A stretch of 64,000 bases of DNA from Chrysoperla carnea. Its lineage: Eukaryota > Arthropoda > Insecta > Neuroptera > Chrysopidae. Within the stretch, counting starts at the first letter, position 1, and each line of letters opens with the position of its first letter. The position numbers were made by a program, and so were the translations under genes. The notes under the pieces were generated by a model. The model did no database searches, was not told where the DNA came from, and saw only the letters and a list, made by a program, of their open reading frames with translations. This document shows, piece by piece, positions 1-64,000 of the stretch. The DNA lies in NCBI RefSeq assembly GCF_905475395.1, contig NC_058339.1, forward strand, positions 16,624,001 through 16,688,000, written 5' to 3'.

Positions 1-420
1 GAAATTGGATCAAATTTTAATGTGATCGAGAGAAATTTAATTTTTTTGGATTTTGATGACGTCATTAAGGTCATAAAATCGATTTTTTTTAATGCACTGT
101 AAACCCACTAATTTTTGGGACTTCTTCAAACCTATTACAGCTAGGTTAATTTTGATCACAAATTTGAAAATTATGTCCCAAGTAAGATTTCATACTTGCT
201 TTATTGAAATTGTATAAAATTTAGATGTGATCGAGCGAAATTAATTTTTTTGGATTTTGATGACGTCATTAAGTTCAAAAAAATCGACTTTTTTAATAAC
301 ATAGGCAAATTTGATATAATCTTATGGGGATTTTTTTTGAAACCCACTAATTTTGGGCCAAACTTTTCATTTGGGATGTTAGATTTTCGCAACATTGTAT
401 TTGCTTTGTTTTAGTTAAAT
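1..420 (-). repeat. Satellite-like repeat, reversed fragment (about two units)
   Basis: Two successive blocks each contain the palindrome TGACGTCA (near 56 and 261) next to a TTTTTTTGGATTTTGATG-type stretch. This is the reverse complement of the monomer arrayed at 43.6-44.7 kb and 54.2-54.9 kb. The spacing of about 205 bp instead of about 316 bp indicates an internal deletion in this copy. The array probably continues to the left of the window. Non-coding; the short ORF on the minus strand here is a by-product of the repeat. Confidence 0.7.
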
Positions 421-2421
421 TAAACTTTTTAATTTATTTGAGAAAAAATTATTTTTATGTTTATTTTCCATTTTCCAAATTTTCCCAACACTGAGTCATT
501 GAAATCATGATAAACTACCTACAACCAAATATTTGTCTTCTTTACGGCATTTTTAAGTTCAAGGTGAGTATATGATTGTATTGTCTGAACGAGCATGGTT
601 ATAGCAAGTAATTTTGTGTATGTCATGAACTATTTACATGTATTTAAATATAGATAGACAGTAGATAGGTATAGTTAGGTAAGTATAACTAACTATAAGT
701 ACTTAATATCATTACAATTATATAGAAGAGAATGATTGACATTATAAATTATTTGATTTCCGGAAATTGTTTTATATTTTGATATACAAAACAACAGCCA
801 ACTCTAATGAACCGGTAGGTACTAATCATTCATTCATTCACAGTATATATAGTTATACACGTTGTATTAGAAAGTATTTCTAGTAGAGAATCAATGTTAC
901 ATGTTATTATTAAGCCGGCAAAAGAAGAGTATCAATCGATTTTAATTGGATCATTTTTACTGGACACGTTGTACACATAAAATATTACACAGATGTAATA
1001 TATCGCCAAAATTATGGTTGTTAATTATATGGTATTTATAATAATTACCTGCGATTAAATAATTTCTATTTGAGTAGTTTTATCGAGGCCAACTTTTAAA
1101 AGATTAAATGTTTTCGAACCAAAGAGTATATATAATTCAATTGATTCGAATTTATATTTTTGCTAAATATAAGTCATATTATTCTCTATTAGAAATACTT
1201 TTGTACACTAGCTGTATAGGTACTGTAGCTAAATAACAATAGCAATATAACTATGTAGTAGCTCTTCTTAGTATATGAACTATTATTATAAACTATAATT
1301 AGAATTATAATTAGAATATTTTATTACATAACATAAGTGACGTTATTTAAGGTTTTTTTTTCACTTATTTTTTAACAGGGATCTTCAACTATATTACAGA
1401 GATTCTTTTATGTACCTAATTAAGTAAAACCAATTGCAATGTTTGAATCTTAAGTCACGTGATGAGAGAATTGCTCTCGCATTCATGTACATGCGTCATG
1501 CAATTGTAAATCATAACCTCTACATAATTATATATAAATATAATTTTTAGTGCACTAATTAATTAAAAATAGTTTTATTGCATGATTATTGAATGATTTT
1601 TGTGAGTAAGAATAATATAGCAAAGAAATCTTCTAGATAATTAAATTCCTTTCAACTTATTTCGGCATATTTCTATCACAAGTTCTTTTAATTTACTAAG
1701 TATGACTCTTATTAAACTAACGAAAGTACAAGAACAGGGCCGAAAATTAACGAGGTTAATATTTTGTTGCTTACACATTTACTCTCATGATAAAAGAAAT
1801 TCTCACAATTTCTGAAGGACTTGAAAAAAAAAAAAATTTTTTTAATTTTTGATAAGTTAAAAAATTCATATAATGCCGAGCTAATAAAAGATATTATTAA
1901 CAAGATAGGATCGCTTTTTTTTTGGAGAAATTTTTAGACAGTTAACTGATGGTTAATTGATTAAAGCTGTCATCGTAGAAATGTCTTTTAATTCTCTGAC
2001 CTCTTTATATTGCTCCTAGATTATCCTAGAAAGTATCAACATACAAATATCTAAAATTCTAAACATCAAACTAAGGGTTGAATATAATTTTATTTTTATA
2101 TATTTATAGGGTATTAAACAGAACTAGGTCAGACATTCTGTACCTTTATATAATGCGTCATTCGACAAAGAGAAAGGGGGATACTTAAACTGTATCGAGT
2201 ATATGCTCATACGGTACATACACTACCGACATGTTATTTGTATGTAACTAACTAAAGTAAAATAGTGTTAATAAAATTTTCATGTCAAGGCCTTATTCAT
2301 AAAAATTGTTTACATGAATATTTTAAAAAATTTCGATTACATTGTATGGGTTGACAATAAAATATATATTTGCATATTTTCCCCGATAATATAGACCTAC
2401 GCACTAAGTTTTGTGTCCTTG
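421..2421. other. AT-rich intergenic stretch, no gene seen
   Basis: No exon-like ORF with splice sites was found. A weak inverted pair (AGTATTTCTAGTAGAGAAT around 873-891 against its near complement around 1180-1200) may be a decayed fold-back element of about 350 bp. The rest is low-complexity AT sequence. Confidence 0.4.
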
Positions 2422-4081
2422 TATTCGCACCGTGCGTGAGTTTTATTGGAGGCGTTTCCATGGTAACGATACTCTACTTTAATTATAGAATTGTATGGAT
2501 GCATATATAATTGTATGGATTGCATTTATGACTTACATTGAAAATTTAATATTATTGTCTAACAAATTTAAATAAATAATTATGATAATTTACATTTGAA
2601 AAATAATATTTGATGCAATTTGATTTCTTATTTTCACAATTTAATGCATTAAGTTTAAATAATTAGTGTTTTTCAATAATTTTAATTTGACATTTTCTAT
2701 AACATTAACATGTAATGAACTGCAAATTAGTCATAACAGCCTCCTTTATCGCCAAAATTTCACTAAAATCACTAAAATCGATGGCATCGATTTTACTTTC
2801 CCTACCATGACTACGCACACAAGGAATAGCTCTTGCTGGCTTGAGAAAATTACGCAAGATAGTTTGATATGTAGGTTAAAATCGAGGAAGTGTCTTTTCA
2901 TACCGAAATATCATCAATTATTAAAGCTTTGCGGATCTCTATAACTTCATCAAATTGAGATAATTTTATAGTTCCTTTTTGTATCATCGACTCGGGCGCC
3001 AAACAAAACTTTGTCAATAATCGATTTTGGCTTTTTTCAGATTTTCGCGACTATAATCCTAAAGGACTGGTTTTTGATGATACCTATTCAGGATGTTTTA
3101 AAGTAGTCTAAATTTGCTGCAATATGAGACTAGAAATGTCTCTGTAGACTCAATAGTTTCCGAGATAAAGCCTTTCAATTCGCAATTTTTTGCATTATTC
3201 TGTCATTCTGAATGAATTTGGACTCTAATTTTTCGTACACCCTCGTAAATTTGAAAAAAATATCCAAAGAATCAGGTCAAAATTCATTCAGACCGACAGA
3301 ATATCCCAAAAAATTAAAAATTTGAAAGATTAACTTTGAAAGGATTTATCTCCATATCTCGGAAACTATTCTGTCCACAGAAACAATTCTAGTATCATCT
3401 TGTAGCAAATTTAGTTTAATTTAAAAACATCTTGAAAAAAAATCTTCAAACACTGGCCCATAAGGGTTAGAATCGGCAAGGGTTATGTCGATTTTTTACA
3501 AAGCTGCGTTCGGTGCTCGGGGTTACAAGCTTGGAATATTTTCATTGGAACAATATCAGAAACAAGTCTCCTTAAAAATCAGAACTTCTGGATTTGACGC
3601 AATTTACTCAGTACTTTCAGATGACAAGCTTACTGGATTATAACGCATGTTCTTTATAAACATAGTACAAAATAATTTAGTAATTTTTCTTATTCGTTGT
3701 GTGCGTAGTCATGGTAGGGACAATAAAATCGATGCCAGCGCTTCCAGTGAAAAATTTTGGAGTTAAAGGGGGCTGTTATGACTAATTTGCAATTCTTTAC
3801 ATGTTAATGTAATAGAAATGTCAAATGAAAATTATTGAAAAACACGAATTAATTAAACTTAATGCATTAAAAATTGTGAAAATAAGAAATCAAATTGAAC
3901 AAATATTATTTTTCAAATGTAAATTATCATATTTATTTATTTAAATTTGTGAGACAATAATATTAAATTTTAAATGTAAGTCTTAATGCAATCCATACAA
4001 TTATACATGCATCCATACAATTCTATAATTAAAGTAGTGTATCGTTACCATGAAAACGAAACTCACGCACGGAGCGAATAA
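2422..4081. mobile_element. Non-autonomous DNA element with long terminal inverted repeats
   Basis: The left arm (2422-2820) begins TATTCGCACCGTGCGTGAGT. The right arm (3699-4081) is its diverged reverse complement, ending in CTCACGCACGGAGCGAATA. The arms are about 380-400 bp, with about 880 bp between them that I cannot translate into any protein. The arms share CCATGGTAACGATAC-like, ATGGATGCAT and GACTACGCACAC blocks in mirror order. A half copy of the same family lies at about 47.73-48.21 kb. The 92-aa ORF inside the left arm is not a gene. A target-site duplication was not clear. Confidence 0.75.
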
Positions 4082-5274
4082 ATAGCATCTATTCATTTCA
4101 TTCATGTATTTTAGTATAAATTCCAAAATGACTAAAAACAAATATTTTGCGTTGGCGTTGGCATGATGAATTAGTCGTTAAAAATAACACCACATTTATT
4201 AATATATTAGAAAATATTTTAGATATTTAATACTATTTCTGAGTGTGTGTGTGTCTGATTTTGAGTGGTGCAGAGTGTGTGAATTTGACAAGGATGAATT
4301 TTTCAAATAACTTTCTTAGTCAATCATTTTTGTTTTAAGTTAGGTAAGTATTTTTTTAAAAGAGTTTAGATTTTAGTCGTTTTATTTATTGGATATCATT
4401 AAAGATGTATTTTTTTTAATAAAATCTCCAATTAGGTTACTGTTTTCTTTCAGCCCGCAAAATTTTTGCAAATATCTATTTTTATAGGTTTTGTGAATAA
4501 GCTTTAAGGGCCCTAAAAATTTAACTGGCTTAAGTTTCATTAAATTCTGAATGCAAAGTCTATTACCGATAGTACTACCTTAACGAACACTTGGGTTTAT
4601 AAACCAGTATTTTGGTCTACAAATTTGATTTTTAAAGTTTAAATCCTTAAGAATATGTCCTTAAACGAATTTTTCAAAATTCGAATTATTTTCGGAGAGA
4701 CAGCAGTTTTTCTGATAACGAAGTTCGAATTTATCGCTTTGAATTGCGAGCTTCTGCTGTTTCAATAGAAAGTTTTTTTTTACAATTTTATATTATATTT
4801 TTAAAATGTCAATTTTATGAAAAAATAACAAAAATTTTTAAGCTTCTTGACCAAAAAACCCACTTATGACAAATCCACCAAGCCGTTTGGAAAAATAGAA
4901 GTAGATAATTAAATTTATAAACAAACATAAATACAGACATACCTTACAACAGTCGAGTAAAAAATTAAACACTGTATTGTTTAGAGCACACTTATTCAGT
5001 AGATGCTCGATTTTGATAAGCTTGCTTTACGACATTTCTAAATATGGCATAACTGTACTCATACTTGCGAATGAATTTTCTGTGATAACTGATTGAACAG
5101 TTGTGTTTAGACCATACCTGAAACAAACAATTAACTTTTTAATATCATTATTCATAGTTTTTTGTATACGATAACTAAAATTCATTTAATTGTATACGCT
5201 AAACAATATATCATTAATTTTTTTTTAAATCACTTTTTTTCAAAACTCAAATAGCCATCAATGTTTACACATTT
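4082..5274. other. Intergenic, no feature recognised
   Basis: AT-rich sequence with a short GT-rich tract near 4245. An ACTACCTTAACG motif near 4572 resembles the ends of the TTAA-flanked elements at 13 and 26 kb, but I found no partner end. Confidence 0.3.
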
Positions 5275-7352
5275 TTATACCATGTATAAGAAATATACCA
5301 AGGTATACTAAGTTTAGTACCAAGTTTGTAACGCTTAAAAATATTGATACTAGGAACAAAATTTTGGTTTAGGTGTTCAAAAATCACCTAATTAGTCCAT
5401 TTCCGCTTATCTGTCTGTCCTTTGTCTGTCGTCTGTCATCGCGATAACTCAAAAACAACAAGAGATATCAAGCTGAAATTTTTTAAGTACTTAGAACATA
5501 AAAGTGGGATCGAGTTCTTAAACGAGCAATATAGGTCAATTGGATCTTGTAAACCGTTAGAGATAGAATCAAAGTTTAAATGTAAAAAATGTATCTTATA
5601 AAAAATAAACAACTTTTTTTTAAAAAATTTTTTCGTAAACATCGCTGTTTACCCGTGAGGGCGCAAATTATGCGCCAATTGTATAGTTTGTATTATACGG
5701 GAATATCAATTATATATATGTGACGTGTATGTAAGTGTAATGTGACAGAATAATCAACACTGTCTATACATGGTATTTGAACAACTAACTCAGTCAATGT
5801 TTTCACTTGTTTACCTCTATATTTATATAAAAATTGTTTTTAATAATCAATTTCTCATAAACCGTTCAGAGAATCATCTTGAAATTTAAACAGAATATGT
5901 AATAAATTCTCAGTATTGATTTAAAAAATTTTTGGTAATACTTTCAGTATGATCTCGAAATTTTTTAACTATGAAAAACTTTAAAACATGCATTAAAAAT
6001 GATGATGATATTTATGTATCTGGAAGTCATTTGAATTTTGTAATTATCATGTTAAATATATTTATTATTAAAATATACTTTACCACATTTTAAATAAATT
6101 ATAATTAATTATTGTTTAAAATATATTATATTGTTTAGCTACTGTGTAATTAAATATTTTTAAAGGAGACAATGAATAATGTTATTGTTTGTAGCTTATT
6201 TAGAAATTAATTTATTATTATTATATTATTAATTATAATGATAATATAAATAATAATATAATTCATTTTAAAATGTGCGTCGATAATGTAAATTTTTAAA
6301 GAATCAATTGGTTATTATCATAAATAAATAATCATTAAATAAATAATTATTTAACTTTCAGTAAATAGTTTTGAATTGCAAAAGGGTATGTTGGACTGAT
6401 ACAATAAATTATTCAGCTTCAAGGTTTTTCAAGTTCAATTCTAAGCTTTTACTTTTCACTTTTTCATGGAATCATTCTAATAAGTTTTGTAGCCCTAGGA
6501 TCAACACAAACTTATTGTATTGTCATCAATCCTTGATAAGTGTGCACATTTTTATTCAATCTAAATTTTCGAGGTGGATGAAAATCACGTTCAAAGATTC
6601 CGTATCATAGCAAGCTAATAAAGCCAAGTAAAATAAGTGAAAACAAACAATTGATTGAGTTAATTGTTGAAATACCATATTTTACTGTCAATTTAAACAT
6701 ACGTATACACATACATAATTGATATTCTCATACAATACATGCTATACAATTTGCGCCGATGAGTCCTACAGGCCCAAGACCATGACCTATGTTGCTCATT
6801 TGCTCACGAACTCAACATCACTTTTTACGTCCTTTGCACGCTATAAAAATTTCAGCTTGATATCTTTTTTCGTTTTTGAGTTATCGTGATGACAGACGGA
6901 CAGACGACAGACAGACAACTGGAAATGGGCTAACTAGGTGATTTTTTGAACATTTATACCAAAATTTTGTTGACGGCATCAATATTCTTAAGCGTTACAA
7001 ACTTGGGACTAAAGTTAATATACCTTGATATACAGAATGTTCAATTTACATCTAGGCATATAAATATCACGAGTATGACAGAGTACATGCGTTAAGCAAT
7101 GTATCTAAGTAAGAGATATTATAGGTGACTTGTATCGTGGTTTATCTGTTGTAGTTCATCTATTCAACTAGAAAACTCCCACTCTCCAAGCGTCTTACAA
7201 CTATCTCAACGCATATCGAAGCTTCAACAAATGTATATAATACCTCTCACTTAGATACATTGCTTAACGCATGTATTCTTTCATATAGTTGATATTTATA
7301 TGCCTAGATGAAAATCAAACATTCTGTATATTACATATATACATGGTATAAA
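5275..7352. mobile_element. Full-length fold-back element of dispersed family A
   Basis: The left arm (5275-5812, plus orientation) starts TTTTATACCATGTATA. The right arm (about 6638-7352) is its reverse complement and ends TATACATGGTATAAAA. Diagnostic blocks in both arms are GTATACTAAGTTTAGT, AAAATCACCTAATTAG-like, TCTGTCTGTC-like and GTTTACCCGTGAGGGCGCAA-like sequence. The right arm is split by a younger MITE at 7033-7326. The central ~0.8 kb is AT-rich, with a segment (about 6480-6625) that recurs near 10.9-11.0 kb. No coding capacity is visible, so the element would depend on enzymes supplied in trans. Confidence 0.75.
7033..7326. mobile_element. TA-flanked MITE, nested in family A
   Basis: A 294-bp element with mirrored ends: CAGAATGTT...AACATTCTG. 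Further mirrored blocks lie inside (CATCTAGGCATATAAATATC; ATGCGTTAAGCAATGTATCTAAGT). It is flanked on both sides by the dinucleotide TA, the target of Tc1/mariner-type transposases. It interrupts the right arm of the surrounding fold-back element, so it inserted later. Confidence 0.8.
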
Positions 7353-7779
7353 AATGTTTTTGTTTTTTTTTAAATGGCTCTACTATCCTCAAAAAAAAAA
7401 GTTTCGCACTTTTTTCTATAAAAGTTTATTTAAAAAACACTCTTTCATACACTATTCTATATTATATTATTCCTAGTTGTTATATTTATATAATTTTTAT
7501 ATAAATAAACATAATAATAAAAAGCATTCTATTTTCAGTATTGACCTATATTATAAAAGTAAATATATATAGTTTTTATATACAAGAAGACAAAAATAGA
7601 AAAAAAAAGGTTATAAATACATTCATATTTTTAAAAATATTATCGAAATATAATTTATATTGCAAAGATATATCATTATATATTGTACAGGATGTAAACG
7701 AAACAACGATTAAATGATTATTTATTATTGCATTTCAAAAAGTACTTAAACAAGTGAAATTTACAAAATTTTTGGAATG
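7353..7779. other. Intergenic, low-complexity AT sequence
   Basis: Nothing recognisable beyond poly-A/T and TATA-rich runs. Confidence 0.3.
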
Positions 7780-8180
7780 TTAGCTATAAAATGTTCTCAA
7801 TCAAGTCGGTTCGACCGTTGGGGGCTACGATATTCTTAAATCAATATCAAAGTGATGGTCAAGGACATAAGATGAGATGAAAATGATACTTAGAAAGCTA
7901 TCATTTTTTGGGACAAATTTATGGAAATATTTCAATTGAAATGGAAATATTGAACTTTGCTCTTTTGAATAATTGAATTACCTAATTATTTTACCATTTC
8001 ACTTTTCGGAATGAATTGAGCCATGTTTATTTGACCATTCATTCCATAGTAATTATTTATATGTTTAAATTATATGTTATGCCTTTTTCCAAACTGAATT
8101 GATTTTGATCTCAGAAATGGCTCCAATTATTTGCATGAAAATGAGTATGCAGAGGTTTTAAAGGGCGAAAAGTCGATTTA
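7780..8180 (-). repeat. Dispersed repeat, copy related to 28.7-29.2 kb
   Basis: Blocks such as TCTCAATCAAGTCGGTTCGA, ATCAAAGTGATGGTCAAGGA, CATTTTTTGGGACAAATT and CCATAGTAATTATTTATATG occur here in reverse-complement order to the segment at about 28,790-29,170. It is a shared non-coding repeat family. No ORF supports a protein. Confidence 0.65.
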
Positions 8181-8937
8181 GCTAGGTTTCATTTTTAAAA
8201 AACGTCGTTTTATCCGTGTTTTCAGGAAAAACTGAAATATACACTGCAAAATATGACTCTTCCTGACATCTATTGGTGTATACCGTAGTTAACAAAATAA
8301 AGTACATTACCGGGACATTCAAATTGACATTTGCATGGAAACATTTTAAACGGTTCTTATATTAGTGATAAATTATGTCTTTTTAATCGGTCATCCAGGT
8401 ACTGGAACACATTGTACTAGGTAGTATAAATTCCCAAAACACACTTTCATCAAAATATAAATGGAGCAAAAAAACACGAAAATACAAAAACAAAAATGGT
8501 ATCGTCTATATTTCTCTTAATGTTAATATTTTGTTTCGAATTGTTTTTGTTGTTAGAGCAAAATAAAAACAAAAGAACTACACATTTATATAATATTTAT
8601 ATGAAATACAAGCATGTCAAGAATATCGTACCAAAATTATTATTGATGTGTCTATCAATGGTTTAAATATGCGGTCGATACGTGAAGCCTACAATATGGT
8701 TCAGTTTTTATTTTTATCATTAAGAACTTCCTCAACACACGAAAACATGCGCAATCTTTGATTGCTTATAACTTCTTCATCATTTAATAATTTTAATTTC
8801 ACTTTCAAATGACCAATGCGACATCAGAATTATCCCTTAGTATGAAATTTTAATTATTCATACTATAATTAATTAAAAATCTAAAAAAACCTCAGTTTTC
8901 TAATAGTCAACAGTTCCCATCACTGACTTCCTTCTTT
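8181..8937. other. Intergenic, nothing recognised
   Basis: AT-rich, no exon-like segments and no strong inverted repeat seen. Confidence 0.3.
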
Positions 8938-9475
8938 TTATACCATGTATATGAAATATATCAAGGTATACTAAGTTTAGTTCCAAGGTAACGCATAAAA
9001 ATATTGATGCTACGAACAAAACTTTGGTATAGGTGTTCATAAAATCACCTAATTAGTCCATTCCCGTTTGTCTGCCTGTCTGTCAAACCTCAAGATATCA
9101 AGTTGAAATTTTTACAGTGCTCAAGACGTAAAAAGTGAGGTCAAGTTCGTAAATGAGCAACATAGGATAATTGGGTATTGAGTCCGTAGGACCCATCTTG
9201 TAAACCATTAGAAATAGAACAAAAAGTTAAAACATAAAAAATGTTCCTTATAAAAAAATAAACAACTTTTGTTTGAGACATTTTCTTTTTAACATCACTG
9301 TTTACCCACGAGGGCGCAAATTAGATGCAAATTTTATAGTATGTATTAGATGGGAATATCTAAAAGTGAATATCTTTCTTTACTTACGTGTCGTCAAAAA
9401 ACAAACGACTGCGTCATCAACACTGTGTACCACACATGGTATTTCAATAATTAACTCAGCTAATTGTTTCTTCTA
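8938..9475 (+). repeat. Family A dispersed repeat, single arm
   Basis: Starts at TTATACCATGTATATGAAAT and runs through the family blocks (GTATACTAAGTTTAGT, AAAATCACCTAATTAGTCCA, GGACCCATCTTGTAAACC, TTTACCCACGAGGGCGCAAA, ACATGGTATTTCAATAATTA). This is a solo arm: no matching inverted arm was found close by. The short ORF inside it is incidental. Confidence 0.75.
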
Positions 9476-11611
9476 ACTCATCTTTCTGGGTAATATGAAA
9501 TCATGTCTCTACGTTAAGAAACCGCTTCCATATTTACTTTTTTCCCTACTAAATGATAGCCTTAGGCAGTGCACTCTTCATTGAGTAATCTATCAAATTA
9601 ATACCTCGCAATTCCCTGATTTTTTGATTGCTCAATGTAGTAATAGTAATACAACCACTCTCTCCGTATGTAATTCTATAAATATACTTACCATTCATTA
9701 TAATTCATTTTACAAATATAATAATCAATTGTTATTTGTGGCTATATGGTTGACTAACTCTGTTGTTATATGAATATCAGCATCATCGGTCAAAAAGGGC
9801 ATTTTAACATCTATTGTCTGTACACAACATTTACTATTTACAAAGATCTGTCTCTACTCAACTCAACTCAGCTCTCTTTAATAATACCTTCAGTCAGTTG
9901 TTTGGTATACATTTCAAATTCCTCTACCTACCTGTATCTATAATCTGTACTGTATGACTGTTTTGAGTGAGTGAATGATTGTCGAGTGTCGACTGACTCC
10001 TATGACTGTGACTGACTAACTGAACAAAATGATTTGAATTATTTAGCTGTTTATACCAACCGATATGGACGATATGTTTCCGAAGTGAATTCGAATTGAA
10101 TTTATTTGCTTGAATCAATACATGAGATAAAAGTGTTTGATATATTATTTCTCAAGCCTGTTTCTTTCTGTCAGATCTTCCTTATTCATTTATTAAATTC
10201 CTTGATTTACCTCTCATTTTCAAACTTATCGAACTGTTTACTGACAAAAAACAGTCTAAAAATACACAGCTTAGGAGAAAACAGGCTAAAAAAAGAATAT
10301 GAATTATGTATCTAGTCTGCTTTTAGGTACGAGTACCGCACTTCGGAATTCCTCACGGGTCGTACTAGTTGACTATAAATACTCGATATTGTCTTATGTA
10401 TTTTATTTAAAACAATATTAATCCAGTGAATATAACCGAATAGAATAAGATGCCTAAACAGGAGGTGATGAATTGTATTGAGGTTGTCTCTAGCCTGACT
10501 TCGGACGTGACATTCTCTGGGGGTCAAGAGAAAAGTCAAGGTTAGCTCGTATATAGCCAAAAAATAATTGTCTCGATAAAAAATCTATTTTTAGAACTGT
10601 GACGTCAATCGATCAAGTCATTTCATCAGTTATAGATATTGGTAAAATATCTTTATTACTTTTTACGCTAAAATGATTTTTTCATAACTCACTCTCACTC
10701 TATTTTCTTTTTCTTTTTTTTAATTTACTTAATTATTTTTTACTTTTTAATTCAGCTAGTTATAAAAGCTTGTTTCTTTTATAGTTTTTTTTATTATTTA
10801 TTTTTGCTTGTTTTAGTTTTTAGCGAAGATACTTTCATAGTAACGAAAAAATCATTAATCCTGAAGATCGTGATCAGGATAATCGGATAAATTTATTAAA
10901 TTCATGTATTATAATCGGACCTTGATAAGTGTGTGAAGTTTCAATTCAAACCGACGGTTTGAACTGGGTGAAAATCACCCACATAGATCGATACCAAGCT
11001 AATAAAAGCGTGTTAAAAAAAGAAATGGAATTCTTAACCGGCCAGCTCCCAAACGGAGCAACTTTTTACTAGCTAAATAGACTTATTTTAAGTTGGACTC
11101 ACTATACATGATAGAACGTCGCCTCAACCTTTCAGAGACACTCTGTATATAAAGTTATCTGAACCTATCTATCGTTCGTTTTAAATTCATACAAAGCCAA
11201 TTCATACACTAAAGCAACTAAACTAAAGATATTTGAACATATTGTAGGTAGTAGCTACCAACCATAGTGTAGTCAGTAGTGTAGTGAACTAACTAACTAC
11301 ACTGCTTTTGTAATAAATTTTATCAAAACTTTAAATATGTCATTTGTTATCACCTTATTGTAAAATAGTGTAAATATCTTGAAGTTGTTGAATGAATATT
11401 GGTGGTATGATGGTATTTGTGTTTCTGTATAAAATAATATAATATTTGTGTTATAGAAATATAATTGGCATTATATGGTACTTTCATTTATTTTATTTTC
11501 ATGATATGTTTGCTTCGTTTCATAATTCTAATCAAATTCCGTTCTATTAACATTAATTTGTTCGATGAACGTTATTATATATATATACTGAATAAGTTTT
11601 TACTATCAACA
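9476..11611. other. Intergenic with small repeat fragments
   Basis: No gene seen. At 10,325-10,372 a segment (CGGAATTCCTCACGGGTCGT) resembles the tail of the SINE at 17.6-17.95 kb. At about 10,918-11,010 a segment (CCTTGATAAGTGTG, GGGTGAAAATCACC, AAGCTAATAAAAG) resembles the middle of the fold-back element at 6.5 kb. Short minus-strand ORFs here do not look like known proteins. Confidence 0.35.
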
Positions 11612-11995
11612 TATTTCTATACTATGTATATGAAATATATATCAAGGTATACTAAGTTTAGTCCTAATTTTGTAACCCTTAAAAATATTGACGCTATGAA
11701 CAAAATTTTGGTATAGATGTTCATAAAATCACCAATTTAGTCCACCTGTCTATCTATCAACACGGTAGCTCAAAAACGTGAAAGATATCAAGCTAAAATT
11801 TTTATAGAGTCAGGACATAAAACGTGAGGTCGAGTTCTTAAATGAGCAACATAGATCAATTGGGTATTGGGTCAATAGGACCCATTTTGTAAACCGTCAA
11901 AGAACAAAAATTTAAATTAAAAAAATTGTTTCAAACAAAAGTTGTTTATAATTTAAAAAGAACATTTTTTACATTTAACCTTTGTTCTATTTCCA
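11612..11995 (+). repeat. Family A repeat with a self-folding 3' part
   Basis: Starts CTATACTATGTATATGAAAT and follows family A to the GGACCCATTTTGTAAACC block. It then turns back on itself: TTTAAATTAAAAAAATTGTTTC is followed by the inverted TTTCAAACAAAAGTTGTTTA and GAACATTTTTTACATTTAA-type sequence. This is a truncated arm joined head-to-head to a piece of the opposite arm. Confidence 0.65.
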
Positions 11996-12695
11996 ACATA
12001 AAAAGTCTAAAACTGGACCTGTCCTCCGATAGTTGGAAAAAAATAAGTTAATTTTCGTATTCAGTACGAATAATAATAATACAATAGGAAAAAAAGTCGC
12101 AACAAGCCGAGTTCTATGTTGGCTTCTAATATTGATATCTTTAATATTGTATTCCTACTTTTAGAAACGATCAACCGCTATAACAATCAATTTGATTGAT
12201 TATTGTTTGATATAATCACAAAAACACCAAATTGCCATATCAAAGTTCAGTTTGTGCCATCGGCATTTATTATTATTTAAAATTTATTTATTAATTATTT
12301 ATTGAATGTGATTAGCTAATAGTTTATCTACAAATAAATAATAATCATATAATAATTGATTTACTACCTTTTCGGAATATTTTGTGATAACAATTCAATT
12401 TATTTTAATTGTATTTTATTTAAATTTGAAAATTCATTACTTTAATTATGAATTTTTGACAATTTTTTCAAATAGCCATTGAAACTAGAAAATTACTGCA
12501 CGTTTAGAATTTTATTTTAAAGTTGCAATGGCTGAAGAAACATGAAAAGTTACGTAAATATGTTAAATAGTTCTTCAAAAAGTTATGAAGTGAGCTCAAA
12601 TTAAAGCGAAATTTCAGAATTTTTTTTGGAGGTTTGATAAAGGTAAGTTTGCTTATAAAGGAAAATGATTAATCGTACCTCGATTAACTAATTAA
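11996..12695. other. Intergenic, low-complexity
   Basis: TAAT-rich sequence; nothing supports a gene or a structured repeat. Confidence 0.3.
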
Positions 12696-12696
12696 A

Positions 12697-13052
12697 GGAC
12701 GTTCATGCGTGAACCTGTTTTGCTATGTGCGTTCATAGGAAAACAGTATGTAAATTTTAAAGAATTTTAAATTAGTAGGAAATAGAAAATTTTTTTGAAA
12801 TTCTATTAAAAGTTTAAATAATAATTAACTGGTAAAAGTTTCAAGTATGGTTATCGATATAATTTTTGAAAAATATCGATTTATATTTTCCATTTAGTCT
12901 CATGTTAAACCTTACTTTTAAACTTAAAATTCAATGAAATTAATTCGATAACAGGATATTTTTCCTGTTTTAAATCATGAAAATCATTTAAACTATCGCT
13001 TTATCATATTGTTTTTAATTTCTCTACTAATATCGTTGACGCATGAACGTCC
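12697..13052. mobile_element. TTAA-flanked MITE (ends GGACGTTCATGCGT)
   Basis: The mirrored ends GGACGTTCATGCGT...ACGCATGAACGTCC enclose about 356 bp of non-coding sequence. TTAA lies at 12,692-12,695 (one extra A before the end) and at 13,053-13,056. TTAA is the target duplicated by piggyBac-type transposases. A partial reversed relative, with the CGCACATAGCAAAACAGG and AAACGTCC blocks, lies at 56,340-56,476. Confidence 0.7.
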
Positions 13053-13056
13053 TTAA

Positions 13057-13556
13057 GGTAGTACCAGCATGAAATCACTTTTCGACAGATTTGGCCGAAT
13101 TTTTTTTCTCGGGTTTATAATAGCTTTATTTATGAATTCCTAAAATTTCATAATTTTTGACCGTTTAGATCGCGAGATATTTAAAGACAAAGTTCGCGAT
13201 TTTGAGGGTCATGTCCCATTTAAAGCATGTAAAATGTCCGGTCTCTCCAACAATTTTTTATGATATTATTATATATTGAAGAAAAAGTAGAAAAAAATGT
13301 TTATACAATACAATTCTAAAAAAAAAATTTAGAAATTAATTTTCACTTTCGAGATATTAATTTTGACGTAAATTGATCGAAATTGGGACGTTGGCATAAT
13401 TATTTCCCATTTTAAACGGTCAAAATTTCTGAAACTTTGGGAATTAATAGTAAGCATTATTAAATTCTTAAATTTAATTTTTCGTTAAATTCTGTCGAAA
13501 AAAAAATTGTACCATTGCTTTAACATAGAAACTGCAAATACCATGCTGGAACATCC
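13057..13556. mobile_element. TTAA-flanked palindromic element
   Basis: Lies directly against the preceding MITE, sharing its TTAA (13,053-13,056), with a second TTAA at 13,557-13,560. The ends are GGTAGTACCAGCATG and CATGCTGGAACATCC. The two halves contain homologous blocks in inverted order (TTTTTGACCGTTT-like, TTCGACAGA, AATTCCTAAAATTTC-like), so it is a diverged fold-back of about 500 bp. No ORF. Confidence 0.65.
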
Positions 13557-13561
13557 TTAAG

Positions 13562-14536
13562 ATAACAGAGTTGTTCTATTTTCGTGTTTTAAGATGATTT
13601 AACATTACGCCATTATAAGTAACCAAATGGCAGAAAGGTTACAACTGTCAAAACGATTTTGTTTTTTTTTTAATTATAGTCCAATTAGCAAAGCTTTCCT
13701 ACGGGACCAAATTGTGTTGTCAATATCCTCTTTTTAATGTATAATAAAGACAAAAAGACACAAAAATCGGAGCCAAGTTACCAATATTACGTTCATAGTG
13801 TCGCAGTTTTTTTGAATGGTAGCATACAAAGATATGTGTTTTGTTTACTTAATATCCATTATAATACATATGTATAATAGAATGACTAAATGTATAAAAG
13901 TAACAATGTTTTATTTAAAGTTTAAACAATTGATTGAAGACGATAATCAAATTTGATTATGTTCAACACATTTCGTGTTACATTAAATAATGTATTTGTA
14001 ACATGTGTATATGTTATATAAAATAAGATAGATATACATACATAGATAAATTATATTGGAGATATTGTTTAACACAAAAACGTACATACCTACATGGTTG
14101 TCTGAATAAAAAAAACTTTATTTTTACTTATCTACAATCGAATTTTTATAAAATGAATCAAGGATTTTGAATATATTCGTCAAGAGGTTAAAAATTCGTT
14201 TTACATAAATAAGCAAATTCGATTTATTGCTTTAAAAAACACTCATTTTTGATTTTTCAAGCAAAAAAATAAATGAAACTATTTTAGCGCACTTGTATTC
14301 GCAGTGTCTAGGTGGAGAGAACAACTGGATCTATCACAGAGCTGATTACTTAAAAAGTCACATTTATGACAGCCTTTCGTTAACCATTTGCTTTGGTTTT
14401 CAAATACCTTCGAAAGATTTTTGTTTTTTTTTTCTTGATAACCTTTCACAAAACATTTGCTAGTTTAGGTTACCTACAAACTTTCAACTCTCTATCTTTT
14501 TAAGTTTTGGAGAATATGGACACCTAAATCTGGCCC
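13562..14536. other. Intergenic, nothing recognised
   Basis: AT-rich sequence without convincing coding or repeat structure. Confidence 0.3.
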
Positions 14537-15285
14537 TAATTTGCGCCCTCATGGAAAAACAATGATATTTACAAAAAGTTTTTCAAGGTAAAATTTATTA
14601 ACTACCCAGAGGAAGTTAATGTAAATGGGGCCATTTTTTAAAATACCCAGTTTTATATATTTCCGCGGTTTCAAGGCCGCAATATCCGAATCAAACATTT
14701 TCAATGTGATGTCTCTGTGTGTGTGTGTGTGTACGTATGTGCGTATTTTCGTATGTCCGTTCGGATTCTTTCGCCTCGATTATCTCGGGAACTAGTTATT
14801 ACATTAACACGTGACTGGGCTTACGGCACGGCAGAATTACTTGAGCCGTTTTTTAATGGTAATAAAAAAACTGGAAAAAACTGAATAAACAGAATCTGAA
14901 AAGTGGATAAAAGACATCATTTATCTATGGAGATAATGATGTTTCCAGTATAAGCTGCAGTACACGTTCGAAGAATAATCTATGAAAACTAACAAGACCT
15001 TCTCTTAATGTTTTTCCCCCTCTTGGAAGTTAGTTATGTGAACTACAGGGGTCGCACTCACACGACTTCAGTACCTTCAGTATAGTATTTTTTATTTTTT
15101 ATAAGGAACGGACAGATGGACGGGCGTACAAATAGAAATGATCGAATTAGGTGATTTTATGAACACCTACACCAAAATTTTGTTCATATCATCAATATTT
15201 CTAACCGTTACAAACTTAATATACCTTGACTAAATTTAATTTACCTTGATAAATATTTAATGTATACAGAGTATAAAAATGTAAA
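14537..15285 (-). repeat. Family A repeat, minus orientation, interrupted
   Basis: 14,537-14,603 (AATTTGCGCCCTCATGG...) and 15,095-15,285 (AATTAGGTGATTTTATGAAC ... TATACAGAGTATAAAAATG) are the two ends of a reversed family A arm. The ~490 bp between them is foreign to the family. It contains a (GT)n tract near 14,715 and a CCGCGGTTTCAAGGCCGCAA segment, and is probably an insertion of another, unidentified repeat. The middle of the arm is missing. Confidence 0.6.
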
Positions 15286-15990
15286 TACCTGTTAGATAAT
15301 GATAATGCTTAATAAAATTGGTAATTCGTTTTTGTTTATTTTTTGTTAATGTTATTTTAATATAAATATCGATCAATATCTTTTAGAATTGATATAATTT
15401 ATTTAATTTTCTTACACGATGAGTTTTCATTTAATATTCTATTATATTATTAAATGAAATAAATAAAAAATAAAATAACGATAATGATTTTATTTTAATC
15501 CATTTCACATGTCTAAATGTATTAGTAAATATATTCCTTGAAATTATTTACATAAATAATGTATTAGGAGTTATTCAACTGCTTCAAAGAATTTCATTCA
15601 GTTCCTTAATTTTTCGAATTTTAGTAAAAATGCAAATGAATCAATGAATCATAAACTAGGTAAATTAGTCATGAAATATAGAATTTTTATAACCGGCATA
15701 TAAAGGTTAACTCTAAAACCATTTCCGATTTTTAGTAGTATCAATCTTTATATTAAGATTTCACGAAACTCAATGAACTGAAATCATTGAATTGATTCAG
15801 AATCCACACGTATTTTTTTAATTTATCTTCAATGACTTTTCTTTTTATTTAAGTTTAAAGGTTTTGATTATCAGATAGAGCAATTATAGAAGGTCGTTGA
15901 AGGATATTGAAGATAAAATTTAAATTACAAAGCTAAGCAGTCTTGGGACTCTCGATGGAAATGAAAACTTAAAAACTTTGGAATAACTAT
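15286..15990. other. Intergenic, nothing recognised
   Basis: AT-rich, no supported feature. Confidence 0.3.
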
Positions 15991-16385
15991 GTTTATACCA
16001 TGTATATATGTAATATACAAGGTATACTAAGTTTAGTCCCAAGTTTGTAACGCTTAAAAATATTGATGCTACCAACAAAATTTTGGTATTGGTGTTCATA
16101 AAATCACCTAATTAGTACATTTTCGATTGTCCGTCCGTCTGTCAACTCGATAACTCAAAAACGATCAAATAGGTCAATTGGGTCATTTTGCAAACCGTTG
16201 GAGGTACAACAAAAGTTTCAATGTAAAAAATGCTCCTTATAAAAAAAATTAACAACTTTTGATTGAAAAATTTTTTCGTAAACATCACTGTTTACCCATG
16301 AGGGCGCAAATTGTATAGTATGTATTATATGGATATATCAGTACATGGTATTTGAACAATTAACTCATTCAAATGTTTGTTTTCA
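15991..16385 (+). repeat. Family A dispersed repeat, single arm
   Basis: TTTATACCATGTATATATGT is followed by GTATACTAAGTTTAGTCCCA, AAAATCACCTAATTAG and GTTTACCCATGAGGGCGCAA, ending near GGTATTTGAACAATTAACTC. A central block is deleted relative to the 8.9-kb copy. Confidence 0.7.
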
Positions 16386-17574
16386 TTTGTTGTTTTTTTT
16401 TTGTTGAATTTTTTTATTATCATAAAATTAATCGTCTCTTTAAATTCCATATTAAACCCAATCTATGAACAGTTATCAGAAGCTATAATTATTATTACAT
16501 AGATGTCGTTTTTTCAATTGAAAAATTTAAGTTTCCTAGGTTACCGTGTTATATCTGTAGCTATATTCATAGCATATTGCTGACGCGAATCGATAATAAC
16601 AAAACCAAAGTGTTCATTTCCAAAAATTTCCCGTATTTTTGCTCAAATGACCTAAATTTCATACTATCTACAAAAGTACTTAAAAGTAAGGTTAAAAGAG
16701 TTAGTTGATAGACATAAAATAAAAAATAAACACAACACAACGAACCGAACGGTGTAGCCTAACATTGAAGTAAACATAAAGTGAACTGATACTTATGAAC
16801 GCTAAGAAACGAAGAAAATATATATAAAATACCTTCTCTTGTAATAACCATACCACAAGGAGAGTATTTAAAACCGGTCTTTAAGATTTTTTTATTATGA
16901 ATTCTATTTATTCAATACATTCTCACGTAAAATACGTATAATATGGAAGCGTTTTTATATGACGTGTGTGTGTGTTAGTATAGTATCGTTTTTATGATGT
17001 GAAGTTGTGATACAAGTTCACTTTTAATGAAACCAAATACATAACCTAACTTTTATAAATGATTTTATTACATTTAATAATATAATGTAATATATAAATA
17101 TTGCACACTTGTATTATCGACTATAAGAAGTTATATATTTTATTTTTTATTTCATAGTATTATTATTCAATTGATTTGAGTGATTATTATTGCTTTAGGC
17201 GTCCGACTTGAGTAATATTAATTTCATTACTAGAATGTAGGCACTATAGCTCAGTACGTGTTACAGGAAGTGTGATCAACGAACTTTGCTATCGATTAAA
17301 TCGTGTATTTGCTTCAGACTTTTCATTATTTCAAAGATATTAGATAGATAAAGTTATTAGATTAGAGAGATAAAGATATCTATCAGAGTCTGATAACCTT
17401 AGTTGGACAGATGTCCATAAATTGTATCTCCTTCACCCTGTTTTATGAAACGTCAAAACAATTAATTTTTTTTTCACTCCTTAGGCGAAGCTTCGTCATC
17501 CACCCACTTCAATTTTCACTTCTTGAGTGACGTAAATCATATTGGAAGAAGGACGGAAATATTACATATAAATA
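16386..17574. other. Intergenic, nothing recognised
   Basis: No exon-like stretch or repeat end was identified. Confidence 0.3.
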
Positions 17575-17950
17575 AGTCTAAATGGCCGAGCGGTCTAAGG
17601 CGTCGTCATAGGACGTAGGAATATTTAGAATTAGGTTGCGGGTTCGAATCCAGGCAGCGGCAGTGTGAACAATTTATAATTAATGGGAGTGCAGAATTGA
17701 TCACATTGTCGTCGCTTGGATAAGAACGAAGTAACCGACTCCACCCACAGCAAAAATGTAATTGTAAAATAAGATTGTAATTGAAGAAATAAAGATTAAC
17801 AAATAATGGTGTGGGTGGCCTCTGTGATAAGGCGTAAGTCACAAATACGGAGGTTAAACCCCTATTATAAAAAAACATATCAGAAGCAGATTTTCGGTAA
17901 CGAGTTACGGTAACTACGGGAGCCAAATTCCGCACGGATCGAGCTAGTAT
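17575..17950 (+). mobile_element. tRNA-derived SINE
   Basis: The head carries an RNA polymerase III split promoter: box A TGGCCGAGCGG (17,583-17,593) and box B GGTTCGAATCC (17,641-17,651). Spacing and D-arm wording fit a class II (Leu/Ser-type) tRNA. The sequences flanking the tRNA-like part do not pair as an acceptor stem, so this is not a functional tRNA gene. The tRNA-unrelated body holds GTGGGTGGCCTCTGTGATAA and ends near AATTCCGCACGGATCGAGCT before a T-rich stretch. A related tail is at 10.33 kb. Box A and B are seen directly; the exact 3' end and any target duplication are uncertain. Confidence 0.75.
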
Positions 17951-18265
17951 TTATTTTTTTTTGTTCCTATGGTTTTAAAAACTCTGATAAAAACTGCGGT
18001 TTGATTATAATTCAAATAAATTCGATAAAATGGTTTGCTAGGCCCACCAAATGTTGTAAACATGAAATAACTTTTTGGGCGACAATATTGGTGTCCATCA
18101 TGACGCCAAAATTTTAATTTAAAGATCCAATAGGACAAACAATAAAATTTCAACTTCCCAAATAACTTTTTATAACTACGTATTTCGACTATAACTGTTA
18201 TACGTATTTTAAATATGAATTACCCATAGAGTATTATACAAAGAGCACGCCATGGCCCAAAAATT

Positions 18266-18450
18266 GCGATATGATGAATGAGGGAAAAGACTACCACTTA
18301 GTTCCTATGTGTCCTTGTCATAGTCATTTGTCATTGGCTAAATATTGTTTACATAACACACAAAAATCTGTATGCATCATATGATTATTACATATGACTA
18401 TGACAAAGACACATAGGAACTAACTGGCTCTCTCTCATATATCATTTCGC
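18266..18450. mobile_element. Short fold-back (MITE-like) element
   Basis: The ends GCGATATGATGAATGAG... and ...CATATATCATTTCGC are mirrored. Deeper in, TTAGTTCCTATGTGTC and GACACATAGGAACTAA form a long inverted pair with the GTCATAGTCAT blocks. Total 185 bp, arms about 65-70 bp, non-coding. Confidence 0.7.
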
Positions 18451-20248
18451 ATCCACTTACAGGCTAGAATATCCCTCGCGTTATCTATGTTCTGGAATTG
18501 CCAAATCGTAATAATTCTCCAAAGAGATATGTTACTCATCGCTATGATAGGAACAGCTAAACAAATTTCTGTATCATATATACTTTGTCTTGACCATTAA
18601 AACTTTTACCTAATTATTACAGTGCAAGAATTACAAACACTAAAAATCAATAATAATTGCTAGCTATAAAAAAAAAACTACCCATTAAATTGATCTCAAT
18701 ACACAAACGTTTCTATAAAAATAAATCGAAATACTTCACACGAGAATTAAAAGAAAGATAAGACACAAAAACAAAGAAGAAATACAACTGAAATATCTCC
18801 CGAAAAATAATTTTCAAATAATGTTTGATGTAGCATAAATATAATAATAATAATAATCTGTTTTTTTGTTTCTACTTTATTCAAAGTAAAGTAAAAATAA
18901 ATTCCCATGACCTTTCTTTCTACTTTTTTCATTTGTTTTTTTTTTATCTAGTTCGTTCATTTTTATTTTACTTTTATTTCAAATGTTTATTATGTTGTCG
19001 TCAGTAATAATATTTTTTTTTATTATTTTCCTTTAAAATAACATAACCTACATTCATATGTAACAAACATATATGTAATATACATAATACTCACATAAAT
19101 ATTTCATTCTGTTTTTTATATTATTAATGCATAATTATTACTCTAAAGATCTCTTGTTTTTGCTTTTTATTATTAATCAGAATGAAATAAAATTTTATGA
19201 ATGATCCTTGATTATTTACTTTTTTATTGACTTTTTGTCCTTACCTAGTTACGTAGTAGATTGTTTAATCATCCCGAAATCTAGCTTAATATTTGAACTA
19301 TATAGAATTAGCGTGGTACCCATACGCTTCGCTGGGTTTAAAAGTAAAAATTGATAAAGATTGCTCTCACTTATCCCCTTTCTATAACACTATTTTAAAT
19401 AAAGAATTTCAATTGATTTATACATGCGTTTTACACATTGTTAATGAAAATTATAACATATTTTGAAGAATTCAAAATTGAGGCTTTTGAGTTACACACT
19501 CTGAAATTACTCATCAGAACTTATGTTCAAAAAATCATTTAAAATAATTAAAATATTTTAAAATATGTTCAAAGATCATTTTAAAATTTTGGTATGCAAA
19601 CAAATTTTATTTTTACCTTGGTTTTTAGCTTGCAAAAAAGCTTTTTTTTAGAGTTTTCTCAACACTTAACTGTTAATATCTCGAAAACCGTGAACTTTAC
19701 GAAAAAATCACAAGGGGCCTTTATTAAAGCAATGATCCTAGACAACCTAAGGTAGTTTTATTTAAAAAAATGGACATTTGAATGATTCCATGGAGCGTAT
19801 ATACAAAAATTAAAGCAATACTGTTTCTGACAATATCCGGAATATTAATCTATAAGCTTTTCCAAACTCAAATATCGTCAGCTCCTGATATATTAAAAGG
19901 AAAGGCTAATTTAATAAAAATAGTGAAAAAAGTGAGATAATTAGATAATTAAATGTGAGGATAAAGACAACAAAGGTTTGTATATTTTTGCGTTTAGGTC
20001 ACTCCTCCACACTATAGTAATATATATTCTCTGTTTAAGTGGTCTGTTTGTTTTTTTGATGTATGTTTTATTACTTGATTTGGTTAATTATTTCGGAAAT
20101 TTGGCCAAAGATCCAAATAAGGTAAAGAGAATTTTCTTTTTTTTCAGCTTATTCAGAAGCGAAAAGATTTGCAGTCAAAACCGCTAAACTTCGGGATGAT
20201 TTAAGATTCTACTGTGTGCTCAGTTAAGGGCAAAAGTCAATACAACAG

Positions 20249-20249
<1 letters not shown>
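18451..20249. other. Intergenic, nothing recognised
   Basis: AT-rich. Short ORFs around 18.75-18.93 and 19.98-20.19 kb are low-complexity Phe/Ile/Leu-rich strings without family resemblance. Confidence 0.3.

Positions 20250-20336
<87 letters not shown>
20250..20336. repeat. (TA)n microsatellite
   Basis: An almost pure TA dinucleotide run of about 85 bp, bordered by CAGTAATATAT on the left and ATATATTACTG on the right, so the whole tract plus borders is palindromic. Length is likely to vary between individuals. Confidence 0.95.
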
Positions 20337-20827
20337 CTGCTGTATGTCTTAGATCATATTCATCTGACTAATTCATATGCATAACTTTAATAAATTACAT
20401 AACATTATGAGTTACTAATTAACTCTCATCAAAGTCATTACTAATTAAAAAGTGAAAACATAATCTGATTATGAATGCATTTTGTGTATCATTTCCCCTA
20501 TTTTTATATCACAATAGTGGACTGGTATTTACTATAAAATCTAGTTTATGAACAACATTTGGTTTTATGACTTCTGCATTTTATTAATTCACTTTTATTA
20601 TTATTCTTACAGAGGAGTTAAATCACTTTTTTTAAATAAATGTATATTACTGCAGATGTCTATATGTGTTTGTGTGTGCGTATATTACTGAACTTAATGT
20701 TTACTTTATACAAATCAGGTTTTATTTTAAAATAAAAAAACCAGTACTTTATAATAGTTATGTTACACTGGTACAAGTTTCAATGGATATAGTACATTGT
20801 CTTAAGAAAATCAACGTTTTATAAAAG
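20337..20827. other. Intergenic, nothing recognised
   Basis: AT-rich sequence with a short TGTGTTTGTGTGTGCG run; no gene seen. Confidence 0.3.
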
Positions 20828-21562
20828 AGTAAGATGTGGTGCCTAGATTCAAATGCACCTTGAATCATTCTATGTTTCTCGGTAGCTATTAACATTTATT
20901 GGACAGATATTTAATTTTTCTGTCAATTTATAAGCTCGCCATTGCTCACATATTGCTTTATAAGGCATACTCAACATATTGGGTTACTGTTGAGTATGTT
21001 GTTCTACGCTGGTGGCAAGCCCAGCAAGTATCGTGCAAGTGATAGAGAAGAGAAGCCGTAGAAGTAACAACCTCATTAAAAACCAGAGACCCATCTGGCT
21101 TTGAAAGATAGCACCCTGTTAGGACCCCGCTAAAGGTTACCATATATATTGTTAGTTACAGAAAAAAAACGATCAATAGCTCCTACAGAGAAAGAAAGCA
21201 AATGCTTCAACGATAAAGGAAGCAGAAGACTCCACAGTTTTGTTTAAGATGGAGAACCTAAACGCTACGGGAGAACACTCAGAAGAAAAACTGGTAGCCT
21301 GAGATCTTAGAAGGCAGCCGCCTCATCAAGATCGGAGGAGGTAAGCTAATAACCTGCTTTCTCTTAAATTGAAACTATTACTGAAACAACTCTGGCCAAA
21401 TTACACCATCAGCGACCAAGAAGTAAATAAAATAAATAAATTCTATAAAAAATACATAGTGTTGAGGAATAAGAATGCTATAAACTAACAATTTAAATTG
21501 TGATATTGTAAACATTGACTTTAAATATAAATGTAAACTTTTTTCTGGATACTACACCTTCC
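20828..21562. mobile_element. TIR element (copy 1) with a GC-richer insert
   Basis: The ends GTAAGATGTGGTGCCTAGAT and GGATACTACACCTT are imperfect inverted repeats. The same pair delimits a shorter relative at 47,051-47,535. Between about 20,935 and 21,440 this copy has extra, GC-richer sequence (GGTGGCAAGCCCAGCAAGTA; AGATCGGAGGAGGTAAGC) ending in an AAATAAAATAAATAAA tail. That tail suggests a retroelement inserted into it. I could not assign the insert to a protein family. Confidence 0.5.
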
Positions 21563-23456
21563 CCTAAAAATTAAAATTATGCTATAATATAAAATAACGA
21601 ACAGTCTGAGATGTAAGGTTTCTGCAATATTGAATTACAGATTCCCAAAAATATTTACTGATATAAAGCGGAACCAATCAAATTCTCACTTAAGCAATCT
21701 AAACTTTACTGAGGTAATAAACTATCAAATTCTCAATGATGGTCTATTAGCCCATCGTGAAACGGAATTCCTTTTGTATACTTTTTTAAAGATTGATGAA
21801 GATCTCAAGTTTGCACATTAAAATGAAAATGCTGTTCTTTTCAGCAGGGTATTGGTTTTAGAAAGGTTATTTGTTGGGCTGGTAGTTTTTTTTATATATC
21901 AGGGAAGAACTATTATTTAATTATATTTTTAGAGGAAGCGCATGGAAATAACGTTTGAGTATATGTACCACAATAGAATATTTCACCATTGCCTAAATTA
22001 AGCTATCAGAAGTAGTAGTAGTCAAACAAACATAAGATGAAGATTGATTTATATGCCTGTTTTGTATTCCAAAGAATTACTGAATACAAACAGAAACATG
22101 CAGATATATATTTAATATATATTTCCTTCCTGTCAGTGTTTTAATCTTATTATTTTGAACCATTTATTACTCCCATCAAGTTAGGTGAAACTCTGAAAAG
22201 ACTTAATAAGATCTTATAGAAGAGATAGATATATAGATAGGAAGAGATACTTATAGGATCAAAATTTGTATATGCGCAGACAAAAATAGGGTGATTTTGG
22301 AAAAATCAATGATTATCACGTTTTTCCGCTATTTACTATACATTTTAGAGAAAAAATAAGTCCAACATTGTTGAGCGTCAAATTTTTGTGTTTGAAATTT
22401 ATTTTTTATAGCATACGAAGCGTATGTACTTATATTTGTTTTGCGCGCTCTAGTGATGAAAATCAGCCCGGAAACCTGAAAAAACAGTATGTATAAATTG
22501 ATTGCAAATTTTGGCGCTATGCAACTTTGGATTGTATTGTTTTTATGCAATTGTAATTAATTCAGTTAATTATAGCAATTTTTAACTGAAGTATTGTTTC
22601 CCTCAAATCCATTTAGTTTTTTCGAAAAGTTAAAAACCCGGTCAACAAAACACTGGAAAAACTCTATATAAAGAAATCGAATTTTTGCGGTCCATCAACT
22701 TTGAACTGACGTATATATTCTCAAAACTCCAAAGGTTTCTCCCTTTTTTTCAACGCATATGAAAACTTTTCTCCTACAAGTAAAAATGCTAAAATTTCAT
22801 TCATTTACTTTGATGGAAGTATATTGAAGATAGTTTAATTTTATGTAGGAGGGCGTCATTTCTTCAATTTTACTCAGACAAGAATAAATCAATCAGTTTT
22901 TTTATCAGTAAAATAAAAATTTTTACTTTTGAAAAGAAAGCACAAAATATTCTAAACAAGTAAGTGCGCTCATATCTAGCAACCAACTATGGCATCATTT
23001 CACATATCACAATGGCAATAAATTTATATTGCATATTATATTGAAATATATATAAATTGTAAAAATATAATAAATAAGGGCATTAAATAACAAAGTATGG
23101 TTTTTTTTTTTATCTTTTTGTTTCGTCTATAAATGGTTAAATAAGAAAAAGAAGACTTGTTAGTGTATTTTATATACAAACTGTATGGTTCAAATATTAA
23201 AATGTCGCCAACAGCACAAGGGCAGATTTAATGGGGACAATTTGGTTTTTAGATTCTTGCTTCAAATTAGCTATTAATTTGTCTGATTGATTTTTTTATT
23301 TTTTCTTAGTTTCTCAGTTGCGAAAAGGTTGCAAGTTGCAAAGGTTGTTTTCGATTTGTGAGATAAGATTGTTTCTGAGATATTGCAATGTTTGGATCGA
23401 TTTTATTCCGCATCTCAAAAACTATTGGACCAGTCAACAAATGCACCCGATTTTTG
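21563..23456. other. Intergenic, nothing recognised
   Basis: AT-rich; a 63-aa ORF near 21,630 and others show no family motif. Confidence 0.3.
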
Positions 23457-23765
23457 TACTTTTTGGGTCAAAATTACCTTATATACTGAGTTTTATCAAA
23501 ATTGGAGATAAAAATTTTTTTTCGATTTTTTGCAATTTTTTTAAGGGGTCCCTTTGAAAAAATCGAGAAAATCGAAAAAAAATTTTTGTTTTGGAATTTG
23601 ATGAAACTCAGTGGATGGGGTAATTTTGACCCAAAAAGTATAAAAATAAGGTTAATTTAATGATTGGACCTTTAGAAAGTTACCCCTTTGAAAAAATCGA
23701 GAAAATCGAAAAAAAATTTTTGTTGCAATTTGATGAAACTCAGTGGATTGGACCAATAAAAAGTA
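23457..23765. repeat. Palindromic repeat with a partial tandem copy
   Basis: TACTTTTTGGGTCAAAATTA (from 23,457) and its complement ending at 23,640 enclose a fold-back. Its right half (CTTTGAAAAAATCGAGAAAA ... GATGAAACTCAGTGGAT) is repeated directly at about 23,687-23,752. Both halves carry a TCGAAAAAAAATTTTTG core. Non-coding; ORFs across it follow the repeat. Confidence 0.65.
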
Positions 23766-24391
23766 ACAATGTCAGCGAGTATCATGGGCAAAACTTCATT
23801 TTCAAAAAAGTTAAGAAAGCACGCGACCACGTTATAATGCACGATAAATAAAACTGGATACTCTTCTGTAACTTATATGATTCTGTTGTGTATATGTTTT
23901 TTTTTTAAAAAGCACAAACTATATGAAAAATAGAAACGAAAGAAATAAGGTAATTTGGTAAAGTATATAACATTTGTTTGGCTGCCACTAGCCAGCCGCC
24001 AACCACCATCCAGTTGTGTGCTCTTAGCGTGATAGCCATTACACAGAATAGAAGCGCACCACCAACAAGCAAGCAGCCAGTCACGCTCTGTTTGTTTGAG
24101 AATAGAATTTATATGTTATCATTATTATAATATCATTTTTAAAATGACCACTCCACCAATGTTCTTACAAAAACATGTAAAATACAATACCAAAAAAAGC
24201 CATAGTAAATATTAACCTTAAGAGGTCGCATCAATAACTTTCTTTAACTTCCTCTCTTGGGAGGTGACACCAAAAAATGAACAAAAAATGGACAAAACAA
24301 GAATGAATTTTCTACTTCCAAAGCTAATTTTTTTTTCACATTATCAAGGTATTCTTGAAAGGTGGTATCTACCATAAAAATTTGGTAAAAC
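23766..24391. other. Intergenic, with a GC-richer island
   Basis: 23,985-24,100 is noticeably richer in GC (CCACTAGCCAGCCGCCAACC; ACCACCAACAAGCAAGCAGC) than anything within several kb. It has no open frame with splice sites that I trust. It could be part of a promoter or untranslated exon of a gene lying mostly elsewhere; this is inference only. Confidence 0.3.
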
Positions 24392-24902
24392 AATAGGGTA
24401 TTCCACTATTTGAAAAAGTACTTTTCAAAATGTTGATTTTACCAATAAAAAGCCACCAAAAATTTATTTCGGAAAAATACACACGCTTTCTTGCCAAAAA
24501 CTTAAATTCAATTTTAAACCTTTTTTAAACTGTCAAAAACGAGGGCATCCAATTTGATGGCGTAATATGGGTATCACTATACGAAATAACACAAATAAGT
24601 TTGACAGATATATTCATAGACATGTGATTATAATAAATATAAATACTTATCTATGTATATAATATACCCAACTGTCTACACTGAACTAACTGATGATCTA
24701 TGACTCATACCGCTATGACATCACAGCAGGACTTTAGGCCACGTAATGTACAGTTTAAAAATTACGATTTTTAATTTTAATATTTTAAAAGAAAAATGTG
24801 CTTTTATAACTCGAAATCAGAATATTTAAATAAATTTTTTAATAAATTTTAACTTTTTTCAAATTTCATAATTTATTTTTGACTAACGATAATACCCTAT
24901 TC
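24392..24902. mobile_element. ~500-bp MITE, copy 1 (ends AATAGGGTATT / AATACCCTATT)
   Basis: The inverted ends AATAGGGTATT and AATACCCTATT enclose about 510 bp of non-coding sequence with the blocks AAAAGCCACCAAAAATTTAT, AAATACACACGCTTTCTTGC and AAAAGAAAAATGTGCTTTTA. A second, closely similar copy sits in an intron of the canopy-family gene (51,163-51,664). Confidence 0.8.
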
Positions 24903-25875
24903 GATTCTACGGGTTAAAAAGGTTTCCCAATTTTCCCACCGAGGAGGGACCGATATGTTTGAAAATGTATATTCTCCAGGTACTTAGTCACATAATTTTT
25001 ACAATGCCTCAAAACGAAACGATATGATAATTTTTTAATTTGTTTTTTCGATTTTCAGTAAGAAAACAAAAGCTTTCAGTCAGAAAGTGAAAAGACAAAC
25101 ATTATTTCATTTGAGTCAGAAGAACATAACCATTCAGAGAATTCTTCCTGTATTCTTCCTACATTTTTATAATTTACTTTTACCAAATAAATTAATTGTA
25201 TATAGATTTATTATTTATTTCCCGATAAGAAATTATTGTATTGGTTCCGAAAGCCTAGATAAAAAATTTTATGCCATTATCTTTCGAGGAATTATTGGCT
25301 GAAAGAAAAATTTAACGATATCATAACAATAGGCGCTATATATTCCTTATAATTGATTTAGTCGGATAAAGAAATACATAAAATAGCCATTCTTAATTTT
25401 GTATATTATTTAAGATCAGAAACATTTCAGAGGGGGAAATTATCTGGAGGTCTGAGATCTTTGGTTGTTAGTGTAACCACAGTAATATATCTATCTGATA
25501 TGATTATCATAGATCTAATTGATCATATATCATATCAATAAGTGATAAAACTTCAGGTCGTTAAAACACGCCAGCAAATCATTAGTCCAATCATTAAGTG
25601 TCTTACTCACCATGCTTTTTTTTCTTAGAAATTATTTACGCAAACTACTATTCATACTAAGAAAATAATTAAAGAGGTATCATTATTAAAACAAGATTTT
25701 AATAAAATATATAGCTAGATTATTTTGTAGGAATGTTTCAATTCAAAAATAAAGAATAGTGTTATTTCTATCCGTTATTATGAAAACCTTAAGTACATAC
25801 CGTTGTACAAGTATTATTGGTTAAGGTGTACAATATGGCGCGACATATGGCAAACATCTATCAAATGACAACAAT
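24903..25875. other. Intergenic, nothing recognised
   Basis: AT-rich, no supported feature; the 71-aa ORF at 25,087 shows no motif. Confidence 0.3.
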
Positions 25876-27257
25876 TTAAGGTAGTACAAGCACCTTTTCA
25901 ACTTTGACGGTAAATTTTGTAATAACTTCATGAATGTAGACTAAAAATAAGAATAAAATTTTTCGATATCTGCCTAGATCTTCGAAATATCGAAAGCTAA
26001 ACTATTGACCTTCATTCTTGAGATATAGTCACTCAAAGTTATTTTATTTTTTTGTATAGCAGAAACAATTATATTTAGAGTATAAGTAGTGCCAGAGAGA
26101 TGTCTATCTTATCATACAGAATACGTGATAAATGGACAGTCGAGTTAAAAAAATTAATACTTATTTGAGTGTGCTAAGCATATCTATACGTACATAAAAC
26201 TGCTGTATGATGTAGTACATTATTTTTACAATATTGTACAAAGAAAAATACCTTAATTTTATTTTTACACCTCAATAGAGTCCGTAACCTTTATGTCGTG
26301 CCTACTGCCTCACCCTATATGCATAAAATGTTATAAGACATTAAAGAAGAATATTTTACTAATCTAGTTTCGTTTTGATGTTTTAACAATAATAAATGAT
26401 TTCCTTTTCATTGATAATTGACGTACACAGGAAGTAAATAATAATAATTAAAATATAATAATCAACAATCATGAATGAATGAATGAATAAATGAATTGAA
26501 TTGAATATATAGATCGGTGAATATTAAATATGTGTTTGTTACACAGTCTTATATATCTCATTCTTTAAGAGAAGTTTTTTACTTGCATACCCTTAAAACT
26601 AACCACACGCTACTGCATTTTTATGCTACTACAATATTAAAATAGGTTTTGGGCCAGGCGTGCTATTTGCCAGTTATTTAAGGTATTTGTCTTTGTACCA
26701 TATTGTAAAAATAGTGTACTACATCATACAGCAGTGGTATGTACGTATAGATATGCTTAGCACACTCAAATAAGTATTAAATTTAACGTGCTTTGAGCTC
26801 AACTGTCCATTTATCACGTATTCTGTATGATAATAGCATGATAATAAACATCTGTAATTTTGTATATAATAGATCTCTATTACACTACTTATAGTCTAAA
26901 TATGATTGTTTCTGTTATACAACAAAATTTAAATAACTTTGAGTGACTATATCTCAAGAATGAAGCGGTCAATAGTTTTGGTTTTTTTTTAAACTCCCAT
27001 GCACAAATTCATGAATGTTCAGTTAGTTTTTTGAAAATATCTTAAATCTATTTTTTTTCTAGAATTAAAACAAAACAAAACGCAACCTTTCCTATGCTCT
27101 CCATGTTAATTATTCGAACTTTAATTGTATTTAACTCGAGTTAGAGACGGTCAATCGACTTCAATTTTTTTTGGGTAATCTATTATTATATTTCTAATAA
27201 GTATACACAAATTTAGAATTTTCTGTCGATATGCCCATAGCAAGACAACTACCTTAA
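25876..27257. mobile_element. TTAA-flanked long-TIR element, ~1.4 kb
   Basis: TTAA at 25,876-25,879 precedes GGTAGTAC and TTAA at 27,254-27,257 follows CAACTACC. The arms are long: ACTATTGACC, CATTCTTGAGATATAGTCAC, GATAAATGGACAG, AGTGTGCTAAGCATATCTAT and ACTGCTGTATGATGTAGTAC all reappear in inverted order, with strongest pairing between 26,060-26,256 and 26,678-26,900. The ends resemble those of the 13.06-13.56-kb element, so both probably use the same TTAA-specific (piggyBac-like) machinery. No ORF of note. Confidence 0.7.
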
Positions 27258-27404
27258 GAGCACCTAGAAATTTAAACAGCTGTGTTTCATAAATACTTCT
27301 TAAGAATGATATAGCAAATCAGGGCGCCATCATGCAAAACTTTGATAATTACAATGGTATTTCGTTCTTTCGAGCGTTGTAACAAATGATTTTTGGATAT
27401 TTTA

Positions 27405-27745
27405 TTAACCGACTTCAAAGAAAAAAGGAGGAGGTTATCAATTCGATTGTATTTTTCTTTATGTGTGTTACCTCAGAACTTTTGACTGGGTGAACTGATT
27501 ATGATTATTCTTTATTTGAAAGCTGGTGCTTTCCGTGTGGTCCCCTTTTCATTTTGATCCAATTCTGACAACGGCATCCATGAGAAAACCATAAAAGTCT
27601 TAAATTTGCATTAAGTATGTACGACAAGAGGACGAATATCTCAATATCACGCCAACCGATTTCGATTATTCTTTTTTTGGTGACAAATTAGTTAGTGTAC
27701 TTCAGATTCACTAAAAAACACAAAATAAAAACTATCAACAAAAAA
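27405..27745 (+). repeat. Dispersed repeat beginning TTAACCGACTTCAAA, copy 1
   Basis: TTAACCGACTTCAAAGAAAA opens a segment with the blocks TGAAAGCTGGTGCTTTCC, GGCATCCATGAGAAAACCAT and AGTGTACTTCAGATTCACTA. All reappear at 33,152-33,484. This copy lacks the matching AAGTCGGTT right end seen in copy 2, so it is 3'-truncated. Confidence 0.7.
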
Positions 27746-27812
27746 ACACCAGCTTCCAAAAAAAAATATTCCAAAACAAATTAATATGCACTAAAAAGTA
27801 AAAAAAAATAAC

Positions 27813-27953
27813 GATAATATAATGTAGTTACAATTATTATTATTTTTGGAGTCGATGTCAGCCTAGTTAATGGAGCAAAGTGTTCTGTCACAGTGTTTTC
27901 TTGGCTGACACCGACTCCAAAAATAACAATAATTTTAACTACATTATATTATC
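27813..27953. repeat. Fold-back element, 51-nt arms
   Basis: The arms 27,813-27,863 and 27,903-27,953 are complementary at 48 of 51 positions (GATAATATAATGTAGTTA ... TTTTTGGAGTCGATGTCAGC), with a ~39-nt loop. Likely a small MITE or its remnant. Confidence 0.8.
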
Positions 27954-28589
27954 ACACATTGTTTATGCATAGCTTTTAATGGATTTATGATTAATATCAA
28001 TATAACAGCCACTCGAATTTTTAAGCATTCTGAAATAACCATCAAATATTACACCTGACTCTTTACCTATAAGATTATTACCTATACAATTAATTATGTA
28101 TTCAAAGGTTTGAAAACACAAATTAACATATTATTATAAAAATTATTTAAGAGTTTAAGGGTAAAAATGTGTGTTCACTCAACCTTAACCATTAAAGGTG
28201 ATTAAATATGTTTACTTGTGCACTTGAATTTTAAATTGTGTTATGTCAAGTAGGTATTGAACCCAGTTCTGTAATCCTAAAATCAGCAGAAGATATATTT
28301 AAGGGGTTGTATTCTTCAATTTTCAACATGCACAAGGTACAGCATAGCACTGACGGGACGTTAATTAAATGAAGAGTTCCTTCCAAAAGAAAGCATGAAA
28401 ATTGACATATATATGCAGGTGAAAATCAGTTATAGAAAAACTTATATAAGTTTTAGTAGATGCTATATAGATTTGCAACTCTCAAATTTAGTATGTGGAA
28501 TATTAGGAAATCACAGTTTTCTTAAATCATAGAATTTTTTTTTCGAAAATTAAGCATTTATAGAAAATATCACAAGAGTATACTTTTAA
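27954..28589. other. Intergenic, nothing recognised
   Basis: No supported gene or repeat boundary. Confidence 0.3.
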
Positions 28590-29200
28590 CCCCCGAACTA
28601 AAAAAGGGGTGTTAATAAGTTTGACCGCTATGTGTGTGTATCTGTGTGTTTGTCTGTCTGCGGCATCATAGCGCCTAAACGGATAAACCGATTTTCATTT
28701 TTTTGGTTTCATTTGAAAAGATAATTTAACCGAAAGTGTTCTTAGTTATGTTTCAAGTGCGAGCTTAGATTTCCGTACCCGAAAATACTAAAAAATTGGC
28801 TATGATCTTCAAAATCGATTCAGTTTGGAAAAGGCATCGCATATAATTTTAACATATAAATAATAACTATGGAAATGAATGGTCAGATTACCCTGACTCA
28901 ATTCATTTCGAAAAGTGAAATAGTAAAATAATTAGGTAATTCAAAACAATAATTCAAAAGAACAAAGTCAACTCAAATATTTCAATTTGTCCCAAAAAAT
29001 GATATGTCTCTAAATATCCTTTTCATCTCATCTGATGTCCTTGACCATCACTTTGATATTAATTTAAGAAGGAGTGTTACCAGTTTAAAGTGTTTATCTG
29101 TGCGTTTGTGAGTTTCTCAGTGACATCGTAACCCCTAAATGGTCGAACTAACTTGATTGAGAACACTATAGCTAAGTTTCAAAAAACCGTTTTACAAGGA
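28590..29200 (+). repeat. Dispersed repeat, related to 7.8-8.2 kb
   Basis: It opens with CCCCCGAACTAAAAAAGGGG and AAGTTTGACCGCTATGTGTG, then GGCATCATAGCGCCTAAACG. From about 28,790 to 29,170 it matches the 7.8-8.2-kb repeat in the opposite orientation. Non-coding; family name not assigned. Confidence 0.6.
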
Positions 29201-29954
29201 ATAAATCGCATTTGTCGGAGGTTTTTTAAAGTTTGTAAATTTCACTTATTGCTAAAAATACAAAATTTTTTACTTAGTACTTCCGCTCGATGTCTCTTTT
29301 CATTTTTGAGTTATCTCTTTCATATTTTAAACATTATTTCTAATAAAATAAAGCAATTTTTTTTTTAAAAAAACCATTGATAATTTACAAAATCAACCAT
29401 AAAAATGTCTAAACCCAAAAAAAAAAAACATAATAAGGCTCTTTCAACTCAAAATATTTTATAATCTTGTATGATAGAACAAAACTAACTCTCTCTCTAA
29501 TAAGGTAATAAAACTAAAAGGGTTTTTCATGTTTCATAAATTATAATACAGAGAAGAAAAAAATAACATTTTTAAAAATGTAAAAATCTTAGAATAAATA
29601 AATAAAATAGTTATTTATGGTACTCATTTTTTTTTTGTTACCCAAAAGAAATGAAAATAAATACTGTTATTTATTAAAAAACGATCATTAACTTAAATGT
29701 AGTCAATGTACCTTTAAATGAAATACACATTTCAGTATTAGTAGTTGAGTTTACTTTTACTACAAGCAAGATCTAAGAAGTAGGTACACCTGCACATTTT
29801 ATAACATTCAATGTGGAGTGAACACAACAAAACAAGATGACCTATGTAGTAGTACAGTGCCAATGAAATTTACTTTTACTTACAAAATCATTATGCAGTC
29901 ACAGTCAGTCAGAGTTATGTTCGTAATACCTAAATAAATTCGTTTTTTTAATTT
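29201..29954. other. Intergenic, nothing recognised
   Basis: AT-rich with long poly-T and poly-A runs. Confidence 0.3.
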
Positions 29955-30560
29955 CATATAGGTATAATAAGTTTAGTCCCAAATATGTAACGCCTATAAA
30001 AATATTGATGCTACCAACAAATTTTTGGTATAAATGTTCATAAAATCACCTAATTAGCTCATTTTCGGTTGTCTGTCAATACAATAGCTCAAAAACCATA
30101 AGAGATATCAACCTAGCAAGACTAAAAAAGTGAGGATTAGTTCGTAAAATGTGCCAACATAGGCCAATTGAGTCTTGGGTCCGTAGGACACATCTTGTAA
30201 ACGGTTAGAGATAGAATAAAAGTTTAAATGTCCTTATAAAAAAAATAAACAACTTCTATTTGAAACATTTTTTATAAACATAACTGTTTACCCGTGAGGG
30301 CGCAAGTTAGAACAAAACCTTTGCGTCTATGGACCCAGTACACCTAGAAGTCAAACTCATTCTTTACGCTGCAGACTACAAAAATTTCATCTCGATATCT
30401 CATTTCGTTTTTGAGTTATCGTGCTGACAGACGGGCGGACAAACGTAAATGGACTAATTAGATGATTTTATGAACACCTTTACCAAAATTTTGCTGTTAT
30501 CATCAATATTTCTAAGCGTTAAAAACTTGGATATACTATTTCATATATACAGGGTATAAA
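29955..30560. mobile_element. Short fold-back element of family A
   Basis: A plus-oriented arm (about 29,955-30,320; AGGTATAATAAGTTTAGTCC to GTTTACCCGTGAGGGCGCAA) is followed at once by a minus-oriented arm (about 30,340-30,560) ending ATACAGGGTATAAAAA. The centre of the full-length element is missing, giving a compact palindromic pair. Confidence 0.7.
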
Positions 30561-32136
30561 AAGGATAACTTAGTTTGAAGTTATCCGAGGAGTGTCAGGA
30601 AATTGTAATAGCACTTGTTAAATTAGCAAACCCATAAATATAACTACAAAGGGATGAGCACTAAAATAAGATGATATTACATATTTTATTTTCCGCTCAT
30701 AAAATATGAAATTTATTAAGGATACTTCATCTTTGAATACTTTATCTTAGTTCTTGTCCATATCTTCTTAATTATAATTGATAATATAGCGCCGTAAGTG
30801 CTTTAGAAGTCCCTTAAAAACACTTCACTATTCTGACATATTTCATATTAATATCATTTAAATATTTAATTTTGAACTGCCCCGGGTTTTTGTCTCAGAT
30901 AACCAAAGATTTTATTTACACCAATTCCCTTTCCTTGCGCTTCCACCATATAATATAACCTTTGAACATAATAATATAACCTTTGAACATAATTTTTCAC
31001 TTAATAGGTTACTTTCAAAGCTGCAAAAAAATCAATTAAATGCGAGAAACCTTTTTTTACATTCAAAAAGTAAAAAATATTTAATCAAAATTCAAAATGG
31101 TCTATAACATTTTTACAAAAAGGTTGTCAATAAGCCTCCTTCAGAGGCTGGGTCGAATCAAATCTGAGAGTTTGGCCTATACTGAAAATCAGACTTGCAC
31201 AAATTATTCCGGAATAAAATCTTATTTTAATTCACCTAAAATATTCTTACCTTTAAAACAGGTGCTAGTAAATATCCTGGTAATTGCAGAACACACCACA
31301 CGTTGTGACCGTTGTATAAACAATTAAAAAGAAAAATTATTAACCAAAAAAAATAAACACAAAACAAAATTTCAAACCCAACAAAACACAAACATAGAAG
31401 TTGAAAGAATTTCAAAAAAAAAAAAACAACAAAAAAACCAATAACTCACAAATCACAGAAAAATAAAATTAAACAAATAAAAACAGAAATTTTTTTTTAA
31501 ACACACGCAAAGTAATCAACAATAATACTTTTTTGTAAATTCAATCACTTGAATAAGAAATGTTATTGAACTGTAATAATAATTGTGGTTATACGTCACA
31601 ATAATGACGTAGTTGAATAATACACACAAAAAAATATTGATAATATTTATGGTTTTTTAATTTTCAAACACTAAAAAGGTAATTAATTAGTCAATCGCTT
31701 TGACATTAATTAAAAATCAGTTTTTTTATTCTTATTATTATAACCAATTAATGTATATATCATTTAAAATATAAAAAAAAAGAAATTCGATAACGCTCGC
31801 TCGTTATTATTCGATTTGATTTTTATATAATTATTAATATCGTTAAGAAGAAGAATAATATAATAATAATATTGTATACAGAACAGACCACAACTACAGC
31901 CAATGCCAATGGTTCTTGACAGAATGCCGGGCTTGTAGTTGTAGCTTGTAGTCGATTGCTCCACCAGGCCCCTAGTATAATACTCTCGCTGTTATTTCAA
32001 CGGTTGTTATGTATAAATGGTTGCCTGCCTTTGCTATGTTTGTAGTTAGTGTATAGCTATAGAGTATATGTATGTGTGTATTGTGTGCTGTGCCTTGGTG
32101 TGTTACACAGAGTACACCAACTCTGTATGGTGTATA
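30561..32136. other. Intergenic, no gene demonstrated
   Basis: Holds a 25-bp tandem duplication (ATAATATAACCTTTGAACAT, near 30,950-30,995) and a long A-rich tract (31,330-31,500). A GC-richer stretch at about 31,885-32,110 (GGCATTGGCTGTAGTTGTGG on the minus strand) could belong to an untranslated exon or promoter. I found no exon set that joins into a protein. Confidence 0.3.
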
Positions 32137-32473
32137 TGTTACAGGAAAAGTTGATCCTCCAGTTAGAGTTGACTCTTCCTAAGTAATGTCGACTGTTACT
32201 GATCTTTTCAGTAAAAGTTGATTCAAATCGAAAAGTGTTGAAATTTGATCATCATGAACTAGTCATAGTTAACTATAGCTGGCTTAAGTATACTCTTACT
32301 GTCTTGAGATAGCAGAAGATTTCTTTTTGCAAGGAAAAGGTCTATCAACTAATAAAACCAAATAAGAAAGGCAAAACCTTTATTAATAAGTGTACCTGGA
32401 AAAGTTTAAAAAAAGTAATAAAAATTACTATATAATAAAAAAAGGATAAGGTGATACTATCGTGTGTTTAGCA

Positions 32474-32773
32474 TCAGTCTCACGTTAACATAAATTCGAG
32501 TAGATGATTAGCATGAACAGAAAATATTATCTAAGTTTTTGAGCTTTTTGCATATTTTCTGAGGATCAATGAATGAACGTACTAACAGGATGAACTATAA
32601 AGTCAAAAAACCCTCAAATCTGCGATAACTCGACCCCATTAAAGGTATGGCTAACCTGTGGATCAGTCAATGAACGCAATCGCAAGGAAAAGACACTTTT
32701 TCCTAAAAAAAAACGTAGGTAATATTCTGTTCACGGTAGTTTTCTACTGCAAATTAATTTAACGTGAGACTCA
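32474..32773. repeat. Nested inverted-repeat element (AGTCTCACGTTAA ends)
   Basis: AGTCTCACGTTAA near 32,476 and TTAACGTGAGACT near 32,760 form 13-nt inverted ends around about 270 bp of non-coding sequence inside the 32.1-33.6-kb element. Boundaries are approximate. Confidence 0.45.
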
Positions 32774-33151
32774 CGCTATTCTCAGGGTACTGTTTGTATT
32801 ACGCATAAACTAAATTAAGTTACGAGTAAAGGACGGGTGTCGCCTAATAAGGCCTCAATTCTGCTCCAGAATAACGAAAAAAACAAAGACATACGATTTG
32901 ATTTTTTCTTTATATAGTCTAAAAGGAGGATATATAACTTGTAGGATGCCAAACTTTAGCTAAACTGTAATTTTTGCTCAAAATGTTACATTTTCAGTAA
33001 CATTTCAACTTTCAACAAACAAGATTTCAAATAAAACAAACATCCAATCACAACACAAAATATGTCTCTGTTAAACTTCCCAGGGAATCAACTTTTACTA
33101 ATCCATAGCAGGCATAGTTAACTCTTCCTAGGAAAAGTGTTTTTACCTATT

Positions 33152-33484
33152 TTTAACCGACTTCAAACAAAAAAGAAGGAGTTTCTCAATTCGACAGTTT
33201 GAGACAGTTTTTTGTTTGTTACCTCAGAACTTACTGGGTGAAACGATTTTCATGATTCTTTTTCTATTTGAAAGCTGGTGCTTCCCTTGTAGTCCCATTT
33301 CAATTTGGTCCGGTTCTGACAATGGCATCCATGAGAAAACCATAGAAGTCTTAAGTTTGCATTAAGTATGTGCGCGACAAATGGTCGAATAACTTAATAT
33401 CACGTCAACCGATTTCGATGATTCTTTTTTAGAGACAAATTAGTTAGTGTACTTCAGATTCACTAAAAATAAAAAAAGTCGGTT
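33152..33484 (+). repeat. Dispersed repeat TTAACCGACTTC ... AAGTCGGTT, copy 2
   Basis: This copy is complete: the ends AACCGACTT and AAGTCGGTT are inverted. It matches copy 1 at 27.4 kb through the AAAGCTGGTGCTT, GGCATCCATGAGAAAACCAT and AGTGTACTTCAGATTCACTA blocks. It is nested in the larger TIR element. Confidence 0.7.
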
Positions 33485-33634
33485 TTCGTTTTGTTAATAA
33501 GTTATTTTATGAATCAAGTCTTACTGATGTTTGTAGTAGGATTCTACTCTATCTAGGTAGTGTGAACTCTTACTAAGAATAAACTTTTCCTGTAACATAT
33601 ATATCGATGAACATCTCTATATAATAATAGCATA

Positions 33635-34270
33635 TAGTCTAAGATCCCGCTGCAAAAATCTGCATGTATCTGTTTTTTTGATAAAACTTAATTTTTATGA
33701 ATGTTAAGTAATAGCAGAACAGATTACGGCAGGGTTGCCTATCAAAATTTGGCCGCAAATATTTTTAATTAAATTTTTTAAAATTGATTTCTGTTGATAA
33801 ATTGCATGTACATGTTTTTTACGTAAATCCAATGTTATTTAAAAGCAAATGATGGGAGAAATACAAATAAAAAGGGTTGCCAGCTCTCAGTCGGCCGCAA
33901 CCTGTGGGTTGCCAGGTGTGAACAGGTATATTACTGTTGATTATTTGCACTTACGTGTTTTTCACTTCAATTATATATGAAATTAAAGTTTATTTATTTC
34001 TCTATACGATAACACATGGTTGCCTGAAAAATAATGGCCGCAAGTAGGGGTTGCCATCATTTGAATTTATGTCTCCTATTACTGTTGATTATTTGCACTT
34101 ACGTGTTTTTCACTTCAATTATATATGAAATTAAAGTTTATTTATTTCTCTATACGATAACACATGGTTGCCTGAAAAATAATGGCCGCAAGTAGGGGTT
34201 GCCATCATTTGAATTTATGTCTCCTACGCTGGAGGACTGCAAGCTAGAGAATGCGCGCGCCACTTTGGGT
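33635..34270 (+). repeat. Left TIR with paired GGTTGCC / GGCCGCAA motifs
   Basis: Contains GGTTGCC at 33,733, 33,875, 33,907, 34,018 and 34,049, and GGCCGCAA at 33,751, 33,893 and 34,036. The 34,018-34,049 set is repeated 148 bp further on. The motifs recur in a fixed GGTTGCC-spacer-GGCCGCAA arrangement, as expected of transposase binding sites (inference). The inner ~35 bp diverge from the right TIR. Confidence 0.85.
33931..34226 (+). repeat. 148-bp tandem duplication inside the left TIR
   Basis: TTACTGTTGATTATTTGCAC through GAATTTATGTCTCC is present twice in a row (33,931-34,078 and 34,079-34,226), apparently without differences. The right TIR carries the same duplication (41,184-41,331 and 41,332-41,479) in inverted orientation. 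Both ends therefore acquired it together or it was copied between them. Confidence 0.9.
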
Positions 34271-34412
34271 AGTAAACAAGGATGCCATATGGCAGATGGG
34301 ATTTATGTAGACGTTTTCTTTAATATACTTCTTTCGTTTTTCGAGTGAAGAGTTCTATTCTGTCAATTTTTGTGTTGATATATTTTTGCCAAATTAATAA
34401 TTGTTTTTCAAA

Positions 34413-37400
34413 ATGAAGACGTGTTTTTTGTGCGGCAGTACTGACAATGTCATTGAGTTTAGTGATGATTCATTACAAAAGTGTAAACTAATGCTATTAT
34501 TCCGCCAAAAAAAACAATTTAAATACAGTGATTTAACCCTAAAAAGTGAAACAGACAAAATAAATGGTTATCACTCACAGTGTTATAAAAAGTTTACGGT
34601 TTTAAAACAAAAATATAAGGAAGAATTTTCTAATTTTTGTCAAACGCAAACTGTAAGTAAAACTTTATGTTTATCATACTTTTTTTTCATTTACATTTAT
34701 ATCATGTAATTTACAATGGGATTATTTATAGGAACATTCAGCCACAACTTTTGCTGCTGAGCAGTCGAGTAATGTTAATAATCCAAATGAAATGTTGATC
34801 CAAATGGACGTTGATGAAATGGTGGTATACAATGATCTTAGGACTGGAATTTTGAAGGAGGTATGTGATGATTTACAATAAAACGATATAGGTATTTAGG
34901 TGCTCCTTTTTCAGATAGTGGTAATATTTCTTTTAGTTCTATAATATTGCTGCAATATTTTAAGTTAAACCTGAAATGTCGCATAAAATTTTGATTCAAA
35001 AAATATGTACAGATAGCAGCTGTGCTTCCCATTGCATTTCTATTCATCAATTCATAGGTACTACCATAGATAATAATTATTTATCACTCAACTCACGAGG
35101 CAGCGCTTCAATCAATTGACCGCCTTTTTTAAAATACTCAATGCCAAATTCTCAACACAATTGATATTTTTACTTTTTTATGTTTTACTGTTTTAGAACA
35201 TGTTTGAGTATCACATTTTTATTTGAAATGCTATCAATTAGCGTTTTTCCCAAATCATGTGCTTAAAACAGTAAAACCAAAACATAATTAAACATTTGAA
35301 AGAAAAAAACGCTTTTAAAATATAAAATAAATTTATTAAACAACTAATCTTTAACTTTTTTACATTTGCATAAAATTTTATATTTCATAAAATTTTATAA
35401 ATCGTGATTGCTTTCGAGAATCCTCTATAAGACCTACTTACAATAATAAATTAAATATATGTATTACATAAAGATTTTAACTTACTACTTAAGTGGAGGC
35501 TAGGAAAAGCATTTTCCTTTGTATTAGTTCGCAATTTTCCTCTACAAGGTTAGAATTTAATTTCTCCGGCGAAATGTAAATCGCAGGCACGATAGTTTCA
35601 AATATTCAATGTACGTTCAACCAATCTCTATCGTCCATTTCTTAAATCGCTGAAAAATTAAGTCTTTCAAGAAGATTTCTTCTCAAGCTAATAATTTTTG
35701 TACTTACCTCATAATCTCATAATCCTTAGGAATCGTATGGTAATCTAATCTCGTTTTGTATTTTTCCACAACCTTTCACTCAACATGCAAAAACTATCTT
35801 TTAATTTTATATATTTATAATTAATATTTTATAATAATTGACACTATTTGAAAATAACTATTTTATTAGTCTGTCAAATATGACAAGGTAACTATGGTGA
35901 TGAAACTTTCCCACAAAACAATATTGTAATCAAAGAATTCAGTAGAATTAGCCAAAAAAGTGAAACATCTCTATAGAGCTAGATAATCTTTAAAAAAATC
36001 ATTAAAACCATTTAATTTTTATTAACGTTGAAGTAAATGAAATAAGTTGATCAACTAATTTACACTTTACCAGCAATAAATATAATTGTATAAATATTAA
36101 ATTAAAATAATAAACAATTTTATTTCAGGAGTTGCCCTCAACTTCCACTTCGATGAAATCAATGGAGTCAACGAATACTTTAGCAAGCTCTCAATATTTA
36201 ACGCCGACTAAAAAAGTGCTGTGTATGTTTTGTGAAACAGTGGAGAAAAAAGTTGGCGGACGACGAGTTTATGTTTCATTTCCAAAATCACAACAGACAA
36301 TAGATGAAATAAAAAAAATTGCAATGATAAATAATGACACACGAATTTTAGATATACTGGAACATTATAAAGAACAAGTAGCATACCATGGAATTTGTTT
36401 AACCTCATTTCAAGTAAAAAGAATAAGACAAATTATTGAACAGCCTGAACCTACTGTGTGGCATGATAGTAGGAATTTGTATAAAAAAGCATTTCAATCA
36501 CTTTCGGTTTTAATCACTACTGAAATAGTGGAAAAAAGGAAGGTCATGTATCTTGCTGACCTTTTTTTTACATACAAAGCACTTTTAATGGAGTATAAAC
36601 CTGTTCATATGTCCATTGAAGAGTTAAAAAACTATCGAATAGAAGCCTTAGAGCATAAAATTATGAATGTTTTTAGCGACTCCATCACTATCGAAACCTC
36701 TTCTGGGCCACAACAGAAAAAAATTGTTTACATGCGTGACATTAATATTTCAGAATTGGCTACCAAAGCTGCACATCTCCAAAATAGAGAAGTCAATAAA
36801 CTAGAGCATGCCGCTTATGAATTACGTAATTGCATCAAGAGCATTACAGTGAATAAACTTCCTGAAAAATTGACAGCCGATGACGTGATAAAGGGAGAAT
36901 GTGAGATCCCTGAAAAACTTTTTGACTTTATGTGTAATCTTATTCAGGGGCCAGATATAAGGCGGAAAAGTTGTGAAGACGATTATATCAAAATTAAATC
37001 GTTATGTAGTGACATAATTTATATTGCATCAAAAGGAACAATTAAACCATCCAAAAACCTGACACTTGGTCTTGCTATGAAGTCATTAACCAGTTCTCGA
37101 AGAGTTGTTTCTATACTAAATAGATATGGCCATAGCATAGGCTACAACTTAGTAGAAGAAATTGAAACTGAAATGACATACACAGCACATGAAAACAACA
37201 AAATTATACCAAATGGAATAGACATTGTTGAAGAACGCAGTACACATGTTGCATTCGACAATTTTGATCGTTTTGTCGATACAAGTTCTGGTAAAGATAC
37301 CCTGCATGACACAGTAGGAATTATCTATCAATTTACTGCAGATGATGAGAATGAAAACTGTGCGGATACGGAAAACGATAATGATGAAAATCTGGACAGA

Positions 37401-40400
37401 TCAAGTACGTCAATTGTTGATGAAAATAGCAGCGAATCTTCATCACGTCCTCGTAAAAGAAGAAGATTTCAAGGAGTTGTCAATGAGATTCGACCATATT
37501 ACAAACAACCTGCACAAGGTATGACTTTGATTTCCGCCAGTGCCATTGAACAGTTTATTAGTGAATGTAAATATGCTACAAACATTGCAATTGATAAAGA
37601 CTTAATGTGGATTATTTCATTATCACGTTTCAATTCAACTCCAATGTGGTTGACTTATAATTGCAACCTGTCTTCAGACAATAGTAAAATTCAGACTATT
37701 GAATATTTGTCTCCAATTAATGCGTCTCCAACGTCGGACTCTGTTGTTCAGAAAACTCTGGAGATAACAAGTGAGATTGCCAATAACTGTAAACAACAAA
37801 ATATTATTGTCACGTATGATTTAGCAATAGCTAAAATCGCTTGGCAAATTCAAGAAAAATTAAGACCTAAATTTGATAATATTTTCGTAAATATGGGTGC
37901 ATTCCACACACAAATTGCATTCTTCAGAGCTCTGGGAAAATACATCGATTCTAGCGGATTGGTTGACATCTTAATTAAAGCAGAAGTACTTGGCGTAGGT
38001 TCAACAAACAATTTTATTGACAGCAAACACTTTAATCGTTGCAGACGACTTCATCCGTTGATTTCTGCCGCTTTGCAGATACTGCATTTCAAACAGTATT
38101 TATTACAACTAGAAGGTAGTGCTGAAGTGTCTCGTGGAAATTCATCACAAAGTGAAAGTGAACCTGACGCGCTAGATGAAAACTTATTACCAATAGAATT
38201 TGATCCAAATACATTTGATGATGATTTATTAGAGTTTATAAACAATTCGTCTAACCATATTTCACCTGATGACAACGAACCAATGATTTTACCGAATTCC
38301 TTACAAAAAATAGTTAATGGCTATAAACAATTTTGCTTAATAACTTTATCAGGTGGTCACGGGAAAACAGCTCAATATTTTTTTCAATATACACAATTTG
38401 TCAACTTGTTCTTGAGATTTTCGAGAAGTATCCGCTCTAGTGATTATGAACTATATTTGGATTCTATTTTCGACATGTGTGATTTGTTTTTCGCATTAAA
38501 TCAACCAAATTACGCAAGATATTCGACTTTATATTTAAACAATTTAATGAAATTGAAAATCGAGCAATCACCTCTTCTTTCTGACTTTCGACGTGGAGCT
38601 TTTGGTATCAGACGTACAACCGCAAAGTTTGCAAGATCACCTGTAGATTTGTCATTAGAACAGACTATCAACGCTGACGCTGGTAATACATTGACTGGTA
38701 TTACTCACTTTACGAATTCCATAAGTGCTAGACAAAAATGGGCTCTTAGTCACAGTATGAGGACTAAGATTTTAACAGCAGTCAAAAAAGAAACAGGATT
38801 ATTGCACGAAGATGATACGTCCCAATGTTTACAACAACATCAAATTAAAAAAGATAAACTCGATTTAAACCAAATAATATCAGTATTTAATAACTCAATA
38901 AATCCCTTTAATAAAAATATAGATGAAAATTCGCTGTTCAACATTTCGACTGGCAAAGCAGCATCTCAACCTGTGGCTGACTTTCTTCTTAACATTATAT
39001 CAATTGGCAAGAAACAAAAAATGGAATTTATATCAGAATGTGTTGAAGAACCTGGGAGATTCGTGAAATCCATTCGTAGAAATAACATTTTAAATTTTGC
39101 ATCTGACTGCGTTAAAAAAACTCAAAAAAGTAGAGACGGAAGCAAACGCATTCTTCTGAAAATGGAACGAGATGTGTTTGGACGGCTATTAGCAATAGGA
39201 TTAAAAAAAAAAGTTGATCTTGAATATTGTTTAACCTTTCCTCTTGCACCTGCACCTCCAGCTCTTTTTCAATGTTCTGGTGAAATGTTCAAAACGACGA
39301 AGTCTAAATTAGCTGATCACTTGAAATCACAAATAAAGCTAACTAATCCTCCACCAATTGATATAGAAGTGATTGATGGTTTTTACTTTTTACATCTCAT
39401 TGGATTTTCCTTGCCTCAGATGTTTGGAAAATTAGCTGAGTCTATTTTAATAAAACTTTGCTCAACAAGTGCTCATGAAGTACATATTATTTTTGACAAA
39501 TATATAGTGCCTTCGATAAAAGATTGCGAACGGGAAAATCGATCAGCGATCAACATTCCATACACTATCAACGGCCCTCTTCAACCTCGACCCAATAATT
39601 TTCTCGAAAGCCTCAAAAACCGTTATTTCAAAGAGGCACTCATTAATTTTTTAGCTACTTACTGGGAAAATGATTGTAATGCAACGACATTACTCAATAA
39701 AAAAGTCTTCATAACCGTTGAAGAACAGTGTTTCTCTTATAAATCAGATGGAAACTGTGTAATAAAAACAGAAGAAATTGATTTTAATTGTCAACATGAA
39801 GAGGCTGACACGAGAATAATGTTTCACATAAGTAAAGTGCCTCCAAACTCAAAAATTTTAGTCAAAGCTAACGATACTGATGTGCTCATCATTTTGTTGG
39901 GGAATATTCACAAAGTACCTGATATAGAAATTTGGATGGCTGGAACAACTAAAAAAAATGCAACTAATCAGAGTTGCATAAATTGTACACAATTAGCATT
40001 GAAACTGGGTTCAGAATTATGTCGTGCTCTACCAGCATTCCATGCTTTTACTGGTTGTGATTTCACAGCTGCGTTTTATAACAAAGGCAAAGTCAGACCA
40101 TTTAAATTATTTGCAAAAAATAAAAATTTTCAAACAATTTTTCAAGCACTCACCAATGAAACCGACGTATTTGATGAAGAAAAAATTAGTATCGTGCAAG
40201 AATTTACTTCCCTCATATACGGTGTCAAGAAATGCTCGAGTGTAAATGACGCTAGATATCAATTATTTCAAACAAAATATTCGGCAACGAAAAGTACTGA
40301 AAAATTTTTAAAAAATGTCACGACCTTTGACTCAAAAATGATTCCACCTTGCTGGCGGTCATTAAAACAAAAAATGTTGAGGACTATTTTTGTCAACTCA

Positions 40401-40715
40401 ATGTGGACGAACGCAACGGATCCATGTTGTGTAAACTTGAATCCTGAAGACTGCGGCTGGAAGTTAATTGAAAATACTTTACAACCAACATGGTTCATTG
40501 GTGACCCCACCCCAATGACAGTTGAAGATATTTTATCAGAACCAAATCATAACTTCGAAGACTTCGAGAGTAATTCTTCTGACGAAAACTTCCTTTTAGA
40601 TAAAATAGATTCAATCTCAGAAGACGAAGAAGAAGATGGTTATGATAATAATAATGATGAAAAAGAAGAAAATGAAAAAGAAGACGAAGAAGAGGACGAA
40701 GAGCAAGAAAATTGA
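34413..40715 (+). CDS. Transposon protein: zinc fingers plus XPG/PIN-like nuclease region, 1,651 aa
   Basis: Exons 34,413-34,652, 34,732-34,860 and 36,129-40,715 join in phase 0 at GT/AG junctions (CT|GTAAGT, TATAG|GA, GAG|GTATGT, TTTCAG|GA). The ATG at 34,413 is the first in frame and opens a zinc-finger-like motif C4-x2-C7...H54-x2-C57. A second, similar one is C155-x2-C158...H210-x2-C213. A basic cluster RPRKRRR (563-569) is a likely nuclear signal. FDNFD (D500), VTYD (D687) and GAFH (713-716) are blocks I associate with a widespread uncharacterised animal transposon-protein family; D500/D687 could be RNase-H-like metal ligands (speculative). Near the C-terminus, EEADTR (1347-1352), NDTDVLIILLG (D1372, D1374) and FTGCDF (D1434) match the order of acidic motifs in XPG/FEN1 PIN-like nucleases. 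The last ~50 residues are almost all acidic. Presumably the transposase; the family is not named with certainty. Confidence 0.8.
34861..36128 (+). other. Second intron of the transposon gene
   Basis: 1,268 bp between GTATGT and TATTTCAG. Contains a small inverted pair (TATGTTTTACTGTTTTA near 35,178 against TAAAACAGTAAAACCAAAAC near 35,265). No additional exon is needed to keep the frame. The minus-strand ORF inside is incidental. Confidence 0.6.
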
Positions 40716-40779
40716 TATATATATATATAATTTTTCATAACAATTTTTGTGTTGTAAAAGTAATATTATATATTTTTTT

Positions 40780-40785
40780 AATAAA
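40780..40785 (+). terminator. Polyadenylation signal of the transposon gene
   Basis: AATAAA 65 bp past the TGA stop, still 348 bp before the right TIR; the natural end for the transposon transcript. Confidence 0.6.
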
Positions 40786-41133
40786 AGCACCTCATTCTAC
40801 AATATTTATCAAACTCGATTATTAGAAAAACCTTAATATAATACCTTCATTGACCAATAGTTATAAGTTCGTATTTAATTATATAATACTGTACTTTTAA
40901 AAATAATAATTTAGACAAGCTTATTGATATTTAAAACAATATTTAGTAAAGACTCATTCGTTTAAGAGACTAAAGTCTATGAGAATAAAGTGATTAATTA
41001 TTAAAATGAAACATGGGTTTATCTTAATACAGTTTTCTGTATGGATTTCATTTCCTCAAAAATCATTATTTCACAGATATAAAACTCGAATAAAAATAAA
41101 TTTTAACTCTGATTCATCATATTTCTCTTCACA

Positions 41134-41775
41134 ACCCAAAGTAACACGCGCATTCCGCCTCTCTTGTTTGCAGTCCTCCAGCGTAGGAGACATAAATTCA
41201 AATGATGGCAACCCCTACTTGCGGCCATTATTTTTCAGGCAACCATGTGTTATCGTATAGAGAAATAAATAAACTTTAATTTCATATATAATTGAAGTGA
41301 AAAACACGTAAGTGCAAATAATCAACAGTAATAGGAGACATAAATTCAAATGATGGCAACCCCTACTTGCGGCCATTATTTTTCAGGCAACCATGTGTTA
41401 TCGTATAGAGAAATAAATAAACTTTAATTTCATATATAATTGAAGTGAAAAACACGTAAGTGCAAATAATCAACAGTAATATACCTGTTCACACCTGGCA
41501 ACCCACAGGTTGCGGCCGACTGAGAGCTGGCAACCCTTTTTATTTGTATTTCTCCCATCATTTGCTTTTAAATAACATTGGATTTACGTAAAAAACATGT
41601 ACATGCAATTTATCAACAGAAATCAATTTTAAAAAATTTAATTAAAAATATTTGCGGCCAAATTTTGATAGGCAACCCTGCCGTAATCTGTTCTGCTATT
41701 ACTTAACATTCATAAAAATTAAGTTTTATCAAAAAAACAGATACATGCAGATTTTTGCAGCGGGATCTTAGACTA
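41134..41775 (-). repeat. Right TIR
   Basis: Reverse complement of the left TIR, including the 148-bp tandem duplication and all GGTTGCC/GGCCGCAA motifs at equal distances from the terminus. The ORF at 41,006-41,260 reads into it and is not a gene. Confidence 0.85.
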
Positions 41776-41781
41776 ATAGCA

Positions 41782-43609
41782 GTGTGTTTTTGTGTGTAAA
41801 GTGTGTGATTCCTATCCTTCTATATGCTATATGCTATGCTGCTGTGTTGTGTTGTGTTGTGCTGTGTATAATGTATATGTGTGTTTTGCTCTGTTTGTTT
41901 CTTGTGTGCTGCACAAAACTATAACTTCTCATATTATTTATTATTATATTTTTAAATTCCATAGTACAAAATTATTATGTAATATTTTTATTTACACTTT
42001 TTGGTGTATTATTAACAAATTTGGAAGAAAAAATGCTTTCGATTGGTTAAGATGCGCCTAGACCACTGAACCAATTCTTAAGAAACATTATTCTTCCGAC
42101 TATACAACTTCGAAGCTCCTTTCCCATAAACCCTAATAATCGTCAAATTAATTTTCTTAACGTTTTAATTTTAAGTTTAGCTTTTTGTTCAAATATGTAT
42201 AGCGCTTAGGACGTAAAAGTTTTGTTTGAGCTCATAAATTAGAAATATCAGGTGAATTGGATCTTGGTCCATAGGACCCATATTGTAAAACGTAAGAGAT
42301 AGAACAAAAGTTTAAATATAAAAAAGGTTTCTATTAAAAAAAAGAAATTATGTTTGAAGCATTTTTTCGTAAACATCATTGTTTACCCGTCGCGTCAGGA
42401 CAAAAATTAGGCTACAATATAAATTTTCCATTTTCTTCAAAACTATATAAGATAGAAGGTTGAAAATTTGTAGGTAGCTTCAAATAATTAGTCTATTGAT
42501 TATAATTTCATTCAAACCTGTCGGATAATATAAAGGATGGCTAAAAAAATGTGCATTTCAATAATCTGATGATTTAAGCGATACCCATAGAAATGAGAGG
42601 CTTGCAGTTACCCGTAGTAACTTGAGCGTGATCAAATTTTTTTCAGCTTATTGAAACATATATTTTTTAGCATGTAATTAACCTATCATATCTTAATCTG
42701 TCTTAATCTATAGCAATTTCTTTTTAATTAATCTGATCGTCTGCCCTACACGTGCCCCCCATTTTTAGGGCTAATGTTTCTTGGAGATACTAAAGAAGGT
42801 CCAAGAAACCCCTCATATGTTAATCTGACGTGCTCGAGCTACTACACAAATCCCTTCTTGTGCTTCCCTATTATAGCCATTAAATTAATCTTAAAATTAA
42901 ACTTAAAAAATAAAAAACATAAACATAAAAATTTCATGGCTTACCAGAATAATTAATTATTCACTTAATTAACCAACTATTATTAAGTTAATTAAACTCC
43001 TTGCTTGACTATTATCTTCGGAGATATGATAGTACACATTACTCCTTAATTATTGGGCTTTATATAAAAGTATATAAGGCACTTTTGGCATAAAATTGTC
43101 CAAAGAATGCGCTTTTAAGCTATGCCCATTAAGGCACGGACACTCTATATATGACATTAAAGCAAACATTACACAAATCAATGAGAAAGGATAGAAAGAC
43201 ATTTAAAGAAACATATAATTCGAAGTAGTTGGTGTATGATCATCGACATTGGTCGCAAAATGAGACAAGTGAAAATAGTTTGTCAAAACGAAGTGTATAC
43301 CACATACACCACTACTACTGCTGTCAACATCTTGTTCACCAGGATATGTCAACATAGTCAATTTCTTCATCCTTCTTCATCGTTCGCTCTGTTTTATTTA
43401 TTCTTTTTATATTCTTTTACCTATTTGTTATTATACAGTTTATTTTTGATATTATATTTCCTCATGAATGAGATTTATGATTTTTATAACTTATATATGC
43501 ATAAAGAAAATTTATCTAAAAAATAAATCTAATTTTACATAATTTTTACATATTTTGTATGTACTATGTTGTCGTTACTGATGAGGTTCTTTAAAAAAAG
43601 TTAATTGTG
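41782..43609. other. Intergenic with a family A fragment
   Basis: 41,780-41,900 is TG-rich (GTGTTGTGTTGTGTTGTGCT). 42,190-42,400 is an internal, plus-oriented fragment of family A (TTGGTCCATAGGACCCATAT; AAACATCATTGTTTACCCGT). Nothing else recognised; the 96-aa ORF at 43,236 is Phe/Leu/Tyr-rich and unsupported. Confidence 0.4.
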
Positions 43610-44735
43610 TTAATCGTTCATCGGATCAAATTTGCCCGTCTTATCAAAAATATCTAACTATTTAACTTTATGACGTCATCAGAATCCAAAAAATTTAATT
43701 TTGCTCTATCACATCCAAATTTTACCAATTTTGATAAATCAAGTGTGTAATTCTACTAAATTTGGGTCATACTTTTCAAATTTCTGGTCAAAATTAACCT
43801 AGCTATAATTGGTTTTCAGAATGTGGAATCGTGGTCCCAAAATTAAGCATATTAGTGATCACAGCGGCAAAGAATGATCCAAAATTAGTGGGTTTCAAAA
43901 AAAATTCCAATAAAATCGGATAAAATTTGGCTGTGTTACCAAAAAAATCGAATTTTTTAACTTGATGACGTCATCAAAATCCAAAAAATTTAATTTTGCT
44001 CTATCTCATCCAAATTTTATCCAATTTTGATAAACCAAGGAGGTAATCCTACTAAATTTGGGCCATACTTTACAAATTTGTGGTCAAAATTAACCTAGCT
44101 CTAATCGATTTCAAGAATGTGAGGTCTTGATCCCGGAATGAAGCAGATAAGTGATAGCTAGCGAAAAATTGACATCATAGCTGAAAAGAATGACCCAAAA
44201 TTAGTGGGTTTCAAAAAAAATTCCAATAAGATCGGATAAAATTTGCCTCTGTGATCGAAAAAGTCGAATTTTTTAACTTGATGACGTCATCAAAAACTAA
44301 AAAATTTAATTTTGCTCTATCTCATTCAAATTTAATCCAATTTTGATAAACCAAGTATGTAAACCTACTAAATTTGGGCCATACTTTACAAATTTGTGGT
44401 CAAAATTAACCTAGCTCTAATCGATTTCAAGAATGTGAGGTCTTGATCCCGGAATGAAGCAGATGAGTGATAGCTAGCGAAAAATTGACATCACAGCTGA
44501 AAAGAATGACCCCATATTAGTGGGTTTAAAAAAAAATTCCAATAAGATCGGATCAAATTTTCCTGTGTTACCAAAAAAATCGAATTTTTTAACTTTGTGA
44601 CGTCATCAGAAACCAAAAAATTTAATTTTGCTCTATCTCATCCAAATTTTACCCAATTTTGATAAACCAAGTATGTAATCCTACTAAATTTGGATAATAC
44701 TTTTCAAATTAACCTATACTATTCGAAATTAACGT
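43610..44735 (+). repeat. Satellite array, ~295-316-bp monomers
   Basis: TGACGTCATC recurs at 43,671, 43,966, 44,282 and 44,598, i.e. spacings of 295, 316 and 316 bp. Each monomer also has AATTTAATTTTGCTCTATC, TCCTACTAAATTTGGG, AAAATTAACCTAGCTCTAAT and AATTAGTGGGTTT blocks. It is the same family as 1-420 (reversed) and 54,192-54,930. No coding potential. Confidence 0.9.
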
Positions 44736-45394
44736 AGCTCTAATAAGTTTTTATTGATTTCTGTAAAATTAAAATTGTGTAACTTATAAGGTTTTTGAAA
44801 TAATCGATACAATTTTACCGATAGCTGTACTTAGTTCTAAACTCTATGTTTAAGTTCGAAAAGTATATACTTTTATATAAATCTGTAAATATTTAAGTTT
44901 TTTTTTATAATTTAATATACGGGATCCTATTTTAAAAGGAAGGAAACTTGAACGGTAAGTGAAGATTTACTATTTGTTTTAAAGTATCATCGGATGGATG
45001 CAACTGAGATTGTTGTTGTCAATCGTTCGTTTCTTGTTGTTTTATTTACACACCGTGAGTAACAAGCAACACAACCAAGAAGTACGTCTAGAGCACAGAA
45101 TGGTCCAAAAGCAAGCGCGCGCTTAAGCGGTTCGTTTTGTAATGAAGTAAGTGTCCACAAGGAATTAATTTTATTATTTTAACAAGGAATTAATTTTAAT
45201 TTTTTTTCCTTTATTAATTTATTTAGGAAGCAATGTATCAAAGACAGGTGGACCGGACGGAGATGTCGCAATCAAAGAAAAAAGATCAAAAGAGCATTTG
45301 CATAACTTGCACCTATTTGTTGATCAAGTCTAATAAGAAGAAAAACTAAATCAAAAATTTTTAAAACAAGTTTACAAGTAAATTACAAGTTTTT
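44736..45394. other. Intergenic, nothing certain
   Basis: A somewhat GC-richer part at 45,050-45,300 may be the 5' side of the LINE fragment that follows, but the reading frames are broken and I cannot align it to a known domain. Confidence 0.3.
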
Positions 45395-45752
45395 ATCAAC
45401 AAATGTCTTCGAAGGATTTTGAATATTCATTGGCATTACAGAATAACTAATGAAGAATTACTGAGAATAAAAAATCCAAATTCAGTAAATGAGACTATCA
45501 ATAAAAAAACGTTTGGTTGGATTGGCGATACGCCAAGAAGGACAAATTACACCATCAGTCGCCCAGCTCTCGAGTGGAACCCTCAGGAAGACAGGAAAAG
45601 GAATACCGAATACAACCTGGAAAAGATCGATCAACAAGGAAATCGAAGAAGAAGGCAAGAGCTTGGATGAAATCAAGCAGATGGCATAAAACCGTGTACG
45701 GTGGAAGGCGTTTGTGACGGCCCTATGTCTCCCATGGGAAAACAGAAACTAA
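45395..45752 (+). pseudogene. Decayed C-terminus of a non-LTR retrotransposon (LINE) polyprotein
   Basis: In the frame starting at 45,419 the text reads ITNEELL...TFGWIGDTPRRTN...ALEWNPQ. It then shifts near 45,590 to another frame with TTWKRSINKEIEEEGKSLDE, IKQMA, a stop at 45,687 and NRVRWKAFVTALC. This order (IS/TNEEL, W-IGHTLR, ALxWNPQGKRxRGRPxxTWRR, W...ALC) is the familiar tail of LINE endonuclease/reverse-transcriptase proteins. One frameshift and one stop make it non-functional, and the reverse transcriptase core is absent. The clade is not determined. Confidence 0.7.
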
Positions 45753-45894
45753 TTGAATTGATTATTACTTATTGTTGTTGTTTACTTATAACTTTGTATA
45801 CGATATTTACATCATGGTCTATTCGATTATTTTTGATGTAATATGCTACATACAGGCGTAAACTAAATATTGACAAATATCTTGTCTAGTAATC
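45753..45894. other. Possible LINE 3' untranslated remnant
   Basis: Short AT-rich stretch between the LINE pseudogene stop and the hairpin; no independent feature. Confidence 0.25.
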
Positions 45895-46013
45895 TTAATT
45901 AAAGAGAATTGAAAAAAATACACTCAAACCAGGACGCGAACCCAAGCATGAATCCAAGAAGACCGGGTTCGAGTCCTGGTTTGAGTGTATTTTTTTCAAT
46001 TCTCTTTAATTAA
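45895..46013. repeat. Near-perfect hairpin with tRNA box B-like arms
   Basis: The 49-nt arms (45,895-45,943 and 45,965-46,013) pair at 48 of 49 positions around a 21-nt loop. The right arm contains GGGTTCGAGTCCTGG, matching the T-arm/box B of tRNAs and tRNA-derived SINEs. The left arm holds its mirror with one change. No box A is present. It looks like two SINE or tRNA 3' ends joined head-to-head. Confidence 0.9.
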
Positions 46014-46589
46014 TTGAATTTAAATTTGTCTTTACCTAACTGTCAAATATTTTTCCCTAACATACTTGGCTTCGGATACCTTTGAAGTTTTATTTTCGTC
46101 TCACATGTTTAAATAAAGTTGGCTATACGAGTTCACACATACTTAAGTTTGCAATTCAGGTTGTTTACGATCAGGTAAAAGCAAATTCAAACTATATAGA
46201 TTCTAAATTCTAATTCCCTGTGACATTTGAGCCACCGTGTATAACATAAATCTTACATTTATATGATGTATATTTTATTGTTTACAAATATGGCTGGCGA
46301 AAATAAATAGAAATAATAACATTGTAAACATTTATAAAAAGAAGAAGATTATTATGTATTAGAACAAAAAATGTAAACCTAGAGCCCAAGGTACATTTCG
46401 ATTACTCATCTTAAGAAGAACAGAAAATTGATAAGCAGCTATCAAGGTCGTGCCAAACGAGTATTTGCTCTACGAATATTCTCATACCCGGATACAGCTC
46501 TTTTAGAAATTCCCAATTGAGCCACAATCATATTTCATAATTCATGAGAAAAGAATGCCATGAATTGTTTGATATTTACTATTCATTTT
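46014..46589. other. Intergenic, nothing recognised
   Basis: AT-rich, no supported feature. Confidence 0.3.
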
Positions 46590-46795
46590 ACTATGCAGTA
46601 AAATTCCAGGTTAAATTTAATTTTTTTTTAAATATATCTTTATAAATTATAGCCTATGTGTTATTCTAATGTATGAGCTATATTTTTGTACAGTTTCATT
46701 CAAATCCATTCGGTAGTCTTTGCGTGTTAGTGTAACAAACAAATAAACAAACAAACATCCTTACTTTCACATTTATAATATATAGAGATCAAATT
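46590..46795 (+). repeat. LINE 3'-UTR-like fragment
   Basis: ATAGCCTATGTGTTATTCTA, CATTCGGTAGTCTTTGCGTG, AACAAACAAATAAACAAACA and TTTCACATTTATAATATATA form the kind of 3' tail I know from RTE-type LINEs in arthropods. A short piece of the same end is at about 56,252-56,282. No coding sequence attached. Confidence 0.5.
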
Positions 46796-47050
46796 ATAAC
46801 AAATATGAAATATCCCTGCAACGGGTTTCCTAAAAAAATCGGGTCAAAAGTCAAGTTTTCGAGTTTTGGTCAATTCAAAAGTATAAAGCATAACGAATAT
46901 CAAATTATCAACAGTTGCAGTATGGTTGCAACAACATACAATGACTGAATATAAAATATGTTTTCTATGACTGTTTTAAGTGATATCACTCAACAATAAT
47001 AATATCCAATTTTCTGTAAATAGAACATCTAGTTGTTCTTGTATAGTAAG

Positions 47051-47535
47051 GTAAGATGTAGTACCTAAATTCAAATGCTATTTTATCAGAATACAGGTAG
47101 TCTGAAGACTAGTTGTCAATGTGGCTTTAATTAATTTATATTTAACTATACATAGCTTTTCAAAATTAAAAAAAGTTTTCTTGGCGAAGTTATATATTAT
47201 TTATGATAAAGAATTGAGTGAGATAAAATACAAAAATTGATATTTATTGTTTATTCAACAATCCAATTGGTAAGTAAGTTGTATTCCATTTTTAAAAATA
47301 ACGTTAAATTTTGACGTCGTAAGTTTCAAATATGCGAAGTGAAAATGTACCTTCATACTTTGAATGATCTAAGTTACACACGATGTTGAATCATGGTTCA
47401 CATGTATTTATCGAGAGCTGTGAAATATTTAAATTGGCAAAAAATATATAGTGTTGAGAAATAACAGAGCTCTATAAGCAGGAGACAAGAGCTATAAACT
47501 AAATGACAATTTTGATTAAGGGTACTACAGCTTTC
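47051..47535. mobile_element. TIR element, copy 2
   Basis: The ends GTAAGATGTAGTACCTAAAT and GGGTACTACAGCTTT are imperfect inverted repeats. The interior shares ATAGTGTTGAG and GCTATAAACTAA with copy 1 (20,828-21,562) but lacks that copy's GC-richer insert. Non-coding. Confidence 0.55.
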
Positions 47536-47724
47536 CTACAGTACTCATAGATGTATGTATAATTGCATAGTTATATGATATCAACTAGCAACTATATATA
47601 TAGTTTTTCCTTTCATTCCAAAGTTATTTCAATCATTGACTTATAAAATTATAAATGATTGAATCAAAGAAATCAAAAACAAAAACAGACATATACAGCA
47701 AGAAAAGTTGTAGTTACATTTTCA

Positions 47725-48215
47725 TAAGACCGGTATTCGCGCCGTGCATGAGTATTATTTCAAGTGTTTCCATGGTAACCATACACTGCTTTATTTATAT
47801 AATTTTATGGATGGACATATAAGTCTATGGTTTGTATATATGGTTTATATTGAAAATTTAATACTATTTTGTAACAAATTTTATGCAACATGTTTAAATA
47901 ATGGGCCTTTGCACAAAAATTATTTATTTTTTCAAAAGACGTTCGTTATCGAGCATAAAGGAGACTACATGTCAAAAGTTGTTTTACAAGAACAAGATAG
48001 AAAAAATTATTTAATTGCTTATATCTTTTTTGTTTTTTAATAGATTTTAATTTTGATTTCAGATCTTTTCATATATTCTCGCACATTTTAACGAAAAATA
48101 CATTGAAATCGACATCAGGACATAGCCTTATTGTTATTTTTCAATAATTTTAACTTGACATTTACTATATCATTTTCATGTAAGCAATTGAAAATTAGCC
48201 ATATTTTAAATGAAA
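47725..48215 (+). repeat. Half copy of the 2.4-4.1-kb long-TIR element
   Basis: TATTCGCGCCGTGCATGAGT, CCATGGTAACCATACACTGC, TTTTATGGATGGAC and AACTTGACATTTACTATAT follow the order of that element's left arm. The AATTAGCCAT block ends the match and no right arm follows. The 98-aa ORF here lies inside the repeat and is not credited as a gene. Confidence 0.6.
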
Positions 48216-49999
48216 TGAATGATTTAATGGTAATTTTATAAGATGACAGCGCTGCGATCGATTCAATTGCACCCAATGAATACTAACGCATCAACAAAAA
48301 AACACAAGAACTTCGCGTTAAATCGTTAAGTCCTTTCTATATTTTACTAGAAAGATAAATATTAACCTGACGAAAAATTATATGGAACTTTTTATTGAAA
48401 GGTCCAATTCAATGATATATAATGTGATGATGCTTCTTTCTATTATATATCCGGAGAAAAATCCAATTTAAATATTACTTTTTTGTTCCTCTCAAAGATC
48501 ATATGACGGAATATAGGTCATATTTTTTACACGCGTTGGCCTATTTTGTCTTCTCTTAATCTACCGCTCTCTATAAGCGTTAAAAGAGTAGGTATATTTT
48601 CGGTATCTATGATATTTATGCATTCACTATCCATATAATGTAACTGATTCTACTATTTCTAGTGGGTTAGTATTAAAGTTAGTACTCACTATACCAAAAG
48701 AAGATAGATGATGTTTTATATTTTCGCTGTTTCTAACATCACCACCATCCATCCAAGCCGAACATGCTTGATACCACTATTATGCTTCCAGATATAAAAT
48801 GTATATTTTATACAAAAGAAATAAAAAGTATCTACCTACCTACCTACCAAACTACACCTACTCGAATCTATCTACATACTCTCTTAGTCTCTTATATAAT
48901 GTGACAGTTGAAATGTGGGCTACAGGTTTGGATTTAGTGTTTAATTTTATTATAAACATCAAATACTATCTGTAAAAGTATATGTTTTTTATTACTATTA
49001 TCATTTATCATAAAGATTTTGCATTTTACAAAAAGAATAAAATTGTGTAAATGAATTTTATTTTTATTCCTAAGTGTATAAGAATATAAGTGCTATATAG
49101 TGGTTTTACCCTCATTTTCTTCACTTCTAGCTCGAAGATTCTTCTGTAACTTAAAAAAAATAAAAATAAAATAACGAATTTTTGAATTGAATTGAATTGA
49201 ATTTAATAAACTCAACATTAACAGACGCTGATATATTCGTAATATATACACCAAATTAACAATGATTAACGTATCTCTGCGACGTATCTTTTTCCATCAT
49301 TAGCCAAAAGCATTTGGGCTTATCTCTAATCGAAATGCGAGTATAATTCAAATAATTTATCGAGGAAGTTGCGAAATATTTGAAGTCGGATCAAACCAAG
49401 GTCGCCTAATAAATGAGAATTGTTATAAACGTGAATTTCTTTCTATTTCAACTTAAGTATCTACTATTGATATTAATTTATCAATTGAATGAGTTATTTA
49501 AGTAGGTACCACTGATACTTAACTACTCAAAGCATCCACAATATGTTAGAATTGCTTTGAATTTAGTAGCTGTTAAAATTTCGTAGTTTATGATTTTCTA
49601 CTAGCTACATTCACGGTTGTCGATAATTCTAGCTAGAAGAATTTCCAGCTGAAGAAAATAACCTTTATGGTGTCAAATATCATTAAAACGTAAAAAAACA
49701 GCTTTCATAAAACAATATTTACCTAGAAAAACTGTCGAAAATATGATTTGCCAAATAATTACTTTACCAGACTATTCTAAGCCAAGGTCTTGAGGTATGT
49801 TTTTGCTCCTTATTTGTTTTTAAACCATTGGTGCATTAGACAGAAGCTTAAGTACCAGGAATAAAGTACAGGCATGCCAAAGATAATATTAACTTAAGTA
49901 ATTGGGCAATCCTGCTAAGGAAGACTCTATCAATTTTAATTGGAACCTTTTTATAGGTCACTTTATAGACAAAGAATTTCACTTGGAAAAATATGGGTA
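48216..49999. other. Intergenic, nothing recognised
   Basis: AT-rich, with a short (CTAC)n tract near 48,835. No exon-like segments seen. Confidence 0.3.
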
Positions 50000-50575
50000 T
50001 GAGTATGGGTATGGGTTGGAGGTTAGCGGGCCATGCTCGAGCATCGGGCCTCGAAGCAATGGTTCAGAGCACCTAGCCAAATAGACCCATGTACTTTATC
50101 CCCGCTATGCTCTTCAATGGCTATTATAACCAACTGATGTACTGAAACCCAGGATCTGCCTAGCGCTGAGTTTCCTAATTTCTTCTGGTTCGACTATGGC
50201 CGGACCAAACCAATTCCTTCGTTGCTGTATGAGCGCCGGGCAGTAACAGAGAAAGTGGATCGATGTTTCTTCTGAATTTTTTTCGCATCTATCACACGCG
50301 GGAGATTGTCTTTTTCTAATCTGATGTTAGAACTTGTTCAGGTTATCATGCCCTGTGAGTAACTCTACGATGACTCTTATATCAGCTCTGTTTAGTTTCA
50401 AGATCTCCTCGGCTCTGTTACCGAGCGAGTTTCCTTCACCCAACAGGCTTTTGGCGATTCGCCCTCCCTCGTAGCTGGTCCATGCCTTTAATTGTTGGTT
50501 TTTCAGATTATCTGCTAATCTGTTAAGACCTTCTTGGTATGGCATCCTCGCAAGCTTTTCTTGAGTGGGAGCCAT
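49990..50575 (-). pseudogene. LINE C-terminal (RNase H-like/CCHC-type end) fragment with 3' UTR
   Basis: Read on the minus strand from 50,575: LKAWTSYEGGRIAKSLL, then LTGHDNLNKF, a stop, then CDRCEKNSEETSIHFLCYCP, ALIQQRRNWFG and ILGF to a stop at 50,114. The order 'LTGHxxLNxxL ... C..C...EETxxHxLxxCPAL...R' is the typical end of non-LTR retrotransposon proteins. The in-frame stop and missing upstream domains show it is dead. 49,990-50,113 looks like the 3' UTR, ending in a degenerate ACCCATACTCATACCCAT tail, as such elements often have. It lies just past the 3' end of the canopy-family gene. Confidence 0.75.
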
Positions 50576-50724
50576 GGAATTTCACTTTATTGGCATACTT
50601 TTTTTGCACTTGTTTTATTTATGCTATTAAATTTATAATTCAGAATAAATTTTATTGTTTTTATTATTACATATTTTTACAACACCTAGATATTTTACAA
50701 TAATTTAGCAATTATTGTTGATAT

Positions 50725-52802
50725 TCATGTATCATCATTATTGACATCAACATCCTTCATGTATTTGCCTGAACGAATTTCAACCACATTTAAATCACCC
50801 AAATTTTCATTTGAGGCGTTTTTATTATTTTCAGTGTAATACGATATTTCATCTTTATATTCTAAACATTCACGATTACTTCGTTGCAATGCACGATCTT
50901 CACACAAATATTTGATCATTGGTATGTCTTGATAATTGAAATACCAGGCTTCTATATCCTTTTCATGTTTTTCTATTAAAGCTTCACACTAAAATCAATT
51001 ACAAACTTTACAAGTTAAATTAATAATGATCAAATTTTTAGTTTTTAACATAAAATGGTATTTTGCTTTATCATCTCAATGTTTGACTTGCATTTGAGCC
51101 AATGGCAATGTTTTATTTGATTATAGTCGCACTCTTATCAAAAATCCTCGGTGATTTTATACAATAGGGTATTCCAATATTTTTGAAAAAGTACTTCAAA
51201 ATGTTGATTTTGCTAATAAAAAGCCACCAAAAATTTATTTCGGAAAAATACACACGCTTTCTTGCCAAAAACTTAAATTTTAAACCTTTTTTAAACTGTC
51301 AAAAACGCGGACATTCAATTTGATGGCGTAATATGGGTATCACTATACATTTTAACACAAATAAGTTTGACAGATATATTCATAGAAATCTGATTATAAT
51401 ATGTACATAAATACTTATTATCTATGTATATATTATACCCAGCTATCTACACTGAACTAACTGATGGTCTATGTCATCGCAGCAAGGCTTACCCGCGTTT
51501 CAGGTCACGTGATATACAGTTTAAAAATGACGATTTTTAATTTTAATATTTTAAAAGAAAAATGTGCTTTTATGACTCGAAATCAGAATATTTAAATATA
51601 TTTTTACATAAATTTTAACTTTTTTCAAATTTCATGATTTATTTTTGACTAACGATAATACCCTAAAACACACAATACAATAAAGAAATAAAATTGCATA
51701 CTCTAAGGGTGAAATCTTTCTTACTCAGATCGAATTCTTTCTTTTTTTCAACTTGTCGTGTTCTAGAATCTAAAAAATATATTTGTATGCATTAAAAATA
51801 AATTTTTAATTTTATATTCGACATGCTTTTGTATTCGCAATATTTTATGATTTTATTAATAAAATCGGCGAAACAAAGAACGGTGGTAAGCTAAGAATTT
51901 CCTTATTAATAAAAGAAACAAGTGTTGCCGGGTCAATTAAGATTGGATAAATCAAAAATTTGTTGACATAGTTTGGAAATATAGGTATGATACAATTTTA
52001 ATAAAAGCTAAGAGTGTTATGATACCGTCACTATCTATTCTTTTAGGTTAATAATATTTTCTACAAGCAAACATACAGTACGAATATAGTTATGGTCCAA
52101 GTTATAATATAAGGACTTCATTAACTGGCAACGTTAAAATACTTTACAATTATCCAATAGCTTGTAATAGCTCGGAATGCGTCCTTTTTTTTAGATAGCG
52201 CCTTGAAATTCTGTGCAGACGGTTGCTTAGAGATTGGCAATTTGAAAGAATGAGTTAAGGACTCTTCGTATGTCTTAAGACTTATGCGGCAGAGATCTTA
52301 GTGTGCATCACCTCGTTTCGAGAAAAAAATCTTCGGCGCCACTTGCAAATACAAAAGCAATGCAACTTTATTCAATGTCCCGTGGTTGGGCCTCTCGAAT
52401 GATTGTCAAAAATAATGATAGTTTATTTTACTATAGGCCTCAGCTGTTGATTTTATATCATAAATTTTTGAACAAGCGTCTTCCAATATTTCCAACAGTC
52501 GTAATTCGGATGTAATATAATGTTGCTGCCTCCGTGGTACTAAGTTGTCTGTATAATAACCAAGTCCTAGCATATGATGCGGTTGATCTGTTTCACGCAA
52601 ACGTTGTTCAATTAACGCCACCAATGATTTACACACTAACAAATCAGATTTAAAATTAAATGCTTATTCTATACAGCAGTACTTATATTTAAATTTGTTG
52701 GCCAAATTATTTACCTTCACAGTATGAGGGAATGTAATACGGAGCTTTACCAAAACTTGAACTTAAGATAAAAAATATCATAAATATTTTATTGAAGTAC
52801 AT
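50725..52802 (-). CDS. Canopy family (DUF3456, saposin-like) secreted/ER protein, 207 aa
   Basis: Assembled from four exons: 52,802-52,715, 52,635-52,432, 51,769-51,702 and 50,988-50,725. All junctions are GT/AG and all phases agree. The start ATG opens a signal peptide (MYFNKIFMIFFILSSSFG). Then come SYCEVCKSLVALIEQ (C28, C31), SELRLLEILEDAC (C84), CEALIEKHEKDIEAWYF (C121) and IKYLCEDRALQRSNREC (C149, C161). Exactly six cysteines in saposin order, CEVCK and SELRLLE..E..C, and DIEAWYF near the end are hallmarks of canopy proteins, closest in wording to vertebrate CNPY3/4. Those act in the ER as co-chaperones for receptor folding; the role here is inferred. The spacer between C84 and C121 is shorter than in vertebrate CNPY3/4, and the C-terminus (NNDDT) is acidic without an HDEL-type signal. 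A missed exon in intron 2 cannot be excluded. Confidence 0.8.
51163..51664. mobile_element. ~500-bp MITE, copy 2, inside a canopy-gene intron
   Basis: Has the same ends (AATAGGGTATT / AATACCCT) and interior as copy 1 at 24.4-24.9 kb. It lies wholly within intron 3 (50,989-51,701), ending 37 bp from the 51,702 splice donor, so it does not disturb the exons. Confidence 0.8.
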
Positions 52803-54191
52803 TTTTGGCGTTAACTTTGGTTATTTTCGATTAAGAACAAATATGACCATTTATAGTGTCAAAAAATCTCTCGATGTTTTATGTTTATCATGGCCTACTT
52901 CTATATTGACTTAACTTACATGAGTATGGGATTTTGTTGCTAAGAAAGACTCTATCTAGCAATAGAAAAAAGAACATATGTTAGCTTACATAGATATATA
53001 ATATTTAACGGAAATGTTGTTTACAATTCTGTTTATTGCACACCATAGACATATAAAAAAGGTTAATGTAATAATTTTTGATAACACAAATTTTGTTAAG
53101 GATAATTGTACAAAGCAATAAGATAATTATTTTATTTTAATTTGGGTCATATGTCTTTTAAATATCGTTGAATTGTGCAAAAGTGCAGGCTTTCAAAAAA
53201 TTAAAGATCCTAAATTTTCATGAAAAACTTTGAAATTATAAGTACAAAATTGATTGACTGGGGGAACAAATCGGTACAGCACATTAAAATGTAAAATGAA
53301 GTAGGTATCTTTTGTCTTTTCATTCAATGAAAAATCAAATGAGTCTAACAAATATGGTTAAAATTTTTTTTTTTACTCATGAGCTGATTTCATAGAGTTG
53401 CTCAATTTGATGACAATATCATTGAAATGTTTCGCTTCTTCGATAATACGAGGCATGATTTTAGCTCCATGTTAATGTGTAAGACGGGCGAGAGAACAAA
53501 AATTTTATTTATTTTCTAATTTTTCTGTGAAAAAGAAATCGTTTTTAGGAAAATTAACTCTTGGAAAAAGTTGTTTCTTATTAGCTGACTCTTTTTTACA
53601 TTTAACAGATTAAAAAAAAAGTTAAACGGAATTTGTTTGAGATAACGTAAACATGGTCGATAAGTTATTAAATTTCTTTTTTTATTTTAAAATTATTCAC
53701 AACAGTACACAAGGACATTATTTAGATTATACAATAGGTATATTTTATACCAGTTTTATACACATATTCTTGGCTTACTTCTTTAAAAAATGTAGTAAGT
53801 TATACCTACAGAGTGAGATTTATACTAGTTCGATTGAAAAGAGCTACATCCAGCCACAACCTTTCATATCGGAATCGGCTCTAAGGATTTTGATGAAAAT
53901 TCGTAAACTAATAGTATTTAATATAATATTAAAGTCAAAATTGGGGAAGATAACCATAATTGTGTCTTTTACCTTAAAGAATCTGTATATTTAATTGATA
54001 AACATTTTTAATTTGAGAGTATCAAATTAAAGTATTGATTTCTCTCTACGTTTGCGAGCAAAACATATTTTTAAGGAACTCATTACTCTTCCAAATGATA
54101 CTGGGGTATTTTGCATTTGGAACTGATTAATCTCCAAAAATTTTGTTGATAATAAATAAAGTAATTGTGTTGTGATATTTTTTTAACTTTA
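52803..54191. other. Upstream region of the canopy-family gene; no other gene
   Basis: AT-rich. The 113-aa plus-strand ORF at 53,653-53,994 has biased composition (Phe, Ile, Lys, Tyr) and no motif, so I treat it as chance. No clear core-promoter element was identified. Confidence 0.35.
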
Positions 54192-54930
54192 AAACGTCAT
54201 CAGAAACCAAAAACTTTTTTAATTTTGCTCTATTACATTCAAATTTTATCCAATTTTGATAAACCAAGTATGTAATCCTACTAAATTTGGGTCATACTTT
54301 TCAAATTTGTGATCAAAATTAACCTAGCTCCAATTGATTTCAAAAATGTGGGGTCCTGGTCTCGGAGTTAAGCAGATAAGTGATAGCTAGCGAAAAACTG
54401 ACATCACTGAAAAAAATGACCCAAAATTAGCCGGTTTTAAAAAAAAATTCAGTTTGATCGGATCAAATTTGCCTGTGTTATCAAAAAAATCGAATTTTTT
54501 AACCTGATGACGTCATCAGTATCCAAAAAATTTAATTTTGCTCTATCACTTCCAAAGTTTATCCAATTTTGATAAACCAAGTATGTAATCCTACTAAATT
54601 TTGGTCATACTTTTCAAATTTGTAATCAAAATTAACATATCTCTAATATATTTCAAGAATGTGGAGTCAGGGTCCCGGAAATAGCCATATAAATGATAGC
54701 TATCGAAAAACTGACATCACAGCTGAAAAAAATGACCCAAAATTAGTGGGCTTAAAAAAATTCTAATAAGATCGGATCAAATTTGCCTGTGTTATCAAAA
54801 AAATCGAATTTTTAACTTGATGACGTCATCAGAATCCAAAAAATTTAATTTTGCTCTATCGCATCCAAATTTTATCCAATTTTGATAAACTAAGTATGTT
54901 ATCCTACTAAATTTGAGTCAAATTTTACAA
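54192..54930 (+). repeat. Satellite array, ~313-316-bp monomers
   Basis: The (TG)ACGTCATC landmark occurs at 54,192 (first two bases mutated), 54,508 and 54,821. The same monomer as at 43.6-44.7 kb, in the same orientation. Confidence 0.88.
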
Positions 54931-56029
54931 ATTCTAAATAAGCGAGTGTTAACTTTTATTTTAATTTTATTTCATTTCCGAGTGTTAGCCCTTTCATCAC
55001 CAATTTCAAAACACTGTATACTTTAAGAAAAATACAACTATGAAGCTAAAAAAATATATATATAATACAATTATATGGAATGAAAATTACAATTTTTTTC
55101 CTCGACGTAACAGTCGTAAAAACTCACATAAAATTTTGTTTTTATTATGTAAACTCGTATTTTGTTTCTATGTTTAACAAGTAGTTTTTATATTATATAT
55201 TGTAAATGTTTTTTTAATATCATTTTATCTCTTATTTTAGCGCCATCTGTATTTATAACTGTAATAACTATATATATTTGTAAACATTAAAGCGACTGAA
55301 TCAAGGACAGAAATAATTGCTTAAAAATTATAAACGGAAACTTATTATCGTCTACGATTATTCATTAGGCAACCACATATTGAAAGACAAAAGATGAATA
55401 TGGAAATTATTAAATCAAAGCACAGGCTGTGTAAAACTCCCAAACAGATAATCGGCTAATTTATTTTTGATTTACCAAAAAACCTGAGTTTGATCTTTTA
55501 AACATCCTTCACTTCAAAGGTGCTCCAAGATTCTTACAGTTTGAATAAACTTTACTATATTTCTGATACTTTACTGATTCCACCCTAGTAGAGTCTTTTT
55601 TGGAGAGTCTTTCGACTTTCGGATTCACATACAATGTGTGTTCCGGTTTCCACTTTTTTATGACCAAATATGCAGAGATCATTCTCTATGAGATTGATTT
55701 GGTGTCAATATTTATGTATTATTGTTTTGGTCCAGTGGACTTACGTTAATCTTAGAGGGTCCGGGTGATCCAAATAATTTGATAGTCCATTTTTTTTTCA
55801 CTCATTCAATATTGGGTTGTTTGCAGACATTAATTCTGATTTTGCGAATGCGGGAAATTAACCCATTCACCACCATCTTGGAAAATGACTTTTTTTACGT
55901 TTTGGCCCATATCTTGCGTTCTAATTATTCAAATTTGATTATTTTGATGCCGTTGGCTTTGCCTGCGTTTTATCTTCAAACCCATTTATGAAAGTCAGTT
56001 TCTTTGTGTAACAGTTTGTGTTTCTAACC
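54931..56029. other. Intergenic, nothing certain
   Basis: The 89-aa ORF at 55,722-55,991 falls in a stretch (AAAATGACTTTTTTTACGTT; GCCCATATCTTGCGTTCTAA) that reads like a dispersed repeat rather than a gene. I cannot place it in a protein family. Confidence 0.3.
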
Positions 56030-56260
56030 TAATTTGCGCTTTCACAGGTAAACAGTGATGTTTACGAAAAAATGTTTCAAACAAAAGTTGTTTATTTTTT
56101 TATAAAAAACTGTTTTTACATTAAAACTTTTCTTCTACTTCTAACTGTTTAAAAGATGGATGAATTAGATGGTGTTTAAATTGGTTCTACGCACCCAAGA
56201 CTCAATTGACCTATATTATTCATTTACGAACTGGAACTATTCATTAACGAACATCCTTAC
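56030..56260 (-). repeat. Family A dispersed repeat, fragment
   Basis: TAATTTGCGCTTTCACAGGT, GTGATGTTTACGAAAAAATG, AACAAAAGTTGTTTAT and ACTCAATTGACCTATATT are the reversed 3' part of family A. Confidence 0.65.
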
Positions 56261-56339
56261 TTTCACATTTATAATATATATTGATAGGAATAAGGATAGG
56301 GATAAAAATTTAAATGATTTTGAATGATATAAGAAAAAA

Positions 56340-56476
56340 AAATACTGTTATCGAATTAATTTCGTTTAATCTTAAGTTAAATTTTAAGTGAAAAAAGCAA
56401 CGTTGGTACAATATGGTACATTCTGTTTCCCTATAAACGCACATAGCAAAACAGGTTGGTGAATAAACGTCCTTAA
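56340..56476 (-). repeat. Fragment of the GGACGTTCATGCGT MITE family
   Basis: AACGCACATAGCAAAACAGG and AAACGTCCTTAA are the reversed left end of the MITE at 12,697, including the terminal TTAA. The other end is missing. It sits directly downstream of the first GH1 gene's stop codon. Confidence 0.55.
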
Positions 56477-56494
56477 GTATTAAAATAAATATTT

Positions 56495-59400
56495 CTATAA
56501 ATTGTTTAATTTGGTATTATAAATAATATTCTTATAAACCTTAACAGATGATCGAGCTGTTCTGGGTCTGGATGGATCCGTGTAGTTGATATGAAACATT
56601 CCAAATCTTTTTCTAAAATCCAAAATGAAATATGCAAATAAAAATGATGTACGCGATAAATTTTATCAACTTATATAAATTTTTTACTTACGTGTAGCCT
56701 CGATGCCATTCAAAATTGTCTAATAAACTCCAAGCATAATAACCTAAAATATTGGCACCCTCCGAAATGGCATCAGATACACTTTGTAGGTAACCCTAAT
56801 TTAAATTCGTAATTTTAGTGCGTTAAAATAACGTCGTTATTTTAAACAAGATTACTTGCAGTGTAATTAAATTGTTTGATTTTTATGGTTCAACTTACAT
56901 TCAAATAGTGAATTCTCCCTTGATCATCTAAAGCTTCCTCGCAAAAACCATTTTCAGTAATATACACTGGTATATTATTTGTATAATTCTTTACGTACAT
57001 TAAAGCTTTATAGAAACCCCATGGAACATCGTACAACCAAAAAATATCACTTGCAGGCCAACTTGGATCAACTGTCTTCTTGACTGCCACATCATTATCC
57101 GTCGACGGAGTCAGAACATCAATTTCATCACTCGCATCATTTACATAATTTGTAGAATAATGGTTAATTCCTAAAAAGTCTGCAGTACCTCGAATTTCTT
57201 TAATTTCTTCTTCTGTAAATTCTGGTAAACGTGATTGTCTGAAAGACTGGAGTTTACTCATATTTGCTACACGGTCTTTTACTAATTTTGGAAAGTCACC
57301 GTCTTTCGCAAATATGGGATGAGCGTATATTCCAAACTGTAAAATAATTTCAACAATTAAATTGTTATATACCTTTTAACACTCGAAAAATAACATAGAA
57401 TTTCGAAAATTAAGTCGCATTCTGAATGTTAAAACAATTTAGATCTATCAATTTATGATGGATGATGTCACACAATTTACACCAAGATAGACAATCAATC
57501 ATAATTTTTATTAAGCAAGAGGGCTAATCATCATTAAGGTCATATTTCCCCCTCTTTAGATCCCTCATTTGAAATACTATTTTAGTATTTTCATGTTTTT
57601 GAACAAATGAAATATTTATGCGAAAGAGTTGGAAGGGGGGCCGAGGCATTGACACCAGCAAAATAAACTTTTTAAAGATTCAATTTTTAGATAAATTTTC
57701 GACCCTCTGGCTAAATTTAGGGCAGCTTTTAAATGCACAAGGCCTTAAAAATTGCTAAAATCAGATATTTTTCAAAATATAAATGGGGATAAGGGAGTTG
57801 GTACCCTAAGACCCTCAAAAGAGACTTCGTGAACAATAAGTCAACTTACATAAAGGTTTCCAACCTCCAAGTGTGGAAGTACGAAATTCTCTAAGGCGGG
57901 GAAATCCATAATATTTCGTCCCATAAAAAGGGGAGGAGATGTTACGAAGTCGACATCCCCCAAAAGGTACGAGTAAAACATGTCACGGAACGAGAAACGG
58001 ATTTATAACACACCCCCACTGCTCTCCGTACATACGTCTCTATCTTCGGAGGAAATATGATCAAAAAAAAATTTCTTTTGTTATGCAGCCACTTTATGTT
58101 AATACCGGGTTTGCTAAATTGTAAGACATTCACACTACACGTTTGAAAAGAATGTTCAAATATTTACCATAAACTCTAAATCGCGATTTGCTGCTTCAAT
58201 ATCTTTTGTTGTATTGGTCAAAGGATCTGACCAAGGTATGTCCAATACAAGTCCCACCTTTCCTAAAAATTTTAAAATATTGTCATCATTATTTTTGTTA
58301 CAAAAAAGTAAATAATCAAAAAAATAGAAATCCCGACTGCTTTAAATAAAATTCGAAAGGACAGAAACAAGTTCAGAAGTTTACATAGAGACTTTAACAA
58401 TCATAGCCCATTATTATTTAACAGTCGGGTCCCAAGTGCATGCATATGAGTCAAAATTTCGATAGATTCTCGTTTTAGCATTTAATAATCGAAGAAGCTA
58501 CTCCCTAAGAAGTTTTCCTTTCTTAGCCGGATCATAACTGCCCAAGACGCCATAGCTTTTGAACTCCATTTTTAGTAAAAAGGTATGTAAAAGTTAAAAA
58601 TTTCACCGTACCTCGTAACCGTTGTCGTTCTTATTTCGAATTTAATGGAAAAAACCTTCTATAAAAAAAAATATGTTATTATCTTAAAAAATTACCATTT
58701 TGTTTAGCAAATTCATTTTTATAGACATGGTATGCTTTTGCATGAGCTTTTAATAATGTGTGTGCACATAAATATGGAGCCACAGCATCTAAAGCAACAG
58801 ATCCTAGAGATTTTCCTTCACCCCAAATCATTTCTTTACAAAATTGTTTAGGTTCATTGAGTGTTGCCCAAAGCTTTACACGATCACCAAAATGTTCAAA
58901 AGCCACTCTTGCATAATCGGCAAAATATTCAACCATTCTTGGATTAGTCCAACCACCCAATAATTGTAAGGATTGTGGATGATCCCAATGATAAATTGTT
59001 ACCAAAGGAGTTATATTATTTGCAAGTAATTTATCAATCAATTCATTATAATATCGAATTCCATCTGGATTTACCTTGTTTGAAAATCTGAAAGCAAATT
59101 TTTGTATTAGTCATATAATTAAAAGAAATTGTTTTAACAGAAAAGCCCAAAACCCTAAATATAATGAAGATATTTAGGGTTTCAAAACAATTGTAAGAAA
59201 CTTACCCCTCAGGTAGGATCCGCGGCCAAGACAATGAAAATCGATATGAATCAACTCCAAGCTCTTTTAAAACTTTAATGTCTTCATCAATTTTATGGTA
59301 TGAATCACAAGCTACGTCACCATTTGAATGATCATCAATTTCATTTGTATAATGAGCTATATGATCCCAACAACCTTCAGATTTTCCACTTTCATTCCAT

Positions 59401-60128
59401 GCACCTTCTATTTGAAAAGAAGCAGTTGCAGCACCGAATACGAAGTCTTTTGAAAATACATAGCCACCAAATACTCTGCGTAATTTAAACAAAAAATTAG
59501 TTTTACCTACAATTTAGAAAATAGTAAATTACGATTCATCTTTTTTCGAAAATAAATCGAATCTTAAAATACAAAACGAGATCCATATTTCATAATTCTT
59601 TTCGAAACTAATTTTAGAAAAAGTGGTTAAACATATACATGTTATCGCAATGAACCCTATGGCATAAGTGTGTCTCTCGTGGACAGCCAATATAACCTAG
59701 CTTAACCTATTCTACTTATTTTAGGGCGAAACATGGGCTCGGGAAAATATTAAACAATGTACTATGCACATAATATTCAGGACCTTTTTTTAATATTCAT
59801 TTCAAATTCAAAGAATAGCAAAAAATTAAAATTAGCAAAAAATTTAAAAAAAAAAAAAAATTCATTTATCTTTAGATAAGGGTGAATGAAAATTGTCGAA
59901 GATGGGTTAGAATTTTGTTTTTAAAGTTTATTTGAGAAAATCTCAACAATTGTTATGAGAGGTCAGAGCTGCAACTCATTTTCCTGGCAAGATATCAGTC
60001 TACATCCATTAAAAAAATCAGCATCATCCGAAAAATGCTTAAAAAATATTGCAATAAAAATTAATTTTATAAATAAAAACTTACTGTGAGATTCCGAATA
60101 ATGATAAAAATACAATTTTTTCCCACAT
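56495..60128 (-). CDS. Glycoside hydrolase family 1 (beta-glucosidase/myrosinase-like), complete, 486 aa
   Basis: Seven exons on the minus strand: 60,128-60,085, 59,475-59,206, 59,087-58,696, 58,262-58,168, 57,336-56,899, 56,795-56,692 and 56,612-56,495. All junctions are GT/AG, phases consistent, 1,461 nt. The start gives a signal peptide ([18 protein letters not shown]), so the enzyme should be secreted (gut lumen or similar). GH1 landmarks in order: [36 protein letters not shown] (137-143), TLNEP with acid/base E183, GINHYST, YITENG with nucleophile E395, and WSLLDNFEW (E442, W443). Both catalytic glutamates are present, unlike plant myrosinases, which replace the acid/base. The family hydrolyses beta-glucosides with retention; the substrate cannot be read from the sequence. 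Introns are 609, 118, 433, 831, 103 and 79 bp, several much longer than in the paralogue. The C-terminal tail ([10 protein letters not shown]) departs from the paralogue's usual AKWLKNFI form. Confidence 0.92.
57337..58167 (-). other. Expanded intron 4 of the complete GH1 gene
   Basis: 831 bp, against 199 bp for the same intron in the paralogue. The extra ~600 bp (about 57,480-58,130) is non-coding and GC-richer than neighbouring introns (e.g. GGGGAGGAGATGTTACGAAG). Its source is not recognised. Two short opposing ORFs inside are incidental. Confidence 0.55.
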
Positions 60129-60986
60129 TTTCACTAATAACTAATTTTAATCGCACCGTTGATGAATTTGTAATTAGGAAATATCAAAAGCTAACTTTAT
60201 TTATTGGTTTTGTAGTCTTCTATCTTTTAATTAATTAGAGGTGTAATTAATAAGTTATGATTAATAATTGATTTTATTAGATAAGATAAAAAGTTGAAGT
60301 GAGTTTATAGTAAAATGTCTGTATAATTTTATTTGAGACATAATTTGTGCTAATAATTTATTATAAAGTACAGGCAAGGTAGAATTCAAGGTTTATAGAA
60401 AAGAAACAATAATTGCTTTAATCCTCCTGACTTAAATATGAATGTTCTTGAGAAGTTTTACTGTAGATACGTTACAGGTACGTGTTATAACATTGTAGGT
60501 TTGCAATAAGATATTTATTTTTAAGTATTACAAATTTTTATCAAAAATCGAGTATCTATACAAACCGGTTCTAAGATAAAAATATAAAGTTGTTCTGGTA
60601 GTATATCCCTGCCCCAACCCGGGGGATTAACGGGTAGATAATAAATATTTCTACACTGATTTGTGATAAATCGATAAAAATAAAATATTTGTTTCTTATT
60701 TTTCAAGTACATTTATGCAGTTACATATTTCGGCTTATCTAATCCAACACCTGTTTTAAAATGATTGGCTGTCTCATTACTCAAAATAGTATGATAAGAA
60801 TCAAACGGTTAGAAAAGGTCAAATTAGTCTTGAATAGGTACTTCGATTAGGTATAAATACTCGTTACCAAATTGAAAACCCACTTCTGGATAAAAAATTG
60901 TGTTCCTTTATTTTTAATTTAAAAAATGTAGTTTTAAAAACTAAAAACACACTTATGCGCGCGTAAAATCTTACAAAAACAACCTA

Positions 60987-61190
60987 AAATCGCAAAACGC
61001 GACGTAAAGCTGATATTTTGATAGAAAATAAGGGCAAATGATGGCTAGAAGGCGATGTCAAGCTACTTTTTTAGCTTTATATCGCAGGTAGCACAACCTC
61101 TTTTTATACTTACAGAACGTAGTTTCACACTTTCCTAAGGGGTTAAAATAACATACCAAAAAAGTAGCTTTACATCGCGTTTTGCGATTT
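60987..61190. repeat. Fold-back element between GH1 genes
   Basis: The arms (AAATCGCAAAACGCGACGTA... and ...TACATCGCGTTTTGCGATTT) are 25 nt long and pair at 24 positions, about 204 bp end to end. Inner TAGCTTTATATCGC sequence partly repeats the same theme. Likely a small MITE. Confidence 0.7.
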
Positions 61191-61293
61191 AAATGTAGAA
61201 TTCAACTGGCGTTAATTAACATGTGGGCTAAAAAACAAAAATAACTTTTATGTTAATTAATAAAAAATTATATTGTTGTATTAAATACCGGGG

Positions 61294-61344
61294 AAATAGA
61301 ATAATTATAAAATGCTCTCCGGGCATTTTATAATTATTCTATTT
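61294..61344. repeat. Perfect 22-nt hairpin
   Basis: AAATAGAATAATTATAAAAT plus GC pairs perfectly with its complement across a 7-nt loop (TCTCCGG); CCG and CGG outside can extend the stem. It lies about 0.4 kb downstream of the upstream GH1 gene's stop. Confidence 0.85.
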
Positions 61345-61740
61345 AACGGATATTGCTTTTCACATGGAATTTTTCATTATCATGAAAATTATTTTATACT
61401 TTGTGCATGTATTTAATTTTTTATATCAAATATGGTGGTTTTATTTAATTATATCAAATTTAGTGGGAAGCGATGGGAAAATCAGGTATAGTTTATCCTG
61501 AAAATACATTGTCATTCGATTTGTATATGCATGCAAATTTTCAACTTAATTGGTTGAATATATATGCTTCAAAATAGAAAATTTTAATCGATACTAATTC
61601 GAAGCAAATTCAGTTTTTTCGTGCTAAGCCCATATTTCCTGAAAAAATGGTTATTAATTAACCCTAGCGACTTTAAATATTAATAAAAACTTCTTTATTT
61701 TTAAATTTTTGACTTTTATTTACATACTTATAATATTTTT

Positions 61741-64000
61741 CTACAAATTGTTAGATTTAACGTCATGGATGAAATTCTTCAACCATTTAGCCGATGATCG
61801 TGCTGTTCTGGGTCTGGATGGATCCGTGAAATTTACATGATACAATCCAAACCTTTTTCTAAAAGCAACAAGAAATTAAAAATAAATAAAAAAAATTTCA
61901 ACTTTTTGTACGAATTTTACTTACGTGTATCCTCGATGCCATTCAAAATTATCCAATAAACTCCAAGCATAATAGGCTACAATATTAGCCCCGTCCGAAA
62001 TAGCATCAGATAAACTTTGTAAGTAGCCCTAAAATAATTTAATATTTGTAAACATCACTATATATTACACAACATACTCTAAAAATACTTCGAATCTAAG
62101 AAAAACTCCTAAAATATGCATTATTGCAAAAATGGAACCGTATGGAGATATTTTACGCAGTACAATATCGAAGAATCATTAGAAGAACCTATAAATTGCA
62201 CCAGAATTAATTACAGGAAACTGTACTGTTAAGATCAACCTAAAAAACTACTGCATTCATTACGATAAGAACAATGGTCTAATGCTTCAAATTGCGAATA
62301 TCTAAAGAATAATAAGCTTCGTTTAAAGCTGGAAAAGCAAAGGTTTAAAAGAGGATGATGAATTTATTAATATAGTACAGCTCAATAGCCCACAAGTTTC
62401 CGATTGAGCTTGTCGGCACGGAGCCTTTCGATATTCTTCTTAGCATGTTATATTTAATTTTTATAAAGTTTGGTTTACCTGATAATAGTGAACTCTCCCT
62501 TGATCATCAATAGCTTCCTCACAAAACCCATTTTCAGTAATATAAACGGGATGATTATTTGTGTAATTCTTAACATACATTAAAGCTTTATATAATCCCC
62601 ATGGAACATCGTATAACCAAAATATTTCACTTGCAGGCCAACTTGGATCAATTGTGCTTTTAACTGCTCTATCATTATTTATGGATGGAGTGAATAGATC
62701 AATTTCATCACTCGCATCACTTGTTAAACTTGTAGAATAATGATTGATCCCTAAAAAGTCAGCAGTACCACGAATTTCTTTTACGTCTTCTTCTGTAAAT
62801 TCTGGTAAACGTGATTTTTTGAAAGATTGGAGTTTACTTAAGTTTGCAACACGTTCTTTAACTAGTTTTGGAAAATCGCCGTCTTTCGTAAATATCGGAT
62901 GGGCATAAATTCCAAACTGTAAAATAATTTATAAATTTAATTTGTTACCTCTTTATGCAATTTACAACATAGATTGAACTTTTTACAGTTGGGCAAAGGG
63001 TTTTCGATGATAATTCTTTAAATTCAACCCCTTTTATCAAGTTGTTATTCTTCGACCCTTCCAGACTGTAGCATTAACACGAGATAGTTTAATAAAGTGT
63101 TGATATAATATTTACCTGAAACTCTAAATCCCGGTTTGTAGCCACAATATCTTTTGTTGTATTTGTCAATGGCTCAGTCCAAGGTAAATTTAATACTATT
63201 CCCAACTTTCCTAAAAATTTAAAGCACAAGCATTCAATTTCCAATTTCAGTGGTTATATCGTCTTAACATTTAGTTATGTTACATTAAAATTACCTTTTT
63301 GGTTCGCAAATTCATTTTTGTAGATATGGTACGCTTTTGCATGCGCTCTTATTAATGTGTGTGCACATAAATATGGAGCTACAGCATCTAAAGCGACAGA
63401 TCCAAGAGATGGTGCTTCGCCCCAAATCTTTTCTCGGCAAAATTGTTGGGGTTCATTAAACGTCGCCCATTGCTTTACACGGTCACCAAAATGTTCAAAT
63501 GCCACTCTTGCATAGTCAGCAAAATATTCAACCATTCTGGGATTAGTCCAGCCACCCAATAATTGTAAGGATTGTGGATGATCCCAATGATAAATTGTTA
63601 CCAAAGGAGTTATATCATTTGCAAGTAATTTATCAATCAATTCATTATAATATCGAATTCCATCTGGATTTACTTTGTTTGAAAATCTAAAAACAAATTG
63701 AAATAAAAATAACAGTATAACGAAAAAAAAACAGAATAAATAACAATATTGTATTTTCAACATTGTAAGTTAATTCGCCCAACGTCATTTATATTCGGAT
63801 AAAAAACTATAAAAAAAAACTTACCCTTCAGGCAGTATTCGTGGCCATGATATTGAAAATCGATATGAATCAACTCCAAGCTCCTTCAAAACTTTAATGT
63901 CTTCATCAAGTTTATGGTATGAATCACAAGCTACATCACCATTTGAATGATCATCAATTTCATTTGTATAATGAGCTATATGATCCCAACAACTTTCAGA
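61741..64000 (-). CDS. Glycoside hydrolase family 1 paralogue, 5' end outside the window
   Basis: Exons (minus): >64,000-63,825, 63,686-63,295, 63,210-63,116, 62,916-62,479, 62,028-61,925 and 61,858-61,741. Exons 3-7 have exactly the same lengths (392, 95, 438, 104, 118) and phases as in the neighbouring gene. Visible landmarks: [27 protein letters not shown] (acid/base E), GINHYST, YITENG (nucleophile), WSLLDNFEW, ending SAKWLKNFI...SNNL and TAG. In exon 3 I count about 13 differences in 130 residues (about 90% identity) from the complete gene. The signal-peptide exon and the start of exon 2 lie beyond the right edge. Introns are short except the one before exon 6 (450 bp, about 103 bp in the paralogue), which has gained sequence. 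Probably a secreted beta-glucosidase or myrosinase-like enzyme; substrate unknown. Confidence 0.92.
62029..62478 (-). other. Expanded intron in the partial GH1 gene
   Basis: 450 bp against 103 bp in the neighbour. The additional sequence (about 62,100-62,450; e.g. CGTATGGAGATATTTTACGC) has no mirrored ends that I could see and no ORF. Confidence 0.5.

Follow-up and report, generated by a model that had tools for sequence, protein, structure and literature searches.

A recently mobile, probably autonomous DNA transposon in Chrysoperla carnea, best placed with the AcademX type

An 8.1-kb stretch of the Chrysoperla carnea genome, bounded by mirrored ends and holding one long gene whose product ends in nuclease-like motifs, raises the question of whether it is an active transposon and, if so, whether it represents a new kind of element or an intact member of a known group. 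In the window (the whole 64-kb stretch of DNA analysed, C3:16624001-16688000), the element extends over positions 33635-41775 (8141 bp), exactly the limits given by a sequence-only reading. The terminal inverted repeats (TIRs) proposed there at ~640 bp, ~605 of them identical, are indeed mirrored and identical, but their measured extent is 616 nt per arm at 100% complementarity; inward of these 616 bp the left and right arms diverge in the alignment. Each arm contains a perfect 148-bp tandem duplication, absent from the earlier account. Since the arms are identical to the base, tandem duplication included, recent homogenisation or copying of one arm is suggested. An 8-bp TAATAGCA repeat near the ends of the window copy was considered as an alternative target-site duplication (TSD) and rejected, since in each of the 12 other elements the match is exactly 3 bp long and the ends read TAG...CTA. 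Elsewhere in the window, minus-strand frames at 56890-57375, 62461-62928 and 63275-63769 resemble, by eye, tandem exons of beta-glucosidase/myrosinase-type GH1 genes, and no Rfam family is found within the 64 kb at gathering score. The features of the element are collected in Table 1.

Table 1. Positions of the features of the transposon, numbered within the window
Feature	Position	Strand	Remarks
Left TIR	33635-34250	+	616 bp, starts TAGTCTAAGATCCCG
Right TIR	41160-41775	-	616 bp
Left TSD	33632-33634		ATA; 3-bp match across both sides
Right TSD	41776-41778		ATA; 3-bp match across both sides
Left-TIR tandem pair (family D1)	33929-34224	+	two perfect 148-bp copies
Right-TIR tandem pair (family D2)	41184-41479	-	two perfect 148-bp copies
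Exon 1	34413-34652	+	aa 1-80; first C-x2-C...H-x2-C finger at aa 4-57, by eye
Exon 2	34732-34860	+	aa 81-123; GT/AG borders
Intron 2	34861-36128	+	1268 bp
Exon 3	36129-40715	+	1528 aa, named P0001; covers aa 124-1651 with the stop codon
Second C-x2-C...H-x2-C finger	36222-36398	+	by eye
Putative DDE transposase core	37140-38768	+	candidate triad D377 (37257), D564 (37818), E844 (38658), P0001 numbering
FEN1/EXO1/XPG/XRN-like nuclease	39297-40445	+	predicted fold and acidic residues
Nuclease acidic residues	39375; 39495; 39801; 39807; 39873; 39879; 40059		D1083; D1123; E1225; D1227; D1249; D1251; D1311 (P0001 numbering)

A search of the genome (559 Mb in 337 contigs) with the TIR uncovered three more full-length copies, which over 8141 bp differ from the window copy by one base (C6:10893738-10901878) or not at all (C6:10688916-10697056 and C3:8840071-8848211). 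The flanks differ among all four copies, and their 3-bp TSDs read ATA (window), TTA, TTG and TAA. Such copies and duplications lie far outside what chance would give. Nine diverged, shorter relatives (L034-L042, 0.9-6.7 kb), ending in TAGTCTAAGATCCCG or TAGTACGAGATCCCG, are likewise flanked by 3-bp TSDs, so that the four full-length copies and nine relatives give a match of 3 bp in 13/13 cases and of 4 bp in 0/13, the chance identity of two 3-mers in this test being 0.026; loci L043-L048, with no clear end pair in the fetched stretch, had been set aside beforehand. Two empty sites were recovered, both continuous across the junction with a single TSD copy. The good one, for the copy at C3:8840071 (L033), is a diverged paralogous place matching the joined flanks at 71% over 129 bases, 46 of them left of the junction; the other, for the L032 copy, matches at 78% over 82 bases and is weak on the left side, where only ~13 bases lie. 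The 8.1-kb element is thus a recently mobile, very recently active and probably autonomous DNA transposon, as the description of it as young and seemingly autonomous had anticipated. The genome contains several families, of which this is one: of the 45 TIR matches, eight fall on arms of the four copies, and the other 37 belong to relatives, with identities of 66-83% that are lower bounds. The surroundings of the L033 copy have a diverged relative on C5 and look coding-like by eye, perhaps being the gene of another transposon. In the sister family L034-L042 the two end sequences are unequal, one being TAGTCTAAGATCCC and the other TAGTACGAGATCCC, whereas both ends of the 8.1-kb element read TAGTCTAAG. 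Two of these relatives, L037 and L038, are ~1.1-kb elements forming near-perfect palindromes end to end (inverted self-matches of 1148 and 1118 bases at 94-95%) and are fold-back non-autonomous derivatives.

The unbroken spliced gene of 1,651 codons described earlier holds: three exons totalling 4956 nt encode 1651 aa with a single terminal stop, the splice sites being deduced from GT/AG borders in a gene model built from DNA alone. The two C2HC-type fingers are also present, by eye, as C-x2-C...H-x2-C motifs; the pattern of the second is seen by eye in L050, L051, L052 and L034 as well, and the frames of L053 and L054 start downstream of it. An 80-aa frame on the minus strand (34838-35080), antisense to exon 2 and intron 2, is perhaps a captured or nested fragment. 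At least 55 matches to P0001 occur in the genome, four of them identical copies; gene pieces were counted separately and 31/608 candidates were scored, which makes this number a lower bound. In six related loci the frames measure 1361-1535 aa and share 36-58% identity with P0001; four of these frames run past the edge of the fetched stretch. Many other related copies are interrupted by stops. Long open frames in such diverged lineages would point to selection on their coding sequence. One of the six belongs to a 6.7-kb sister element (L034, 1148-5755) with an open frame of 1535 aa. A stretch homologous to exon 1 occurs in it at 56% identity, and it seemingly has no room for the 1268-bp intron, the exon 1 match covering 832-1071 and the next match starting at 1277. 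A scan of viral contigs for relatives with A1 gave 33 pattern matches, none of them confirmed.

In the C-terminal part of the protein, the motifs EEADTR, NDTDVLIILLG and FTGCDF are all present, and structure comparison of the predicted model matches this region to FEN1/EXO1/XRN-type folds. Its earlier description as XPG/FEN1-like is therefore supported, and the region is predicted to be a domain of the 5'-nuclease superfamily. Seven acidic residues, which we take by motif to pair with residues of FEN1/EXO1, are invariant in 7/7 aligned proteins; in one further fragment (L046) the last of these positions is occupied by Y. At the sequence level, scanning of P0001, the exon 3 product, against Pfam gave no family at E up to 1, the five places in the genome with PF00867 (XPG_I) fall outside the element, and PDB searches with the protein returned nothing, or only matches at E 0.25 or worse (mL120, ribosomal S10, humpback-2, L15). 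Alignment by hhalign to a two-sequence EXO1/FEN1 profile, uncontrolled, matched nothing beyond the FD..PS.K..ER..R stretch, at E 0.022 and a probability of 2% over 39 columns. Across the seven members the Pfam families touched are DUF6589, Herpes_LAMP2 and MTR4-like_stalk; the DUF6589 match (two of seven members, best E 0.0019, 17.4 bits vs a cut-off of 27) is weak and was left unused, and none of the papers searched mentions DUF6589 together with transposition. By Foldseek, XRN1, XRN2 and Rat1 come first, with 8/8 matches at E <= 0.001, and the alignment to XRN1 (313 residues) is longer than that to EXO1 (249). The AcademX nuclease is of the XPG type. Tentatively, the nuclease of the element could be XRN-like rather than XPG-like and take part in transposition itself, acting for instance on the donor or TIR ends, where it would remove the 5' strand or open a hairpin, with the stagger and the 3-bp TSD dependent on it. 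We consider this combination unlikely; if true, it would make the protein a two-nuclease transposase in one chain.

With respect to classification, the published description of the Academ superfamily separates two lineages: AcademX has TSDs of 3 or 4 bp and AcademH of 9 or 10 bp, a difference tied to the encoded nuclease (AcademX, type of nuclease not specified) or helicase (AcademH), according to Kojima 2023 (PMC10045372), the one paper in the literature searched that was seen to describe AcademX. The element carries a nuclease besides the putative transposase, and its TSD is exactly 3 bp in 13/13 cases, not 9 or 10 bp. No Pfam family, helicase included, was found in exon 3 at E up to 1, and no helicase core is among the Pfam families of the seven members, where MTR4-like_stalk, touched by one member at E 0.16, is an accessory stalk. 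Because nuclease and 3-bp TSD fit AcademX and not AcademH, an AcademX-type element is the best fit, in line with the kinship to Academ guessed at earlier; it is filed on anatomy rather than on sequence homology. That the assignment was made in this way, together with the Foldseek ranking and the longer XRN1 alignment, might speak for a separate superfamily with an XRN-like nuclease, an option also raised by the sequence-only reading. We regard a separate superfamily as improbable; the element looks like an intact member of this little-studied known group and not like a new kind of element.

The absence of a DDE core is not supported: one is suggested upstream of the nuclease, where an RNase-H-like strand order is predicted, in a weak model. 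D377 and D380 are kept in 6/7 aligned proteins, and D564 and E844 in 7/7. The seventh protein, that of L034, lacks the ~35 residues that carry D377 and D380, for which reason its own transposase may be inactive. In a wider alignment, counted by eye and including several rows that are near-copies of each other, D377 is found in 11/12, D564 in 12/12 and E844 in 13/14 of the rows reaching the column. In the prediction D377 sits in a strand, D564 follows one and E844 belongs to a late helix, which is the placement seen in DDE enzymes; the top structural rows of this weak model include ISCth4 and Hermes. A more radical reading would make the nuclease domain the cutting enzyme and let the upstream region only bind DNA, which would amount to a new class of transposase. 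It could draw on the nuclease being the best-supported fold, with seven acidic residues in 7/7 proteins, and on the weakness of the DDE model; the conservation and predicted placement of the triad argue against it, however, as does the constant 3-bp TSD, which fits a transpososome with a fixed stagger, as established for DDE enzymes. We hold it to be very improbable. Finally, four nearly identical copies, two of them ~200 kb apart on C6, might suggest an artefact of assembly or a segmental duplication without mobility. This is hardly credible and is rejected because the flanks differ at all four copies, each of which has its own 3-bp TSD; a paralogous empty site also speaks against it, as do the nine other elements, whose ends are related and whose TSDs are equally long.

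We therefore favour, at a probability of roughly 0.8, a recently mobile, probably autonomous AcademX-type transposon whose protein, with fingers, DDE core and nuclease, would cut and join DNA with a 3-bp TSD. From N to C terminus, this protein would consist of two zinc-finger-like motifs, a DDE RNase-H-like core and a nuclease of the FEN1/EXO1/XPG/XRN superfamily. The N-terminal fingers and the neighbouring region may bind the TIRs. The DDE core would nick the ends, release the transposon and insert it at a mostly A/T target cut with a 3-bp stagger, strand transfer giving rise to the TSD. During excision or repair, a flap, hairpin or branched strand would arise at the donor or the element ends, and the 5' nuclease probably serves to trim or open it. 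We know of no test of the role of the AcademX nuclease. With four near-identical copies, an intact gene and defined ends, the family offers a practical basis for assaying excision and integration while mutating the two predicted active sites separately.

Compared with known systems, the putative DDE core resembles the transposases of Hermes (hAT) and ISCth4 in predicted structure, and Hermes likewise has a helical insertion between the second D and the E. The nuclease shares its predicted fold and seven acidic positions with EXO1, FEN1, XPG, GEN1 and XRN1, but sequence identity is ~10% and, unlike these enzymes, it is fused to a transposase. AcademX (Academ superfamily, Repbase) shares the nuclease and, by its published description (PMC10045372), a TSD length that includes 3 bp; this likeness is one of anatomy and published description, not of protein, terminal or TIR sequence, and AcademX belongs to a DDE transposase superfamily, whereas the DDE core of the element is putative. 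AcademH would belong to the same superfamily and share the DDE transposase, if the element is Academ, but in the same source (PMC10045372) it is set apart by a helicase and longer TSDs, where the element has a nuclease and 3 bp.
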